DNA from: Lysobacter sp. K5869
Lineage (GTDB): Bacteria > Pseudomonadota > Gammaproteobacteria > Xanthomonadales > Xanthomonadaceae
Length of the DNA: 64,000 nucleotides
Direction: 5' to 3'
Assembly: GCF_018847975.1 (NCBI RefSeq)
Contig: NZ_CP072597.1
Span: 2,767,001 to 2,831,000 of the forward strand
Shown here: positions 1 through 64,000 of the stretch, piece by piece
Numbering within the stretch: the first letter of the stretch is position 1
Layout of the letters: each line of letters starts with the position of its first letter
Program-made: the position numbers and the translations under genes
Notes under the pieces: model-generated
What the model saw: the letters and a program-made list of their open reading frames with translations, nothing else
Told to the model about the DNA's origin: nothing
The model's database searches: none

Positions 1-2
1 CC

Positions 3-449
3 TTGGACAGCAATCTCGGCCAGCAGCCGATGTTCGCGCCCTCGGTGTTCAACTTCTTCAGCCCGAACTACAGCCCGATGGGCGAGCCCTCGCAGAACGG
101 CATGGCCGCGCCGGAGCTGCAGCTGGCGACCGACTACATGCTGCCGGCGACCGAAAGCTATCTGATGCGCAAGATCTACGATTCCTACGTCGGCAATCCC
201 AACGGGATCGAGGACGACGAGGTCGCGATCAGCCTGACCCGCGATGTCGCCTTGGCGACGCAGCCGGCGCAGCTGATCGAGCGCTACAACACCTTGTTCC
301 TGTCCGGACAGATGTCGGCGGCGATGAAGCAAGTGCTGTTGGAGCGCTTGAACGGCATGCCCGCCAACACCGCCGCGGCCAAACGCGAACGGGTGCAGGA
401 AGCGCTGTACCTGATCATCAACTCGCCCGAATACCTCGTGCAGCAGTGA
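3..449 (+). CDS. DUF1800 family protein, C-terminal fragment (cut by window edge)
   Basis: The reading frame enters from the left edge, so only the last 148 residues are present and the apparent TTG at position 3 is not a real start. The fragment has the look of the DUF1800 C-terminus: a Pro/Phe/Asn-rich stretch (FAPSVFNFFSPNYSP) and an ending of the form IINSPEYLVQQ. DUF1800 proteins are large, usually exported proteins of unclear biochemical role that are typically encoded directly before a DUF1501 gene, and that is the arrangement here, with 16 bp between the stop and the next start. The two are probably one operon. Family call is from recognition of the tail and from the neighbour. Confidence 0.8.
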   Translation: MDSNLGQQPMFAPSVFNFFSPNYSPMGEPSQNGMAAPELQLATDYMLPATESYLMRKIYDSYVGNPNGIEDDEVAISLTRDVALATQPAQLIERYNTLFLSGQMSAAMKQVLLERLNGMPANTAAAKRERVQEALYLIINSPEYLVQQ

Positions 450-465
450 GGCGGAGACCGCAGCC

Positions 466-1860
466 ATGAAACGTCGCGACTTTCTGCGCAATTCCATCGT
501 CACCGCGCTCGGCGGGGCCGGGCTGTATTCGGCGCTGGGCAATCTGCGGCTGGTCGAAGCCGCCACGCGCGCCTACGGGCCGGCCAGCTTCGACGACTAC
601 AAGGCCTTGGTGTGCGTGTTCCTGTTCGGCGGCAACGATTCGCTGAACATGCTGGTGCCGCGCGACGACGCGCATTACCGGCAATACGCCCAGGCCCGCG
701 CCACCTTGGCGGTGCCGCAGGCTTCGCTGCTGCCGTTGAACGCGTTGGCCGGCGGCGGCGCCTCCGACGGCGCCGACTACGGCTTGCAGGTGTCCACCAG
801 CGAGGGCGACGCGATCGGCATGGCCGGTCTGCAAGGCTTGTTCAACGGCGGCCACGCGGCGGTGCTGGGCAACGTCGGCACGTTGGTGCGGCCGGTCAGC
901 AAGGCCGATTACGGCAATCACGCGGTGGAACTGCCGCCGCAGCTGTTCTCGCACAACGACCAGCAGCAGTACTGGCAGGTCTCGCGCAGCGACGACGGCC
1001 GCAACCTGGGCTGGGCGGGGCGCATTTCAGACTTGCTCCACGACGCCAATCCCGATTCGTTCATTCCGATGTCGGTGTCGCTGAATTTCGAGAGCATCCT
1101 GCAGCGCGCCGCGAATGGCGGCCAGTACGTGATCGGCAACGACGGCCCGCGCCACTTCAGCCGCTTCGAGTGGGACGAGGACAGCCGCCGCGCCTTCCTC
1201 GCGCTGATGGCGCCGAACCAGCAGGCGCACATGTTCGGGCGCAGCTACGCCAACGCGTTCCGGCGCGCGCGCGAGAACGCCGACGCGGTCGGCACAGCGC
1301 TGGATTCCTCCAGCGACTTGCAGACGGTGTTTCCCGACAGCGATCTGGCCGCGCAGCTGCGCATGGTCGCGCGGATGATCAAGGTTCGGCAGGTGCTCGG
1401 GCTCAAGCGCCAGGTGTTTTTCGTGTCGATGGGCGGGTTCGACCATCACGACCGCTTGCTCACCGAACAGCCGGCGCTGCTGGCGCGGTTGTCGCAGGCG
1501 CTGGCCGCGTTCCATGCGGCGACCGTGGAGCTGGGCGTGGCGGACAAGGTGACCGCGTTCACCGCCTCGGACTTCGGCCGCACGCTGTCGTCCAACGGCG
1601 ACGGCTCCGACCACGGCTGGGGCGGGCATCACTTCATCGTCGGCGACGCGGTGCGCGGCGGACGCTTCTTCGGGCGCATGCCGGCGCTGGTCAACGGCGG
1701 CGACGACGATGCCGGCTGGGGGCAGATCATTCCGACCACGGCGGTGGATCAGTACGCGGCGACGCTGGCGCGGTGGTTCGGGGTCGCGGATGCGGATCTG
1801 GATTTGATCTTTCCGAACCTGCGGAATTTCGCGGCGCGGGATTTGGGGTTCATGGCGTAG
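466..1860 (+). CDS. DUF1501 family secreted protein
   Basis: A 464-residue protein starting MKRRDFLRN, a twin-arginine signal (RR-D-F-L) followed by a hydrophobic stretch to about residue 32, so it is expected to be folded in the cytoplasm and exported by Tat. The body carries DUF1501 hallmarks, including VFLFGGNDSLNML near residue 50 and SDHGWGGHHFIVGD near residue 385, which resemble the metal-binding core of the alkaline phosphatase/sulfatase superfamily. Substrate is unknown. It follows the DUF1800 gene closely and the two are a recurrent pair, presumably acting together in the envelope or outside the cell. The start has a GGAG-type ribosome site a few bases upstream. Confidence 0.85.
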   Translation: MKRRDFLRNSIVTALGGAGLYSALGNLRLVEAATRAYGPASFDDYKALVCVFLFGGNDSLNMLVPRDDAHYRQYAQARATLAVPQASLLPLNALAGGGASDGADYGLQVSTSEGDAIGMAGLQGLFNGGHAAVLGNVGTLVRPVSKADYGNHAVELPPQLFSHNDQQQYWQVSRSDDGRNLGWAGRISDLLHDANPDSFIPMSVSLNFESILQRAANGGQYVIGNDGPRHFSRFEWDEDSRRAFLALMAPNQQAHMFGRSYANAFRRARENADAVGTALDSSSDLQTVFPDSDLAAQLRMVARMIKVRQVLGLKRQVFFVSMGGFDHHDRLLTEQPALLARLSQALAAFHAATVELGVADKVTAFTASDFGRTLSSNGDGSDHGWGGHHFIVGDAVRGGRFFGRMPALVNGGDDDAGWGQIIPTTAVDQYAATLARWFGVADADLDLIFPNLRNFAARDLGFMA

Positions 1861-1920
1861 GGGGGCGTCGGCGCGTTCGCGGAGGCGCGCTTGCGCAACG
1901 CGCCGGCTGCAGCCAGCCTC

Positions 1921-1984
1921 CACCTTCTCAGTCATTCGCCTTCTCCGTCATTCACCTTCTCCGTCATTCACCTTCTCCGTCATT
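1921..1984 (+). repeat. 16-bp tandem repeat, about four copies
   Basis: A unit close to cattcaccttctccgt is repeated head to tail three times with one extra degenerate copy at the left, running straight into the first palindromic repeat at 1979. It lies 60 bp after the DUF1501 stop and encodes nothing obvious. Confidence 0.75.
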
Positions 1985-2160
1985 CCGGCGAAAGCCGGAA
2001 TCCATTTTGACTTTGCTTTTTCGGCCTGTCGCTCCGGCATCGGCACCGACGCCCGCAACAGCGAAAATCAAAATGGGTTCCGGCTTTCGCCGGAATGACG
2101 GATAGGTGGGTGTCGTCGTCGTTGCGTCGGCGCGGTCGCGGCTTGCGCCGCTCCTACAGG
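1979..2160 (+). repeat. Composite intergenic repeat, copy 1
   Basis: The first part (1979 to about 2100) is a large imperfect palindrome whose outer ends are gtcattccggcgaaagccgg and its inverse, with inner arms around attttgact and its mirror image. It is followed by a spacer containing gtgggtgtcgtcgtcgt and then a short palindromic unit with the core gccgctcctaca (2130-2160). The same modules recur at 2218-2392 and in the sspB downstream region. This is a multi-family REP/MITE-like intergenic element with no coding capacity. Confidence 0.85.
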
Positions 2161-2217
2161 GGCATAGGCAACGGCGTGGCGATTGGAAACGCCCAGTAGC
2201 CGCACGCCTACCTACCC

Positions 2218-2392
2218 GTCATTCCGGCATAAGCCGGAATCCATTTTGACTTTGCTTTTGCCGCCGTTATCGCCGGCGCTTGCAATGGCGAAAATCAAAA
2301 TGGGTTCCGGCTTTCGCCGGAATGACGGGTAGGTGGGTGTCGTCGTCGTTGGGTCGGCGCGGTCGCGGCTTGCGCCGCTCCTACAGGGGGCC
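2218..2392 (+). repeat. Composite intergenic repeat, copy 2
   Basis: A near copy, in the same orientation, of the element at 1979-2160: the same outer ends, the same attttgact inner arms, the same gtgggtgtcgtcgtcgt spacer and the same gccgctcctacag unit, differing mainly in the palindrome loop. About 57 bp of unrelated sequence separates the copies. The stretch 1861-2479 therefore holds repeats and no gene. Confidence 0.85.
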
Positions 2393-2479
2393 GTCGGGAC
2401 GACGCGGCGATCGGGGACAGCGCGGCGTTCGCGGCGCTCGAAGTTCCCGGCGGATTCGGATCGAGCGCGCTTGACGCGC

Positions 2480-2977
2480 TCACAACATCCGATGCATCAC
2501 GTAGATATCCACCAACCCCAGCGTCGGATGCCGGAACGCCTCCGGCACGCGGCCGACGATGGCGAAGCCGTGCTTGCTCCACAGGTGCACGGCGGCGGCG
2601 TTGGTGCTGACCACGTAGTTGAACTGCATCGCCAGGAAGCCGGCCTTGCGCGCCTGGGTCAGCGAGTGTTCGCACAGCGCGGTGCCCACGCCTTGCCCCC
2701 AGGCCGCCTCGGCGACCATGTAGCTGGCGTTGGCGACGTGGTCGCCGCGGCCGCGCTGGTTGGGGCCGAGCTTGTAGCAGCCCAGCGCCTCGCCGCCGTC
2801 GGCTTCGGCCAGGAACATGCGGTAGGGCGGGCTGGTCCACATCGCCCGCGCGCCGTCCAGGTTGAGGTCGGCGGCGTAGTTGTAGCTTTCCCCGCGCGCC
2901 AGCACTTCGCGGAAGATCGGCCAGGCGCGTTCGAATTCGTCCGGGCCGATTTCGCGGATGCTGAAGTCGCGGTCCAT
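2480..2977 (-). CDS. GNAT family N-acetyltransferase
   Basis: A 165-residue single-domain protein of the usual GNAT length. The acetyl-CoA pyrophosphate-binding motif is visible as WGQGVGTALCEH near residues 91-102, preceded by the beta strand YMVAEA and followed by FNYVVSTNAAAVHLWSKHGF, the motif B region with the typical Asn and Leu-Trp. It should transfer an acetyl group from acetyl-CoA to an amine; the substrate cannot be read from sequence. The start has GGAGC upstream. It sits 19 bp after the miaB stop on the same strand, so it is probably co-transcribed with miaB, although no functional link is evident. Confidence 0.85.
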   Translation of the reverse strand: MDRDFSIREIGPDEFERAWPIFREVLARGESYNYAADLNLDGARAMWTSPPYRMFLAEADGGEALGCYKLGPNQRGRGDHVANASYMVAEAAWGQGVGTALCEHSLTQARKAGFLAMQFNYVVSTNAAAVHLWSKHGFAIVGRVPEAFRHPTLGLVDIYVMHRML

Positions 2978-2996
2978 GCGGGGGCTCCGTGGCGGG

Positions 2997-4430
2997 TCAG
3001 GCGGCGGGTTCGTCGTCGCTCAACTGTACCCGGCCGCGCAGCGAATTGGACAGCGCCTGCGTGATGACCACATCGACGAAGCGGCCGATCAGCCGCGCCG
3101 GCGCCGGGAAATTCACCGAGCGCATGTTCTCGGTCTTGCCGGTGAGTTCGTTCGGGTCCTTGCGCGAGGGGCCTTCCACCAGCACCCGCTGCACGCTGCC
3201 GACCATCGCTTGCGAGATCTTCGCCGCGTTGGCGTTGATCGCCGCTTGCAGGCGCGACAGGCGCGCGTGCTTCTCTTCGCTGGTGACCGTGTCTTCCAGA
3301 TCGGCGGCCGGGGTGCCCGGGCGGCGCGAATAGATGAAGGAGAACGACTGGTCGAAGCCGACGTCCTCGATCAGCTTCATGGTCTTGTCGAAATCGGCCT
3401 CGGTCTCGCCGGGGAAGCCGACGATGAAGTCGGAGGAGATCGAGATGTCCGGGCGCACCGCGCGCAGCTTGCGGATCTTCTGCTTGAACTCCAGCGCGGT
3501 GTAGCCGCGCTTCATCGCCGAGAGGATGCGGTCGCTGCCGGCCTGCACCGGCAGGTGCAGGTAGTTGGCCAGCTGCGGCACGTCGCGGTAGGCCTCGACC
3601 AGCGAGTCGGAGAACTCCAGCGGGTGCGAGGTGGTGAAGCGGATGCGGTCGACGCCGTCGATTTCGGCGATGGTGCGGATCAGCAGGCCGAGGTCGGCAT
3701 AGTGCTGTTCACTCGGGCCAAGGCCCTCGCCCGCGCCTTCGCCGTACGGGCCGCGATACGCGTTGACGTTCTGGCCGAGCAGATTGATCTCGCGCACGCC
3801 CTGTTCGGCCAGCTGCGCGACTTCCACCAGCACGTCCTCGAACGGACGGCTGACTTCTTCGCCGCGGGTGTAGGGCACCACGCAGAACGAGCAGTACTTC
3901 GAGCAGCCCTCCATGATCGAGACGAACGCGCTCGGGCCTTCGGCGCGCGGCTCGGGCAGGCGGTCGAACTTTTCGATCTCGGGGAAGCTGATGTCGACCT
4001 GCGGCAGCCCGGTTTCGCGCTTGGCGCGGATCAGCTCGGGCAGACGGTGCAGGGTCTGCGGGCCGAACACCAGGTCCACGTGCGGGGCGCGCTTGACGAT
4101 GGCGGCGCCTTCCTGCGAAGCGACGCAGCCGCCGACGCCGATGATGACCTGGCGCTCGCCCTGCTTGTGCTGCTTCCAGCGCCCGAGCTGGCTGAACACC
4201 TTCTCCTGCGCCTTCTCGCGGATCGAGCAGGTGTTGATGAGGATGACGTCGGCCTCGGCCGCATCAAGGGTCAGTTCGAGGCCGTCGCTGGCGGCGAGCA
4301 CGTCGGCCATCTTGGCCGAGTCGTACTCGTTCATCTGGCAACCGTGGGTCTCGATGAAGAGCTTCTTGGCGCCCGGCCGGGACGGCTGGGCGGCGCCCGG
4401 CAGAGCGGGCAGGGGATGCAGGTCGGTCAT
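2997..4430 (-). CDS. miaB: tRNA-2-methylthio-N6-dimethylallyladenosine synthase MiaB
   Basis: A 477-residue methylthiotransferase that adds a methylthio group at C2 of i6A37 in tRNAs reading UNN codons. The N-terminal UPF0004 domain shows the auxiliary cluster cysteines at about 31 ([12 protein letters not shown]), 68 and 102; the radical SAM domain carries C-X3-C-X2-C at 176, 180 and 183 ([15 protein letters not shown]); the C-terminal TRAM domain ends the protein. This order and length are standard for MiaB and distinguish it from RimO. A GNAT gene follows 19 bp downstream. The 272 bp between this start and the lytic transglycosylase start is a divergent promoter region in which no clear operator was seen. 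Confidence 0.97.
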
Positions 4431-4702
4431 AGTCGGGTCCGGGGAGGGCGGCGGTTAGTCCGCGCCGGAGGGATGGACCGCGCATTATCCCCGGAACCGG
4501 CGGGGGAAACGAGCGCGGCGCGGCGGGCGGTTTGCGCGGGCGACGGTCGGGCGCCCGCGTGGCCGCCGCGGGCCTCTCCACTCCTCCGCTCCGCGCAGGC
4601 GCGGCCGCGCGATGAGCCGGCGGCGGCCCCGAGCCGCGCGCGCGGTCACGTTTTGCGATCAACCACTTGGCAGTCCCGCCGTGGCGGGGGACACTGCGCC
4701 GG

Positions 4703-5710
4703 ATGAGGGGGAGCGCGCTGCTGATGGGGGTGTTGGGGTTGCTGGCGTTCGCGCCGGCGGCGGCCGGCACGCTTTGGCGCTGCGACGGCCCCGGCGGCGA
4801 GCGCAGCTACGTCAGCAAGAAGGTCAAGGGCGCGACCTGCACGGTCGTCAGCCAGTACACCAGCCGCGACAGCCGCCCGCGCAACCCGACCCCGGTGTCC
4901 TACGCCCCGCCCAAGCCGGCGATGGGCGCGGTGACCACCCCGGGCGACGGCTCGATCCCGGTTTCGGCCCACAGCAATCCGCCGGCCACCTACAACGGCG
5001 CCGCTGCGGCGATGGCCGCCGGCGGCCTCAACGCGGGAGCGGCCGCGGCCGCAACGCCCGCCGCGGCCGCCGTCGCGGCGCCCGCGCCGGTCGTCGTCCC
5101 CGTGGTCCCGGCGAAGCCGCCGACCCGGCTGGTGCAGGGCCAGATCTATTCCTACGTCCAGGACGGCGTGCGCCACTACGTCAGCAAGCGGCCCAAGGGC
5201 ATGGCCAATGCGACCGAAGTGCGCACCATCCGCTACAGCTTCATCGAGACCTGCTTCGCCTGCGCGGTCCAGCCGGGGGTCAACTTCGGCACCTTGCGCC
5301 TCAACACCGTGGCCTACGCCGGCGAGATCGCCGCGGCCGCGCGCCAGCACGGGGTCGAAGAGGCGATCGTGCGCGCGATCATCCACGCCGAATCGGCCTA
5401 CAACCCCAATGCGATGTCGCGGGTCGGCGCGCAGGGGCTGATGCAGCTGATGCCGGCGACGGCGCGCCGGTTCGGGGTCGGCAACGCCTTCGACGCCGGG
5501 CAGAACATCCAGGGCGGGGTGCAGTACCTGGCCTGGCTGCTCAAGCGCTTCAACGGCGATCTGACCCTGGCCGCGGCCGGCTACAACGCCGGCGAGGGCG
5601 CGGTCGACAAGTACCGCGGCGTGCCGCCGTACGCCGAGACCCAGCGCTACGTCCAGCGCGTCGCGGTCCTGGCCCAGCGTTACCGCGCCGCCACCGTGGT
5701 GCAGCGCTGA
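4703..5710 (+). CDS. Secreted lytic transglycosylase (SLT domain) with DUF4124-like segments
   Basis: The start at 4703 is preferred over the in-frame ATG at 4667 because it begins a clean signal peptide (MRGSALLMGVLGLLAF, cleavage near AAAG). The mature protein has a DUF4124-like stretch near residues 22-40 (TLWRCDGPGGERSYVSKK), a long Ala/Pro-rich linker, a second similar stretch near 147-163 (IYSYVQDGVRHYVSKRP) and a C-terminal SLT domain from about 215. The catalytic Glu is in IIHAESAYNP near residue 230, followed by AQGLMQLMPATARRFG and AGYNAGEGAV, the usual GLMQ and AYNAG motifs. It should cleave murein glycan strands with 1,6-anhydro product formation in the periplasm. Its specific role is unknown. 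Confidence 0.9.
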   Translation: MRGSALLMGVLGLLAFAPAAAGTLWRCDGPGGERSYVSKKVKGATCTVVSQYTSRDSRPRNPTPVSYAPPKPAMGAVTTPGDGSIPVSAHSNPPATYNGAAAAMAAGGLNAGAAAAATPAAAAVAAPAPVVVPVVPAKPPTRLVQGQIYSYVQDGVRHYVSKRPKGMANATEVRTIRYSFIETCFACAVQPGVNFGTLRLNTVAYAGEIAAAARQHGVEEAIVRAIIHAESAYNPNAMSRVGAQGLMQLMPATARRFGVGNAFDAGQNIQGGVQYLAWLLKRFNGDLTLAAAGYNAGEGAVDKYRGVPPYAETQRYVQRVAVLAQRYRAATVVQR

Positions 5711-6134
5711 GCGCGGCGCCCGGGCCCGCGCGCGGCCGTTTCCGCCGCCGCCGGAGCTCGCCCGTCCGCCTGAACGCCCTTGTGCGAACGGCCGCAAGCG
5801 GCAACGCCCGCGCGCCGATCCGAACAGGGCCGAGCGCCGCGCGGGCAAAGCCGCGTTCGCGCGCCGCGGGCGATCGGTTCCGCGCCGGCCCCGCGCCGGC
5901 GTCCTTCGCGCGCAGCGAATGCCTTGCGAATCCGGGGCTTGTGCGCGCGGTCGCGTCCGGGCGAGGCCCGTCGCGGATTTGCAAGAGCGCGGATTGTCGC
6001 GCCCTTAACGGTTCCGCTACACTTCCCCGTCTTTTGAGCCGCCAGCCTTACGCCAGTGGTTGTGTTTGGTTTCTAGCCATCGGTTCCGGGTTGTGCGGCG
6101 TTACCCTCGAATTGCAGATTTCGCGGAGTGCCGG
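5711..6134. other. Intergenic region upstream of petABC, no gene recognised
   Basis: This 424 bp stretch is very GC-rich and its open frames look like strand shadows. Near its right end (about 6010-6040) the composition becomes more mixed and tacact at about 6017 could be part of a promoter for petABC. No hairpin, repeat or RNA gene was recognised. Confidence 0.5.
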
Positions 6135-6755
6135 ATGGCCAACCAAGGGGTCAACGATCCTATCAACACGGGCCGACGTCGGTTCCTCACCGCGACCACC
6201 GCGGTGGTCGGAGCGGTCGGAGCCGGTTTTGCGGCGGTTCCTTTCATCAAGTCGTGGAATCCCAGCGCCCGCGCCAAGCTCGCCGGCGCGCCGATCACCG
6301 CGGACATCACCGGCTTGGCCGAAGGCCAGCGCCTGATCCTGGAGTGGCGCGGTCAGCCGATCTGGATCGTCAAGCGCTCCAAGGCGATCCTCGACGCGCT
6401 GCCGACCCTCGACGGCCGCCTGCGCGATCCCAAGTCCGGGAACAAGGACCAGCAGCCCGACTACGTGCTCAAGGCGAGCCCGGAGTTGCGCTCGCTCAAG
6501 CCCGACATCTCGGTCCTGGTCGGCCTGTGCACCCACCTGGGCTGCTCGCCGGAAATGAAGGCCGAGATCCGGCCCGAGCCGTTCGACACCGAATGGAAGG
6601 GCGGCTACTTCTGCCCCTGCCACAAGTCGCGCTTCGACATGGCCGGCCGCGTGTTCCAGGGCGTGCCCGCGCCGATCAACCTGCTGGTGCCTCCGCACCA
6701 CTACGAGAACGACAACACGATCGTGATCGGCGTCGATCCGGCGAAGGGGGCATAA
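6135..6755 (+). CDS. petA: Ubiquinol-cytochrome c reductase Rieske iron-sulfur subunit
   Basis: A 206-residue Rieske protein of the bc1 complex, which passes one electron from ubiquinol to cytochrome c1. The N-terminal RRRFLTATT with the following hydrophobic segment to about residue 37 is a Tat-type membrane anchor. The [2Fe-2S] ligands are in CTHLGC (C132, H134) and CPCH (C160, H163), with the disulfide cysteines C137 and C162. The start at 6135 begins MANQGVNDP and is preferred to upstream in-frame ATGs, which have no family support. petB follows after 3 bp and petC overlaps petB, so the three form one operon. Confidence 0.96.
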   Translation: MANQGVNDPINTGRRRFLTATTAVVGAVGAGFAAVPFIKSWNPSARAKLAGAPITADITGLAEGQRLILEWRGQPIWIVKRSKAILDALPTLDGRLRDPKSGNKDQQPDYVLKASPELRSLKPDISVLVGLCTHLGCSPEMKAEIRPEPFDTEWKGGYFCPCHKSRFDMAGRVFQGVPAPINLLVPPHHYENDNTIVIGVDPAKGA

Positions 6756-6758
6756 GCC

Positions 6759-8018
6759 ATGGCCAACATCCTTACGCGTACCGCGAACAACGTCTTCGGC
6801 TGGGTCACCGACCGCGCGCCGGGCATGATGCCGATGTACCGCAAGCACATGACCGAGTACTACGCGCCGAAGAACTTCAATCTTTGGTACTACTTCGGTT
6901 CGCTCGCGCTGCTGGTGCTGGTCAACCAGATCGTCACCGGCATCTTCCTGACGATGCACTTCAAGCCGTCCGCGGCCGACGCGTTCTCGTCGGTCGAGTA
7001 CATCATGCGCGACGTGGAGTGGGGCTGGCTGATCCGCTACATGCACAGCACCGGCGCCTCGCTGTTCTTCATCGTCGTGTACCTGCACATGTTCCGCGGC
7101 CTGCTGTACGGCTCGTACCAGAAGCCGCGCGAGCTGGTGTGGATCCTGGGCATGCTGATCTATCTGGTGCTGATGGCCGAAGCCTTCATGGGCTACGTGC
7201 TGCCGTGGGGCCAGATGTCGTTCTGGGGCGCCAAGGTCATCATCTCGCTGTTCGGCGCCATTCCGGTGATCGGCAACGGCCTGACCGAGTGGATCATGGG
7301 CGACTACCTGCCCGGCGACGCCACTCTCAACCGCTTCTTCGCCTTGCACGTGATCGCGCTGCCGCTGGTGCTGTTGTTGCTGGTCGTGCTGCACCTGGGC
7401 GCGTTGCACGAAGTCGGTTCCAACAACCCCGAAGGCGTCGACACCAAGCACGGCCCGAAGGGCAACCGCTGGGACGCCAGCAAGCCGATCGACACCATTC
7501 CGTTCCACCCGTACTACACGGTCAAGGATCTGTTCGGGGTCGGTTTCTTCCTGATCCTGGCCGCCTTCATCATCTTCTTCGCCCCGGCGATGGGCGGCTG
7601 GTTCCTGGAACACGACAACTTCACCGAGGCCAACCGCCTGGTGACGCCGGAGCACATCAAGCCGGTGTGGTACTACACCCCGTACTACGCGATGCTGCGC
7701 GTGATCCCGGACAAGCTCGGCGGCGTGATCGTGATGTTCCTGGCGATCGCGATCCTGTTCCTGGTGCCGTGGCTGGACCGCTGCAAGGTCAAGTCGGTGC
7801 GTTACCGCGGCTTCCTCAGCAAGTTCATGCTGATGCTGCTGGCGGTGTGCTTCGTGTGGCTGGGCAAGATCGGCGCCGGCCCCGGCACCGATCCGGTCGA
7901 GACCATCATCGGCCGCGTGCTGACCTTCCTGTACTTCGCCTTCTTCATCACCATGCCTTTGTGGACGAAGCTGGACAAAACAAAGCCGGTGCCGGAACGG
8001 GTGACGATGCATGACTAA
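6759..8018 (+). CDS. petB: Cytochrome b of the bc1 complex
   Basis: A 419-residue integral membrane subunit carrying hemes bL and bH and both quinone sites. Paired heme-ligating histidines are visible in the second and fourth helices (near MHSTGASLFFIVVYLHMFRG and FALHVIALPLVLLLLVVLHL). The Qo-site PEWY motif of mitochondrial cytochrome b is not seen in its standard form: the corresponding stretch reads KPVWYYTPYYAML, a PVWY-type variant known in proteobacterial proteins. At least eight hydrophobic segments can be counted. It begins 3 bp after petA and overlaps the petC start by 8 bp. Confidence 0.96.
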   Translation: MANILTRTANNVFGWVTDRAPGMMPMYRKHMTEYYAPKNFNLWYYFGSLALLVLVNQIVTGIFLTMHFKPSAADAFSSVEYIMRDVEWGWLIRYMHSTGASLFFIVVYLHMFRGLLYGSYQKPRELVWILGMLIYLVLMAEAFMGYVLPWGQMSFWGAKVIISLFGAIPVIGNGLTEWIMGDYLPGDATLNRFFALHVIALPLVLLLLVVLHLGALHEVGSNNPEGVDTKHGPKGNRWDASKPIDTIPFHPYYTVKDLFGVGFFLILAAFIIFFAPAMGGWFLEHDNFTEANRLVTPEHIKPVWYYTPYYAMLRVIPDKLGGVIVMFLAIAILFLVPWLDRCKVKSVRYRGFLSKFMLMLLAVCFVWLGKIGAGPGTDPVETIIGRVLTFLYFAFFITMPLWTKLDKTKPVPERVTMHD

Positions 8019-8787
8019 CCACAGCCAGCCGTCCTTCAAGAAGACCCGCATCGTGAAGAAGCTCGCCACCTTCGTCGCCGGCCTGCTCGTGTCGGCCACC
8101 GCCTTCGCGTCCGAAGGCGGCAACCTGATGCAGTCGGGCACCGACCTGAACGACCGCGCCTCGCTGCAGCGCGGCGCCCAGTTGTTCATGAACTACTGCT
8201 CGGGCTGCCACTCGCTCAAGTACCTGCGCTACTCGCGCATGGCCGAGGATCTGGGCCTGACCGAAGACGAGGTGATGAACAACCTCAACTTCACCGGCGC
8301 CAAGTTCGGCGAGCAGATCCAGGTCAGCCTGACCCCGGAACACGCCAACCAGTGGTTCGGCAAGATGCCGCCGGACCTGAGCCTGATCACCCGCGTGCGC
8401 GGCAGCGACTGGGTCTACACCTACCTCAACCAGTTCTATCTGGACGAGTCGCGGCCGCTGGGCTGGAACAACAAGCTGTTCCCGAACGCGTCCATGCCCA
8501 ACCCGCTGTGGGAGCTGCAGGGCCTGCAGCACGCCGAATACGGCGAGGCGGACAAGGCCACCGGCGACCGTCCGGTGCACGGCCTGACGCTCGCGCAACC
8601 CGGCAAGCTCGACGAAGCCGGCTTCCGCACCGCCACCCGCGACATCACCGCTTTCCTCGAGTACGCCGGCGAACCGGCGGCGCTCAAGCGCCAGAGCCTC
8701 GGCGTTTGGGTGATCTTGTTCCTCGCGTTGTTCACCTTCCTCGCGTATTTGTTGAAGACCGAGTACTGGCGCGACGTGGAACATTGA
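8011..8787 (+). CDS. petC: Cytochrome c1
   Basis: A 258-residue c-type cytochrome, the third catalytic subunit of bc1. A signal peptide covers about residues 13-33 (KKLATFVAGLLVSATAFA). The covalent heme site is C63-S-G-C66-H67, the likely axial Met lies in KMPPDLS, and a C-terminal membrane anchor (VWVILFLALFTFLAYLL) ends the protein. The ATG at 8011 overlaps the petB stop by 8 bp, suggesting translational coupling. An inverted repeat with T-rich tail just downstream probably ends the operon. Confidence 0.95.
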   Translation: MTNHSQPSFKKTRIVKKLATFVAGLLVSATAFASEGGNLMQSGTDLNDRASLQRGAQLFMNYCSGCHSLKYLRYSRMAEDLGLTEDEVMNNLNFTGAKFGEQIQVSLTPEHANQWFGKMPPDLSLITRVRGSDWVYTYLNQFYLDESRPLGWNNKLFPNASMPNPLWELQGLQHAEYGEADKATGDRPVHGLTLAQPGKLDEAGFRTATRDITAFLEYAGEPAALKRQSLGVWVILFLALFTFLAYLLKTEYWRDVEH

Positions 8788-8800
8788 CGGAGTTCGCCTG

Positions 8801-8829
8801 GAAAACCCGCGCCACAAGCGCGGGTTTTC
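8801..8829 (+). terminator. Rho-independent terminator after petC
   Basis: A 12-bp perfect stem (gaaaacccgcgc and its mirror) with a 5-base loop, ending in tttt, 14 bp after the petC stop. The A-run on the left arm means it could also act in the other direction, but no minus-strand gene lies to the right nearby. Confidence 0.8.
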
Positions 8830-8958
8830 CGTTAGGGTTGACGGTCTGGCGAGCCGACAACCTGCGCAAAGCCGGTGACGGACTCGAGGCCGTGACGACC
8901 TTCCACGCAGGGTGGAGGGCGTCTTGCGACTGGCGGATTCCGGTCGCTGGAGAGGTCG

Positions 8959-9597
8959 ATGATGGCGGCTAGCCCCCGTATGCGTAATGCGTTGACTCTG
9001 TTCTCGTCCACCGATTGCGTGCTGTGCCATCGCGTCCGCCTGGTGCTGGCGGCGAAGGGCGTCAGCTACGACCTGATCCCGGTGGATCCGCAGAACCCGC
9101 CCGAAGACCTCGTCGACCTCAACCCCTATCACTCGGTGCCGACCCTGGTCGAGCGCGACCTGGTCCTGTACGCGGCCAGCGTGGTCAGCGAGTACCTCGA
9201 CGAGCGCTATCCGCATCCGCCGCTGATGCCGGTCGATCCGCTCTCCCGCGCGCGCCTGCGCCTGGCGATGCTGCGCCTGGAACACGACTGGGTGCCGCAG
9301 GTGCAGGCCATCCAGATGGGCAACAAGGTCCAGGCCGAGGCCGCGCGCAAGCGGCTCAAGGAACTGCTGACCGCCTCGGTGCCGCTGTTCAAGGCCAGCA
9401 AGTTCTTCCTGAACCCGGAAATGAGCCTGGCCGACTGCGCGATGGCGCCGATCATCTGGCGCCTGCCGTCGCTGGACGTGCCGCTGCCGAAGGACGGCAA
9501 GGCGATCGAGGACTACGGCAACCGCATCTTCCGCAACCCGGGGTTCTCGCGCAGCCTGACCGACCAGGAGCGCAAGCTGCGCGATATGCCGATGTGA
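8959..9597 (+). CDS. sspA: Stringent starvation protein A (GST-fold)
   Basis: A 212-residue protein with a thioredoxin-like GST N-terminal domain (LFSSTDCVLCHRVRLVLAAKG, then SVPTLVERDLVLYAA) and an all-helical C-terminal domain. SspA in Gammaproteobacteria binds RNA polymerase and alters sigma70 transcription under stress; it has a GST fold without GST activity. The start is supported by ggagagg at about 8950. Placement after petABC and before sspB is the standard arrangement in Xanthomonadaceae and many other Gammaproteobacteria. Confidence 0.93.
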   Translation: MMAASPRMRNALTLFSSTDCVLCHRVRLVLAAKGVSYDLIPVDPQNPPEDLVDLNPYHSVPTLVERDLVLYAASVVSEYLDERYPHPPLMPVDPLSRARLRLAMLRLEHDWVPQVQAIQMGNKVQAEAARKRLKELLTASVPLFKASKFFLNPEMSLADCAMAPIIWRLPSLDVPLPKDGKAIEDYGNRIFRNPGFSRSLTDQERKLRDMPM

Positions 9598-9844
9598 GCG
9601 CGGCGCGGCGGCGGCGCGGGCGAATGCCCGGCTTCGCCGCGTGCGCGCCGGGCGGGGGAGCGCCGGGGAAGCGCGCCCGCACGACCGCTCGGTTCGGCGG
9701 CGGTTGCGCCGCACGCTCCGACCGGCCCGCGGCGGCTCCTCTCCGCGCCGCTCGAGCATGCCGAATTCGGCCCCAGCGCCGCGATCCGCCGTCGATGCGT
9801 CGTGGAACTCTCTGCCCGGCCGCGGCAGGCGTTAAACTGCGGGC

Positions 9845-10336
9845 ATGAGCGATAGCAGCACCCCGATGACCAGCCACCGCCCCTACCTGTTGCGGGCGTT
9901 GTACGAATGGATCGCCGACAACGGCATGACCCCGCACTTGCTGGTCGACGCGACGCGTCCGGCCGTGCAGGTGCCGGCGCACGCGGTCAAGGACGGCAAG
10001 ATCGTGCTCAACGTCGCCGCGCGCGCGGTCTCGCACCTGGAAATGGGCAACGACTTCATCCGCTTCAGCGCCCGCTTCGGCGGCGTCAGCCATCCGGTCT
10101 CAGTGCCGGTCGGCGCGGTGCTGGCGATCTACGCGCGCGAAACCGGGCAGGGCATGGCCTTGCCGGAAGACGTGAGCCTGGAAGACGCCGGACTCGACGA
10201 AGCGCCCGACGCGCCCGAATCGGCCGCGCCGCCGCAGCTCAGCGCGGTGCCGAGCGATCCCGTGCCGGAAGGCGACGACGACGGCCCGCATACGCCGACG
10301 CCGCGTCGCGGCGGGCATTTGCGCATCGTCAAATAA
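9845..10336 (+). CDS. sspB: ClpXP protease specificity-enhancing factor SspB
   Basis: A 163-residue adaptor that tethers ssrA-tagged proteins to ClpX. The first 105 residues are the SspB substrate-binding fold (RPYLLRALYEWIADNGMTPH, then ISF-type region DFIRFSARFGG, and VPVGAVLAIYARE). The rest is an acidic, Pro/Ala-rich tail ending in RRGGHLRIVK, which matches the short ClpX-docking peptide seen at the C-terminus of SspB proteins. The 247 bp between sspA and this start is GC-rich without a recognised gene; a separate promoter is likely. Confidence 0.95.
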   Translation: MSDSSTPMTSHRPYLLRALYEWIADNGMTPHLLVDATRPAVQVPAHAVKDGKIVLNVAARAVSHLEMGNDFIRFSARFGGVSHPVSVPVGAVLAIYARETGQGMALPEDVSLEDAGLDEAPDAPESAAPPQLSAVPSDPVPEGDDDGPHTPTPRRGGHLRIVK

Positions 10337-10357
10337 GCGTCCGCGCTTGTTGGGTGA

Positions 10358-11507
10358 TGTAGGAGCGGCGTGAGCCGCGATCCAACCGAAGCGACGCCAT
10401 ACCGCGTCGCTTTCCGAAGCCGAACTTCCCCAAGCGCTCGCTTTAACGATCGCAGCGTTGCCGCGATTGCTCCCTGTAGGAGCGGCGCAAGCCGCGACCG
10501 CGAAAACGCAACTACGCCGAATCCCACTTACCGTCATTCCGGCGAACGCCGAAATCCACTAGCCGTTGTCGTTGCCTTTCGCTTGGACGCATCCCCGTCC
10601 GAGGCCCACGTCCCAAAGCCCCGGAGGGCGCGCGCATGGATGCGCGCGTGCGCCGTAGGGGCATGGATGCCCCTTACGGCGCAGCCCCGCGCGCGGTGCT
10701 GGACCTAGTGGCTCTTGATTCGAAAACAGGGAAAGCGCCTTTCTTTGGTTACTTTCTTTGGCAAGACAAAGAAAGTAACTCGGCCGCTTGCGGACGAAAG
10801 CTTTAAGCGTTTGATCTTCGCTTGTCGTCGCGCGCTCTTGCGATAAGAAGCGAAAGCAACATCAAAATGGGTTCCGGCTTTCGCCGGAATGACGGTGGGT
10901 GGGGTGTTCCGCCACGTGCGAGAAACGCAGCTCGCACGCCGTCATTCCGGCGAAAGCCGGAACCCATTTTGACTTTGCCGTCGGTTTTGCCTTCAACGCA
11001 GCAACGAGTGACGACAAGCCACAATCCAAAGCGTTCCGTCCGCAAGCGGCCGGGTCACTTTCTTTGTCTTGCCAAAGAAAGTAACCAAAGAAAGGCGCTT
11101 TCCTTGTTTTCGAATCAAGAGCCACTAGGTCCAGCACCGGGCGCGGGGCCGCGCCATAAGGGTCATCCTGACCCATGGCGCGCGTGCGCATCCATGCGCA
11201 CGCCCTCCGGGGCTGCGGGGCGTGGGCCTCGGACGGGGATGCGTCCAAGCGAAAGGCACCGGCAACGGCAACAGCAACGGCAACGGCAACGGCAAAGTGG
11301 ATTCCGGCTTTCGCCGGAATGACGGGTAGGTGGGGGCGTCGCCATTGCGGTGGCGCGGTCGCGGCTTGCGCCGCTCCTACATGGGGTGAATCGCGGCGAC
11401 GCTGGGGGCGGGCGCGATTCTAGAGCGAGCGCTTGGGGAACTCGGCTTCGGCAAACGATGCGGTAGGGCGTCGCTTCGGTTGGATCGCGGCTCGCGCCGC
11501 TCCTACA
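10358..11507. repeat. Giant nested inverted repeat (about 1.15 kb) made of several repeat families
   Basis: The whole sspB to DUF3301 gap is a mirror image of itself around about 10928. Reading inward, matching modules are: tgtaggagcggcg units at 10358 and 11507; a second pair at 10475 and 11381; gtcattccgg units at 10533 and 11323; a cctttcgcttggacgcatcc block; a tagtggctcttgattcg block at 10705 and 11128; a tttctttggttactttctt block; and inner gttccggctttcgcc palindromes around a short centre. Arms are imperfect and differ in length by a few tens of bases. The mirrored spacers also match, so the arms are copies rather than independent insertions. No gene is seen inside. Confidence 0.9.
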
Positions 11508-11555
11508 GCCGGGCACGCAGGCGCGTTCGGCTTACGCGTCGAACCCACACCGTCC

Positions 11556-11879
11556 TCAATGCAACTGCGCCGGCTCCCGCGTCACCGGACCGCTGAACGC
11601 CACCAGCTTGTCGCCGCGCAGGACCAGCCGGCCGATGTGGCGGTCTTCGCCGTCGATGGAGTAGTCGAAGCGGAAGGTGCGCTCGAAGCCGAGCCAGCCG
11701 CTTTCGTGGCGGATCACCCGCAAACCGATCGCGTGCACGCTCTGGTCGAGCCATTGCACGCCGGCGGCGCGGCAGGCGTCGCGCCCGACGACTTCGGCGC
11801 GTTCGGCGGCGGCGCGGCCGGCGCTCCAGAACGAGAACGCGGCGGCGCCGAAGATCATCAGCAGGATCAAGGTAGGCAT
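11556..11879 (-). CDS. DUF3301 domain-containing membrane-anchored protein
   Basis: A 107-residue protein with one N-terminal hydrophobic segment (MPTLILLMIFGAAAFSFW) followed by a soluble domain with RDACRAAGVQWLDQSV and GFERTFRFDYSIDGEDR, the pattern of the DUF3301 family common in Gammaproteobacteria. No function is established for the family. It follows nadC by 51 bp on the same strand and may share its transcript. Confidence 0.85.
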   Translation of the reverse strand: MPTLILLMIFGAAAFSFWSAGRAAAERAEVVGRDACRAAGVQWLDQSVHAIGLRVIRHESGWLGFERTFRFDYSIDGEDRHIGRLVLRGDKLVAFSGPVTREPAQLH

Positions 11880-11930
11880 GACGGGTTCTTGGCGGCGAAG
11901 GCGGCGCTACGCAAGGGGCGGGACGCCGGA

Positions 11931-12809
11931 TCAGGCCGGCGGCGGGCCGAGTTTCAGCGAAAGATCGATGGCGCGCACATGTTTGGTGAGCCCGCCGATG
12001 GAAATGCAGTCCACGCCGTCCTCGGCGATCGCGCGCAGGCCGTCGAAGTCGACGCCGCCGGAGACTTCCAGCGGAATGCGTCCGTCGAACGGCGCGGCGC
12101 GCGCGATCCGCACCGCCTCGCGGCGGGCGGCGGCGTCGAAGTCGTCGATGAGGATGCGGTCGCAGCCCTCGGTCAGCGCCTCGCGCAGTTGCTCCAGGGT
12201 TTCGACCTCGACGATCAGCGGCAACCCGGGATGGCGCTCGCGCGCGTGGCGGATCGCCGCGACCAGCGAGCCGGCGGCGCGGATGTGGTTTTCCTTGAGC
12301 ATCACCGCGTCGTACAAACCGATGCGGTGGTTGACCCCGCCGCCGCAGCGCACCGCGTACTTCTGCGCCAGGCGCAGGCCGGGCAGGGTCTTGCGGGTGT
12401 CGAGGATCTTGGTGCCGGTGCCGTCCACCGCGGTCACGTACTGCGCGGTGACGGTGGCGGTGCCCGACAGGGTCTGCAGGAAGTTGAGCGAGGCGCGTTC
12501 GGCGCTGACCAAGGCGCGCGAGCGGCCGCGCAGGGTCGCCAGCACCGTGCCCTTGGCGACGCGGTCGCCCTCGGCGACCTTCCAGTCGATCTCGACGTGC
12601 GGGTCGAGCGCGCGGTGGCAGGCGTCGAACCACGGCCGGCCGCAGATCACCGCGTCTTCCTTGCACAGCAGGTAGGCGATGTCGGCGCTGTCGGGCAGCA
12701 GGTCGGCGGTGACGTCGCCGCCGCCGAGGTCTTCGGCCAGGGCGTCGGCGACGTCCGCCTCGATCTCGGCCGCCGGCGGCGGGGTCAGGTCGCGGGCGGC
12801 GGCGTTCAT
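11931..12809 (-). CDS. nadC: Nicotinate-nucleotide pyrophosphorylase (carboxylating)
   Basis: A 292-residue quinolinate phosphoribosyltransferase that converts quinolinate and PRPP to nicotinate mononucleotide in de novo NAD synthesis. Visible features are the N-terminal EDLGGGDVTADLL, the LNFLQTLSGTAT helix, TRKTLPGLRLAQKYAVRCGGG with active-site Arg/Lys, LKENHI, and EVSGGVD and ISIGGLTKH phosphate-binding loops. Start ATG overlaps the stop of the upstream Trm112-like gene as ATGA. The two genes are divergent from purEK across a 64 bp promoter region. Confidence 0.97.
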   Translation of the reverse strand: MNAAARDLTPPPAAEIEADVADALAEDLGGGDVTADLLPDSADIAYLLCKEDAVICGRPWFDACHRALDPHVEIDWKVAEGDRVAKGTVLATLRGRSRALVSAERASLNFLQTLSGTATVTAQYVTAVDGTGTKILDTRKTLPGLRLAQKYAVRCGGGVNHRIGLYDAVMLKENHIRAAGSLVAAIRHARERHPGLPLIVEVETLEQLREALTEGCDRILIDDFDAAARREAVRIARAAPFDGRIPLEVSGGVDFDGLRAIAEDGVDCISIGGLTKHVRAIDLSLKLGPPPA

Positions 12810-13075
12810 GCGGCGGGGAAACCCTCGACCTGGGCGGTGCCCAGGGCGTTCTCGGCGTCCAGCAGCGGGATGCCGTCCTCGACGATGTAGACGGTCTTGC
12901 GGTCGCGGGTGATCAGGCCTTCGCGCAGCGCCTGGGCCTGGGCGTCGCCGCTGCCGCGGACCACGCCGCCGCGGGCGATGGCGGCGTTCAGCGCCTGCAG
13001 GCCGCGGCCGTCGAGCGGGAGCAGCGGTTGCCGGGTGGTGGGGCAGACGAGCAGGTCGAGCAGTTTGCGATCCAT
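12806..13075 (-). CDS. Trm112/UPF0434-like small protein
   Basis: An 89-residue protein starting [18 protein letters not shown], the signature of the YcaR/Trm112 family of small proteins that in other organisms act as partners of methyltransferases. The family's C-terminal [16 protein letters not shown] is present. The central region is longer than in the 60-residue E. coli protein. Only one cysteine of the usual zinc pair is visible (Cys11), so metal binding is doubtful. The stop overlaps the nadC start by 4 bp, implying coupled translation. Confidence 0.85.
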
Positions 13076-13139
13076 ACGGTTTGGTGCCGGTACGACGGGA
13101 CAGGGCGTTAGAATACGTCTTTGCGCCAAGGCACGTCCC
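13076..13139. promoter_or_regulatory. Divergent promoter region between the Trm112-like/nadC and purEK operons
   Basis: Only 64 bp separate two divergent start codons, so both promoters must lie here or overlap the coding sequences. A plausible plus-strand -10 (tagaat) lies near 13110. No clear PurR-type operator was recognised. Confidence 0.5.
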
Positions 13140-13661
13140 ATGTCCCCAGCCCAGAGTTCCGCCTCCGCCTCTCCCGCCCCGCTCGTGGGCATCGTCATGG
13201 GCTCGCGCTCGGACTGGGAGACCATGCAGCACGCCGCCGCCAAGCTCGAAGCCCTGGGCGTGCCGCACGAGGTGCGGGTGGTGTCCGCGCACCGCACCCC
13301 GGACGTGCTGTTCCAGTACGCCGAAAGCGCCGCGCAGCGCGGCCTGCGCGCGATCGTCGCCGGCGCCGGCGGCGCCGCGCACCTGCCGGGCATGCTGGCG
13401 TCGAAGACCGCGGTGCCGGTGCTCGGCGTGCCGGTGCAGTCCAAGGCGCTCAACGGCATGGATTCGCTGCTGTCGATCGTGCAGATGCCGGCCGGCATTC
13501 CGGTGGCGACCTTCGCCATCGGCAACGCCGGCGCCGCCAACGCCGCGCTGTTCGCGGCCGCGCTGCTGGCGCCGGAATACCCGGCCATCGGTGCGGCGCT
13601 GAGCGCGTTCCGCGCGCGCCAGACCGACGACGTCCTGGCCCACGACGACCCGCGCCAATGA
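13140..13661 (+). CDS. purE: N5-carboxyaminoimidazole ribonucleotide mutase
   Basis: A 173-residue class I PurE, which moves the carboxyl group of N5-CAIR to give CAIR in purine synthesis. The substrate-binding loops are clear: [13 protein letters not shown] near residue 17, VSAHRTPD near 47, and [12 protein letters not shown] near 76. A short Ser/Ala/Pro-rich N-terminus precedes the domain. purK starts inside the stop codon (ATGA overlap), giving the usual purEK operon. Confidence 0.97.
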
Positions 13662-14806
13662 CCACCGTCGGCATCCTCGGAGGCGGGCAGTTGGCCCGCA
13701 TGCTGGCGCTGTCGGGCGCCCCGCTGGGCCTGCGCTTCCTGGTCCTGGACAACACCGCCGACGCCTGCGCCGGCCAGTTCGCGCCGATGGTCGTGGGCGA
13801 TTACACCGATCAGGCCGCGCTCGACGAGTTCGCCTCGAAGATCGACGTGGCCACCTTCGATTTCGAGAACGTGCCGGCCGAATCGGCGCGCTGGCTGGCC
13901 GAGCGCCGGCCGGTGTTCCCGAGCCCGCGCGCGCTCGCCGTCGCCCAGGACCGCCTCGCCGAGAAGACCTTGTTCCGCGAGTTGGACATCCCGGTGCCCG
14001 ACTTCGCCCCGATCGATTCGCGCGCCGGGCTCGACGCCGCGCTGGCGGCGATCGGCACGCCGTGCATCCTCAAGACCCGTCGCCTGGGTTACGACGGGAA
14101 AGGCCAGTTCCGGATCAAGAGTCCGGCCGACGCCGACGCCGCCTGGGCCGCGCTCGGCGCGCAGGCCGGCACGGTCGGCCTGATTTTGGAAGGCTTCGTG
14201 CGTTTCGAGCGCGAGCTGTCGGTGGTCGCCGTGCGCGGCCGCGACGGCGAGTTCCGCGCTTGGCCGCTCACCGAGAACTGGCACGTCGACGGCGTGCTCT
14301 CGGCCAGCCTTGCCCCGGCCGTTGCCGACGACGCTTTGGCCGCGACGGCGTTCGCGCACGCGCGCAAGCTCGCCGACGCGCTCGACTACGTCGGCGTGTT
14401 CGCGCTGGAACTGTTCTGCCGCGACGGCGTGCTGCTGGCCAACGAACTGGCCCCGCGCGTGCACAACTCCGGCCACTGGACCATCGAAGGCGCCGAGACC
14501 TCGCAGTTCCAGAACCACCTGCGCGCCGTGCTCGGCCTGCCGCTGGGCGATACGCGCATGCTCGGCCACGCCTGCATGCTCAACTGGATCGGCGCGATGC
14601 CCGACGCCGGGCCGGTGCTGGCCGAGGCTGGCGGGCATTGGCACGACTACGGCAAGTCGTCGCGCGAAGGGCGCAAGGTCGGGCATGCGACCCTGCGCGC
14701 CGACAGCGGCGCCGAATTGGCCGCTTCGCTGCAGCGCGTCGGCGACGCGCTCGGCCGCGCCGAACAGGTCGCGCCGGTGGTGGCGCGGCTCGCCGCTACG
14801 CGCTGA
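13658..14806 (+). CDS. purK: N5-carboxyaminoimidazole ribonucleotide synthase
   Basis: A 382-residue ATP-grasp enzyme that makes N5-CAIR from AIR, bicarbonate and ATP, feeding PurE. The N-terminal dinucleotide-like fold starts [15 protein letters not shown]-grasp features include [23 protein letters not shown] and the metal-binding [17 protein letters not shown]. Length is normal. The start codon overlaps the purE stop by 4 bp. Confidence 0.97.
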
Positions 14807-14950
14807 ATCGGTTCGCCGCGTCGCCGGATCGGCGGCGCGGTCGCTTCAGCGGCGGGGGCGAACGCGTCGGCTCGGGCGGCCTCTAGCCGTCGGTGTCGAT
14901 GTCGGGCGGAAAGCGTTGGCTAGCGGGGTTTTCGCTCACCCCATCCGCGC

Positions 14951-15484
14951 TCACTCGGTCGAGGTGGACGACGGTGCGTCGTTGAGTTGCGACTGCGCTT
15001 GCTGCAACGCCAGCTTGCGCATCTGCAGCATCAAGCCGATCACGTAGACCAGCGAATACGCGATCAACATCGCCGCCATGCCCAGCGTCAGCGCGCTCGG
15101 CGTCTGCGCCGCGGCCATACCGTCGTGGGTCCAGCGCCAGGCCAGACGGCCGAGCAGCAGCGCGGTGAGCGCGCCGCCGATCCACGGATTCGGCGTGTAG
15201 GTGCGTTGGCCGTCGCGCCACGCGACATGGGTGTGCTTGAGCGCGAGCAAGCCCAGCGGCACGCCGATGACTGCGCCGATCGCCAAGCCCATGGCCAATT
15301 GCGGCATCACTGCGGCGAGGAAACACAGCATCGCCGCGACCAGAACCAGGATGCCCAGGCGGATGCCGCTGCGCACCGGCCGCCACGGCTGCACGCCGAA
15401 GTTGCGGCGGACGCGGCGGTAGATCATCAGCATCGACAGCGCGGGAACCCAGTACGGCGCGGTGGCGGCGATCGGCGAAGCCAT
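14951..15484 (-). CDS. Hypothetical multi-pass membrane protein
   Basis: I do not recognise this 177-residue protein. From the start at 15484 (MASPIAATAPYWV) it shows about four hydrophobic helices: around residues 10-20, 38-75 (two adjacent, IRLGILVLVAAMLCFLAA and MGLAIGAVIGVPLGLLAL), and 125-150 (LGMAAMLIAYSLVYVIGLML). A short Ser/Thr-rich tail ends in SSTSTE. An in-frame ATG 66 bp upstream would add an Arg-rich tail without membrane character and is not favoured. No conserved neighbour points to a function. Confidence 0.6.
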   Translation of the reverse strand: MASPIAATAPYWVPALSMLMIYRRVRRNFGVQPWRPVRSGIRLGILVLVAAMLCFLAAVMPQLAMGLAIGAVIGVPLGLLALKHTHVAWRDGQRTYTPNPWIGGALTALLLGRLAWRWTHDGMAAAQTPSALTLGMAAMLIAYSLVYVIGLMLQMRKLALQQAQSQLNDAPSSTSTE

Positions 15485-15762
15485 GGGGCGGATCCGGTGC
15501 GCCGCGGCGCGCGGCGAGCCGAGAGTGCGCTCGCGTGGCGCGATGCGCAAATGCCGCTCGTCGTGCGGTCGGCGGCGGAAGGCGGGCGCGGGTGGCTTCG
15601 ATGCGGGGCGAATGCGGGTTCGACCGGCCGGTTGCCGGCGAGATTCGGCTGTGTCGGTCCGCTATGGCCGCGCGTTGCGGATGCTTCGCCCGGACCGATG
15701 GATGCGTTCGCGTCCGACTCCGGCGCGCTATCGGCCGATAGCGGCGTGGGGCCGGCGCGTTT

Positions 15763-17898
15763 TCAGCGATCCTGCGCGCGCGCGGCTTCCAACTCGACGC
15801 GCTTGAGCTTGCTCGCGTCCTGCAACGGCGTGGCCTGCAGCGGCTTGGCCAGCGCCGGCGTCCGCGCCGTCGCGGCCGGCGTCGCCAAGGTCTTGGCGGG
15901 CGATGCGGTTTCGGCCTGCGGTATCGCGGACAATTCGCGCAGTTGCAACTGCGCCGGAGACAACGTCGCCACCGGCTTGGCCGGTTCGAGCGCGGCCGGC
16001 TCGAGCGCAGCCGGCTCAAGAACGGCGGGCGCGATCGTCGTCGGCTTGATCGCGACCGCATCGACGGACACGCGCTTCACCGCCGCATCGCGCAATACCT
16101 GCTCGCGCTGCAACGGCGCGATGTCGACCTTCGCCGCCTCCGCGCGCGGCTTCGCCGACTCGGGGCGGATCCGCTCGGACGGCAATCGGGTCGCGAGCGG
16201 CGACACCCGCGTCGTCGGCAGCGACGCCTGCGGCGGCTTCACCTGCGTGGACGGCGCGACGGGTTGATAGAACGCCTGCGGCACCGCCTTGGGCCGATAG
16301 CGCTCCGGCCCTTCTAGCGCGGCTTTCTTCTTGACCTGCACGGTCACCTGCTTGTCCAGCTCCAGCACCGCCGGCACCCGCGCCGCTTGCGGGAACTCCT
16401 GCGCCACGGTGCGCAGCGCGACCTTGGACGAATCGGCCAAGCCCAGCGCCGACAGCGCTTCGGCCGCCGCGGCCCAACGCGCGCCGGCCGGCAGTTCCGG
16501 CGCGTTGACGGCGATGGCGTCCTGCGCGACCTGCGCCATCTGCTGCCACTTTTCGCTGTCGGGAAGTTTCGCGAACTCGATTTCGCCGCCGGCGTCGATG
16601 TGCGCGTTGATCGCCTGCGCGGTTTGTTCCAGCGTATGCGCGCGCGCGGCCTGGGCCGCGGCCAGATCGGGAATCCGCACCACCACCGTGCGCTCGGGCA
16701 GCGAAGCCAGTTGCAAGGCGAAACGGTACTCGGCCTGCGGCGCGCCGAACACGTGCAGCTTGAGGTCCTCGCGCGCGCCCGCGGCGACGCGCTGCGGCGT
16801 GACCTCGGGCGAGATCCACAACTTCGATCCCTGCGGCAAGACGATGCGGAAGTTCTGCGCGGTGTCGCTGTGGTTGATCAAGCCGGCGTGGTTGATCTCG
16901 TCGGCGTTGATCAGCGCATAGCTCCACACCGCGCCGTCGGGCACGAATTCCGGGGTTTCCCAACTCGCGTCCTGGATCCGCGGCAACGCGTACTTGCGCA
17001 GCGCCACCACCAGCTTGACCACCGACTCGTGTTCCTGGCGGTCGGGTTTGACGATGCTGATGTGGTCGGCGTCGGCGATGCCCGGCGGCGCTTCGTCGCA
17101 GAACCGGGTGGCGCTGCTCCACGGCACGATCAACTCGCCGTGGGTCTTCATCGTCTCGTACGCGCAGATCACCTTCGGCGCCTGGCCGCTGTTGCGCAGG
17201 TTCGCCCAACGGTCGCTGAGGTCCTTGAGGAAGTCGTTGCCGTCGGCCGGCAGCATCTGCCGGATCGCGTTGTTGGCGACCACGTAGCGGGCGATGCGGG
17301 TGATGTCCGAGCCTTCCTGCGGCGTGGCGAAGAACACCATCAGCGGCACCTTGGCGCTGAGCTCGGGGTATTCGGTCAGCGTGCGCATCGCCACCAGCCC
17401 GCCCATGCTGTGGCCGACGAACACGATCGTGTCGTATTGGGACACGCCGTGATAGTCGAGGTAATCGTGCAGCTTGATCGAGGCCTCGCGGATGTCCTGC
17501 GAGCCTTGGCCGAACATGCGCGAGGTGAAACCGAAGGCGTAGATGTCGACTTTGTCGCCGACGCCCGGCGCGCTGGCGAGGTAGTCGAAGAAGCTCTTGC
17601 CGTTGGCGTGGGTCCAGGTGCCGAGGGTGTCGCCGAAGATGCCGTGGATGAAGACCACGGCGATGCGCGCGTGCGGCTGCGATTGGCGGACCCAGCGCGG
17701 ATCGGTCTGATTGACGCCGACGTCGGTCGAAGCCGCCGGCGTCTTGCCGTTGTCGTCCGCGCCATCGGGCTTCGCGCCGTCGCCGGTCGGCCGCTCGCAG
17801 CCGGCCAGCAAGGCCAGCGCCACGATCAGCGCGGCGATGCCCGCGCCCATCCACCCCAGGCGCCGGCTCCCGCCCGCGCCCGCCTGCCGCCTGTTCAT
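15763..17898 (-). CDS. Lipoprotein alpha/beta hydrolase with long C-terminal extension
   Basis: A 711-residue protein with a lipobox (LAGC, Cys34) after a hydrophobic segment, so it is probably membrane-tethered outside the cytoplasm. Residues 75-300 form an alpha/beta hydrolase: oxyanion region FIHGIFGD near 84, nucleophile elbow GHSMGG with Ser164, and likely catalytic His279 in DADHISIV. This resembles lipase/DUF676-type esterases. Residues 310-520 may be two beta-rich domains. From about 540 the chain is Pro/Ala/Lys-rich and low in complexity, with AALEP repeats near 620-635. Substrate unknown; the extension is not one I recognise. Confidence 0.75.
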   Translation of the reverse strand: MNRRQAGAGGSRRLGWMGAGIAALIVALALLAGCERPTGDGAKPDGADDNGKTPAASTDVGVNQTDPRWVRQSQPHARIAVVFIHGIFGDTLGTWTHANGKSFFDYLASAPGVGDKVDIYAFGFTSRMFGQGSQDIREASIKLHDYLDYHGVSQYDTIVFVGHSMGGLVAMRTLTEYPELSAKVPLMVFFATPQEGSDITRIARYVVANNAIRQMLPADGNDFLKDLSDRWANLRNSGQAPKVICAYETMKTHGELIVPWSSATRFCDEAPPGIADADHISIVKPDRQEHESVVKLVVALRKYALPRIQDASWETPEFVPDGAVWSYALINADEINHAGLINHSDTAQNFRIVLPQGSKLWISPEVTPQRVAAGAREDLKLHVFGAPQAEYRFALQLASLPERTVVVRIPDLAAAQAARAHTLEQTAQAINAHIDAGGEIEFAKLPDSEKWQQMAQVAQDAIAVNAPELPAGARWAAAAEALSALGLADSSKVALRTVAQEFPQAARVPAVLELDKQVTVQVKKKAALEGPERYRPKAVPQAFYQPVAPSTQVKPPQASLPTTRVSPLATRLPSERIRPESAKPRAEAAKVDIAPLQREQVLRDAAVKRVSVDAVAIKPTTIAPAVLEPAALEPAALEPAKPVATLSPAQLQLRELSAIPQAETASPAKTLATPAATARTPALAKPLQATPLQDASKLKRVELEAARAQDR

Positions 17899-17984
17899 GC
17901 CCGCGCCTCCGCTGCGTCGAATGTCCGTACTTCGGGCAACGCAATGCGGGCGTGGGACCGGACCGCGTAGCGCAGGGCGGCAAC

Positions 17985-18122
17985 GAAAAACAGCCGGGTT
18001 TCCTCGACCGGCCGCTCAAACGGAAACGGCCGGGTTTCCCCGGCCGGCCGCTCAAACAGAAACGGCCGGGTTTCCCCGGCCGGCCGCTCAAATAGAAACG
18101 GCCGGGTTTCCCCGGCCGTTTC
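17985..18122 (-). repeat. Four tandem 36-bp copies of the sodB terminator
   Basis: The motif gccggg starts at exactly 17993, 18029, 18065 and 18101, a 36 bp period. The copy next to sodB (18096-18121) is a classic minus-strand terminator with an 11 bp stem, GAAA loop and T-rich tail. The next two copies keep the ggccggg stem and a gtttctgttt tail on the minus strand; the fourth has mismatches. It looks like one terminator expanded by tandem duplication. Confidence 0.9.
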
Positions 18123-18150
18123 GGCATCGTCCTGAAAACCGCGCAGCGGC

Positions 18151-18729
18151 TTACTTCAGGTTCGAGGCCACGAAGTCCCAGTTGACCAGGTTCCAGAACG
18201 CCTCGACGTACTTCGGGCGGGCGTTGCGGTAGTCGATGTAGTAGGCGTGTTCCCACACGTCGCAGGTCAGCAGCGCGGTGTCTTCGCCGGTCAGCGGGGT
18301 GGCGGCGTTGGGGGTGCTGACCAGAGCCAGCGAACCGTCCGGACGCTGCACCAGCCAGCCCCAGCCCGAGCCGAAGGTGCCGACCGCGGTCTTGGTGAAC
18401 TCTTCCTTGAACTTGGCGAAGTCGCCGAAGGCCTTGTTGATGAGTTCGGCCAGCTTGCCGGTCGGCTCGCCGCCGCCCTTGGGCGACAGGCAGTTCCAGT
18501 AGAAGGTGTGGTTCCAGATCTGGGCGGCGTTGTTGAACATGCCGCCCTGCGACTTCTTGATGATCTCTTCCAGCGACAGCGAGGCGAACTCGGTGCCTTC
18601 GATCATCTTGTTGAGGTTGTCGACGTAGGCCTTGTGATGCTTGCCGTAGTGGAAGTCGATGGTTTCGGCCGAGATGGTCGGTTCCAGCGCGGTGCGGTCG
18701 TACGGCAGGGCAGGCAATTCGATGGCCAT
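18151..18729 (-). CDS. sodB: Fe/Mn superoxide dismutase
   Basis: A 192-residue cytoplasmic dismutase converting superoxide to oxygen and hydrogen peroxide. All four metal ligands are at the canonical places: H27, H74, D157 and H161 ([13 protein letters not shown]). Gln at position 70 ([13 protein letters not shown]) in the second shell is the FeSOD pattern, so iron is the likely metal. Length and the start [11 protein letters not shown] are standard for SodB. It is divergent from grxD across about 206 bp, and a run of terminator copies follows it. Confidence 0.96.
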
Positions 18730-18935
18730 TGGCGGGCTCCTGAAGATTCGAGGGGGCTGGCGAGCGGAGGGCGCCGCGGCCGGCGTGCCGGCCCGGGACC
18801 GCGCGGTCGTGGACCGTTGGGTTCCGGGAGCGGACGCGTCGGCGACGCCGCGAAGGCTTACAATTCATATTCTATCCCCACCCAAGGTTGCCGAACCGTC
18901 AAACTCGGCAACAAACCTTGTCAGGAGCAGTACCC

Positions 18936-19256
18936 ATGTCGGTTATCGAACGGATCCAGACCGAGGTCGAGTCCCATCCGATCGTGTTGTTCATGAAGGG
19001 CACCGCGCAGTTCCCGATGTGCGGCTTTTCCAGCCGCGCGGTGCAGGCGCTCAAGGCCGCCGGCGCGACCTCGCTGCACACGGTCAACGTGCTCGAAGAT
19101 CCGGAAATCCGCGCCAACCTGCCGCGCTATTCCAACTGGCCGACCTTCCCGCAGCTCTTCATCCACGGCGAGCTGATCGGCGGTTGCGACATCACCCTGG
19201 AGTTGTACGAGTCCGGCGAACTGGCGCGCATGATCAGCGAGACCCAGTCGCAGTGA
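18936..19256 (+). CDS. grxD: Monothiol glutaredoxin (Grx4 type)
   Basis: A 106-residue monothiol glutaredoxin with the CGFS active site at residues 29-32 (FPMCGFSSRAVQ) and the glutathione-binding WPTFPQLFI and GGCDI motifs. Such proteins hold or transfer [2Fe-2S] clusters, often with BolA. The start follows a caggagc site. The next gene starts with a GTG that overlaps this stop, so the SDR gene is probably translated from the same message. Confidence 0.95.
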   Translation: MSVIERIQTEVESHPIVLFMKGTAQFPMCGFSSRAVQALKAAGATSLHTVNVLEDPEIRANLPRYSNWPTFPQLFIHGELIGGCDITLELYESGELARMISETQSQ

Positions 19257-20011
19257 CTTCGGCCGCCGCCCGTTCCGACGACTCCGAGGCCGGCGCGCAG
19301 GCGCTGGCCGGGCGCGTGGTGCTGATCAGCGGCGCCGCCGGCGGGCTCGGTTCGGCCGCCAGCGTGGCGTGCGCCGCCGCCGGCGCCACCGTGGTCCTGC
19401 TCGGGCGCAAGCTGCCGAAATTGAACCGGGTCTACGACGCCGCGGCCCAGGCCGGGCCCGAGCCGTTGCTGTATCCGCTCGACCTGGAAGGCGCGCAGCC
19501 CGACGACTACGCCGAGATGGCGCAGCGGATCGAATCCGAACTCGGCCGTCTCGACGGCGTGCTGCATTGCGCCGCCGATTTCCCCGGCCTGACCCCGTTG
19601 ATGCAGACCGATCCGGCCGCGTTCGCGCGCGCCGTGCACGTCAATCTGACCGCGCCGTGGTGGCTGTCGCAGGCGTGCCTGCCGCTGCTGGCCAAGGCCA
19701 GCGACGCGGCGCTGGTGTTCGCATTGGACGATCCCAAGCGGGTGGGGCAGGCGTACTGGGGCGGCTACGGCGCCGCGCAGCACGGCCTCGCCGCGCTGGT
19801 CGGGATCCTGCATGCCGAACTGGGCAATTCCAGCGTGCGCGTGTCCGGCCTGCGTCCCGGCCCCATGCGCACGCCGCTGCGCGCGCGCGCCTACGTCGAG
19901 GAAAGCGACCGCAGCGCGCGCGATCCGGCCGCCTATGCGGGCGCCTGCGTGACCTTGCTGTCGGCCGCCGGCGCCGCCCACCGCGGCGCGGTGTGGACGC
20001 CGGACGCCTGA
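19253..20011 (+). CDS. YciK-like SDR family protein with altered catalytic residues
   Basis: A 252-residue Rossmann protein using GTG at 19253, which overlaps the grxD stop (GTGA). The cofactor loop is SGAAGGLG near residue 27, and Asn131 of the family (VHVNLTAPW) is present. The YxxxK motif reads Y172-G-A-A-Q176, so the Lys is replaced by Gln, and the place of the catalytic Ser is occupied by FALDD near 157-160. The protein resembles E. coli YciK but, by known SDR mechanism, should have little or no dehydrogenase activity. It may bind a nucleotide in another role. marC follows after 10 bp. Confidence 0.8.
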   Translation: MTSAAARSDDSEAGAQALAGRVVLISGAAGGLGSAASVACAAAGATVVLLGRKLPKLNRVYDAAAQAGPEPLLYPLDLEGAQPDDYAEMAQRIESELGRLDGVLHCAADFPGLTPLMQTDPAAFARAVHVNLTAPWWLSQACLPLLAKASDAALVFALDDPKRVGQAYWGGYGAAQHGLAALVGILHAELGNSSVRVSGLRPGPMRTPLRARAYVEESDRSARDPAAYAGACVTLLSAAGAAHRGAVWTPDA

Positions 20012-20021
20012 GGCCGCCGCC

Positions 20022-20615
20022 ATGACCATCGCTTCGGCCGCGCTGCTGCTCTTCATCATCCTCGACCCGCTCGGCAACATTCCGGTGTTCCTGAGCCTGC
20101 TGCGCGGGCTGCCGCCCAAGCGCCAGCGCATCGTGCTCGCGCGCGAGCTGCTGATCGCGCTGGGCGTGCTGATGCTGTTCCTGTGGGGCGGCAAGTACGC
20201 GCTGGAGCTGATGCACCTGCGCCAGGAGTCGGTGTCGATCGCCGGCGGCATCGTGCTGTTCCTGATCGGCATCCGCATGATCTTCCCGCCGCCGGAAGGG
20301 CTGATGGGCGAGATCCCCGACGGCGAGCCCTTCATCGTGCCGATGGCGATCCCGCTGGTCGCCGGCCCCTCGGGCATGGCCGCGGTGATGCTGATGGGCA
20401 GCAACGACCCCTCGCGCTTGGGCGACTGGAGCCTGGCGCTGATGATCGCCTGGGGCGCGACCGCGGCGATCCTGTTCTCGGCGACCATTCTTTATAAGTT
20501 GCTCGGCCGGCGCGCGCTGATCGCGATCGAGCGCCTGATGGGCATGCTGCTGGTGGCGATTTCGGTGCAGATGATCCTCGACGGCCTGGGCGCGTACCTG
20601 CCGGGGCCGCCGTAA
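20022..20615 (+). CDS. MarC family integral membrane protein
   Basis: A 197-residue protein with about six hydrophobic helices and MarC family signatures: FIILDPLGNIPVFLSLLRG at the N-terminus and PFIVPMAIPLVAGPSGMAAV in the middle, two inverted halves. The family (MarC/YchE/YhgN) is of unknown function, with the early claim of an antibiotic-resistance role in E. coli later withdrawn. It begins 10 bp after the SDR stop and likely shares its transcript. Confidence 0.92.
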   Translation: MTIASAALLLFIILDPLGNIPVFLSLLRGLPPKRQRIVLARELLIALGVLMLFLWGGKYALELMHLRQESVSIAGGIVLFLIGIRMIFPPPEGLMGEIPDGEPFIVPMAIPLVAGPSGMAAVMLMGSNDPSRLGDWSLALMIAWGATAAILFSATILYKLLGRRALIAIERLMGMLLVAISVQMILDGLGAYLPGPP

Positions 20616-21081
20616 CGGCCGGGCGCGGTGGCACGGGCGCGAGGTCCGCGCCGGAGCCCGAGGTGTCTTGACGGCGCGGCGGGGAACCGCGCCGGTTCCG
20701 ACGAACGGTTGCGCGAGCGCCGGCCCGGGCGGGCGAGGGCGGGGCGCTCGTTCGCGATTTCGAGTGGCGTTCCGGTGGACTGGCTGTGCTGGCCGACTTC
20801 CATTCGTACCCGCATGGCGAAAGGCCCGGACGCGGGTTTATACAACTTTGCGCTGCATGGCAGTTCATGTGTGGACGCAGTCACCGTGTGACAAGGCTTG
20901 ATGCCGGTCACGTCTCTGTCACACACCCTCCCTAGCCTGTTAAACTGCTGTTAACCCCGGCGGCCAAGACGCCGCGCGGGTTCAGGGGCTAGCTAATAAC
21001 GCAGGTCGGGACCGGCTGTGGCGCGAAGCCGCGCCGGTCGACCCACTCCGCCACGCATTCCACTGTACCGAGGCCATCGTA
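20616..21081 (+). promoter_or_regulatory. Regulatory region upstream of the TonB-dependent receptor
   Basis: This 466 bp stretch has no convincing gene. Near the receptor it holds an unusual cluster: a gtcaccgtgtgac dyad at about 20880-20892, two further gtcac half-sites up to about 20925, and gttaaa/gttaac repeated 11 bp apart at 20939-20955, overlapping an A/T-rich patch that could be the -10 region. The tgtga/tcaca-like half-sites recall Clp/CRP recognition elements, but none has the standard six-base spacing. Confidence 0.5.
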
Positions 21082-24000
21082 ATGACCTATCAGAACCGCG
21101 TCCGCATGTCCAAGCTCACGCTTGGCCTGCTCGCCGTATTCGCCACCGCTCCGGTCTTCGCCCAGAGCAACGCCGCCGGTATCGCCGGCCGCGTCGTCGG
21201 TGCCGACGGCCAGCCGGTCGCCAATGCCGAAGTGACGATCACCCACACGGAATCGGGCACCGTCAGCCGCGCCACCACCGACGCCGACGGCCGCTACAAC
21301 GCCCGCGGCCTGCGCGTGGGCGGCCCGTACACGGTCAACATCAACAAGGAAGGCGCCGGTACCGGTAGCCAGGATGGGGTCTACCTCAATCTGGATAAGG
21401 TCAACAACGTCGACCTCTCGCTGAACAACTCGGTCACCACCCTGGGCGCCGTCCAGGCGGTCGCCGCGGCGACCTCGGAAGTCTTCTCGGCCAACAAGAT
21501 GGGCGCCGGTTCGGTCGTGACCCGTCAGCAGCTCGAGCAGATGCCGACGATCAACCGCAACCTGCAGGACTTCGTCCGCCTCGACCCGCGCGTGGTCCAG
21601 ACCGACAAGTCGCGCAACGAAATCTCGGTCGGCGGCCAGAACCCGCGCTACAACGTGATCCGCGTCGACGGCGTCAGCACCAACGACTCCTTCGGCCTCG
21701 GCGGCAACGGCCTGCCGACCCCGAAGCAGCCGTTCTCGATGGACGTCATCGACGAAGTCTCCATCGACGTCGCCAACTACGACGTCACCATCGCCGGCGG
21801 CACCGGCGGCGTGATCAACGCCGTCACCAAGTCGGGCACCAACGAGTTCCACGGCTCGGTCTACGGCATCTATCGCGACAACGACTGGTCGGGCAAGAAT
21901 TCGGCCAACGTGCGTCCGAAGCTGTTCGACACCGAAAGCACCTACGGCGGCACCTTCGGCGGCCCGCTGATCAAGGACAAGCTGTTCTTCTTCGCCAACT
22001 ACGAGAAGTACACCGGCAAGGAACTGTTCACCGGCAACTCCAGCTTCGGTCCTCCGGGCTCGGGCGCCAACAACATCGTCAACATCACCCAGGCGCAGAT
22101 CAACGAGATCATCGACATCTCCAAGAACGTCTGGGGCTTCGATCCGGGCGGCCTGGGCCTGCCGTCGCTCGACACCAAGAGCGAGGAATACGGCCTGAAG
22201 ATCGACTGGAACATCAGCGATCGCCACCGCGCCAACTTCCGCTACGCGCAGAGCAAGCAGAGCACCGCGTTCCTGCAGGGCTTCGGCAGCAACTCGCTGG
22301 CGCTGAGCTCGTACCACTACGTGCAGGACTTCGAGTTCAAGACCTACACCGCGCAGCTGTTCAGCGACTGGACCGACAACTTCTCCACCGAAGCCAAGGT
22401 CTCGTACCGCGACTACTCCGCCGTGCGCAACCCGCAGTTCGACCTGCCGGCCATCGGCGTGCGCGTGGGCAGCAACACCCTGAACTTCGGCACCGAAGAG
22501 AACACCCAGGCCAACATCCTCGAGACCAAGACCTGGAACGGCTTCTTCGCCGGCAACCTGTTCCTGGGCGAGCACACCGTCAAGTTCGGCGCCGACTACG
22601 AGTCGAACGAGGTCTACAATCTGTTCGGCCGCCGCATCAACGGCGTCTACACCTTCAACTCGATCGCCGACTACCGCGCCGGCCGTTCGGGCCGTTACCA
22701 GTTGTTCGCCCCGCGCGGCGGCGACCTGGACAACATGGCCGCCGGTTTCACCCAGAAGAACCTCGGCCTGTTCGCGCAGGACACCTGGGCGCTCACCGAC
22801 CGTTTGACCCTGACCTTCGGCGTGCGCTACGACCGCGCCATGGTCGACGACAAGCCGACCTACAACGCGGCCGCGTCGAACCTGTTCGGCGTGCGCAACG
22901 ACAACACCATCGACGGCAGCGACCTGTGGCAGCCGCGCTTCGGCTTCAACTACACCTTCGACAGCGAGCGTCCGACCCAGCTGCGCGGCGGCATCGGTCT
23001 GTTCAAGGGCGGTTCGCCGACCGTTTGGCTGGCCAACCCGTACTCGAATAACGGCATCTCGTACACCGATTACCTGTTCACCAACGGCATCACCCGCTTC
23101 AGCCCGGATCCGGACGCCCAGTTGGGTCTGTTCAACCCGGGTACTGGCGGCCAGCAGTCGGTCGACTTCATCGAGAAGGACCTGAGCCTGCCGTCGGTGT
23201 GGAAGGCCAACCTGGCGTTCGATACCGAACTGCCGTGGTACGGCATCGTCGCCGCGGTGGAAGGCGTGGTGACCAAGGTCAACGACGCCCTGTACTACCA
23301 GCAGCTCAACCTCGGCGACGTGCAGCGCGTCGGTCAGGACGGCCGCAACATTTACTGGGACGCCGCCGGCCGTAGCCCGCTGAGCTGGAATCGCGACGGT
23401 TCCGCGTGCTTGAACGAAACCGGCCTCGTCGGCGGTCCGGCCTGCGTCAGCAGCCGCACCAACGCGCGCGCCGCCCGTTCCACCGCGTACAACGACGCGA
23501 TCATCGCCCGCAACACCTCCAAGGGCGAAAGCCAGCAGTTCACGGTGTCGTTGAACAAGCCGTTCAACAACAGCGACTGGGCGTGGGGCGTTGCCTACAC
23601 CTACACCCACGCCACCGAAGTCAGCCCGCTGACCAGCTCGACCTCGAGCTCGCAGCTGGGCAACGTCGGCGTGTTCCAGGCCAACGAAGAAGTCGCCGCG
23701 CGTTCGGCGTACGAAATCCGCGACCGCTTCACCGCCAACGTCAACTGGAAGCACGCCTTCTTCGGCGACTACAACACCATCGTCTCGCTGGTGTACGAAG
23801 GCCGCTCGGGCCGTCCGTACAGCTACGCGTTCGACAACGACGCCAACGGCGACGGCCGTCTGAACGACCTGCTGTACATCCCGAAGAGCATGGGCGACGT
23901 GCTGTTCCGCAACCCGGCCGAAGAGCAGGCGTTCTGGAACTACGTCAACGGCAACGAGTACCTGCGCAGCCATCTGGGCCAGGTCGCTCGCCGCAACGAC

Positions 24001-24306
24001 GTGCGCGGCAAGTGGGTCAACCAGTTCGACCTGCACATCGCCCAGGAACTGCCGGGCTTCATGACCGGCCACAAGGCCGAGCTGGCCGTCGACATCATGA
24101 ACGTCGGCAACCTGCTCAATAAGAAGTGGGGCCGCGTCGAAGAAGTGGCGTTCCCGGGCATGCGCGGCGTGGTCGAGTACGGCGGCGTCGATCCGGCGAC
24201 CGGCAAGTACGTCTACCGCTTCAACACCCCGGATCCCGAGCAGATCTACGACGAGAAGGGCATCTCGCGTTGGGCGGCTCAGGTGAGCTTCCGCTACCGC
24301 TTCTGA
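21082..24306 (+). CDS. TonB-dependent receptor, Oar-like, with carboxypeptidase-regulatory N-terminal domain
   Basis: A 1074-residue outer-membrane protein. A signal peptide ends near residue 28 (VFATAPVFAQ). Next is a carboxypeptidase-regulatory-like beta sandwich (AGIAGRVVGADGQPVANAEV, then TTDADGRYNARGLRVGG), a plug domain (LEQMPTINRNLQDFVRLDPRV, then GGTGGVINAVTKSG), and a large beta-barrel ending in the aromatic FRYRF, as BAM substrates do. This is the Oar-like architecture expanded in Xanthomonadaceae. The ligand is unknown: no adjacent substrate genes are present. A strong terminator follows 25 bp downstream, so it is monocistronic. Confidence 0.92.
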   Translation: MTYQNRVRMSKLTLGLLAVFATAPVFAQSNAAGIAGRVVGADGQPVANAEVTITHTESGTVSRATTDADGRYNARGLRVGGPYTVNINKEGAGTGSQDGVYLNLDKVNNVDLSLNNSVTTLGAVQAVAAATSEVFSANKMGAGSVVTRQQLEQMPTINRNLQDFVRLDPRVVQTDKSRNEISVGGQNPRYNVIRVDGVSTNDSFGLGGNGLPTPKQPFSMDVIDEVSIDVANYDVTIAGGTGGVINAVTKSGTNEFHGSVYGIYRDNDWSGKNSANVRPKLFDTESTYGGTFGGPLIKDKLFFFANYEKYTGKELFTGNSSFGPPGSGANNIVNITQAQINEIIDISKNVWGFDPGGLGLPSLDTKSEEYGLKIDWNISDRHRANFRYAQSKQSTAFLQGFGSNSLALSSYHYVQDFEFKTYTAQLFSDWTDNFSTEAKVSYRDYSAVRNPQFDLPAIGVRVGSNTLNFGTEENTQANILETKTWNGFFAGNLFLGEHTVKFGADYESNEVYNLFGRRINGVYTFNSIADYRAGRSGRYQLFAPRGGDLDNMAAGFTQKNLGLFAQDTWALTDRLTLTFGVRYDRAMVDDKPTYNAAASNLFGVRNDNTIDGSDLWQPRFGFNYTFDSERPTQLRGGIGLFKGGSPTVWLANPYSNNGISYTDYLFTNGITRFSPDPDAQLGLFNPGTGGQQSVDFIEKDLSLPSVWKANLAFDTELPWYGIVAAVEGVVTKVNDALYYQQLNLGDVQRVGQDGRNIYWDAAGRSPLSWNRDGSACLNETGLVGGPACVSSRTNARAARSTAYNDAIIARNTSKGESQQFTVSLNKPFNNSDWAWGVAYTYTHATEVSPLTSSTSSSQLGNVGVFQANEEVAARSAYEIRDRFTANVNWKHAFFGDYNTIVSLVYEGRSGRPYSYAFDNDANGDGRLNDLLYIPKSMGDVLFRNPAEEQAFWNYVNGNEYLRSHLGQVARRNDVRGKWVNQFDLHIAQELPGFMTGHKAELAVDIMNVGNLLNKKWGRVEEVAFPGMRGVVEYGGVDPATGKYVYRFNTPDPEQIYDEKGISRWAAQVSFRYRF

Positions 24307-24331
24307 TGGCGGCGCGCTAGGATCCAAGACG

Positions 24332-24363
24332 ACGGCCGGGGCTTCCCCGGCCGTTTTCTTTTT
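24332..24363 (+). terminator. Rho-independent terminator after the TonB-dependent receptor
   Basis: acggccggg pairs with cccggccgt around a 5-base loop and is followed by tttctttttg, 25 bp after the receptor stop. Confidence 0.88.
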
Positions 24364-24491
24364 GTGGGGCCCGCGCTCGGCCGGGACGGTGTGCCGATCC
24401 TGCCGGCGACCGCGCGCGGACCCGGTGCGGCCCGTCTCAGCCTGCGCCGCAGCCTTGCGTCAAGCTGCTAGAGTCGTCCCCCTACGAATCG

Positions 24492-25898
24492 ATGAAGAAG
24501 ACAGAGAAAACCGCGATGACCGCAACCCCCACCGCGACCGTCCTGCCGACGGTCAACGCACGCATCTACCCCAAGGGCGGGCTCGACGTCCTGTCCCGCG
24601 ACGAGGTCGCGCGCCTGCGCGACGCCTCCACCGGCATGCACGACCTGCTGCGCCGCTGCGCCCTGGCGGTGCTGACCAGCGGCAGCGCCTCCGACGACCC
24701 GCGCGCCGCGCGCGAGCTGTATCCGGACTTCGACATCGAAGTGCATCAGCAAGACCGCGGCATGCGCATCGACCTGACCCACGCCCCGGCGATGGCCTTC
24801 GTCGACGGCGAAATCATCCGCGGCGTGGCCGAGCTGCTGTTCGCCGTGGTCCGCGATCTGGCCTACACCGCGATCGAGCTCGGCAAGGGCGGCGGCCGCG
24901 ACCTGGATTCCAGCGACGGCCTCACCGACTCGGTGTTCGGCCTGCTGCGCAACGCCCGCATCCTGCACCCGGCCGATCCGAATCTGGTGGTGTGCTGGGG
25001 CGGCCACTCGATCTCGCGCGACGAGTACATCTACACCAAGCAGGTCGGCTACGAGCTGGGCCTGCGCGGCCTGGACATCTGCACCGGCTGCGGCCCGGGC
25101 GCGATGAAGGGCCCGATGAAGGGCGCGACCATCGCCCACGCCAAGCAGCGCCGCCGCGCCATGCGCTACATCGGCATCACCGAGCCGGGCATCATCGCCG
25201 CCGAATCGCCGAACCCGATCGTCAACCACCTGGTGATCATGCCGGACATCGAGAAGCGCCTGGAGGCCTTCGTCCGCATGGGTCACGGCATCATCGTGTT
25301 CCCGGGCGGCGTCGGCACCGCCGAGGAGATCCTGTACCTGCTCGGCATCCTGCTGCGCGAGGAGAACGCCGGCCTGCCGTTCCCGCTGATCCTGACCGGC
25401 CCGACCGCGTCGGCGCCGTACTTCGAGCAGATCGACAAGTTCCTGCGCCTGACCCTGGGCGAGGTCGCGACCCAGCGCTACGAGATCATTGTCGGCGATC
25501 CCGAGCGCGTCGCCCGCGCGATGTCGCACGGCATCCGCAAGGTGCGCGAGTACCGCATCGAGCATAAGGACTCGTTCTTCTTCAACTGGTCGATCGACAT
25601 TCCGCTGACGTTCCAAAAGCCGTTCGTGCCGACCCACGAGGCCATGGCCTCGCTGGATCTGCACCACGGCCGCAAGCCGCACGAGTTGGCCGCGGACTTG
25701 CGCCGCGCGTTCTCGGGCATCGTCGCCGGCAACGTCAAGGAGGACGGAATGCGCCGGATCGAGCAGTTCGGCCCGTTCGAAATCCACGGCGACCCGGACA
25801 TGATGCAGTCGCTGGACGCGCTGCTGCGCGCCTTCGTCGAGCAGCGCCGCATGAAGATCGCCGGCGAATACCGTCCCTGCTATCGCGTGGTGACCTGA
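24492..25898 (+). CDS. ppnN: Pyrimidine/purine nucleotide 5'-monophosphate nucleosidase PpnN (LOG family)
   Basis: A 468-residue protein aligning throughout with E. coli PpnN (YgdH), which hydrolyses nucleoside monophosphates to base and ribose 5-phosphate and is controlled by (p)ppGpp. Family landmarks are VVCWGGHSI near 165, CTGCGPGAMKGPMKGA near 197, the catalytic LOG motif FPGGVGTAEE near 271 and DLRRAFSGIVAGNVKEDG near 400. The first 20 residues exceed the E. coli start; ATG at 24516 is an alternative. No operon partner; tRNA-Asn lies 90 bp downstream with its own probable promoter. Confidence 0.93.
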   Translation: MKKTEKTAMTATPTATVLPTVNARIYPKGGLDVLSRDEVARLRDASTGMHDLLRRCALAVLTSGSASDDPRAARELYPDFDIEVHQQDRGMRIDLTHAPAMAFVDGEIIRGVAELLFAVVRDLAYTAIELGKGGGRDLDSSDGLTDSVFGLLRNARILHPADPNLVVCWGGHSISRDEYIYTKQVGYELGLRGLDICTGCGPGAMKGPMKGATIAHAKQRRRAMRYIGITEPGIIAAESPNPIVNHLVIMPDIEKRLEAFVRMGHGIIVFPGGVGTAEEILYLLGILLREENAGLPFPLILTGPTASAPYFEQIDKFLRLTLGEVATQRYEIIVGDPERVARAMSHGIRKVREYRIEHKDSFFFNWSIDIPLTFQKPFVPTHEAMASLDLHHGRKPHELAADLRRAFSGIVAGNVKEDGMRRIEQFGPFEIHGDPDMMQSLDALLRAFVEQRRMKIAGEYRPCYRVVT

Positions 25899-25948
25899 AC
25901 GGGTATGATGGCGGGCTCCGGCGGCAACGCTAGTTCTTCACACAAGTG

Positions 25949-25977
25949 TTGACGCCGGGGCGCTGAATCAGCATCAT
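25949..25977 (+). promoter_or_regulatory. Probable sigma70 promoter of tRNA-Asn
   Basis: ttgacg, a 17 bp spacer and catcat, ending 10 bp before the mature tRNA 5' end. The -35 is close to consensus; the -10 matches at four of six positions. Confidence 0.55.
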
Positions 25978-25987
25978 ATGCAGCCCC

Positions 25988-26064
25988 GCCCGAATAGCTC
26001 AGCCGGTTAGAGCACTTGACTGTTAATCAGGGGGTCGTTGGTTCGAGTCCAACTTCGGGCGCCA
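25988..26064 (+). tRNA. tRNA-Asn (GTT)
   Basis: A 77-base cloverleaf. The acceptor arms gcccgaa and ttcgggc pair fully, the D-arm contains agctcagccggttagagc, the anticodon loop reads ctgttaa with anticodon GTT, the T-arm has ggttcgagtcc, and CCA is encoded. A terminator follows directly. The opposite strand carries an open frame that runs through the tRNA (see the hypothetical gene at 26027). Confidence 0.97.
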
Positions 26065-26740
26065 TATTCGAGAAGGCCGCGAGCGATCGCGGCCTTCTTT
26101 TTTGCGCTTTCGCGATGAGCGCGCGGCGATAGCCGACGGTTTGATTGCGCCGGGCATTCGCCTTGGATGGCGGAAGGCAGTGGTGGATGTCGGTCGATGG
26201 GCGGCACGCGCTGGGGTCGCATCGCGCGAGCTCGGCCGCTTCCGCATCGCGCACATCGAACCCGCCCGTGTTGCGATAACGCAGGACCCAGGCGCGCGGC
26301 CCGCGCAGATCGCACAGCAGCAACGGGGCGTTGTAGCCGACGCGGCCGGTGCCGGGCTCGAAGCGGATCGGCCGGGGTTCGCCCAGCAATCGCAGGCGCA
26401 GATGCGAGGGCAGGGGAAGGTGCCGTCGCAGCAGGAAGTCGCCTTCGTTGAAGCGGCGGCCGCGGTCGTTGTCGGCGAAGCCCATCAAGCCCTGGCTCCA
26501 GTCGACGCTTTCGTCGCATTGGAAGTAGGTCCAGCGCACCGGGCACAACACCACCGGCACGGCGCGGCGGGCGGCGTGGTTCGCGGCTTGCGCGTACAGG
26601 CCGCCCAGGCCCTGCGCCAGGAAGTCGGCCGGCGATCCGTCGAAGCTGGCTTGCGGCGCTGGACTAACCAGCAGACTGAGCAGGTTCGCCAGCAGGAACG
26701 CGGCGAAGAATTCGTAAGCGTCCAACCTCTTGATTCGCAT
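26027..26740 (-). CDS. Hypothetical exported or membrane-anchored protein whose frame runs into tRNA-Asn
   Basis: I do not recognise this 237-residue frame. It starts MRIKRLDAYEFFAAFLLANLLSLLVS, a signal or anchor segment, and continues with a Cys/Trp/Arg-containing region (LCPVRWTYFQCDES, RFNEGDFLLRRHL, LLCDLRGPRAWVLRYRNTGGFDV) that looks like real protein to about residue 175. The remainder reads antisense through the terminator and the tRNA, ending MAPEVGLEPTTP, a string that is a translation of tRNA antisense and not a protein motif. The natural stop has probably been lost or the gene is decaying. Confidence is moderate that a gene exists and low for its end. Confidence 0.45.
   Translation of the reverse strand: MRIKRLDAYEFFAAFLLANLLSLLVSPAPQASFDGSPADFLAQGLGGLYAQAANHAARRAVPVVLCPVRWTYFQCDESVDWSQGLMGFADNDRGRRFNEGDFLLRRHLPLPSHLRLRLLGEPRPIRFEPGTGRVGYNAPLLLCDLRGPRAWVLRYRNTGGFDVRDAEAAELARCDPSACRPSTDIHHCLPPSKANARRNQTVGYRRALIAKAQKRRPRSLAAFSNMAPEVGLEPTTP
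26071..26103 (+). terminator. Rho-independent terminator after tRNA-Asn
   Basis: agaaggccgcg pairs with cgcggccttct around a 6-base loop, followed by a run of six T. It begins 7 bp after the CCA end. Confidence 0.9.
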
Positions 26741-26980
26741 GGGGCCATCCTTGGCGGGCGTGCGAGAACTCGGGAGGCACAGCTTGGCCGGCCGCGGGTT
26801 TCGGCGACCAGCGGCGCAGGCAGCGACCGCCGGTAAGACTAAGTCGTGACGCCTGTCGGACTATTCCTAGGCTCAAAAACCACTGACCGACTCCGCCTGA
26901 CCGCTCGTCGGTATGGCACCTTTTCTAGGTAATTCCGACTGTTAGCATCCCCAGCGTCTTCTATGGGGAAGAGATCGCTC

Positions 26981-27499
26981 ATGATCAGGCGGCGCTCTGC
27001 CGGTTTCACGTTGATCGAGCTGCTGGTGACGATCGGGATCGGCGCGATCCTGGTCATGCTGGCGCTGCCTTCGTTCACCGAGGCCATCCGTTCCAACCGC
27101 GTCACCACTGCGGCCAATCAAATGCTGGCGACGGTCAACCTCGCCCGTGGCGAAGCCCTGCGCAGCAAGAGCAGCGCGCACGTGTGTCCGCGCAACGACA
27201 CCGGTACCGCCTGCGGTTCGGACTGGACCAAGGGCATGCTGGTTTGGACCGACGAGAACGGCAACGGCAAGTTCGAGGAAGCCGAGGTCAAGCGCGTCGT
27301 CGAACCGCAGCAAGGCATCCAACTCAAGTTCGGCAATTTCACCGACATCGCTTTCGACGAGCGCGGCCGCCCGCAGCCGCTGAAGGCCTTCGCCTTCTCG
27401 ATGCAGGCGAGCGTGTGCAAGACCAACGCGGAAACGCGGCGCGACTTCGCGATCAACCGCATGGGCCAAGTTTCCATGACCAGGGCCAAGTGCCAATGA
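26981..27499 (+). CDS. fimT: FimT/GspH-type minor pilin
   Basis: A 172-residue pseudopilin with a type III leader: MIRRRSAG is cut by PilD before FTLIELLVTIGIGAIL, with Glu at position 5 of the mature protein. The C-terminal GspH/FimT domain contains a likely disulfide pair in VCPRNDTGTACGS. The start at 26981 is preferred over 26963 because ggggaagag lies 8 bp before it. It opens an operon fimT-pilV-pilW-pilX-pilY1-pilE that primes type IV pilus assembly; in relatives FimT-type pilins can also bind DNA for natural transformation. The 222 bp upstream is AT-richer than its surroundings and probably holds the operon promoter. Confidence 0.9.
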   Translation: MIRRRSAGFTLIELLVTIGIGAILVMLALPSFTEAIRSNRVTTAANQMLATVNLARGEALRSKSSAHVCPRNDTGTACGSDWTKGMLVWTDENGNGKFEEAEVKRVVEPQQGIQLKFGNFTDIAFDERGRPQPLKAFAFSMQASVCKTNAETRRDFAINRMGQVSMTRAKCQ

Positions 27500-27984
27500 G
27501 CGCCTTCCGAACCGTCCGCCGTTCCGCTCCGCGCGCGCCGGCGCGCCAGCGCGGCCTGAGCCTGATCGAAGTGTTGGTCAGCGTGCTGGTGCTGGGCATG
27601 GGCCTGCTCGGCCTGGCGATGCTGCAGGCGACCAACCTGCGCCTGGCGCAAAGCAGCAACCAGCGCACGATCGCGACCAATCTGGCCAGCGATCTGCTCG
27701 ACGACATCCGCTCCAACCGCTTGTTGGCCGCGCAGTACGACGGCACCTATACCGCCTCGTCGGTCGCCGCCAACACCAATTGCGCGCAGCTCAACACCCT
27801 CACGCCGGCGCAGCGCAAGACCGCGTTCACCTGCCGCATGCGCGAAGCTTTGGGCGAAGGCGCCACCGCGACGGTGACCGTCAGCGCCAACCGCAACGTG
27901 AACATCGTCATCCAATGGGGCGACGCCCAGCGTTGGAACGCTCTCGCCGAACCGACCAAATTCCAGACGGACAGCGCGCTATGA
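27496..27984 (+). CDS. pilV: Type IV pilus minor pilin PilV
   Basis: A 162-residue pseudopilin beginning after a basic leader with RQRG before LSLIEVLVSVLVLGMGLLGLA, the PilV pattern in which the helix continues into GLAMLQATNLRLAQSSNQRT. Glu5 of the mature form is present. The ATG overlaps the fimT stop (ATGA), and its own stop overlaps the pilW start in the same way, so the three are tightly coupled. PilV is part of the minor pilin complex at the pilus tip. Confidence 0.92.
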   Translation: MSAFRTVRRSAPRAPARQRGLSLIEVLVSVLVLGMGLLGLAMLQATNLRLAQSSNQRTIATNLASDLLDDIRSNRLLAAQYDGTYTASSVAANTNCAQLNTLTPAQRKTAFTCRMREALGEGATATVTVSANRNVNIVIQWGDAQRWNALAEPTKFQTDSAL

Positions 27985-29210
27985 ATCGCAGGCAGCAAGC
28001 GGGTCTTTCGTTGATCGAACTGATGGTGGCGCTGCTGCTCAGCGGCCTGCTGATTCTCGGTCTGGTGCAGATCTTCTCGTCCTCGCGCGCTTCCTACCTG
28101 ATGGCGCAGGGCTTGGCGCGCGCGCAGGAAAGCTCGCGCTTCGCCATCGACGCGCTGCAGCGCGACGCGCGCATGAGCGGCCATTTCGGTTGCGTGTCCG
28201 ACCAGGGCCACTTCTTCGCCGGCAACGGCTTGTTCGGCGAGTTGTTCCTGTCCGACCGCAACGATTACGGCTCGATCCCCGCCGCGAACGAAGCGCTGCG
28301 TTTCGACTATTCGATCCGCGGTTACGAGGCCAACGGTACGGCTCCGGCCAGCACCTTGAATCTGACGACGGCGGCGGTGCCCGGCTCGGCGGGCGATTGG
28401 TCGCCGAACCTGCCCGCTGCCTTCGTCAATACCCTGAAGCCCACGCCGATCCGCGGCAGCGACATCCTGATGCTGCGCTTCCTGTCGCCGGAAAGCGCCG
28501 AGGTCAAGAAGTTCTCCGTCGTTCCCAGCGGCAGCATCGAAGTCGACAGCGATCAATGGAAGCGCGTGGCCGGCAGCGAAGCGCCGACCGAAAATCCCGG
28601 CTTGTTCGGTATCGCCGATTGCCGTTCGGTGGTGATGTTCCAGGCCAAGAGCGTGACGACGGCCGGTGCGGTCACCAAGCTCGCGGTCGCTCAGTCGGGC
28701 GTCAATAAGAGCGCCTTCGACGGCTCCGATACCTTCGCTTCCGGTCAGGCGCGCGTGTACCGCGCCGAGAGCTTCGTCTACTACGTGGGCATCAATCCCA
28801 CCAGCAAGGAACCGACCCTGTACCGCGCCCGCTACACCGCCGCGCCGGACGTGGGGGCGGTGTCGCTGGACACCGGCGCCTCGGAAGAACTGGTGGAAGG
28901 CGTGGAGAACATGCAGTTGCTGTTCGCCCAGGACACGGTCACCGACCCGGCGCAGCCGCCGACCGGCGTCATCAACGGCGTGCGCACCGCCGCCGGCGTG
29001 TTGCCCGACAGCGCCAGCCAGGGCGGCTGGCAGCGCGTGGGCGGCATGCAGGTCGGTCTGCTGATCCGCAGCACCGAGCGCGCCACGGCCACGCCGCGCG
29101 CGAACTCGCCGCGTTCGCTGGGCACGACGCTGACTCTGCCGAACGACGGCCGCTACCGCTCCGTCTACGAAACCAACATCGCGCTGCGCAACCGGCTGTT
29201 CGGGAATTGA
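27981..29210 (+). CDS. pilW: Type IV pilus assembly protein PilW
   Basis: A 409-residue minor pilin with leader MNRRQQAG before LSLIELMVALLLSGLLILG. The PilW domain follows with SSRFAIDALQRDARMSGHFGCVSDQG, and the protein ends near YRSVYETNIALRNRLFGN, matching PilW family C-termini. It is longer than pseudomonad PilW, as is usual in Xanthomonadaceae. It overlaps pilV by 4 bp and is followed by pilX 8 bp after its stop. Confidence 0.92.
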   Translation: MNRRQQAGLSLIELMVALLLSGLLILGLVQIFSSSRASYLMAQGLARAQESSRFAIDALQRDARMSGHFGCVSDQGHFFAGNGLFGELFLSDRNDYGSIPAANEALRFDYSIRGYEANGTAPASTLNLTTAAVPGSAGDWSPNLPAAFVNTLKPTPIRGSDILMLRFLSPESAEVKKFSVVPSGSIEVDSDQWKRVAGSEAPTENPGLFGIADCRSVVMFQAKSVTTAGAVTKLAVAQSGVNKSAFDGSDTFASGQARVYRAESFVYYVGINPTSKEPTLYRARYTAAPDVGAVSLDTGASEELVEGVENMQLLFAQDTVTDPAQPPTGVINGVRTAAGVLPDSASQGGWQRVGGMQVGLLIRSTERATATPRANSPRSLGTTLTLPNDGRYRSVYETNIALRNRLFGN

Positions 29211-29218
29211 GGTCCGCC

Positions 29219-29731
29219 ATGAGAAGCAAGGGTTTCCGTCCCGTGAGCTCCGCGCGCAAGCAGCGCGGCGCCGTCTTGTATGTGGCCCTGATGATGCTGG
29301 TGCTGCTGGCGCTGATCGGCATCACCGCGCTGCAGGTCACCGGCTTGCAGGAACGCATGACCGCGAGCTACCGCTCCACCAACCTCGCGTTCCAGAACGC
29401 CGAGGGCCGCGCCCGCGGCAAGGAAGCGGATCTGCAGCGGCAGGTGCAGAGCGGCGGCGGCGAAGCGATCGACATCGACGAGGCGTTTTGCGCTAACAGC
29501 TTCGATCCCTCGGCGTGGGCGAAGACGCTTAAGTACGCCAATCCGCTGCCGGCGAAGCTCAGCTACACCCGCCGCATCGACCAGTGCGTCTCCGGCGGTT
29601 CGGGCATCGGCATGGGCACCGCGCCCATCAGCGAAAACACCAATCTGATCTTCCAGGTGACGGCCTACGCGGTCGATCGGGGCAGCAACCCCGGTTCCGA
29701 CTCGGTGATCGACACCATCTTCGTACCCTGA
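29219..29731 (+). CDS. pilX: Type IV pilus assembly protein PilX
   Basis: A 170-residue minor pilin. The leader ends in KQRG before AVLYVALMMLVLLALIGITALQ; like other PilX proteins it lacks the usual Glu5. The helix continues through ERMTASYRSTNLAFQNAEGRARGKEAD. The ATG at 29219 is chosen because gaggt lies 7 bp upstream; a TTG at 29207 would overlap the pilW stop and is less likely. PilX works with PilY1 and other minor pilins to prime the pilus. Confidence 0.9.
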   Translation: MRSKGFRPVSSARKQRGAVLYVALMMLVLLALIGITALQVTGLQERMTASYRSTNLAFQNAEGRARGKEADLQRQVQSGGGEAIDIDEAFCANSFDPSAWAKTLKYANPLPAKLSYTRRIDQCVSGGSGIGMGTAPISENTNLIFQVTAYAVDRGSNPGSDSVIDTIFVP

Positions 29732-29741
29732 GGATATCGTC

Positions 29742-32700
29742 ATGACGTCCCCCCGCGTTTACATCGCGATTCCGGTGTTGCTGGCGGCAGCCGGCGCCGG
29801 GTACTGGTATTACAACGCCCGCGCCATCCAGGCCGGCGGTTCGCTGTCGCAGGTGCCGTTGAACTCGGCGGTGACGGTGCCGCCTGCCTTCGTCATGGCG
29901 GTCGACGATTCGGGTTCGATGACGTTCCAGACGTTGTTCCCGGGTCAGGACGGCCAGGCGTACTGGGCGAAGTCCGGTGCGGCGACCAACGGCTACTTCA
30001 CCGGCACCGGCGCGAACGCGCGCTTGCTGACCCAGAAGGACGGCGCCGATCTGGGCGGCTTCCACCACACCATTCCTTCGCCGGGTTATCGCATCGATAC
30101 CCAGCGCAGGGCGATCGCGCCGATCGACAACTTCGGCTTCGCCCGCTCGCCCGACTACAACCCCGCCTACTTCAATCCGACGGTCAAGTACGTGCCGTGG
30201 AAGAAGCCGGACGGCAACAACGCCATCGTCGATTATCCGCAGGCGAGCACCACCGCCACCTTGGTCGATCCGGATAAGACGAACACGATCCAGTTGGGCG
30301 TGGCCGGAACCGACGCCACCGCCCTGGCCTGGGGCTGGGCCGCCAACGGCACCGCCGAAGAGTTCTTCGTGGTGCCCAACGGCGCGACGCTGCCGAAGGA
30401 CACGGTGATCTATTACCGCAACGGCAACGGCAACAGCTGCGGCGGCATCGCCAGCAACAACAACTGGCGCGCGCTGACCGCCAACGCCACCCTCACCGCC
30501 GATTGCAACATCGCGATCAAGTACTACCCGGCGACGTTCTATTTGAAGACCGCCACCATCGTGCAGCCGGCCGATACCCCGGAAGACATGAAGGTCGGCT
30601 ACACCGCCACCGCGAAAGCGATCAGCAACGCCTGCGGCAGCGGCTGCACGCTGTACAAATACGAGATCCGCGAAGGCAACTTCGCCTCCAAGGCCAAGTT
30701 CAACACCGCCCTGCAGAATTTCGCCAATTGGTTCAGCTTCTACGGCAACCGCAACCGTTCGATCAAGGCGGCGATGACCATTTCGCTGGCCGATACCGAG
30801 AAGATGCGGGTCGGCATGTTCACCATCAACAGTCGCGTCAACGGCAGCTACGCCGACGTGACCATGCGCGATATGTCCGTCGCCGCGGACAAGGCCTCGC
30901 TGTATACCAATCAATTGCTGAAGATCGACGCCACGGGCGGCACGCCCAACCGTTTCGCGGTCGATCACATCGGCTATCAGTTCACGCTGCCCCCCGCCGA
31001 CAACTCCGAAGCAGCGCGCAATAAAGTTCCGGTCAAGTATGCCTGCCAGATCAACGCCGGCATGTTGTTCACCGACGGCTACAGCAATACCGGCGGCCCG
31101 GCCACGGGCTCGCAGGACGCGGACATGCCGGCGCCGTTGGCCGACACCTTCTCCGACACCTTGGCCGACACCGCGGCCAAGTACTACAAGATGAATCTGC
31201 GCGGCGATCTGCCGGCCGGCAAGGTCCCCGTTCCCGATGCGTGCAAGACCACGCCGGACGATCCCAAGCTGGATTGCCGCGCCGATCCGCACATGAATTT
31301 CTACGGCGTCACCCTCGGCGCCAAGGGCGACATCTACGGTCAGACCTACGATCCGACCACCAACACGCCCGATCCGTACAACGGCTGGCAGCCGCCGTGG
31401 CGCTCGCGCCAGGACGATGCGCCGAGCACCGTCGACGAAATCTGGCACGCGACCATGAACTCGCGCGGCAAGTTCATCAATGCGAGCACACCGGCCGACA
31501 TCACCTCGGCGATGCGCTCGATCCTGGCCTCGGTCGGCGGCGGCGAAACGCCGTCGGGCACGATTGGCCTGACCGGCGCGCGCATCGGCGGCAACTCGCT
31601 GAGCGTCGAGCCCAAGTACACCTCGGCCAACAGCGGCACCGACTGGTTCAGTTCGCTGACCGCGTACAAGTTGACCGGCGACGTGATCACCGGCGTCATC
31701 ACTCAGACCCAGAAGTGGGAAGCCGCGGGCAAGCTTGAGGGTGCCGGCCGCACCATCCGCTTCGGCAAGAGCATTTCGGGCAACGTGCGTCCGCAAGTGC
31801 AGGATTTCCAGGCCACCAACCTGGGCAGCGACGACGCGAGCGTGCAAGCCGCGCTGTGCAGCGACGCGCTGCAGAACTGCGCCGGCAAGTTCAGCCGCAT
31901 CGCCGGCGGCGTCACCGGCGCCGAAGCGGTGAGCTATCTGCGCGGCGCGCGCAACAACGACGGCGGCAAGTTGCGCAAGCGCACCACGCTGCTCGGCGAC
32001 ATCGTCAACTCGACGCCGATCATTTCGTCCTTCGGCGACGACTACGGCTACACCGGCCTGCGCAGCAACGACGGCACCACCGCCGACGTGTTGAATTACA
32101 CCAACTTCCTCAGCACCAAGCGCGCCCGCACCGGCGCCGCGCGCGAGCCGATGGTGTTCGTGGGCGCCAACGACGGCATGTTCCATGCCTTCGACGGTGC
32201 CGACGGCAGCGAGAAGTACGCCTACATTCCGGCGACCTCGGTCGGCCACATGGGCAACCTGCTGTTCCCGTACCGCGCCCAGGACCGCAACGATCAGGTG
32301 TTCCAGCACCGTTACTTCGTCGACGGCCTGGTGACGGTGTCCGACGCGCACGACGGTTCGGCGTGGAAGACCGTGGCGGTGGCCAGCGTCGGCGCCGGCG
32401 GCCGCGGCGTGTTCGGGCTGGACGTGACCGACCGCGATACGCTCAACGTGCTGTGGGAAATCAACGACAAGATCGGCGACGCCAACGGCGCCAAGGACAT
32501 CGGCAGCGTGCTCGGCAAGATCGCGATCGTGCCGGTCAAGGACGCCGGCAACGTGATCAAGTGGAAGGCGATCTTCGGCAACGGCTACGACAGCGTGAAC
32601 GGCAAGGCCGTGCTGTTCCTGGTCGACATCGCCGACGGCAAGGTCACCCGCATCACCGCGCAGGAGACCGGCGCCAATTTGCCGACCCGGGCCAAGAACG

Positions 32701-33620
32701 GCCTCGGCAATCTGGTCGTGATCGACCGCTACCAGGGCACCAGCGGCACGGTCGCCCGCGACGGCTTCGCCGACACGGTCTATGCCGGCGACCTCAACGG
32801 CGCGGTGTGGAAGTTCGACCTGCGCGACAACACCGTCGCCTTCGGCGGCAAGCCGCTGTTCGTCGCCCGCTACAAGGACGATTACACGCTGCGCCAGCCG
32901 ATCCTCGGCGGCTTCGAGGCGACCATGGCCGGCGACAACGTCATGATCTTCTTCGGCACCGGCAGCTTCTCGTTCATCGACGACCCGTCCGACAAGGCGA
33001 TGCAGAGCATCTACGGCATCCTCGACGACGGCAGCGCCCCGGTCGCCGGCCGCAGCGAACTGCAGGCGCAGTACGCCTACCAGGATCCGAGCACGACCGA
33101 GCGCTACATCACCAAGGACCGCCTCAACGCGACCAAACGCGGCTGGTACCTCAACCTGGGCGTGGACAGCGCGAAGGACGGCAACCCGGTCGCCACCGGC
33201 GAGCGCTTCGTCGGCAATCCGCGCATCCAGAACGGCACGCTGTTCTTCCCGACCTACGACCCGGTCGCCACCGACGGCTGCGCCACCACCGGCAACAACT
33301 GGCTCTACGGCCTCAACGCGCTCAGCGGCGGCGCCGATCTGTCCAGCGGCCGCCTGGCCTCGCCGACCGGCACGCGCTTGAACCAGAACACCGGCGCGAT
33401 CAAGCCGGCGCCCGGCAGCGCGGGCAGCTCGACGGCGCCGAACAAGGACATCGCCGTGGTCGCCTCGAGCCGTTCGGACATCTTGCCGGTCAACGCGACC
33501 CAGCAGCAGATCCAGGATGCGATCGCCAGCAAGTGCTCGGTGATGGTGCAGACCGCGGGCGCGCCGCCGATCTACTTGCCGCGTCCGTGCGGACGCCAGT
33601 CCTGGCGCCAGATCCGATAA
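29742..33620 (+). CDS. pilY1: Type IV pilus tip adhesin PilY1
   Basis: A 1292-residue protein exported by an N-terminal segment (VYIAIPVLLAAAGAGYWYY). A von Willebrand A-like region begins with a MIDAS DxSxS at D55-D-S57-G-S59 (VMAVDDSGSM). The C-terminal half is the PilY1 beta-propeller, recognisable by ARTGAAREPMVFVGANDGMFHAFD, VASVGAGGRGVFGLDV and TVYAGDLNGAVWKFDL. PilY1 sits at the pilus tip, promotes pilus extension and can mediate adhesion and surface sensing. The calcium loop before the YAGDLNG strand, acidic in Pseudomonas, reads TVARDGFADT here and is only partly conserved. It starts 10 bp after pilX. Confidence 0.93.
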   Translation: MTSPRVYIAIPVLLAAAGAGYWYYNARAIQAGGSLSQVPLNSAVTVPPAFVMAVDDSGSMTFQTLFPGQDGQAYWAKSGAATNGYFTGTGANARLLTQKDGADLGGFHHTIPSPGYRIDTQRRAIAPIDNFGFARSPDYNPAYFNPTVKYVPWKKPDGNNAIVDYPQASTTATLVDPDKTNTIQLGVAGTDATALAWGWAANGTAEEFFVVPNGATLPKDTVIYYRNGNGNSCGGIASNNNWRALTANATLTADCNIAIKYYPATFYLKTATIVQPADTPEDMKVGYTATAKAISNACGSGCTLYKYEIREGNFASKAKFNTALQNFANWFSFYGNRNRSIKAAMTISLADTEKMRVGMFTINSRVNGSYADVTMRDMSVAADKASLYTNQLLKIDATGGTPNRFAVDHIGYQFTLPPADNSEAARNKVPVKYACQINAGMLFTDGYSNTGGPATGSQDADMPAPLADTFSDTLADTAAKYYKMNLRGDLPAGKVPVPDACKTTPDDPKLDCRADPHMNFYGVTLGAKGDIYGQTYDPTTNTPDPYNGWQPPWRSRQDDAPSTVDEIWHATMNSRGKFINASTPADITSAMRSILASVGGGETPSGTIGLTGARIGGNSLSVEPKYTSANSGTDWFSSLTAYKLTGDVITGVITQTQKWEAAGKLEGAGRTIRFGKSISGNVRPQVQDFQATNLGSDDASVQAALCSDALQNCAGKFSRIAGGVTGAEAVSYLRGARNNDGGKLRKRTTLLGDIVNSTPIISSFGDDYGYTGLRSNDGTTADVLNYTNFLSTKRARTGAAREPMVFVGANDGMFHAFDGADGSEKYAYIPATSVGHMGNLLFPYRAQDRNDQVFQHRYFVDGLVTVSDAHDGSAWKTVAVASVGAGGRGVFGLDVTDRDTLNVLWEINDKIGDANGAKDIGSVLGKIAIVPVKDAGNVIKWKAIFGNGYDSVNGKAVLFLVDIADGKVTRITAQETGANLPTRAKNGLGNLVVIDRYQGTSGTVARDGFADTVYAGDLNGAVWKFDLRDNTVAFGGKPLFVARYKDDYTLRQPILGGFEATMAGDNVMIFFGTGSFSFIDDPSDKAMQSIYGILDDGSAPVAGRSELQAQYAYQDPSTTERYITKDRLNATKRGWYLNLGVDSAKDGNPVATGERFVGNPRIQNGTLFFPTYDPVATDGCATTGNNWLYGLNALSGGADLSSGRLASPTGTRLNQNTGAIKPAPGSAGSSTAPNKDIAVVASSRSDILPVNATQQQIQDAIASKCSVMVQTAGAPPIYLPRPCGRQSWRQIR

Positions 33621-33632
33621 CGAGGAATCGAC

Positions 33633-34085
33633 ATGAAGCAGTCGTTCGCCCCATCGCTGTCGCGCGTCCAACGCGGCTTCACCCTGATCGAGCTGATGAT
33701 CGCGATCGCGATCATCGGCATCCTGGTGGGCATCGCGGTGCCCACCTACCAGGACAGCGTGCGCAAGAGCCGGCGCGGTCAGGCCAAGGCCGATCTGGTC
33801 CAGATCGCCCAGGGCATGGAGCGTTACTACACCGAAGGCAACACCTACGTCGGCGCGGACCTGAGCAAGATCTGGGGACCGAACCTGCAGTCGCCGAGCA
33901 AGGGCACCTCGCGTTACACGATCTCGTTCAAGGCCGCCACGACCGCCAGCACCTTCGTCTTGCAGGCCGTGCCGGTGTCCGGCGCGGGCCAGGACAAGGA
34001 CAAGTGCGGCACGCTGACCATCGACAACGTGGGCCGCAAGACGCCCAGCGACAGCGGCAAGGAAGATTGCTGGAACATGAACTGA
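33633..34085 (+). CDS. pilE: Type IV minor pilin PilE
   Basis: A 150-residue pilin-like protein with leader ending QRG before FTLIELMIAIAIIGILVGIAVP, Glu5 present, and a short globular domain with a C-terminal disulfide pair (Cys in DKCGTLT and EDCWNMN). It has the PilE/minor pilin form rather than the major pilin PilA, because of its place at the end of the fimT-pilY1 operon, 12 bp after pilY1. A strong hairpin follows it. Confidence 0.92.
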   Translation: MKQSFAPSLSRVQRGFTLIELMIAIAIIGILVGIAVPTYQDSVRKSRRGQAKADLVQIAQGMERYYTEGNTYVGADLSKIWGPNLQSPSKGTSRYTISFKAATTASTFVLQAVPVSGAGQDKDKCGTLTIDNVGRKTPSDSGKEDCWNMN

Positions 34086-34110
34086 CGGGGCGTCCGCCGT
34101 CGTGTTCTCC

Positions 34111-34141
34111 CGCGCCCCGGCCCTGGCCGGGGCGCGTCGTT
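34111..34141 (+). terminator. Probable terminator after pilE
   Basis: A 12 bp GC stem (cgcgccccggcc with gccggggcgcg) and tiny loop, followed by tcgttt, 25 bp after the pilE stop and 70 bp before uvrB. The T-tract is short. Confidence 0.7.
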
Positions 34142-34210
34142 TGAGGCCGGTCTCACCCGCTGAGACGGCATTCGCTAAACTGCCCGATTCGCACAAGCGC
34201 GGGCCGCACG

Positions 34211-36241
34211 ATGGACGACACCCCCCAGTCCTCCGAATTCCGCCTGGTGGCGCCGTATGCGCCGGCGGGCGATCAGCCGCAGGCGATCGAGCGCCTGACC
34301 GCCGGTTTCGACAACGGCCTGGCCCACCAGACCCTGCTCGGCGTCACCGGCTCGGGCAAGACCTACACCATCGCCAACGTGGTCCAGCGGGTGCAGAAGC
34401 CGACCCTGGTGATGGCGCCGAACAAGACCTTGGCGGCGCAGTTGTACGGCGAGTTCAAGGCGTTCTTCCCGCACAACGCGGTCGAATACTTCGTCAGCTA
34501 CTACGACTACTACCAGCCCGAGGCCTACGTTCCCTCCAGCGACACCTTCATCGAGAAGGACAGCTCGGTGAACGAGCACATCGAGCAGATGCGGCTGTCG
34601 GCCACCAAGGCCCTGCTCGAGCGTCGCGACGCCTTGATCGTCTGCACCGTCTCGGCGATCTACGGCCTGGGCGATCCGAACGAATACTTCCGCATGGTCC
34701 TGCACATGGTGCGCGGCGAGCGCATCGACCAGCGCGAGCTGATCCGCCGCCTGACCGAGATGCAGTACACCCGCAACGACACCGAACTGCGCCGCGCGAC
34801 CTACCGCGTGCGCGGCGAGGTGATCGACGTGCATCCGGCCGAAAGCGATTCGCAGGCGCTGCGCATCGAGCTGTTCGACGGCGAGATCGAAAACCTCACC
34901 CTGTTCGATCCGCTGACCGGCGAGAGCCTGGAGAAGGTGCCGCGCTACACGATCTACCCCGGCTCGCATTACGTCACCACGCGCCGCACCGTGCTCGACG
35001 CGATCGAGACGATCAAGGCCGAGCTGCGCGAGCGCCTGGAGTACCTGTACGCCAACAACAAGCTGGTCGAGGCGCAGCGTCTGGCCCAGCGCACCCAGTT
35101 CGACCTGGAGATGCTGGCCGAGGTCGGCTACTGCAACGGCATCGAAAACTACTCGCGCCACCTCAGCGGGCACATGCCCGGCGAGCCGCCGCCGTGCTTG
35201 TTCGACTACCTGCCGCCCGACGCGCTGCTGGTGGTCGACGAATCGCACGTGACCGTTCCGCAGATCGGCGCGATGTACAAAGGCGACCGTTCGCGCAAGG
35301 AAACCCTGGTGGAATTCGGCTTCCGCATGCCCTCGGCGCTGGACAACCGGCCGCTGCGCTTCGAGGAGTGGGAAGGGCGCTCGCCGCGCGCGATCTTCGT
35401 CTCGGCCACGCCGGGCCCGTACGAGTTGCGCAAGTCCGAGGGCCAGATCGCCGAGTTGGTGGTGCGCCCGACCGGCCTGGTCGACCCGCAGGTGGAGATC
35501 CGCCCGGTCGCGACCCAGGTCGACGACGTGCTCGGCGAAATCCGCGAGCGCGTGGCCATCGGCGACCGCGTGCTGATCACCACGCTGACCAAGCGCATGG
35601 CCGAGAACCTCACCGAATACCTCGGCGAGCACGGGGTCAAGGTGCGCTATCTGCATTCGGACGTGGACACGGTCGAGCGCGTGGAAATCATCCGCGACCT
35701 GCGTCTGGGCAAGTTCGACGTGCTGGTCGGCATCAACTTGCTGCGCGAAGGCTTGGACATGCCCGAGGTGTCGTTGGTGGCGATCCTCGACGCCGACAAG
35801 GAAGGCTTCCTGCGTTCGACCGGCTCGCTGATCCAGACCATCGGCCGCGCCGCGCGCAACTTGCGCGGCAAGGCGATCCTCTACGCCGACCGCATCACCA
35901 ACTCGATGCAGAAGGCGATCGAGGAAACCGACCGGCGCCGGCAGAAACAAGTCGAGCACAACGAGGCGCACGGCATCGTGCCGCAGTCGGTGGCCAAGGC
36001 CGTGGTCGACATCCTGGAAGGCGCGCGGGTCGATCCCGAAGCGCTCAAGGCGCGCGGCAAGGCGCGGCGGGTGGCGGAAGAGCAGGCCGAGTACGCGGCG
36101 TTGTCGCCGACCCAGTTCGCCGCGCGGATCAAGCAGCTCGAACAGCAGATGTACCAGCACGCGCGCGACTTGGAGTTCGAGCAGGCCGCGGCCGTGCGCG
36201 ATCAGCTGCGGAAACTCAAGGACGCCGGTTTCGGCGCTTGA
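34211..36241 (+). CDS. uvrB: Excinuclease ABC subunit B
   Basis: A 676-residue helicase-like subunit of UvrABC nucleotide excision repair. Walker A ([10 protein letters not shown]) lies near residue 41, the beta-hairpin region [10 protein letters not shown] near 95, the DEAD-like box VVDESHV near 337, helicase motifs V/VI ([23 protein letters not shown]) near 500-545, and the C-terminal UVR motif for UvrC contact at the end ([22 protein letters not shown]). Length is normal. A separate promoter with taaact near 34175 is plausible; no LexA box was recognised. Confidence 0.98.
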
Positions 36242-36307
36242 TGCGGCGGCGTTCGAGCGGCCGGTCGGCGGCGCGCGCGGGTAGGCGGATTCGGGGCGCG
36301 AAAAAGC

Positions 36308-36336
36308 TTGTCCCGGATCGGACTCTGGGCTAGACT
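36308..36336 (+). promoter_or_regulatory. Sigma70 promoter of tRNA-Val
   Basis: ttgtcc, a 17 bp spacer and tagact, about 41 bp upstream of the mature tRNA. Both boxes match consensus well. Confidence 0.65.
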
Positions 36337-36377
36337 GCGCTCCCTTCGCCGGGGAGCTTCACGAAAGATTCGGCGAC

Positions 36378-36452
36378 GGGCGATTAGCTCAGCGGTAGAG
36401 CACTACCTTGACATGGTAGGGGTCACAGGTTCGAACCCTGTATCGCCCACCA
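36378..36452 (+). tRNA. tRNA-Val (GAC)
   Basis: A 75-base cloverleaf with acceptor arms gggcgat and atcgccc, D-arm gctcagcggtagagc, anticodon stem ctacc/ggtag around loop ttgacat (anticodon GAC), T-arm caggttcgaaccctg, and encoded CCA. Its own promoter precedes it and a terminator follows. Confidence 0.97.
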
Positions 36453-36465
36453 ATTTAGAAAGCGA

Positions 36466-36494
36466 ACGGCGGAGCCCTCGGGCTCCGCCGTTTT
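36466..36494 (+). terminator. Rho-independent terminator after tRNA-Val
   Basis: acggcggagcc pairs with ggctccgccg around ctcg and is followed by tttt, 14 bp after the tRNA. Confidence 0.88.
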
Positions 36495-36873
36495 GCTATG
36501 CGCGAAGGCCGGGGCCGCGGTCGAGCGGGGAGTCCGCGGGCGGGCGCTTCGGGCTCATTCCGTGGGTGTGTCGAACTGCCCTGAAAACCTGTGCCGAGGT
36601 GGCTTGGGGCAAGTGAGCGACCGTTCGCGCAGGTGCGGAACGCCGTCACCTTTTGTTCACGTAATTTGTTCAGCGAACTGGTTGGCTTTGCCGAATTTGG
36701 CGTGCCGGAGCGCGCTCCAGGCTTTCGCTAACTCCCCGCCATGCTTGGTTTTTTTGGCGAGACCGGGGGCGCGCTGGCATAACCGACAGGTCCCCCGGTC
36801 TTGTCCGCCGCGAACGGCGCTTTCTATCTTGCCAACGCGGCGATCCGCCGCCTGGCTAAGGGAGTAGTAGGCA
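36495..36873 (+). promoter_or_regulatory. Leader and promoter region of the small peptide gene, with a perfect 10-bp inverted repeat
   Basis: This stretch contains no convincing gene. From about 36650 it is clearly more AT-rich than the surrounding chromosome, with two ttgttca repeats (near 36652 and 36667) and a run of seven T near 36750. At 36760-36769 and 36792-36801 agaccggggg and its exact complement form a hairpin with a 22-base loop, about 70 bp before the peptide start. A ribosome site (gggag) stands 9 bp before the ATG at 36874. The promoter could not be placed with certainty. Confidence 0.55.
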
Positions 36874-37035
36874 ATGACCGAGCAAACCCGCCTGATCGGC
36901 CGCATGGTCGCGATCGAGTCCGAACAGATGGAAGGCGCCGCGCAGGACGCGGCGTTCGTGGCTGCGACGACCTATCGCCGCACCAGCCCGTTCAATGAGA
37001 TCGACTCCGCCGACAACGGCGACGCGATTCCGTAA
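36874..37035 (+). CDS. Putative graspetide-type RiPP precursor peptide (53 residues)
   Basis: A 53-codon gene with a good ribosome site, starting MTEQTRLIGRM and ending at TAA. The first 30 residues look like a leader: mixed hydrophobic and acidic (AIESEQMEGAAQDAAF). The tail after residue 31 has hydroxyl residues (T32, T33, T37, S38) followed by carboxylates (E42, D44, D47, D50) in TTYRRTSPFNEIDSADNGD. That order is what ATP-grasp macrocyclases of graspetides use to form side-chain esters or amides. The gene faces an ATP-grasp and ABC exporter operon and shares a terminator with it. No precursor with this exact core is known to me; the function is inferred from context and composition. Confidence 0.6.
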   Translation: MTEQTRLIGRMVAIESEQMEGAAQDAAFVAATTYRRTSPFNEIDSADNGDAIP

Positions 37036-37061
37036 TCCGGGACTCCCGGACTACGCAGGGG

Positions 37062-37101
37062 AAAACGGGCCGGGAGGCATCGCCTCCCGGCCCGTTCTTT
37101 T
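37062..37101. terminator. Bidirectional terminator between the peptide gene and the ATP-grasp gene
   Basis: A perfect 15 bp stem (37064-37078 with 37082-37096) and 3-base loop, flanked by aaaa on the left and tttt on the right, so it serves convergent transcripts. It is 28 bp after the peptide stop and 131 bp beyond the ATP-grasp stop. Another short tccggga hairpin lies at 37036-37050. Confidence 0.88.
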
Positions 37102-37231
37102 GTGGGGCGCGCGATGGCCGGCGAGCCCGGGTTCCGACATCGCAACAGACGAGCCGGCGTTCCCCGCGTCGGCTTTCCTCAAGCCGGCTCGCGTCGCATC
37201 GGCGCCATCCGCGCCGATGCGACGACGCCGC

Positions 37232-38353
37232 TCATTCGTGCATCTGAAACACCTGCGGCAACGGCACATGCCGCCCCGCGGGCGGCTCGGCCTCGCCGCG
37301 CTCGCCGCGCGACTCCCAGTAATCGCGATAGCGGTACACCGGTTCGCGCCAGTCGTAGACGAAGGCCGGATCGCGGCTGCGGATGAATTCGACCACGCAG
37401 TCCATCAACTGCAGACCCGGGTTGATCGCCTCCAGCCACATGAACTGGCCCATCTCGTTGACTTCGAGAAACACGTAGCGGCCGTCGCGGGTGACCACGA
37501 TGTCGATGCAGCCGAACACCAAGCCCATCCGCGCCATCGTCTGCAAGCAGCGCGTTTCGACCTCCTCCGGCAGCGTGTAGCGCTCGCAGCCCATGCGCTC
37601 GTCGAAGTCGTTGGCGCGCCAGTCGGTGAGGTACTCGCCGTCGCGCTGCGAGTGCAGGCGCGCGGCGATCACGGTGCGGCCCATCACCGTCACCCGCAGT
37701 TCGTAGGCCTTGTCCAGCAGCGGCTGGTAGATGCCGGGCGCGTTCGACAGCGCCGCATCTTCGCGCAGCAGCTCGTCGGTCAGCGGCGTGGTGAAGGTGC
37801 CCCAGACCTTGTCCTCGCCGATCCACGCCGCGGCGGTGATCGGCTTGTAGATCGCGCGGCCGCCGTGTTCGCGATAGAACGCGCGGATCGCCGCGGGGTC
37901 GTTGGAGATCAGCGTCGGCGGCGTGTCCAGGCCCACGGCGGCGGCGTGGTGCAGCTGCACCGCCTTGCGGTCGGCCAGCGCCTTGGCCTGCACCGGATTG
38001 ATCCAGAAGCGCTCGCGCTGCGCGTCGAGCAAGTTGATGGCCGCGCGCACGAACTCGGTGGATTCCAGCTGAGAGAAGCGCACGTCGGCCGGATGCAGCT
38101 GTTCCGACGGCGCGGGCTGATACCAGCGGCGCAGCCACACCGTGTCGATGTCGGCGGTGTCGACGTCGTGATCGTGGCGGAAGCAGTGCAGCGACACCGA
38201 TGCCGCGCCGCCGCCGGTGCGCAGGCTGACGCCGTGCTTTTGCGGATAGTCGTGGGTGTACCAGACATGCACGCGCTCGCCTTCGTTCTCCAGCGCCCAG
38301 GCCGCCGAACGGGCGTGGATGTCCCAAGGGTCGGAGACAATCAAAATCGTCAT
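37232..38353 (-). CDS. MvdD/RimK-type ATP-grasp ligase, putative graspetide macrocyclase
   Basis: A 373-residue ATP-grasp protein. Residues 1-115 form an N-terminal pre-ATP-grasp region like that of microviridin ligases (MTILIVSDPWDIHARS, later VWLRRW). Then INPVQAKALADRKAVQLHHAA, the nucleotide-binding Lys170 in AIYKPITAAAW, Arg220 region, and the metal-binding end of the fold: D284 (GCIDIVV) and E297/N299 in FLEVNEMGQFMWLE. The last motif closely resembles graspetide ligases (EVN-x-x-GQ-x-x-W-x-E). It would phosphorylate Glu/Asp side chains and join them to Thr/Ser or Lys. Start follows gaagga, 11 bp after the ABC gene. A RimK-like amino-acid ligase acting on another protein remains possible. 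Confidence 0.75.
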   Translation of the reverse strand: MTILIVSDPWDIHARSAAWALENEGERVHVWYTHDYPQKHGVSLRTGGGAASVSLHCFRHDHDVDTADIDTVWLRRWYQPAPSEQLHPADVRFSQLESTEFVRAAINLLDAQRERFWINPVQAKALADRKAVQLHHAAAVGLDTPPTLISNDPAAIRAFYREHGGRAIYKPITAAAWIGEDKVWGTFTTPLTDELLREDAALSNAPGIYQPLLDKAYELRVTVMGRTVIAARLHSQRDGEYLTDWRANDFDERMGCERYTLPEEVETRCLQTMARMGLVFGCIDIVVTRDGRYVFLEVNEMGQFMWLEAINPGLQLMDCVVEFIRSRDPAFVYDWREPVYRYRDYWESRGERGEAEPPAGRHVPLPQVFQMHE

Positions 38354-38364
38354 GCGCGTGTCCT

Positions 38365-40230
38365 TCAGTCGGTAAGGGCGGTGGCGGAGGTGGATTCGGG
38401 CGCGCCGGCGTCGGCGCCGTCGGCTTCGCGCGCGGCGCGCCCGGGCGAGACCTGCGCGCGGCGCTGCTGCATCGCCCACAGCGCGGCGTAGCGGCCGCCG
38501 GCGGCGAGCAGTTCGGCGTGGCTGCCGCGCTCGGCGATGCGGCCGGCTTCCAGCACCACGATCAGATCGGCGTCGACCACGGTCGAGAGGCGGTGGGCGA
38601 TCACCAGCGCGGTGCGGCCCTGCGCGGCCTGTTCGAGTTCGCGCTGGATCTCGTTCTCGGTGTGCGCGTCCAGGGCCGAGGTGGCCTCGTCGAAGATCAG
38701 GATCGCCGGCCGCTTGAGCAGGGTGCGGGCGATGGCGATGCGCTGTTTTTCGCCGCCGGACAGCTTGAGCCCGCGTTCGCCCACGCCGGTGTCGTAGCCC
38801 TGCGGCAGCGCCTGGATGAAGTCGTGGATGCGCGCGGCGCGCGCGGCTTCGATCACGTCCTCGCGGCTGGCGTCGGGGCGGCCGTAGGCGATGTTGTAGT
38901 ACAGCGATTCGTTGAACAGCACGGTGTCCTGCGGCACCACGCCGATGCGCCGGCGCAGCGAATCGGCGGTCACCTCGCGCAGGTCCTGGCCGTCGATCAG
39001 CACGCGCCCGCCGTCGGGGTCGTAGTGGCGGTACAGCAGCCGCGCCAAGGTCGATTTGCCCGCGCCGGTGCTGCCGACCACGGCCACGGTGCGGCCGCTG
39101 GGGATGGTCAGGTCGATGCCGGACAGAATCTCGCGCTCGCCGTAACGAAAGCGCACGTTCTCGAACCGCACCTCGCCCGCGCCCACGCGCAGCGCCGGCG
39201 CATCGGGTTGGTCGCGCACGTCCACCGGTTCGTCGAGCAGCGCGAACATGCGCTCCAGGTTGGCCAGCATCTGCTTGCCTTCGCGGTAGACCACGCCCAG
39301 GTAGCTCAGCGGCGCGGCCATCTGCAGCAGGTAGGCGTTGACCAGGACCAGATCGCCCAGGCTCATGCGCCCGTCGACCACGCCCGCGGTGGCTCGCCAC
39401 AGCAGCGCGGTCAGGCCCACGGCGATGATCGCGGACTGGCCGATGCCCATCAGCGAAGCGGCCTTGAGGCTGCGCACCGCGGTGTCTTCCAGTTCGCGCA
39501 GGCGGTGGTCGAAGCGCTGGGTTTCGAACGCCTCGTTGTTGAAGTACTTGACCGTCTCGTAGTTCAGCAGCGAATCGACCGCGCCGGCGCTGGTCTCGGT
39601 GTTGGCCTCGTTCATTTGCCGGTACCAGCGCAGCCGCCACTCGGTCATGCGGTAGGTGAAAGCCAGGTACACGGCGAGCGTGACCAGGGTGATCGCGGCG
39701 AACGAGAGGTCGTAGCCGACGATCAGGACCGCGGCGATCAGGCCCAGCTCGACCAGGGTCGGCACCACCATGTACAGCACGGTGTCGAGCAGTTCGGAGA
39801 TCGAGCCCATGCCGCGTTCCAGGTCGCGGCCGACCGCGCCGGTGCGGCGGTCGAGGTGGAAGCGCAGGCTCAGCGCGTGCAGATGCTGGAACACTCGCAA
39901 CCCGACCTCGCGCGAGCTGCGCGCCAGCACCCGCGCGAACACGATGGTGCGCAGCTCCTGCAGCAGCGAGGACGCCAGCCGCAGCGCGCCGTAGGCCATC
40001 AGCAGCGCGGCCGGCACGGTCAGCGCGGTCGGCTTCATTTCCAGCGCGTCGATCAGCTGCTTGAGCACCAGCGGGATCGCGACCATGGCCAGCTTGGTGC
40101 CCAGCACCAGCGCCAGACCGAGCAGCAGGCGGCCGCGGTAATGCCACACCGTCGGCAGCAGGCGGCGCAGGACGGCGAGGGCGGAACCGCTGGCGGTCGG
40201 GGCGGCGGGGGAGGGGGCGGACTCGTTCAT
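38365..40230 (-). CDS. ABC exporter (fused membrane and ATPase domains, Atm1/HMT1-like)
   Basis: A 621-residue half-transporter that would work as a dimer. About six membrane helices occupy residues 25-320, then the ATPase domain: Walker A GSTGAGKST, Q-loop VPQDTVLFNES, signature LKLSGGEKQRIA, Walker B AILIFDEATSALD, and switch His in VIAHRLS. The NYETVKYFNNE stretch in the membrane part is typical of the Atm1/HMT1 subgroup. There is no C39 leader peptidase domain. The ATP-grasp gene follows after 11 bp, so the two are one operon, which suggests export of the ligase product, although an older housekeeping role in cofactor or peptide export cannot be excluded. Confidence 0.85.
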   Translation of the reverse strand: MNESAPSPAAPTASGSALAVLRRLLPTVWHYRGRLLLGLALVLGTKLAMVAIPLVLKQLIDALEMKPTALTVPAALLMAYGALRLASSLLQELRTIVFARVLARSSREVGLRVFQHLHALSLRFHLDRRTGAVGRDLERGMGSISELLDTVLYMVVPTLVELGLIAAVLIVGYDLSFAAITLVTLAVYLAFTYRMTEWRLRWYRQMNEANTETSAGAVDSLLNYETVKYFNNEAFETQRFDHRLRELEDTAVRSLKAASLMGIGQSAIIAVGLTALLWRATAGVVDGRMSLGDLVLVNAYLLQMAAPLSYLGVVYREGKQMLANLERMFALLDEPVDVRDQPDAPALRVGAGEVRFENVRFRYGEREILSGIDLTIPSGRTVAVVGSTGAGKSTLARLLYRHYDPDGGRVLIDGQDLREVTADSLRRRIGVVPQDTVLFNESLYYNIAYGRPDASREDVIEAARAARIHDFIQALPQGYDTGVGERGLKLSGGEKQRIAIARTLLKRPAILIFDEATSALDAHTENEIQRELEQAAQGRTALVIAHRLSTVVDADLIVVLEAGRIAERGSHAELLAAGGRYAALWAMQQRRAQVSPGRAAREADGADAGAPESTSATALTD

Positions 40231-40610
40231 CGACCTGCGCGGTACGGGGGCGGGGCGAGGGCGGGGCGGCGGACCGTGCATGCATCGCCGGCCTTGCGAG
40301 CCGCGGCGAGCAGACTGGCCGCGGGAGCGATCTCGGTGGCGCCGCCCGCGCGACGCGAGCGGCCCGGCGCGTGGCGAGGCTCGCCGCAGCCCGAGGCGCC
40401 GAGATCCGCGCGACCTTCGGCCCGACGGCCCTTGCGGTCGCCGCCGTCCATCCGCGCCGACCACAGCGCCCGGCAGCCGCGCGGCGCGCGGCCGGCTTCC
40501 CTGATTCCCATCACGTCCCCACGCAGATGGCGTCCTTGAAGCAGCCACAGTACCGCAGGCGAGCGCAATTCCCGTGTGCGCCCCGTCGCGGTCCGGCGGG
40601 CGACGAACGG
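40231..40610. other. Intergenic region with no recognised gene
   Basis: This GC-rich stretch lies between the divergent ABC exporter and thrS. Open frames here look like shadows. It must contain the promoter of the ABC/ATP-grasp operon on the minus strand, which I could not locate. Confidence 0.45.
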
Positions 40611-40640
40611 TTGACTTGGCCCCGCCGCGTCCCCAACTAT
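40611..40640 (+). promoter_or_regulatory. Probable thrS promoter
   Basis: ttgact, an 18 bp spacer and aactat. It would start a transcript near 40647 with a leader of about 285 bases before thrS. Confidence 0.5.
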
Positions 40641-40721
40641 TAGCGACTGCGACGCGGCATCCGGCCGCATCCCCCAGAGTCTTTAGGTGGCCCGCGCCAA
40701 CCCGCCGGCCGAGCGTGCGAC

Positions 40722-40748
40722 ATGGACACTACCCGCGCCCATCGCTGA
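40722..40748 (+). CDS. Possible leader peptide of a thrS attenuator
   Basis: A tiny open frame, MDTTRAHR, with two adjacent Thr codons, ending 25 bp before a terminator hairpin. Leader peptides rich in the cognate amino acid are the hallmark of ribosome-mediated attenuation. With only two Thr codons and no strong ribosome site the case is weak on its own; it rests mainly on the terminator that follows. Confidence 0.3.
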
Positions 40749-40772
40749 CCCCCGCCCAGGCCCCGCTCACGC

Positions 40773-40797
40773 AGGCGCCCCCGCGGCGCTTTTTTCT
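40773..40797 (+). terminator. Intrinsic terminator in the thrS leader (putative attenuator)
   Basis: ggcgcc-type arms (gcgcc at 40775-40779 with ggcgc at 40785-40789, extended by A-T and G-T pairs) with a 5-base loop and a run of six T. No plus-strand gene ends before it: the nearest is the 53-codon peptide gene 3.7 kb away. It is therefore best explained as premature termination of a thrS transcript. Confidence 0.65.
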
Positions 40798-40832
40798 TGT
40801 CCGACGCGTTCCGCGGACTCCCGATTTCCCCC

Positions 40833-40862
40833 TGTAGGAGCGGCGCAAGCCGCGACCGCGCC
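40833..40862 (+). repeat. Single REP-like unit in the thrS leader
   Basis: tgtaggagcggcgcaagccg followed by cgaccgcg, the same short palindromic unit as in the giant inverted repeat and at 57 kb, located between the terminator and the thrS start. Confidence 0.85.
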
Positions 40863-40932
40863 GCCGCCCGCCGCGCCGCAACCGCGGCCGACCGCGCAGC
40901 CACCGACCTCACGCTCTGCGAACCACGAAGCC

Positions 40933-42831
40933 ATGATCGCCATTACCCTCCCCGACGGCAGCCGCCGCGAATTCGACCACCCCGTTTCCGTCATGGACGT
41001 CGCCGCCTCGATCGGCGCCGGCCTGGCCAAGGCCACCGTCGCCGGCGAAGTCGACGGCAAGCTGGTCGACGCCAGCGACCGCATCGACCACGACGCCACG
41101 CTGCGCATCATCACGCCCAAGGATCCCGAAGGCGTCGAAATCATCCGCCACTCCTGCGCCCATCTGGTCGGCCACGCGGTCAAGCAGTTGTACCCGACCG
41201 CCAAGATGGTGATCGGCCCGGTCATCGAGGAAGGCTTCTACTACGACATCTGGTACGAGCGCCCGTTCACCCCGGACGACATGGCCGCGATCGAAGCGCG
41301 CATGATCGAGCTGATCGACAAGGACTACGACGTGATCAAGAAGGTCACGCCGCGCGAGGAAGTGGTCGCCGTGTTCCAGTCGCGCGGCGAGGACTACAAG
41401 CTGCGTCTGGTCGAGGACATGCCCGACGAGAAGGCGATGGGCCTGTACTACCACGAGGAATACGTGGACATGTGCCGCGGCCCGCACGTGCCCAACACGC
41501 GCTTCCTCAAGGCGTTCAAGCTGACCCGCATCTCCGGCGCGTACTGGCGCGGCGATTCCAAGAACGAACAGCTGCAGCGCATCTACGGCACCGCCTGGGC
41601 CGACAAGAAGCAGCTCGCCGCCTACATCCAGCGCATGGAAGAGGCCGAGAAGCGCGACCACCGCAAGATCGGCAAGCAGCAGGATCTGTTCCACCTGCAG
41701 GAAGAAGCGCCGGGCCTGGTGTTCTGGCACCCCAAGGGCTGGTCGATCTGGCAAGTGGTCGAGCAGTACATGCGCAAGGTCTATCGCGACAGCGGCTACG
41801 GCGAAGTGCGTTGCCCGCAGATCCTCGACGTGTCGCTGTGGCAGAAGTCCGGCCACTGGGACAACTACAAGGAGAACATGTTCTTCACCGAGTCGGAGAA
41901 GCGCACCTACGCGGTCAAGCCGATGAACTGCCCGGGCCACGTGCAGGTGTTCAACCAGGGCTTGCACAGCTACCGCGATCTGCCGATCCGTTACGGCGAG
42001 TTCGGTTCCTGCCATCGCAACGAACCGTCCGGCGCGCTGCACGGCATCCTGCGCGTGCGCGGCTTCACTCAGGACGACGGCCACATCTTCTGCCTGGAAG
42101 ATCAGATCGAAGCCGAAGTGACCGCGTTCCATCAGCAAGCGCTGGCGGTGTACGGCGACTTCGGTTTCGACGACATCCAGATCAAGATCGCGCTGCGCCC
42201 CGACTCGCGCCTCGGCGACGACGCGACCTGGGACAAGGCCGAAGCCGCGCTGCGCAGCGCGCTGTCGGCGTGCGGCGTGGAGTGGCAGGAATTGCCGGGC
42301 GAAGGCGCGTTCTACGGCCCGAAGATCGAGTACCACTTGAAAGACGCGATCGGCCGCACGTGGCAGCTCGGCACGATGCAGGTCGACTTCATGATGCCGG
42401 GCCGCTTGGGCGCGGAGTACGTGGACGAAAACAGCCAGCGCCGCACGCCGGTCATGCTGCACCGGGCCATCGTCGGTTCGATGGAGCGTTTCATCGGCAT
42501 TTTGATCGAGCACCACGCCGGCCAATTCCCGGCTTGGCTGGCGCCGGTCCAGGCGGCGGTGCTCAACATCACCGACGCCCAGGGCGATTATGTGGAAGAC
42601 GTCCGGAAACTCCTTGCAAATCAAGGGTTCCGGGTCGAGGCCGATTTGCGAAACGAAAAAATCGGCCGTAAGATTCGCGAGCACACGCTGCAGCGCGTGC
42701 CGTACCTGCTCGTGGCCGGCGACCGCGAGAAGGAGACCGGCACGATCGCGGTGCGCACGCGGGGTGGGGAGGACCTGGGGACGATGACCGTCGCCGAGTT
42801 CGCTTCGCGTCTTATGAGCGAGCGAGCCTGA
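40933..42831 (+). CDS. thrS: Threonyl-tRNA synthetase
   Basis: A 632-residue class II synthetase charging tRNA-Thr. From the N-terminus: TGS domain ([19 protein letters not shown]), the editing domain with [17 protein letters not shown], the catalytic core with zinc-site [11 protein letters not shown] and motif 2 [26 protein letters not shown], motif 3 [13 protein letters not shown], and the anticodon-binding domain ([20 protein letters not shown]). Start at 40933 matches the TGS domain. It heads the conserved thrS-infC-rpmI-rplT-pheS-pheT-ihfA cluster. The leader may contain an attenuator. Confidence 0.98.
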
Positions 42832-42868
42832 CCCGGCCGGCCGCCACCCGCGCGCAGCGCTACGACCT

Positions 42869-42891
42869 CCGTCCCGGCCAAGCCGGGACGG
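42869..42891 (+). terminator. Hairpin between thrS and infC
   Basis: ccgtcccggc pairs perfectly with gccgggacgg around caa. There is no T-run, so it may be a pause, processing or attenuation element rather than a terminator. Confidence 0.5.
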
Positions 42892-42933
42892 CCCTAGACG
42901 CGTAACATCGCGTTTTCATTGGAGATTGCAACA

Positions 42934-43458
42934 ATCAGTACCCCTGAGAAGCCGAATCGAAAGAACCAGGAAATCCGCGTCCCGCGCGTGCGCGTGATCG
43001 GCAGCGACGGCGAGATGATCGGCGTGCTCACGCGCGACGAAGCCCTGCGCATGGCCGAAGAGGAAGACCTGGATCTGGTCGAAATCCAGCCCAACGCCGA
43101 TCCGCCGGTCTGCAAGATCATGGATTTCGGCAAGTTCCGCTTCGAGATGCAGAAGAAGGCCAACGAGGCCAAGAAGAAGCAGAAGCAGGTCGAGATCAAG
43201 GAACTCAAGTTCCGTCCGGTCACCGACGAGGGCGACTACCAGATCAAGCTGCGCAACATGCGCCGTTTCCTGGAAGAGGGCGACAAGGTCAAGGTCAACA
43301 TCCGCTTCCGCGGCCGCGAAATGAGCCATCAGGAGCTCGGTCGCGAAATGGCGGCGCGGATCGAGGCCGACCTGGGCGAGGACATCGTGGTCGAGTCGCG
43401 TCCGCGCCTGGAAGGGCGGCAGATGGTCATGATGATCGCGCCGAAGAAGAAGACCTGA
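42934..43458 (+). CDS. infC: Translation initiation factor IF-3, with ATC start codon
   Basis: A 174-residue IF-3 with both domains: N-terminal [20 protein letters not shown] and C-terminal [20 protein letters not shown] to the basic end MMIAPKKKT. No ATG is available near the start. The only well-placed candidate is ATC at 42934, 9 bases after ggag at 42921-42924, giving (f)[12 protein letters not shown]. Non-canonical ATT/ATC/ATA starts are a conserved feature of infC and let IF-3 repress its own translation by rejecting such codons. A TTG at 42919 overlaps the ribosome site and is unlikely. It binds 30S and blocks subunit joining and wrong starts. Confidence 0.93.
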
Positions 43459-43464
43459 ACCGGC

Positions 43465-43488
43465 CGCTTCCCCGTCCGCGGGGAAGCG
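43465..43488 (+). terminator. Hairpin after infC
   Basis: cgcttccccg pairs with cggggaagcg around tccg, 7 bp after the infC stop, without a T-run. It may attenuate or process the message before the rpmI leader. Confidence 0.5.
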
Positions 43489-43546
43489 CGCAGGTGCGGT
43501 CCGGGGTGGGACTGAGTTCCCAATCCCCTGATTTGCCTGAAAATAT

Positions 43547-43577
43547 TTGCAAGCCCGGCGCCCAGCCCGCATACTAT
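43547..43577 (+). promoter_or_regulatory. Possible promoter for rpmI-rplT within the 291 bp infC-rpmI gap
   Basis: ttgcaa, a 19 bp spacer and tactat in an AT-rich patch. It would give a leader of about 165 bases before rpmI, long enough to carry an L20-binding structure as in E. coli, though none was demonstrated by eye. Confidence 0.45.
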
Positions 43578-43749
43578 GCGGCCCGGTTCACCGGGTTTGT
43601 TGTATGCAGATGCACGGACCTGTCGTAGATTCTTTGTAAATCAGCGACTTACAAGCCGGCAAGGGCAGGACGGAAAGAGTGGCAGCACGCAAGCCGTGCC
43701 CCGCCACCGCCCAGGCCAGTGACATAAAACCATCCGAAAGGACATCGCA

Positions 43750-43947
43750 ATGCCCAAGATCAAGACCAATCGGGCGGCGGCCAAGCGCTTCCGGAAGACC
43801 GCTTCCGGCAAGTACAAGTGCGGCCACGCCAATAAGAGCCACATCCTCACCAAGAAGGCGACCAAGCGGAAGCGCAACCTGCGGCAGACGAACCATGTTC
43901 GTGCCGAGGACGCGGGCCGTCTGGACCGCATGCTTCCGTATTTGTGA
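43750..43947 (+). CDS. rpmI: 50S ribosomal protein L35
   Basis: A 65-residue basic protein, [21 protein letters not shown] to the end RLDRMLPYL, the full L35 pattern. It is followed after 12 bp by rplT, the standard pair. Confidence 0.98.
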
Positions 43948-43959
43948 GGAGACTGAAAA

Positions 43960-44319
43960 ATGGCACGAGTTAAGCGTGGTGTTACGGCGCGTCGCCGTCA
44001 CAAGAAAATCCTGAAGCAGGCCAAGGGCTACTACAACGCCCGCCGCAAGGTCTTCCGCGTCGCCAAGCAGGCGGTGACGAAGGCTCTGCAGTACGCCTAC
44101 ATCGGTCGTAAGCAGAAGAAGCGCAATTTCCGTTCGCTGTGGATCACCCGCATCAACGCGGCGGCCCGCATCAACGGCATGAGCTACAGCCGTTTCATCA
44201 ACGGCCTGCTGAAGGCCGGCATCACCCTCGACCGTAAGGTGCTGGCGGACATCGCCGTGCACGACGCGAAGGGTTTTGCGGCTCTGGCGGAAAAGGCGAA
44301 GAGCGCGCTCGCGGCTTGA
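43960..44319 (+). CDS. rplT: 50S ribosomal protein L20
   Basis: A 119-residue basic protein starting [19 protein letters not shown] and containing [19 protein letters not shown] and [21 protein letters not shown]20 is an early 23S rRNA-binding assembly protein and in E. coli represses its own operon. Two hairpins with terminator character follow. Confidence 0.98.
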
Positions 44320-44340
44320 TGCGGGTCCCTCCGCAAGAGC

Positions 44341-44413
44341 CCGCACATCCATGTGCGGACTTTTGAAGAAGAGGAACCACAACGGCATGGGGAAGGGCGC
44401 GAGTCCTTCCCCA
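44341..44413 (+). terminator. Double terminator after rplT
   Basis: The first hairpin (ccgcacat, loop cc, atgtgcgg, then acttttg; 44341-44365) is a good intrinsic terminator 21 bp after rplT. The second (tggggaagg at 44388-44396 with ccttcccca at 44405-44413, then ttgtcgttt) is weaker. Together they would separate ribosomal-protein transcripts from the pheS part of the cluster. Confidence 0.75.
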
Positions 44414-44466
44414 TTGTCGTTTCTGGGCCCCGGAAATCGGGCCGTCGAACTCTCCAGGAGGACACG

Positions 44467-45931
<1,465 letters not shown>

Positions 45932-46076
45932 GGGGCCGGGACGAAGAGCGGGGTTGGGGGTTGGGGAACTGCGGTTGCGCAGTAGTTTCGATCCCGACGC
46001 CCTCCGGCTCTTTCGTCCCCACAGTTCCCTAACCCCGCTTCTTTCTTCCCGCTTTGCTTCCCCCGGTTCCCAACCC
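45932..46076 (+). promoter_or_regulatory. Structured 145 bp pheS-pheT spacer
   Basis: The spacer holds several overlapping complementary stretches: gggacgaagagc (45938-45949) with gctctttcgtccc (46007-46019); gttggggaactg (about 45960-45971) with cagttccctaac (46022-46033); and a perfect actgcg/cgcagt hairpin at 45968-45983. The first two pairings cross, so they are alternatives or a pseudoknot. A ggggttgggggttgggg tract at 45950-45966 could form a G-quadruplex with upstream G-runs. Confidence 0.55.
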
Positions 46077-48473
46077 ATGAAATTCAGCGAAAACTGGCTC
46101 CGCCAGCACGTCCCGACCGCCGCCACGCGCGATGAGCTCGCCGCGACCCTGACCGCGATCGGGCTGGAAGTGGAAGAAGTGACCGCGCTCGGCGCGGCGC
46201 TCGACGGTGTCGTCGTCGCCCGCATCGTCAGCGCCGAGCGCCATCCGGAGGCCGACCGCCTGCAGGTGTGCTCGGTCGATACCGGCCACGGCACCGTGCA
46301 GGTCGTGTGCGGCGCGCCGAACGCGCGCGCCGGCCTGATCGCGCCGCTGGCCACGGTCGGCGCGAACCTGCCCGGCGGCATCGCGATCAAGGCGGCCAAG
46401 CTGCGCGGCGTGGAATCGTTCGGCATGCTGTGCTCGGCCAAGGAACTCGGCATCGACGCCGACGCCTCCGGCCTGCTGGAACTGCCGGCCGACGCGCCGG
46501 TCGGCCAGCCGCTGGCGCAGTACCTCGGCCTGCCCGACGCCAGCATCGAAATCAAACTGACCCCGAACCGCGCCGACTGCTTCAGCGTGCGCGGCATCGC
46601 CTTCGACGTCGCCGCCGCCACCGGCAGCGCGGTGACGCCGCTGGCGATCGAGCCGGTGCCGGCGACGATCGACGCGGCGCTGACGGTCGAACTCGACGCC
46701 GGCGCGGACGTGCCGCGCTACTGCGGCCGGGTCATCGAAGGCGTCGACGCGACCGCGCCGACGCCGGTGTGGATGGCCGAGCGCCTGCGCCGCAGCGGCG
46801 TGCGCCCGGTGTCGTTCCTGGTCGACGTGACCCAGTACGTGATGCTCGAAATCGGCCAGCCGATGCACGCCTTCGACCGCGACACCCTGGCCGGGCCGGT
46901 CGGCGCGCGCCGCGCGCGCAAGGGCGAGGCGACCAAGCTGCTCAACGCCCAGGACGTAACGCTCGACGAGCAGTTCATCGTCATCACCGACGGCGCCGGC
47001 GCCGCCCAGCGCGTGGTCGCGCTCGGCGGGGTGATGGGCGGCTACGACAGCCGCGTCACCGACGCCACCCGCAACGTGTTCCTGGAGGCCGCGCACTTCG
47101 CCCCGGCCGCGATCATCGGTCGCGGCCGCAAGCTCGGCCTGCACACCGACGCTGGCCACCGCTTCGAGCGCGGCGTCGATCCGGAACTGCCGCGCACCGC
47201 GATCGAATACGCGACCCGGCTGATCCTCGACATCGCCGGCGGCGCGCCCGGCCCGCTGACCGAATCGGCGCTGCCCGAGCACCTGCCGCATCCGCGCCCG
47301 GTGACGCTGCGCCGCGCGCGGCTGGCGCGCGTGCTCGGCATGAGCGTCGCCGACGCCGAAGTCGAACGCATCCTCAAAGCGCTGGGCCTGAAGGTCGAGG
47401 CCAGCGACGACGGCTGGCGCGTGACCCCGCCGAGCCGCCGCTTCGACATCGCCATCGAAGAAGACCTGATCGAGGAAATCGCCCGCATCCACGGCTACGA
47501 CGCGATCCCGACCACGTTGCCGGGCGGCGCCTCGCGCCTGATCGCGCCGACCGAGACCCGCGTCGACGCGCTCACCGTGCGCCGGCAGATGGCCGCGCGC
47601 GACTACCTGGAAGCGGTCAACTACGCCTTCGTCGACGCCGCGTGGCTGGAACTGTGGCAGGCGGGCGAGGGCGCGGTGGCGCTGGCCAATCCGCTCAGCG
47701 CCGAACTCGGGGTGATGCGCACCATGCTGCTGCCGGGGCTGGTCGCCGCGCTCGCGCGCAACGCCGCGCGCCAGCAGGGGCGGGTGCGCCTGTTCGAGCT
47801 CGGCAACGTGTTCCATGCGGTGTCCGGCGAAGCGCCGCGCGAGACCCCGCGCATCGCCGCCGCGGTCTGCGGCAGCGCCGGCGCCGAGCAGTGGAGCCGG
47901 GCGGCGCAGCCGGTCGGCTTCCACGACCTGCGCGGCGATCTCGACAGCCTCGCCGCGGCCGCCGCCGCGCGCCTGGAGTACCGCCCGACGGCGCCGTCGT
48001 GGGCGCACCCGGGCCGCAGCGCCGATGTCTGGCGTGTGGACGGCGGACGCGAGCTGCGCCTGGGCTGGATCGGCCAGTTGCACCCGCGCCTGCAGCGCGC
48101 GCTGGACCTGGACGGCGAGGTCATCGCGTTCGAGCTGGATCTGGCCGGGCTGACCGAGCGGGCCGTGGCCAAGGCCGGTGCACAGTCCAAGTACCCGTCC
48201 GTGCGCCGCGATCGCGCGTTCATCGTCGCCGATTCGGTGCCGTGGGCGGCCATTCAGGCGACCGTTCAGGCCGCCGCCGGCGCCAGCCTGCGTGAGCTGG
48301 TGCTGTTCGACCGCTACCAGGGCAAGGGCGTGGAAACCGGATTCAAGAGTCTCGCTATGGGCTTGATTCTGCAGGATGAATCGCGCACCCTGACCGACCG
48401 GGACGTGGATGCCGTGGTGGCCGAAGTGACCGCCGCGGTGGAACGCGAACACGGCGCCAAGCTGCGCGGCTGA
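46077..48473 (+). CDS. pheT: Phenylalanyl-tRNA synthetase beta subunit
   Basis: A 798-residue beta subunit. Domain order: N-terminal MKFSENWLRQHVP, an OB-fold tRNA-binding domain around residues 40-150 (RIVSAERHPEADRLQVCSVD), B3/B4 editing domain near 210-380 with DVTQYVMLEIGQPMHAFD, B5 domain near 400-475, and a C-terminal FDX-ACB anticodon-binding domain (SKYPSVRRDRAFIVADSVPW). It edits Tyr-tRNA-Phe and binds the tRNA. The start at 46077 matches the family N-terminus. Confidence 0.97.
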   Translation: MKFSENWLRQHVPTAATRDELAATLTAIGLEVEEVTALGAALDGVVVARIVSAERHPEADRLQVCSVDTGHGTVQVVCGAPNARAGLIAPLATVGANLPGGIAIKAAKLRGVESFGMLCSAKELGIDADASGLLELPADAPVGQPLAQYLGLPDASIEIKLTPNRADCFSVRGIAFDVAAATGSAVTPLAIEPVPATIDAALTVELDAGADVPRYCGRVIEGVDATAPTPVWMAERLRRSGVRPVSFLVDVTQYVMLEIGQPMHAFDRDTLAGPVGARRARKGEATKLLNAQDVTLDEQFIVITDGAGAAQRVVALGGVMGGYDSRVTDATRNVFLEAAHFAPAAIIGRGRKLGLHTDAGHRFERGVDPELPRTAIEYATRLILDIAGGAPGPLTESALPEHLPHPRPVTLRRARLARVLGMSVADAEVERILKALGLKVEASDDGWRVTPPSRRFDIAIEEDLIEEIARIHGYDAIPTTLPGGASRLIAPTETRVDALTVRRQMAARDYLEAVNYAFVDAAWLELWQAGEGAVALANPLSAELGVMRTMLLPGLVAALARNAARQQGRVRLFELGNVFHAVSGEAPRETPRIAAAVCGSAGAEQWSRAAQPVGFHDLRGDLDSLAAAAAARLEYRPTAPSWAHPGRSADVWRVDGGRELRLGWIGQLHPRLQRALDLDGEVIAFELDLAGLTERAVAKAGAQSKYPSVRRDRAFIVADSVPWAAIQATVQAAAGASLRELVLFDRYQGKGVETGFKSLAMGLILQDESRTLTDRDVDAVVAEVTAAVEREHGAKLRG

Positions 48474-48518
48474 CGCCTCGCGCGACCGTCACGGTCCGGA
48501 CGTTATTCAGAGGTCACC

Positions 48519-48833
48519 ATGGCACTTACCAAAGCGGAAATGGCGGAGCGGTTGTTCGACGAAGTCGGACTGAACAAGCGCGAAGCCAAGGAGTTCGTCG
48601 ACGCGTTCTTCGATGCGTTGCGCGAGGCGTTGGAGCAGGGGCGTCAGGTCAAGCTGTCGGGTTTCGGCAACTTCGATCTGCGCCGCAAGAACCAGCGCCC
48701 GGGCCGCAATCCGAAGACCGGCGAAGAGATCCCGATTTCCGCGCGCACGGTGGTGACCTTCCGTCCGGGCCAGAAGCTCAAGGAACGGGTCGAGGCGTAC
48801 AGCGGAGGCGAACATGCTGGATCCGGGCAGTAA
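48519..48833 (+). CDS. ihfA: Integration host factor subunit alpha
   Basis: A 104-residue DNA-bending protein of the HU/IHF family, with [23 protein letters not shown] and the DNA-intercalating arm region [28 protein letters not shown] containing the conserved Pro. In E. coli ihfA is also directly downstream of pheT. The last 20 bp overlap the following merR-like gene. Confidence 0.97.
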
Positions 48834-49170
48834 CCGCGAACTTCCGCCGATTCCGGCCAAGCGCTACTTCACCATCGGTGAGGTCAGCGAGCTGTGCGAC
48901 GTCAAGCCGCACGTGCTGCGTTACTGGGAGACCGAGTTTCCCACCCTCAACCCGGTCAAGCGCCGCGGCAACCGTCGCTACTACCAGCGCCACGAAGTGC
49001 TGATGGTGCGGCAGATCCGCGGCTTGCTGTACGAACAGGGCTACACCATCGGCGGCGCGCGCCTGCGTCTGGAGGGCGAAGCGGCGAAGGACGAATCGGC
49101 GCTGTCCTCGCAGATCGTCAAGCAGGTGCGGATGGAACTGGAAGAAGTGCTGCAGCTGCTGCGGCGCTGA
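48814..49170 (+). CDS. MerR family transcriptional regulator, no ligand domain
   Basis: A 118-residue protein with a MerR winged helix-turn-helix ([22 protein letters not shown], then [27 protein letters not shown]) and a short C-terminal coiled coil. There is no cysteine-containing or drug-binding sensory domain; Cys36 belongs to the DNA-binding part. The gene starts inside ihfA (20 bp overlap), an arrangement conserved in Xanthomonadales and pseudomonads, and precedes tRNA-Pro. Regulatory target is unknown. Confidence 0.88.
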
Positions 49171-49301
49171 AGTCGGAACGGGACATCGGCGATCGCTCCG
49201 AACTCGGCGATCCCTCAGTTCCCCAATCCCGATTCCCCATTCCCTGCTTCTAACCGCTATACTTGCCGCCCGCTCGCACGAGCGGACATCGCAATTCACG
49301 T

Positions 49302-49378
49302 CGGGGCGTAGCGCAGCCTGGTAGCGCATCTGCCTGGGGGGCAGAGGGTCGTCGGTTCAAATCCGGCCGTCCCGACCA
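49302..49378 (+). tRNA. tRNA-Pro (GGG)
   Basis: A 77-base cloverleaf with acceptor arms cggggcg and cgtcccg (one G-T pair), D-arm gcgcagcctggtagcgc, anticodon stem tctgc/gcaga around ctggggg (anticodon GGG), T-arm cggttcaaatccg, discriminator A and encoded CCA. A likely -10 (tatact) stands at 49258-49263. Confidence 0.96.
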
Positions 49379-49398
49379 CTTGCGAAGTCGCGGTACCG

Positions 49399-49426
49399 AA
49401 GCCCTGGCGAAAGCCGGGGTTTTTCG
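49399..49426 (+). terminator. Rho-independent terminator after tRNA-Pro
   Basis: gccctggc and gccggggt arms around a GAAA loop with one wobble pair, followed by ttttt, about 20 bp after the tRNA end. Confidence 0.75.
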
Positions 49427-49671
49427 TTTTCGGGGTTTGCGTCGCGTCGCCGACGTTCGCGAATGCGTCATCGCATTGGCGGCTGTCGCCGCAGGTCTCG
49501 CGGGGCGGCGTTCCGGCCCGCCGCTGCCCGCTCCGGCGCAGCGAAAACCTCGCGGCTTCCGCGCCGCATCGCAGCCTCTGCGAACCCCTCGCGCGATCAT
49601 GACGGACAGGGCCGACGGCCGTGTCCCCGAACCGGCGGGGCTGGATGCCGGCGCTGCGAGGAAGCCTTCCC

Positions 49672-49863
49672 ATGACCCCGACGCCGCTGGAACGCACCGG
49701 CGAATTCGAGCGCACCGACAACGGCTGGGTGCTCAAGTTCTGGATCCGCGAGGACGCCGGCCTGCGCCTGCGCCACGAAGTGTTCGACGACACCCCGGCG
49801 CTGCTGCGCCGGATCTACGAAGTGTTCGGGCGGGCGGGACCCGAGGCCAAGGCGGCAGGCTGA
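49672..49863 (+). CDS. Small hypothetical protein
   Basis: A 63-residue acidic and aromatic protein, MTPTPLERTGEFERTDNGWV and continuing with LRLRHEVFDDTPALLRRIYEVFG. The composition and amphipathic character suggest a real small cytoplasmic protein, and the start has gaggaag about 10 bp upstream. It has no recognisable domain. The 293 bp between tRNA-Pro and this start holds only the tRNA terminator. Confidence 0.55.
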   Translation: MTPTPLERTGEFERTDNGWVLKFWIREDAGLRLRHEVFDDTPALLRRIYEVFGRAGPEAKAAG

Positions 49864-50002
49864 CCGGCGAGGCGACGCGGTCGGGCGGGGCGGGCTCGGG
49901 CGGCCCGGAGCCGCGAGGGCGGGAAAGCCGCCGGCTTGAGCTTCCCCGCACGGGGCCGGCGAGCTGCGGTGTTTTGTCGCGGATCCGGGGTCTTGCGAAT
50001 AA

Positions 50003-50017
50003 TTGAACGACGTTCAA
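50003..50017. promoter_or_regulatory. Palindromic operator upstream of the TetR gene
   Basis: ttgaacgacgttcaa, a perfect 7-bp inverted repeat around one base, 31 bp before the tetR start in an AT-richer patch. A further gttca half-site lies near 50029. Size and place fit an autoregulatory TetR-family operator overlapping the promoter. Confidence 0.7.
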
Positions 50018-50048
50018 AAATGATCGTAGTTCAGTCAGGCGCCCTGCC

Positions 50049-50705
50049 ATGCCCGCTTCCCCGACCGCCTCCGCCCCCACGCCCGGCCGCCGCGAACGCA
50101 AGCGCGGCCAGACCCTCGACCATCTCGCCGCCACCGCGTTCGCCCTGTTCGAGGCGCAGGGCTTCGAGGCGGTGACCATGGAGCAGGTGGCCGCCGCCGC
50201 CGATGTCGCCAAAGGCACGCTCTACAACCATTTCCCGCTCAAGGAAGCGCTGCTGGCGCACCAGTTCCATGCCGAAATCGCGCAGGCGATGGGCGCGGAC
50301 CTGACCGCGAGCCTGAGCGCGCCGGAAGGCTTTACCGCGCGGCTGTCGGGCTGGCTGGAGGCGTCGGCGCGCTGGTGTGTGGGCCGTCGCGCGTACTTGC
50401 CGCATTACCTGCGTTACCGCTTCCTCAGCCTCCACCCGGGCGACCGCGCCGGCGACGGATCGCGCAGCGGCATGGAGCGCTTGTTCGAGGCGCTGATCGA
50501 CGCCGGCCAGCGCGACGGCGAATTGCGCGCGGACCTGCCGGCCGCGCATCTGGCGGCGCTGTTGCAGCATCTCTACCTCGGCGCGCTGATGCGCTGGGTC
50601 GCGCTGCCGGCGCAAGACGGCGACAGCGCGCGCCTGGATCACGAGTTCGCCGCCATCGTCGAGCTGTTCGTGCACGGCGCCGGCCGCGCCCGGAACGGCG
50701 CGTGA
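50049..50705 (+). CDS. TetR/AcrR family transcriptional regulator
   Basis: A 218-residue repressor. The helix-turn-helix is in the N-terminal part: AATAFALFEAQGFEAVTMEQ, then AAAADVAKGTLYNHFPLKEALL, a clear TetR signature. The C-terminal helical ligand domain is not informative about the inducer. The start follows ttcagtcaggc. The next gene's GTG overlaps this stop (GTGA), so regulator and target are translationally coupled, and the palindrome at 50003-50017 is the probable operator. Confidence 0.93.
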   Translation: MPASPTASAPTPGRRERKRGQTLDHLAATAFALFEAQGFEAVTMEQVAAAADVAKGTLYNHFPLKEALLAHQFHAEIAQAMGADLTASLSAPEGFTARLSGWLEASARWCVGRRAYLPHYLRYRFLSLHPGDRAGDGSRSGMERLFEALIDAGQRDGELRADLPAAHLAALLQHLYLGALMRWVALPAQDGDSARLDHEFAAIVELFVHGAGRARNGA

Positions 50706-53251
50706 GCGCGCTGCTGGATTGGCCCGCCGCCGCGCGCGCCGGCGCCGCACAGGCCGGCGGCAAGGGCTGGCAGCTCGCGCGCATGGCCGCGCTCGGTGTG
50801 CACGTGCCCGACGGCTTCGTGATCGCCGCCGACGCCAGCCGCGACCGCGCGCGCGGCGCGCAGGCGGCGGCGACGCTGCGCGCGGAACTCGCGGCCGAAC
50901 TGCTGCGCCGCGGCTGGGGCGAGCGCGCGCTGGCGGTGCGTTCCTCGGCGCCGCACGAGGATTCCGAGCGCGCTTCGTTCGCCGGCATCCACCGTTCCTG
51001 CCTCAACGTGCGCGGCTTGGACGCCTTGCTGGACGCGCTGGTCGAGGTGTGGGATTCGGCGCACGAACCCGCCGCCGCGGCGTATCGCCAACGTTTCGGC
51101 GTCGCCGCCGACGACACCGCGATGGCGGTCGTGGTGATGCCGCTGCTGGCGGCGACGGCTTCGGGCGTAGCGTTCACCTGCGATCCGCTCGAAGGCCGCG
51201 ACGACCGTTTGCTGATCAACGCGCATTGGGGCTTGGGCGAGGCGTTGGTCGGCGGTCAGGCCGACGCGGACGAATACCGGCTGCGCCTGCGTCCGATCGA
51301 GCGCACGCCGGAGCTGATCGAACAGCGCATCGGCGCCAAGCGCCGCTACAGCCGCGAACGCGACGGCGGCGGCACCGAGTTGGCCGACACGCCGGCCGCG
51401 CGCGCCGATGCCGCGGTGCTGCAACCGGCGCAGGCCGAGCGGGTGGCGGCGCTGGCGCTCGACGCCGCGCGCGCGCTCGACTTCGCCCGGCCGCGTTACG
51501 ACATCGAGTGGGTGTGGGACGGCGCTCAGGTGTGGATCGTGCAGGCGCGGCCGGTCACCGCCGCGGCGCGCCACACCTACCCGGCGCTGCGCGCGCAACC
51601 GCGCTGGTGGACGCGCGGCAACACCCGCGAGATCCTGCCCGAACCGTTGTCGGCGCTGGATTGGTCGATGTATTCCATCGCCGCCGAACGCATGCTCGGT
51701 CTGGGCTACCGGCTGGGCGGTTATCGATCGCTCGACGGCGTGCCGCACGCGGCCTTGCATCACGGGCGCGTGTATCTGGACGCGTCGCTGATCCAGTGGG
51801 AAGGCTGCGACGCCTACGGCATCGCGCCGGCGGCGATGAACGAATTGCTCGGCGGGCGTCAGCCGGCGATCGCGGCACCGCCCCCAACGCTGCGCCAACG
51901 CGCCGCGCGCGGCGTTCGTCTGCTGCGTTATCTGGCGCGCTCGCCGCGCTATCGCCGCGACGCGTTCGCGCAATTGCGGCAATGGCGCGAACGCACGGCG
52001 CAGTGGCGCGCGCAACCGCTGGATCAAGGCAATCGCGCGCTCGCTGCGTTGTTGCGCGAACGCAGCGCGCAGGTGCGCGGCGCCGACGCGCTGTTTTTCC
52101 TGCAAGGCTCGGCCGGCGGTAGCCTCAGCGGCTTGGTCGGAATGATCGAGAAAATCCGCCCGGGCGAAGGCCACGCCTTGGCCGCGGCGCTGATGGCCGG
52201 CGGCGAGCCCAGCGTGACCGCGCAGCAAGGCTACGACCTGATCGAACTGGCGGGACTCGCGGCGAAGGACGAAGCGGCGCAGCGCTGGTTGCGCGACCCC
52301 GCGCGCGAGGATGCGGCTTGGCGCGAGCGGCTGCCCATGGGCTGTTTCCGCCATGCGTTCGAGGCGTTCCTGGAACGCTACGGGCATCGCGCCATCGCCG
52401 AGAGCTATCTGCGCCAGCCGCGCTGGCGCGAGGAGCCGGGGTATTTGTTCGATCTGGCGTTGTCGCTGCAAGGACGCGATGCCGCGGCGCTGCGCTTGCG
52501 CCAAGCCGAAGCGTCGGCGCAAGCCTGGGCGATCCTCGGCGCGGCCGCTCCGGCGTGGCAGCGGCCGTTGTTGCGCAAGCTGCTCGCCGACGCGATCCGC
52601 GACGGCAATCAGCGCGAAGCTGCGCGCAGCGCGCTGATGGCCTGTTTCGAGGGTTTGCGGCGCCTCGCGCTGCGCTTGGGCGAGCGCTTGCGGCAGCTTG
52701 GCGCTTTGGATTGCGCGACCGACGTGTTCGAGTTGGCGGTCGAGGAGATCGCCGCCGCGGCCGAGGGCGCGCTGGCGCCCGCGCATGCGCGCGAACGCGC
52801 GCGCGAGCGGCTGCGCACGCGCGAGCGTCAGGCCGGCGAGCGCGAGCCGGACGTGATCGCCGAATACGCCGATGCCGCGCACATCGCATCGATGCGCGAG
52901 GCCGACGAAGCTGCGCCGACGACGGACGCGGGCTGGCGCGGCACGCCGGTGGGTGCGGGCCGCGCACGCGGCCGGGTGCGGATCGTGCGCGATCCGCGCG
53001 ACGGCGTCGCGCTGGCGGCGGGCGAGGTGTTGGTCGCGCAGAGCACCGATCCGGCGTGGACGCCGCTGTTCCTGCAAGCCGGCGCGTTGGTGCTGGAAAC
53101 CGGCGGGTTCCTGTCGCACGGCGCGATCGTCGCGCGCGAGTTCGGGATCGCGGCGGTGGCGAATCTGCCGGGAATTCTGGCGCAGTTGCGCGACGGCGAG
53201 CTGGTCGAGGTCGACGGGTTCCGCGGCACGGTGCGGCGGGTGGCGGAATGA
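50702..53251 (+). CDS. PEP/pyruvate-binding enzyme, rifampicin phosphotransferase-like
   Basis: An 849-residue three-part enzyme starting with GTG at 50702. The N-terminal third is a PPDK/PEP synthase nucleotide-binding domain (AGGKGWQLARMAALGVHVPDG, AVRSSAPHEDSERASFAGIH, NAHWGLGEALVGGQADADEY). The middle 400 residues are divergent. The C-terminal 80 residues are the swivelling phosphohistidine domain with the phospho-accepting His806 in TGGFLSHGAIVAREFG. There is no PEP-binding TIM barrel, so this is not a true PEP synthase; length and architecture fit rifampicin phosphotransferases, which inactivate the drug with the ATP beta-phosphate. The substrate here could be another polyketide or natural product. 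Coupled to a TetR gene. Confidence 0.75.
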   Translation: MSALLDWPAAARAGAAQAGGKGWQLARMAALGVHVPDGFVIAADASRDRARGAQAAATLRAELAAELLRRGWGERALAVRSSAPHEDSERASFAGIHRSCLNVRGLDALLDALVEVWDSAHEPAAAAYRQRFGVAADDTAMAVVVMPLLAATASGVAFTCDPLEGRDDRLLINAHWGLGEALVGGQADADEYRLRLRPIERTPELIEQRIGAKRRYSRERDGGGTELADTPAARADAAVLQPAQAERVAALALDAARALDFARPRYDIEWVWDGAQVWIVQARPVTAAARHTYPALRAQPRWWTRGNTREILPEPLSALDWSMYSIAAERMLGLGYRLGGYRSLDGVPHAALHHGRVYLDASLIQWEGCDAYGIAPAAMNELLGGRQPAIAAPPPTLRQRAARGVRLLRYLARSPRYRRDAFAQLRQWRERTAQWRAQPLDQGNRALAALLRERSAQVRGADALFFLQGSAGGSLSGLVGMIEKIRPGEGHALAAALMAGGEPSVTAQQGYDLIELAGLAAKDEAAQRWLRDPAREDAAWRERLPMGCFRHAFEAFLERYGHRAIAESYLRQPRWREEPGYLFDLALSLQGRDAAALRLRQAEASAQAWAILGAAAPAWQRPLLRKLLADAIRDGNQREAARSALMACFEGLRRLALRLGERLRQLGALDCATDVFELAVEEIAAAAEGALAPAHARERARERLRTRERQAGEREPDVIAEYADAAHIASMREADEAAPTTDAGWRGTPVGAGRARGRVRIVRDPRDGVALAAGEVLVAQSTDPAWTPLFLQAGALVLETGGFLSHGAIVAREFGIAAVANLPGILAQLRDGELVEVDGFRGTVRRVAE

Positions 53252-53276
53252 GCGCGCGCCGCGGTTGAGCTAAAGA

Positions 53277-53329
53277 CATCGGGGCCGAGCCTCTCCCGCG
53301 CTCGCGCGGGAAGGGCTTCGGCCCCGATG
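53277..53329. terminator. Bidirectional terminator between convergent genes
   Basis: A long stem: catcggggccga with tcggccccgatg outside and cccgcgc with gcgcggg inside, placed between the PEP-binding enzyme (plus) and the TraB-like gene (minus). Confidence 0.75.
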
Positions 53330-53361
53330 CTCGCTGTTCGGATCGCCGGAAAACCGCGCGA

Positions 53362-54372
53362 TCAAGGATCCTCGACGGTGTACCCCGCCGCGCGCAGCTT
53401 ATCCAGCAAGCCGCCGTTCTCGAGCAAATCCGCCACCGGCAGCGACGCGAACGTGCTGTTGTTCTTGGCGATGGCCTCTTGCGCGCGCGCGAGCCAGTGG
53501 GCGGTCACGCGCTGGCGCAGGTCGCCGAGGTTGAGGCGCTTGGCCACGCCGGTCGCGGCCAGCGCGTCCAGGCAGGTGCGGTACTGATCGCCCTGCGGCA
53601 GCGTGCGCAAGGTCGCGATGTCGCCGACCGCCCAGGCGTTGCCGCGCGCGCGCATCGCTTCCAGGTCGGTTTCGATGCGCGAGAGCGTCTTGGAAAAACA
53701 CTCGCGGTCGTCCATCGCGCTGTCGGCGAATTCCTTCAGCGTGGCCTTGGGATCGTCGATCTTCAGCGTCACCCGCGCCTGCGTGACCGGCACGCCGTGT
53801 TGCTTGGCGGCCTTTTCGATCACCGGTTGGACCACGCCCTTGAGCGACATTCCCGATTGCTTGATCGCCGCTTCGTAGAGTTCCTGCGCGGCGAAGATCG
53901 GCCGCCATTTCTCCACGCCGCCGTCGCGGCCGATGTAGCGCGCCTTGAGCGTCGACCAGCGCGCGTACAGATCGGCGGGCACCACTTCGTCGAGGGTCTT
54001 GCCGTCCGGATTCTTGCGCGCCTTCAGCGCGGTGGGAATCAGCAGCATCGTGCGGAACATGCCCAACTCGGTGCCGAGGCTGACCGACGGCGGGGCGATG
54101 ACTTCCTGCGAATCGGCGATGGTCGCCTCGACCTGGCGCGACAGCCAGGTCATGTCCTTGGGCAGCGGGCTGACCGTGCCGAGGATCCACAGCACATGGC
54201 CGCCACGCATCACTTTCCACAGGCCGGGGCCGGGTTGTTCGCCGGTGACCACGAGGGTGTCGAAATCGCGGATGTCGCCGGCGGGCGGGGTCGCTGCGGC
54301 GGGCGGCGCGGTCTGCGCCGCGGCCGTCGGCAACAGCGCCAGCAAGGCGAGGGCGGTGAGGGCGCGGCGCAT
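53362..54372 (-). CDS. TraB/GumN family secreted protein
   Basis: A 336-residue protein starting MRRALTALALLALLPTAAAQ, a signal peptide. The mature part matches the TraB/GumN family (VMRGGHVLWILGTVSPLPKDMTW, the GTxH-like start motif although His is replaced by Ser-Pro here, and a C-terminal LLDKLRAAGYTVEDP, which is the usual family ending). Members are thought to be metal-dependent hydrolases or peptidases of the envelope, but the function is not established. The altered first motif (GTVS for GTIH) would remove a metal-ligand candidate, so activity is uncertain. Confidence 0.82.
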   Translation of the reverse strand: MRRALTALALLALLPTAAAQTAPPAAATPPAGDIRDFDTLVVTGEQPGPGLWKVMRGGHVLWILGTVSPLPKDMTWLSRQVEATIADSQEVIAPPSVSLGTELGMFRTMLLIPTALKARKNPDGKTLDEVVPADLYARWSTLKARYIGRDGGVEKWRPIFAAQELYEAAIKQSGMSLKGVVQPVIEKAAKQHGVPVTQARVTLKIDDPKATLKEFADSAMDDRECFSKTLSRIETDLEAMRARGNAWAVGDIATLRTLPQGDQYRTCLDALAATGVAKRLNLGDLRQRVTAHWLARAQEAIAKNNSTFASLPVADLLENGGLLDKLRAAGYTVEDP

Positions 54373-54698
54373 CCTTGGCGTTCCTGAGGTGGGGGAGGAG
54401 GAGCGTGGCGGATCGTAGCCGGTCCGGGGCGTCGCCGGTATGCGCCATCTGTAACGGGGTCTAACGGGCCGTGGCGTTTGCGCGGTGCCGGCTTGGCGAT
54501 TTCGCGATGTCGCTTGGTTTGCAAATGAGAACCATTGGCAACTAGACTGGGCGGGCCGGCGCATCCGGCGCGGGCGTTCCGGCTCGCGTCGGGGGATTCG
54601 CCGCGATCGGCAGGCCGCTGCCGGCGCCTTCCGATCGGCAGGTTCCACCCGCTCCGGCCCGGCCCGTCGCCGGCCGCTTTCACGACCCGAAGCCCGCA
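54373..54698 (+). promoter_or_regulatory. Regulatory gap with Fur-like box (54518-54540)
   Basis: ttgcaaatg and cattggcaa form an inverted repeat (eight of nine pairs) separated by five bases at 54518-54540, and the sequence caaatgagaaccatt matches the appearance of Fur boxes in gammaproteobacteria. It is 158 bp before the DUF3649 gene. The rest of the 326 bp is GC-rich with no gene recognised. Confidence 0.65.
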
Positions 54699-55088
54699 AT
54701 GACGCAAAGCTCCGCCCCTCCCGCCGCCGCCGCCGCGCGCGTCCACGCCGCTGCGCCGCCGCGCAAGCCGCGCGCGCCGCTGTCCTGGCGCTATCGCGGC
54801 GCCGTCGCGGCGCGCAGCTTCGCCGCGATCGTCGTCGGCTATTTCTTCGCCTACGCCTTCACCGCGTTCGCCAGCATGGCGCTGCCGTTCTCGCGGGTGG
54901 ACAGCGTGATCGCGGCGAGCCTGCTGAGCTTCTTCGTCTGGGCCGCGGTGGCGATGTACGCCTTCGCCGCGCGCAGCGCCTGGCGCGCGTGCTGGGCGCC
55001 GGCGGCGATCGCCGCGCTGTTGTTCTGGGCGGCCAAGCTGTGCGGCGCGCTCGCCTTGTTTCCGGGCTCGGCCCCGCCCGCGGCCTGA
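54699..55088 (+). CDS. DUF3649 domain-containing membrane protein
   Basis: A 129-residue protein with a Pro/Ala-rich N-terminus and about three hydrophobic helices (RSFAAIVVGYFFAYAFTAFA, VIAASLLSFFVWAAVAMYAF, WAPAAIAALLFWAAKL). This matches DUF3649, a family found with PepSY membrane proteins and DUF3325 in iron-uptake loci. It opens a three-gene operon behind the Fur-like box. Its role is unknown. Confidence 0.85.
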   Translation: MTQSSAPPAAAAARVHAAAPPRKPRAPLSWRYRGAVAARSFAAIVVGYFFAYAFTAFASMALPFSRVDSVIAASLLSFFVWAAVAMYAFAARSAWRACWAPAAIAALLFWAAKLCGALALFPGSAPPAA

Positions 55089-55100
55089 GGCGCTCAAGAG

Positions 55101-56678
55101 ATGAAGAACACTTTCTCGCAAGCGATGGCGTGGCTGCACACCTGGGCCGGGCTGACGATCGGCTGGCTGCTGTTCGTGATTTTCGTCGGCGGCACCATCG
55201 CCTGCTTCGACAAGGAACTCACTCACTGGATGCAGCCCGCGCTGCACGGCCACGAGCGCGGCGCCGACAGCGTCAGTCTCGACGCGGCGGTGGCGCGGTT
55301 GCAGAAGGTGTCGAAGGAACACCCGCACGCGTACTACCTCACCTTGCCCGGCGAGCGCAGCAAATCGCTGCAAGGCGGCGTGTATTACGACGCCGGCGAT
55401 CCGGACTTGTTCGACCTGGACCCGAGCAACGGCGCCAAGATTCCCGAAACCGCCGGCGGCGAGTTCTTCTTCACTCTGCACTTCAACCTGCATTCGCCGA
55501 CCTGGGGCATGTACATCGTCGGCATCGCCGGCATGTTCATGCTGATCGCGATCTTCACCGGCATCGTGATCCACAAGCGCATCTTCAAGGACTTCTTCAC
55601 TTTCCGCCCGAAGAGCGGCGGCCAGCGCGCGTGGCTGGACGGGCACAACCTCACCGGCGTGCTCGGCTTGCCGTTCCATTTGATGATCGCGTACACCGGC
55701 GTGGCGATCTTCGTCGCCAACTACATGCCGGCGGGGTTGTTCGCCCAGTTCAACGGCGACAGCGAGAAGTTCTTCGTCGAAGCTTCCGACAGCTACGAGC
55801 GCCCGGAGACCGGCAAGCCGCTGACCCAGATCCATTCCATCGACGCCTTGATCCAGGACGCGCGCGCGCGCCTGGGCCAGCCGGTGACCTGGGTCAGCGT
55901 GCATCACCCCGACGACACCAGCGCGACGATCTCCTTCGGCGGCGACCACAGCAAGGACGTGGCGTGGAATTTCCGCCAAGCCTTCTACGACGCCAACGAC
56001 GGCCGCTTCCTGCACATCAGCGGGCCGATGGCGGCTGGCTACAAGACTTACACCTTCCTCGGCGGCATGCACATGGCGCAGTGGGGCGGCAGCGCGTTGC
56101 GTTGGCTGTACTTCGTCATGGGCCTCGCCGGCTGCGTGATGATCGCCAGCGGCATGCAGGTGTGGGTGAACAAGCGCGCGAAGAAGATCGCCGAGGCCGG
56201 CAGCCTGTCGGGCTACGGCTTGGTGCAGGCCTTGAACCTCGGCGTGGTCGGCGGCTTGCCGCTGGCGAGCGCGGCGATGGTGATCGCCAATCGCTTGATC
56301 CCGGCCGAGGCGGCGGCGCGTTCCAACGCCGAAATTACCGTGTTCTGCGCGGTGTGGATCGCGGCGACGCTGTACGCGGCGATCCCGGCGGTGCACAAGC
56401 GCGGCTGGGGCCGGTTCTTCGCCCTCAACGCGGTCGCGTTCGCGCTGGTGCCGCTGGTGAATTTCGCCACCGCGCCGAACAGTCACTTGCTCGCGACGAT
56501 CGCGCGCGGCGACTGGACGCTGGCGGCGGTGGATCTGACCGCGTTCGCGCTGGCGCTGGGGTTCGCGCTGCTGGCGCGGCGCAGTTTCGTCAAGGCGCGC
56601 CAGCCGGCGCCGGAACGCAAGCCGCGACGCGAGCGCGGCGAGCCTTCGGCGGCGAAGCCGGCGCTGGCCGATCGCTGA
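55101..56678 (+). CDS. PepSY-associated transmembrane protein
   Basis: A 525-residue membrane protein: an N-terminal helix (WAGLTIGWLLFVIFVGGTIACF), periplasmic PepSY-like regions, a second helix near 150 (GMYIVGIAGMFMLIAIFTGIVIHKRIF), one near 195, one near 330 and four more toward the C-terminus. His residues near helices (AWLHTWAGL, HFNLHSPTWG, GLPFHLMIA) match the pattern seen in the family, which includes putative ferric-siderophore reductases of the inner membrane. It starts 12 bp after the DUF3649 stop. Confidence 0.9.
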   Translation: MKNTFSQAMAWLHTWAGLTIGWLLFVIFVGGTIACFDKELTHWMQPALHGHERGADSVSLDAAVARLQKVSKEHPHAYYLTLPGERSKSLQGGVYYDAGDPDLFDLDPSNGAKIPETAGGEFFFTLHFNLHSPTWGMYIVGIAGMFMLIAIFTGIVIHKRIFKDFFTFRPKSGGQRAWLDGHNLTGVLGLPFHLMIAYTGVAIFVANYMPAGLFAQFNGDSEKFFVEASDSYERPETGKPLTQIHSIDALIQDARARLGQPVTWVSVHHPDDTSATISFGGDHSKDVAWNFRQAFYDANDGRFLHISGPMAAGYKTYTFLGGMHMAQWGGSALRWLYFVMGLAGCVMIASGMQVWVNKRAKKIAEAGSLSGYGLVQALNLGVVGGLPLASAAMVIANRLIPAEAAARSNAEITVFCAVWIAATLYAAIPAVHKRGWGRFFALNAVAFALVPLVNFATAPNSHLLATIARGDWTLAAVDLTAFALALGFALLARRSFVKARQPAPERKPRRERGEPSAAKPALADR

Positions 56679-56691
56679 GGAGAACGCGCGC

Positions 56692-57024
56692 ATGCTGTGG
56701 TTGGGATGGTGTCTGGCGCTGGCGGCGTGGTGCCTGCTGAGCCTGGGAATGGAGAAGCACCATCAACAGGTGTTCGCCGGCGCGTTCCGCCCGGCGCGCG
56801 CCCGCGCGCTGCGCGGCGCCGGTTGGGTTTTGCTGGCGCTGGATTTCGGGTTGTTCGCGTACGGCTGGGGCTGGGCGCAGGGGCCGATTTTCTGGACCGC
56901 GGCGTTGATCGTGTCGGCGCTGGCGTGGACCGTGTTGATGACGATGGCGCCGAAGGCGAGTACGAAGGTCGCGATGGCGGCGGTGGTCAGCGCGTTCGTG
57001 GCGATGCCGTTTTGGGTGAGTTGA
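56692..57024 (+). CDS. DUF3325 domain-containing membrane protein
   Basis: A 110-residue protein with three or four hydrophobic helices and a conserved MEKHHQQVF after the first, the mark of DUF3325. It is 13 bp after the PepSY gene and closes the iron-associated operon. Function is unknown; an accessory role to the PepSY protein is inferred from constant co-occurrence. Confidence 0.88.
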   Translation: MLWLGWCLALAAWCLLSLGMEKHHQQVFAGAFRPARARALRGAGWVLLALDFGLFAYGWGWAQGPIFWTAALIVSALAWTVLMTMAPKASTKVAMAAVVSAFVAMPFWVS

Positions 57025-57041
57025 GCGGCGCGGGGGAGCGG

Positions 57042-57158
57042 TCGTCGTAGTCGGATTGCCGCGGTCGCGGCTCGCGCCGCTCCTACAGTCGGATACGAAC
57101 CGGCCGCAGTCCCTGTAGGAGCGGCGCGAACCGCGACCGCGACAATCCAACTACGACG
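57042..57158. repeat. Inverted pair of REP-like units
   Basis: Two tgtaggagcggcg units face away from each other across a 24 bp spacer, and the flanks (cgtcgtagtcggattg and its mirror) are also complementary, forming one imperfect palindrome of about 117 bp between convergent operons. Confidence 0.85.
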
Positions 57159-57185
57159 AACCCACAAACCCGAACCGATAAAACC

Positions 57186-57214
57186 AAAACGCCCGGCGCG
57201 AAGCCGGGCGTTTT
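57186..57214. terminator. Bidirectional terminator between DUF3325 and dxs
   Basis: aaaacgcccggc and gccgggcgtttt form a perfect 12 bp stem around gcgaa, with A and T runs at either end, 22 bp beyond the dxs stop. Confidence 0.88.
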
Positions 57215-57235
57215 GCTGTTCGCGCTAATTGTCGC

Positions 57236-59143
57236 TCAACCCGCCGCGGACTGCGCCGGCTGCGCCGCCAACGACGGCCACCGCTTGATCACGCTGGCGC
57301 GGATCGACGCCGCGTCCAGGCCGGCTTCGGCCAGCAGTTGCTCGCGGCTCGCGTGATGCTGGAACTCGTCCGGCAGGCCCAGGTGCAGCACCGGCAACAC
57401 CACGCCCTCGGCCGCCAGCAATTCGGCCACGCCGCTGCCGGCGCCGCCGGCGACGACGTTGTCTTCCAGGGTTACGAAGCCTTCGTGGCTCTTGGCCAGT
57501 TCCAGGATCAGCGCGCGGTCGAGCGGTTTGACGAAGCGCATGTTGACCAGGGTGAGCCCGAGTTCGGCCGCCACTTGCTCGGCCGCCGGCACGATCGCGC
57601 CGAAGGCGAGCAGGGCGATGCGCTTGCCGCTGCGGCGCAGTTCGGCCTTGCCGATCGGCAGGGTGTCCAGGTTCGCCTGGATCGCCGCGCCCGGGCCGGT
57701 GCCGCGCGGGTAGCGCACCGCGGCGGGGCCGCGGTACTGGAAGCCGGTGGACAGCATCTTGCGGCACTCGTCCTCGTCGGCCGGCGCCATCACCACCATG
57801 TTCGGCACGCAGCGCAGGTACGACAGGTCGAGATTGCCGGCGTGGGTGGCGCCGTCGGGGCCGACCACGCCGCCGCGGTCGATCGCGAACAGCACGTCGA
57901 GGTCCTGGATCGCCACGTCGTGCACGAGCTGGTCGTAGCCGCGCTGCAAGAAGGTCGAGTAGATCGCCACCACCGGCTTGGCGCCTTCGATGGCCATGCC
58001 CGCGGCCAGCGTCACCGCGTGCTGCTCGGCGATGGCCACGTCGAAATAGCGCTGCGGGTATTCCTTGCTGAAACGCACCAGTCCCGAGCCTTCGCGCATC
58101 GCCGGGGTGATGCCGAGCAGGCGTTCGTCGGCGGCGGCCATGTCGCACAGCCAGTCGCTGAAGATGTCGGTGTAGGTCGGCTTCTTGGCGCCGGGCTTGC
58201 TCACCAGGCCCTTCTCGGGATCGAACGGGCCGACCGCGTGATAGCCGATCTGATCGCCCTCGGCGAGCTCGTAGCCCTTGCCCTTGGTGGTGATGATGTG
58301 CAGCAACTGCGGGCCCTTGAGGCTCTTGAGCGTCTTCATCGCATGCAGCAGCGCCGGCAGATCGTGGCCGTCGATGGGGCCGGTGTAGTGGAAGCCGACT
58401 TCCTCGAAGAAGGTCGAGGGCACGAACATGCCCTTCCAATGCTCTTCCCAGCGGCGCACGAACTTGGCCGCGGGCTTGCGCTTGTCGCCGAGCAGCTTCT
58501 TGCCGCCTTCGCGGATCGCGTTGAGCGTGCGGCTGCTGGTGAGGCGGCCGAGCATCTTGGTGACGCCGCCGACGTTCTCGGAGATCGACATCTGGTTGTC
58601 GTTGAGGATCACCAGCAGGTTCGGCTCGGGATCGCTCATGCCGCCGGCGTGGGCCAGCGCTTCGAACGCCATGCCGGCGGTCATCGCGCCGTCGCCGATC
58701 ACCGCCACGACCTTGCGCTCGTCGCCGCGGCGCTGCAGCGCCACCGCCATGCCCAGCGCGGCCGAGATCGAGGTCGAGCTGTGGCCGACGCCGAGGGTGT
58801 CGTACTCGGATTCGTCGCGCTTGGGGAACGGCGCGACGCCGTCCTTCTGCTTCACCGTGTGGATGGCGTCGCGGCGGCCGGTGAGGATCTTGTGCGGGTA
58901 GCTCTGGTGGCCGACGTCCCAGACCAGGCGGTCGACGGGCGTGTCATACAGCCAATGCAAGGCGACGGTAAGCTCGATCACGCCGAGCCCGGCGCCGAAG
59001 TGGCCGCCGACGAGGGCGACCTGCTCGATCAAATAGGCGCGCAATTCCTCGGCGATCGCCGGCAGTTCCTCTTCGGGAAAGCGGCGCAGGTCGGCGGGGA
59101 CCTGAATGCGGGAAAGACGCGGGTAGCGCTGCGAATCGATCAT
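57236..59143 (-). CDS. dxs: 1-deoxy-D-xylulose-5-phosphate synthase
   Basis: A 635-residue thiamine diphosphate enzyme, the first step of the MEP isoprenoid pathway, making DXP from pyruvate and glyceraldehyde 3-phosphate. Visible: [33 protein letters not shown] near 55, the TPP motif [14 protein letters not shown] near 150 with N about 27 residues later, and the transketolase-like C-terminal half with [15 protein letters not shown] and [15 protein letters not shown]. The start [13 protein letters not shown] at 59143 is preferred to a GTG-like extension. Sequence is very close to Xanthomonas Dxs from memory. Confidence 0.97.
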
Positions 59144-59381
59144 TACGACCACGGGCGTTCAGCTGGTCGGGCATTGTCCCGCCGCCGTGTGAGGCGGGCA
59201 AGAAGTGTGACGATTCTGGGTTCAGCTGGGTGCCTGCGGCCAGATTCCATCAGGCCGGGGTGCGATCCGGGTCACAGCGCCGGTCGCGGCGGTTCGGCGC
59301 TGTTGCGCGACGTTGGCGCGGGTTGCGGGTCCGGGCCGGCGCGAGCGCCGCGGCGGGGCCGCGACGCTCGGACGCAGCCGC

Positions 59382-60608
59382 TCAGCGGCCGCGCAGACGC
59401 CCGAACAGCCCGCCGGACTTGGCCTGCTCGGCCGGCGGCGGGTCGCCCTCGGCCTCGGCGAAGCCGGTGGCGAGGTTGGCGTTGATGAAATCGGCGACCT
59501 CGGCCTCGGTCACGCCGCTGGCTTCGGCGATCTCGGCCAGATGCGCCGGCCCCTTCATCATCACCGTGGCGATGCGGAAGTGCTTGGGGTATTCGCGCTC
59601 GGTCTGCGGCCACTTGGTCATGCGGTAGCGGCGTCCGGCGTCGTAGCCCGGAGCGAGGCGGCCGCGGCCAGCGAGCAGGTTGCCGAACCACACCAGCCGC
59701 GCCAGCGGCATCGGCGCGCCCAGCTGCGCGGCGGCGGCGTCCCACTGCGCGGCCGGCAGCAGTTCGAATTCGGAGGACGCGAAGCCGCGCTCGAACAAGC
59801 CCGACAGCGGCTTGAGCGCGGCGGGGCCGTGGTAGCGGCGCTGGTCGGTGTCGATCAGCAGGCGTTCTTCGCCGCTGCCCACGCGCAGCAGGCCGCGCAG
59901 GCGGCCGGGGACGAGCCAGTCGAGCAGGCCGTCGCCGCTGGCGGTGACGGCGGCGACGGCGGGTTGCGGTTGCGCCGGAGCAGGTGCGGCCGGCGCGGCG
60001 GCGATGGGAGCCGGCGCCGGTGCGGGGGCCGCAGGCGTGGCCGGTGCCGCGGCGGGAGCCGGAGCGGGCGTCGCCGCGGCGACGGGCGCCGCGACCGCAG
60101 GCGTCGCCGGCGCCGCCGGCGCCGCTGGTACCGGTGCCGGCGCGACCGGCGCGGCCGCCTTGGCCTGGGCCAGATCGGTCTGCAGCAACTCCACCACCAC
60201 GTCCGGCAGCGCCGCGGTCGGATCGGTGCGCGGCTGCTGCGGAATCTCCACCGGCTTGGGCGCGGCCGGCGGCGGCGCCTCGGCGGCGCTCAGCGGCTGG
60301 CCGTTCTGGCCGGCGATTTCGCCCAGCAGGGCGGCGATGGTGTCGGCGCTGAAAGGATGGCCGAGCAGGAAATCGGCCTGGGTGCGCTGCGCCGCGGTCA
60401 GCGCGATCACCGACTTGCCCGCGGCGTGCAGGCGCAACCAGCTCATCGGTCCGTACATGCTGTCCATGTCGACCACGACGAAGTCGGCTTGCGGCTCCGG
60501 CACCAGGGTCCAGCGGCCGCCCAGACGGGTGTTGGCCACCTTGAAAGCCGTCTGCAGCGCAGACTCCGTCGCCGGGTCCATACCGGTCAGACCGAGGGTT
60601 AAAGGCAT
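59382..60608 (-). CDS. Uncharacterised protein with receiver-like N-terminus and Pro/Ala linker
   Basis: A 408-residue protein from ATG 60608 (MPLTLGLTGMD). Residues 1-105 have a receiver-like alternation: FVVVDMDSMYG near 49 in the place of the phospho-acceptor loop and GKSVIALTAAQ near 75, but the pattern is not a confident response regulator. Residues 110-245 are an Ala/Pro-rich linker with long AAPAPA-type runs. The C-terminal part (residues 255-390) looks globular, with FNLLVGDGLLDWLVP-like LLDWLVPGRLRG, WFGNLLAGRGRLAPGYD and RRYRMTKWPQTEREYPKHFRI, followed by a probable winged helix in which IAEASGVTEAEVADFINANL is clear. No function is assigned. Confidence 0.65.
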   Translation of the reverse strand: MPLTLGLTGMDPATESALQTAFKVANTRLGGRWTLVPEPQADFVVVDMDSMYGPMSWLRLHAAGKSVIALTAAQRTQADFLLGHPFSADTIAALLGEIAGQNGQPLSAAEAPPPAAPKPVEIPQQPRTDPTAALPDVVVELLQTDLAQAKAAAPVAPAPVPAAPAAPATPAVAAPVAAATPAPAPAAAPATPAAPAPAPAPIAAAPAAPAPAQPQPAVAAVTASGDGLLDWLVPGRLRGLLRVGSGEERLLIDTDQRRYHGPAALKPLSGLFERGFASSEFELLPAAQWDAAAAQLGAPMPLARLVWFGNLLAGRGRLAPGYDAGRRYRMTKWPQTEREYPKHFRIATVMMKGPAHLAEIAEASGVTEAEVADFINANLATGFAEAEGDPPPAEQAKSGGLFGRLRGR

Positions 60609-60750
60609 CGCGAATGTGTCCGTAAGTCGATGGCGACGAGTGTCCGGGACGGCCGTAACGTCGTCAACGAGCGCAATGCGTCGCTTATGCGCGCGGCTCG
60701 GCACTTCGCGGGGGGGAACGGTCGCGATACTGCGACCGCGTTCACGACTT

Positions 60751-61464
60751 CTAAGCGTGGATGCGCGCGTTCTTCGGCAACTGATTCTTCAAGAACGCCA
60801 TCTGGTCGGCCAGGATGTTCCTGTTCGACAGGATCAGATGCTCGACCCAGCTCGGCCGGTACGGCACCGCGAGCAGCGGCATGCCGGCCTGCTGCGGGGT
60901 GCGGTTGCCCTTGCGCGAATTGCAGGCGAAGCAGGCGGCGACCACGTTCTCCCAGATGTCGCGGCCGCCCTTGGACACCGGCACGACGTGATCGCGGGTG
61001 AGGTGCGGGCGGTGGAAGTCGTGGCCGCAGTACATGCACAGGTGGCCGTCGCGCGCGAACAGCGCGGCGTTGGTCAGCGCCGGGGTCGGGTCGAGCGCGC
61101 CGGGGCGCGCGTGGCCGCGCGCGGCCACGATGGGGTGCAGCTCGAGCACGCTGCGCTCGCCGGTGAAGCGGTTGATGCCGCCGTGCACCTGCAGGCAGGG
61201 GTCGCCGAGGGTCCAGGCGACGGCGCCGCGCGCGTACAGGCAGGCGGCGTCTTGCCAGTTCATCCAGTCGAGCACGCGCCCGTGCGCGTCGAGCGACAGC
61301 AGCCGCACCGAATTCAGGCGTTCGAGGGGATTGCGCGGCACTGCGCGGGGGCCGGTCCAGGGCGAGTAAGCCTCGCCGACACCGGAGGGTTCCGGCTCAC
61401 GCTGAAGCATTTCAGCGTGGGTTCCGGTGCGGACCAGGCGGATCTTCGCTCTATCGGTCTCCAT
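60751..61464 (-). CDS. HNH endonuclease family protein
   Basis: A 237-residue protein with a C-terminal HNH nuclease: zinc-type CMYC (C143, C146), the D158-H159 pair in LTRDHVVPVSKGG, N173 in ENVVAACFACNSRKGNRTP and the second CxxC at 178-181. The N-terminal half has VRLLSLDAHGRVLDWMNWQDAACLYARGAVAW, found in a family of chromosomal HNH proteins in Proteobacteria. There is no restriction or phage context, so a housekeeping or DNA/RNA processing role is likely. TATAAG upstream on the minus strand (about 61480) may be its -10. Confidence 0.9.
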   Translation of the reverse strand: METDRAKIRLVRTGTHAEMLQREPEPSGVGEAYSPWTGPRAVPRNPLERLNSVRLLSLDAHGRVLDWMNWQDAACLYARGAVAWTLGDPCLQVHGGINRFTGERSVLELHPIVAARGHARPGALDPTPALTNAALFARDGHLCMYCGHDFHRPHLTRDHVVPVSKGGRDIWENVVAACFACNSRKGNRTPQQAGMPLLAVPYRPSWVEHLILSNRNILADQMAFLKNQLPKNARIHA

Positions 61465-61565
61465 CGGAGAATGAGCTTATACCCTGTTGGTTACATTTTG
61501 TGTAGACGCCGCCTGCCGGCGGTCGGTGCGCGAGCGGCGCGGGGCCGGTGCGGGCGCGGCGAATC

Positions 61566-62006
61566 TCAGTTGAAAGCGAGCAGATACACGGTGTAGCGGT
61601 CGGGCCGGGAGACGTCGACGTCGAGCTGGTAGAACCAGCCCGCGAGCTGGCTCTCGCAGCGGCGGTGCGGGCGATTCGGAACCGGCGCGAACCACGCCGG
61701 ATCGCCGGTTTCGGCGGCGCGAGGGGCGGTTTCGATCTCGCCCAGATTGCAACGCAGCGCCACCGTGAGCGCGGGCAAGCGCCGCGACGGCAGCTCGAAA
61801 CGGTAGTACGCGCTCATGGTTCGGAACTGATCGTCTAGACGATCGTGCAGGTCGGTCGCCTCGGGCGGCACCGCGATGCCGCCGGGAAATTCCGTCGGCG
61901 GCGATTGCGGCCGCGAACAGCCCGCGAGCGACAGCATCGCCGCGACGGCGGCGAAAGCGCGAAGCCGCGATGCGGCCGGTTTCGCGCTTCCGCCGCGCGG
62001 GATCAC
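61566..62006 (-). CDS. Hypothetical lipoprotein
   Basis: A 146-residue protein using GTG at 62006, whose first bases overlap the stop of the acyl-CoA dehydrogenase gene (GTGA). The N-terminus ends in a lipobox (LSLAGC, Cys30) after AFAAVAAM, so it is a lipoprotein. The mature part is small and includes RFELPSRRLPALTVALRCNLGE and a C-terminal FYQLDVDVSRPDRYTVYLLAFN with two further cysteines. Not recognised; translationally coupled to the dehydrogenase. Confidence 0.7.
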   Translation of the reverse strand: MIPRGGSAKPAASRLRAFAAVAAMLSLAGCSRPQSPPTEFPGGIAVPPEATDLHDRLDDQFRTMSAYYRFELPSRRLPALTVALRCNLGEIETAPRAAETGDPAWFAPVPNRPHRRCESQLAGWFYQLDVDVSRPDRYTVYLLAFN

Positions 62007-63793
62007 GCGTCGAAGCCCTCCGCGGCCAGCGCCATCAGCGGCGCGACGCCGCTGTCGATCGCGGCCTTGTGCGCCTGGGTGCGCGGCAGCAGGCGGGCGA
62101 AGTAGAAACGCGCGGTTTCCAGCTTGGCGTCCTTGAACGCCTGGCTCTGGCCCGACGCGGCGGCCGCGGCGACGCTGCGCGCCCACCAATAGGCGAGGCA
62201 GACGTAGCCGGAATAGAACAAGTAGTCGTACGAAGCCGCGCCGACTTCGTCCGCGTTGGCCGCCGCGCGCTTGCCGACCGACATCGTCAGCTGCAGCCAT
62301 TCGCCGGCGGCCTGGCGCAGCGGCGCGACGAACTCGGCCACCGCGGCGTTGTTCTCGTTCTGCGCGCAGAAGGCTTCGATCTTGGCCAACATCGCCTGCA
62401 AGCCGGCGCCCTGCAGCTGCATGACCTTGCGGCCGAGCAGGTCCAGCGCCTGGATGCCGGTGGTGCCTTCGTACAAGGTGGTGATGCGCGCGTCGCGGGC
62501 GAGCTGCTCCATGCCGTGCTCGGCGATGTAGCCGTGGCCGCCGAAGCACTGCAGCGCGTGGTAGGTGCATTCCACGCCCCACTCGGTGAGGCAGGCCTTG
62601 ACGATGGGGGTCATGAAACCGATCAGCGCGTCGGCTTCGGCGCGTTCTTTTTCGTCCGGCGCGGCGTGGGCGATGTCGACCAGCAGCGCGGCGTCGTAGC
62701 CCATCGCGCGGCCGCCTTCGACCAGCGCCTTGCAGGTCAGCAGCATGCGCCGCACGTCGGGGTGGACGATGATCGGATCGGCCGGCAATTCGGGGAATTT
62801 CGGGCCCGACAGCGCGCGCATCTGCAAGCGGTCGCGCGAGTAGCGCAGCGCGTTCTGCAGCGCGCGGTCGCTCAGGCCCAGGCCTTGCAGGCCGACCGCG
62901 AGGCGGGCGGTGTTCATCATCGTAAACATCGCCATCAGACCCTTGTTCGGCTGCCCGATCAGATAGCCCTGAGCGCCGTCGAAGTTCATGACGCAGGTGG
63001 CGGAGCCGTGGATGCCCATCTTGTGTTCGAGGCTGCCGCAACGCACCGCGTTGGCTTCGCCGACGCTGCCGTCGCGCGCGACTTTGACCTTGGGCACGAT
63101 GAACAAGGAAATGCCCTTGCTGCCGGCCGGCGCGTCCGGCAGGCGCGCGAGCACCAGATGGATGATGTTGTCGGTGAGGTCGTGCTCGCCGGCGGTGATG
63201 AAGATCTTGGTGCCGCTGATCGCGTACGAACCGTCGGCCTGCGGCTCGGCTTTGGTCTTGAGCAGGCCCAGGTCGGTGCCGCAATGCGGTTCGGTGAGGC
63301 ACATGGTGCCGGTCCAGCGGCCTTCCACCAGCGGCTTGAGGAACACTTCCTGCTGCCACGCCTCGCCGTGGTGCAGCAGCGCCTCGGTGGCGCCGTGCGA
63401 GAGCAGCGGGAAGTTGCCCCAGGCCAGATTGGCCGCGTCGATCATTTCCTTGAGCGGCACGCCGGCCGCGTGCGGCAGGCCTTGGCCGCCGAACTGGATT
63501 TCCGCGGTGAGGCCGGACCAACCGCCATCGACGAACTGGTCGTAGGCCTGCTTGAAGCCCGGCGGCGTGGTCACCGCGCCGGTGGCCTTGTCGTGCTTGC
63601 AGCCGATCTGATCGCCGACCGCGTTGAGCGGCGCGAGCACGGTTTCGTTGAAGCGCGCGCCTTCTTCCAACACCGCGTCGAGCGTGTCGCGGGTGGCGTC
63701 GGCATAACCCAGGCGCTGGAACTGCGCTTCGGCGCCGAGCACGTCGAACAGGACGAAACGCATGTCGGTGAGGGGGGCTTTGTAGGTGCTCAT
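62003..63793 (-). CDS. Acyl-CoA dehydrogenase (C-terminal-extended, DmdC/AcdA type)
   Basis: A 596-residue flavoprotein. Segments: N-terminal region (MSTYKAPLTDMRFVLFDVLG), the FAD-binding core with MCLTEPHCGTDLGLLKTKA and SGTKIFITAGEHDLT, the C-terminal helical domain with TEWGVECTYHALQCFGGHGYIAEHGMEQLARDARITTLYEGTTGIQALDLLGRKV (catalytic Glu in the TLYEGTTGIQ strand region), and the extra C-terminal domain typical of long-chain acyl-CoA dehydrogenases of this type and of DmdC. It oxidises acyl-CoA to enoyl-CoA with an electron-transfer flavoprotein. Substrate range is not readable. Start ATG 63793. Confidence 0.92.
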   Translation of the reverse strand: MSTYKAPLTDMRFVLFDVLGAEAQFQRLGYADATRDTLDAVLEEGARFNETVLAPLNAVGDQIGCKHDKATGAVTTPPGFKQAYDQFVDGGWSGLTAEIQFGGQGLPHAAGVPLKEMIDAANLAWGNFPLLSHGATEALLHHGEAWQQEVFLKPLVEGRWTGTMCLTEPHCGTDLGLLKTKAEPQADGSYAISGTKIFITAGEHDLTDNIIHLVLARLPDAPAGSKGISLFIVPKVKVARDGSVGEANAVRCGSLEHKMGIHGSATCVMNFDGAQGYLIGQPNKGLMAMFTMMNTARLAVGLQGLGLSDRALQNALRYSRDRLQMRALSGPKFPELPADPIIVHPDVRRMLLTCKALVEGGRAMGYDAALLVDIAHAAPDEKERAEADALIGFMTPIVKACLTEWGVECTYHALQCFGGHGYIAEHGMEQLARDARITTLYEGTTGIQALDLLGRKVMQLQGAGLQAMLAKIEAFCAQNENNAAVAEFVAPLRQAAGEWLQLTMSVGKRAAANADEVGAASYDYLFYSGYVCLAYWWARSVAAAAASGQSQAFKDAKLETARFYFARLLPRTQAHKAAIDSGVAPLMALAAEGFDA

Positions 63794-64000
63794 GGGCGTC
63801 TGGGGATAGGGAATGAGGGGAATGAAGGGAAAGAGGGGAATGGCTGGAGCGGCGGGGGCGGGGAGGGCGAAGGGCGATGAAGTCGGACGCACCGCGTCCT
63901 CTCCATTCCCTTCATTCCCTTGTGTCCCTGTTCCCCTCGCTCCTCAGCGCATCACACCGGGCAAGCCGGGCGCCGGGCTCAGAGCGCTGCTGCGCTCGAC
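63794..64000. other. Upstream region with purine/pyrimidine tracts
   Basis: Between the acyl-CoA dehydrogenase start and the window end. A G/A-rich stretch (gggaatgaggggaatgaagg near 63810) and a C/T-rich stretch (ccattcccttcattccc near 63902) are imperfect complements and could form a long weak hairpin. The dehydrogenase promoter must lie here; no further gene is visible before 64000. Confidence 0.5.

Follow-up and report, generated by a model that had tools for sequence, protein, structure and literature searches.

The described systems closest to the locus analysed here are graspetides, omega-ester/amide RiPPs that are the products of MvdC/MvdD-type ATP-grasp ligases, among them several from the genus Lysobacter. 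Gra-8 of L. capsici is a 'group 19' graspetide with four conserved C-terminal acceptor residues. It was judged to be inefficiently modified in E. coli, with at most three dehydrations and no placement of the rings (PMC9576775). Thatisin is a group 16 graspetide (PMC13097080). Cluster 859 of Makarova et al. 2022 consists of predicted Lysobacter precursors associated with a branch 3 ATP-grasp protein, and the available text ascribes to it another configuration of linking residues (PMC8939145).

The window, which is the whole analysed stretch of 64,000 nucleotides of the Lysobacter sp. K5869 genome (5.97 Mb, single contig), contains uvrB and tRNA-Val, followed by a gene for a 53-residue peptide, an ATP-grasp gene, an ABC exporter gene, and thrS (Table 1). 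The first-pass annotation had interpreted the three middle genes as a graspetide system, and sequence comparisons support this reading. We consider it highly probable that the three genes constitute a graspetide system in which the peptide acquires nested ester rings, its leader is trimmed by a protease, and the product is shipped by an Atm1-type exporter. The evidence is computed and consists of gene conservation, linkage, the families of the ligase and exporter, and the fixed pattern of donors and acceptors.

Table 1. Sequence features of the putative graspetide locus (positions within the window).
Feature	Position	Strand	Basis
tRNA-Val, next to uvrB	36378-36452		
Likely ribosome-binding site AAGGGAG of the peptide gene	36858..36864	+	Sequence
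Predicted 53-aa graspetide precursor gene	36874..37035	+	Conserved family, 36 aligned sequences
Codons 6-15, leader stretch RLIGRMVAIE, likely ligase-binding part	36889..36918	+	Conservation; role by analogy
Codons 32-53, core TTYRRTSPFNEIDSADNGDAIP; candidate donors T32, T33, T37, acceptors E42, D44, D47, D50	36967..37032	+	Pattern in 36/36 sequences
Shared hairpin terminator between convergent transcripts	37064..37096	.	Fold; T runs on either side (by eye)
Graspetide synthetase (MvdC/MvdD-type ATP-grasp ligase), 373 aa	37232..38353	-	Family models, PDB sequence matches
Atm1-family ABC exporter, 621 aa, dedicated paralog without peptidase domain	38365..40230	-	PDB and Pfam matches, tree

Translation of the open reading frame places T32, T33, T37, S38, E42, D44, D47 and D50 where the first-pass annotation had put them, and the quoted terminal residues of the ATP-grasp protein are also correct. 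The good ribosome-binding site claimed for the small gene is likely; by eye, GGGAG is located at 36860-36864 upstream of the ATG, and a GGAG stretch precedes the gene in all twelve Lysobacter copies. The exporter gene is positioned 11 bp before the ATP-grasp gene on the same strand, as had been described. The proposed shared terminator of the convergent transcripts is a hairpin of 15 pairs with a loop of 3, and the surrounding 75 nt have a folding z of -6.4 relative to shuffles. The region contains three terminator-like sites, a number not above that in shuffles (mean 2.2, sd 1.5), and the remaining two have stems of 5 pairs only. No sigma-70-like promoter was detected in 36300-40700, which carries little weight in GC-rich DNA. 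Inspection of the open reading frame list by eye identified no protease gene between uvrB and thrS.

The expectation that the peptide gene is conserved beside the ligase in relatives, and that the three genes form a compact system, was borne out by 13 fetched loci and the window, in which peptide, ligase, and exporter occur together in three layouts. Twelve Lysobacter loci have the convergent arrangement between uvrB/tRNA-Val and thrS. The locus L046, from another genus, carries the genes on a single strand in the order peptide, exporter, ligase, whereas in L047, also from another genus, exporter and ligase are divergent and the peptide gene is convergent with that of the ligase. The convergence of the precursor gene with the enzyme operon, noted for the window, thus holds for the twelve Lysobacter loci but not for the genus with all three genes on one strand. 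The peptide was found in 12 of 297 family genomes, and a ligase with at least 52% identity is encoded in the same twelve, which argues for an association beyond chance. The ligase search at E 1e-30 lists 37 family genomes, the other 25 of which carry more distant ligases only. The ligase is encoded in each of the 14 genomes that contain the peptide. For 8 of the 35 peptide homologs from the database, the longest contig is exactly as long as that of a ligase homolog.

Within the genus, the peptide is present in 12 of 20 genomes and absent from 8. Four of these eight were examined; all have uvrB and thrS, with none of the three genes matched in the interval, which in one of them (L113) holds 2.7 kb of other DNA. 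The peptide was matched in 6 of 398 genomes of an order sample, one of them by a hit taken as chance (E 8.9e-4, inside a 371-residue frame), and in its own genome only in a class sample of 369; in many genomes, the family, order, and class searches scored no more than the 16-22 best candidates and may therefore have missed copies. The genus search, which scored all candidates, agreed with the family search on the 18 genus genomes covered by both.

The reading of the small gene as a chance open reading frame was rejected on the basis of its database relatives, its occurrence in other family genomes, and the conserved sequence of the copies in the genome loci. Searches of 5.8 billion proteins yielded 7 relatives with a single-sequence query and 35 when a 19-row alignment served as the query, including a homolog that carries the name of a Nevskia MAG. 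None of the peptide-family sequences matched the curated graspetide precursor families. The alignment of the family contains 36 sequences, three of which are short at the N-terminus, and all of them have the core pattern [STC]-T-x3-[TS]-x(4/6)-E-[IV]-D-x-A-D-N-G-D-x-[IV]-P. Position 32 is occupied by S (23 peptides), T (9), or C (4), position 37 by T (35) or S (1), and the spacer between donors and acceptors is x4 in 21 and x6 in 15 peptides. What is fixed in the family is thus a donor at each of positions 33 and 37, together with all four acids. Among the genome loci, E42 is replaced by D in one (L051) and A46 by T in two (L048, L061). The C-terminal strand ExDxADNGDxIP is almost fixed across genera. 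To our knowledge, none of the core patterns of microviridin, plesiocin, and thuringinin matches that of the window peptide, as judged by eye. The first-pass annotation had expected only ester links from a core free of lysine; the absence of lysine holds for the window core but is not general, because K occupies position 38 in 3 of 14 loci, of the L. capsici and Root690 types.

Residues 6-15 of the leader, RLIGRMVAIE, are strongly conserved both in the genome loci and in the 36-row alignment and, by analogy, likely bind the ligase. The conserved RL[IL]GR nevertheless lacks the proline of Phhx(1,2)h, a ligase-binding leader motif that occurs in about half of graspetide precursors (PMC8939145). 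The window peptide contains no GG leader cleavage site. In the homolog P0033, RLLGRLVARELS is followed by a GG-rich stretch, and there is a Mersacidin match below the cut-off, which is a hint, but no proof, that a GG site was lost. Substitution rates were compared by region for 36 pairs of 53-codon copies, of which the eight involving L046 were excluded because they do not align in register. Among the remaining 28 Lysobacter-type pairs, 9 have a higher dN than dS in the core, values that are noisy since the stretches are short. This argues against uniform constraint, with the free core positions varying.

Based on these features, a biosynthetic route can be outlined. The ribosome would produce the 53-residue precursor, the conserved leader RL-GR (residues 6-10) of which would bind the ATP-grasp ligase. 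The ligase would use ATP to phosphorylate the side-chain carboxylates of E42, D44, D47, and D50 in the acid-rich C-terminal strand, and the hydroxyls of T37, T33, and S/T32 in the upstream strand would attack the activated carboxylates to form esters. If the two strands fold into a hairpin, its turn would bring T37 opposite E42, in a register that both turn lengths, 4 and 6 residues, would preserve. This register would lead to nested links, with T37-E42 most likely innermost, followed by T33-D44 and a link from residue 32 to D47 or D50. From the core pattern, we infer two or three such esters. The leader would be trimmed by a protease encoded elsewhere, and the Atm1-type exporter would carry the product out.

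The ligase may also modify the peptide by links other than the proposed nested esters, namely amides, a different pairing such as staggered rings, or only two esters accompanied by free acids. We regard this as a substantial possibility, although the lesser one. The family has only two fixed hydroxyl donors, T33 and position 37, for the four acids fixed in 36 of 36 peptides, and some members offer Lys at 38; however, this Lys is confined to few members, and loops of 4 or 6 residues fit a hairpin. Precedents exist on both sides, since staggered and tandem as well as nested stem-loop graspetides are known (PMC12291112).

A second graspetide locus bears on the relation of this system to published compounds. 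Each of the genomes G138 and G297 encodes two graspetide ligases, of which one is of the type present in the window and shares 99.5 and 98.4% identity, respectively, with its L. capsici counterpart. Next to the other ligase, G138 has a precursor gene whose product has the core GKGDTTHATGPNGDDPGDPD, which was identical or changed by one letter in all ten second loci that were read. We take this THAT core to be that of thatisin, the name of which it fits. The alignment of THAT-core peptides comprises nine loci, as L064 was left out as a repeat of L063, and these peptides are as conserved within the genus as the peptide described here. Since L. capsici-like genomes hold two ligase types, one of which is taken as that of thatisin, Gra-8 is by elimination probably of the same type as the window peptide, and the locus has probably already been touched on in print. 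If Gra-8 is of this type, its missing ring assignment gains a prediction from 36 sequences.

The ABC exporter recognized in the first-pass annotation is present, and its type can now be specified as Atm1-family without a peptidase domain. Its closest solved relatives are Atm1, ABCB7, and NaAtm1. It matches NaAtm1 (4mrn, 'ATM1-type heavy metal exporter') with E 2.8e-156, and mitochondrial relatives score as well as or better than NaAtm1. There is no peptidase family among its seven Pfam matches, and none of the NCBIfam models among the 25 matches listed reached its cut-off. It does not resemble the peptidase-containing (NHLM/PCAT) RiPP exporters, given that its Pfam matches include no C39 peptidase and the window peptide has no GG leader site. 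Copies of the exporter were searched for at E 1e-100 in 16 genomes, half of them with the system. The eight with the system all have the cluster copy, and seven have an additional housekeeping-type copy; the exception is G248, the only copy of which adjoins its ligase. The eight genomes without the system contain one member of the exporter family each. A tree of 23 rows, rooted at the midpoint, unites the cluster copies in a single group (support 100/100), in which G248 and G196 are on long end branches. The eleven fixed differences between cluster and housekeeping exporters indicate no cargo. A search of the available papers found none combining a graspetide, a transporter, and Atm1.

The fixed core raises the question of whether some graspetides perform constant physiological work. 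The product could be a cross-linked peptide that does not diversify but serves a constant function as a metal, thiol, or signal ligand moved by the Atm1-type transporter. It would then not be a weapon but maybe a ligand for metal or thiol handling or for signalling, and its fixed Asn-Gly could also form a succinimide without any methyltransferase. This is consistent with the near invariance of the ExDxADNGDxIP strand across genera, the heavy metal label given to the exporter family by PDB depositors, the separation of the exporter from its housekeeping copy, and the stable position between tRNA-Val and thrS in twelve Lysobacter loci. However, the system is absent from 8 of 20 genus genomes and most of the family. 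We consider such a role unlikely, and slightly lowered its probability because conservation within the genus is equally high for the THAT-core peptides and because 9 of the 28 pairs have a core dN above dS. The preservation of the C-terminal strand in other genera is the feature that remains special.

The resemblance of the ATP-grasp protein to microviridin-type ligases, noted in the first-pass annotation, agrees with the profile searches. The MvdD, SAV_5884, and MvdC models score 169-187 bits, whereas RimK reaches 37.2 bits against a cut-off of 143.4. The protein does not reach the curated cut-off of any NCBIfam model that it matches but exceeds the Pfam cut-off for PF21068; the broad Pfam RimK domain also passes (21.9 over a cut-off of 21). 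PDB sequence matches include MdnC, MdnB, AMdnB, CdnC, and PsnB, and RimK is absent from them at 1e-3. Orthologs are 90% (Lysobacter sp. yr284) and 89% (L. antibioticus HS124) identical. A RimK- or GshB-like amino acid ligase with the small gene as an unrelated neighbour is thus close to refuted and very improbable, as the model scores and PDB matches led us to reject that identity despite the passing Pfam domain, and the peptide accompanies the ligase in 14 of 14 genomes, with three different gene arrangements.

The locus very probably encodes a natural product of a known kind whose core sequence has been little studied. It stands out by a core fixed across genera, by the Atm1 type of its exporter, and by a precursor that has no GG cleavage site. 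In common with graspetides of the MvdC/MvdD type, it has the ligase family with its pre-ATP-grasp domain and a short precursor with hydroxyl donors preceding acidic acceptors, and its ligase aligns with MdnC at the DWR and FLE-x-N residues. It differs from them in the core TxxxTx(4,6)ExDxxDxxD with fixed NGD and C-terminal [IV]P, and in the convergent orientation of precursor and enzyme genes in Lysobacter. The four conserved C-terminal acceptors are shared with Gra-8. The THAT-core cluster has a ligase that is 36% identical and belongs to a separate group, a leader, RPLARIAARELS, that aligns only weakly with RLIGRMVAIE (hhalign P 0.023, probability 2%), and a precursor with a GG site. Cluster 859 comes from the same genus and could equally be the THAT-core family, as the available text prints no sequence (PMC8939145). 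The exporter matches the family of Atm1, ABCB7, and NaAtm1, but it has a graspetide ligase as a neighbour and groups apart from the housekeeping copies.

The interval between uvrB and thrS, which in the window houses the three-gene graspetide set, contains additional DNA in two relatives, 4.6 kb long at locus L053 and 2.7 kb long at L113. The tRNA-Val site may receive inserts.

Orthologs of the window ligase also occur in records labelled Pseudomonas sp. CGJS7 (P0045, 67% identity) and Streptomyces sp. S12 (P0046, a partial protein with 86% identity), which are probably misnamed or contaminated. The family of the 53-residue precursor includes a metagenome protein, P0033, in which RLLGRLVARELS is followed by a GG-rich stretch, and whose match to Mersacidin was under the cut-off. 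P0033 is a possible bridge from this family to GG-leader precursors. Elsewhere in the window, inspection by eye pointed to a gene for a large PilY1-like protein, with a type IV pilin-like gene after it.

Positions of additional ligases, additional uvrB-thrS DNA and pilus-like genes
Feature	Position	Remarks
Second graspetide ligase, own genome	C1:1784547-1785554	L002 / L057
Third ATP-grasp ligase	L079, L080, L081	G116, G217, G252
Additional uvrB-thrS DNA	L053 7677-12246	
Additional uvrB-thrS DNA	L113 8261-10995	
Large PilY1-like protein	window 29742-33620	by eye
Type IV pilin-like gene, FTLIELMIAIAIIGIL	window 33633-34085	by eye

L. antibioticus HS124 (G116) and two other genomes carry, as a third ATP-grasp ligase, a distant enzyme of 29% identity. 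Upstream of the second ligase lies the gene for a 56-residue precursor with a GG site and the core GKGDTTHATGPNGDDPGDPDLL, and precursors of this kind are present at ten loci. We take the second ligase and its precursor to be, probably, a thatisin cluster (graspetide group 16).
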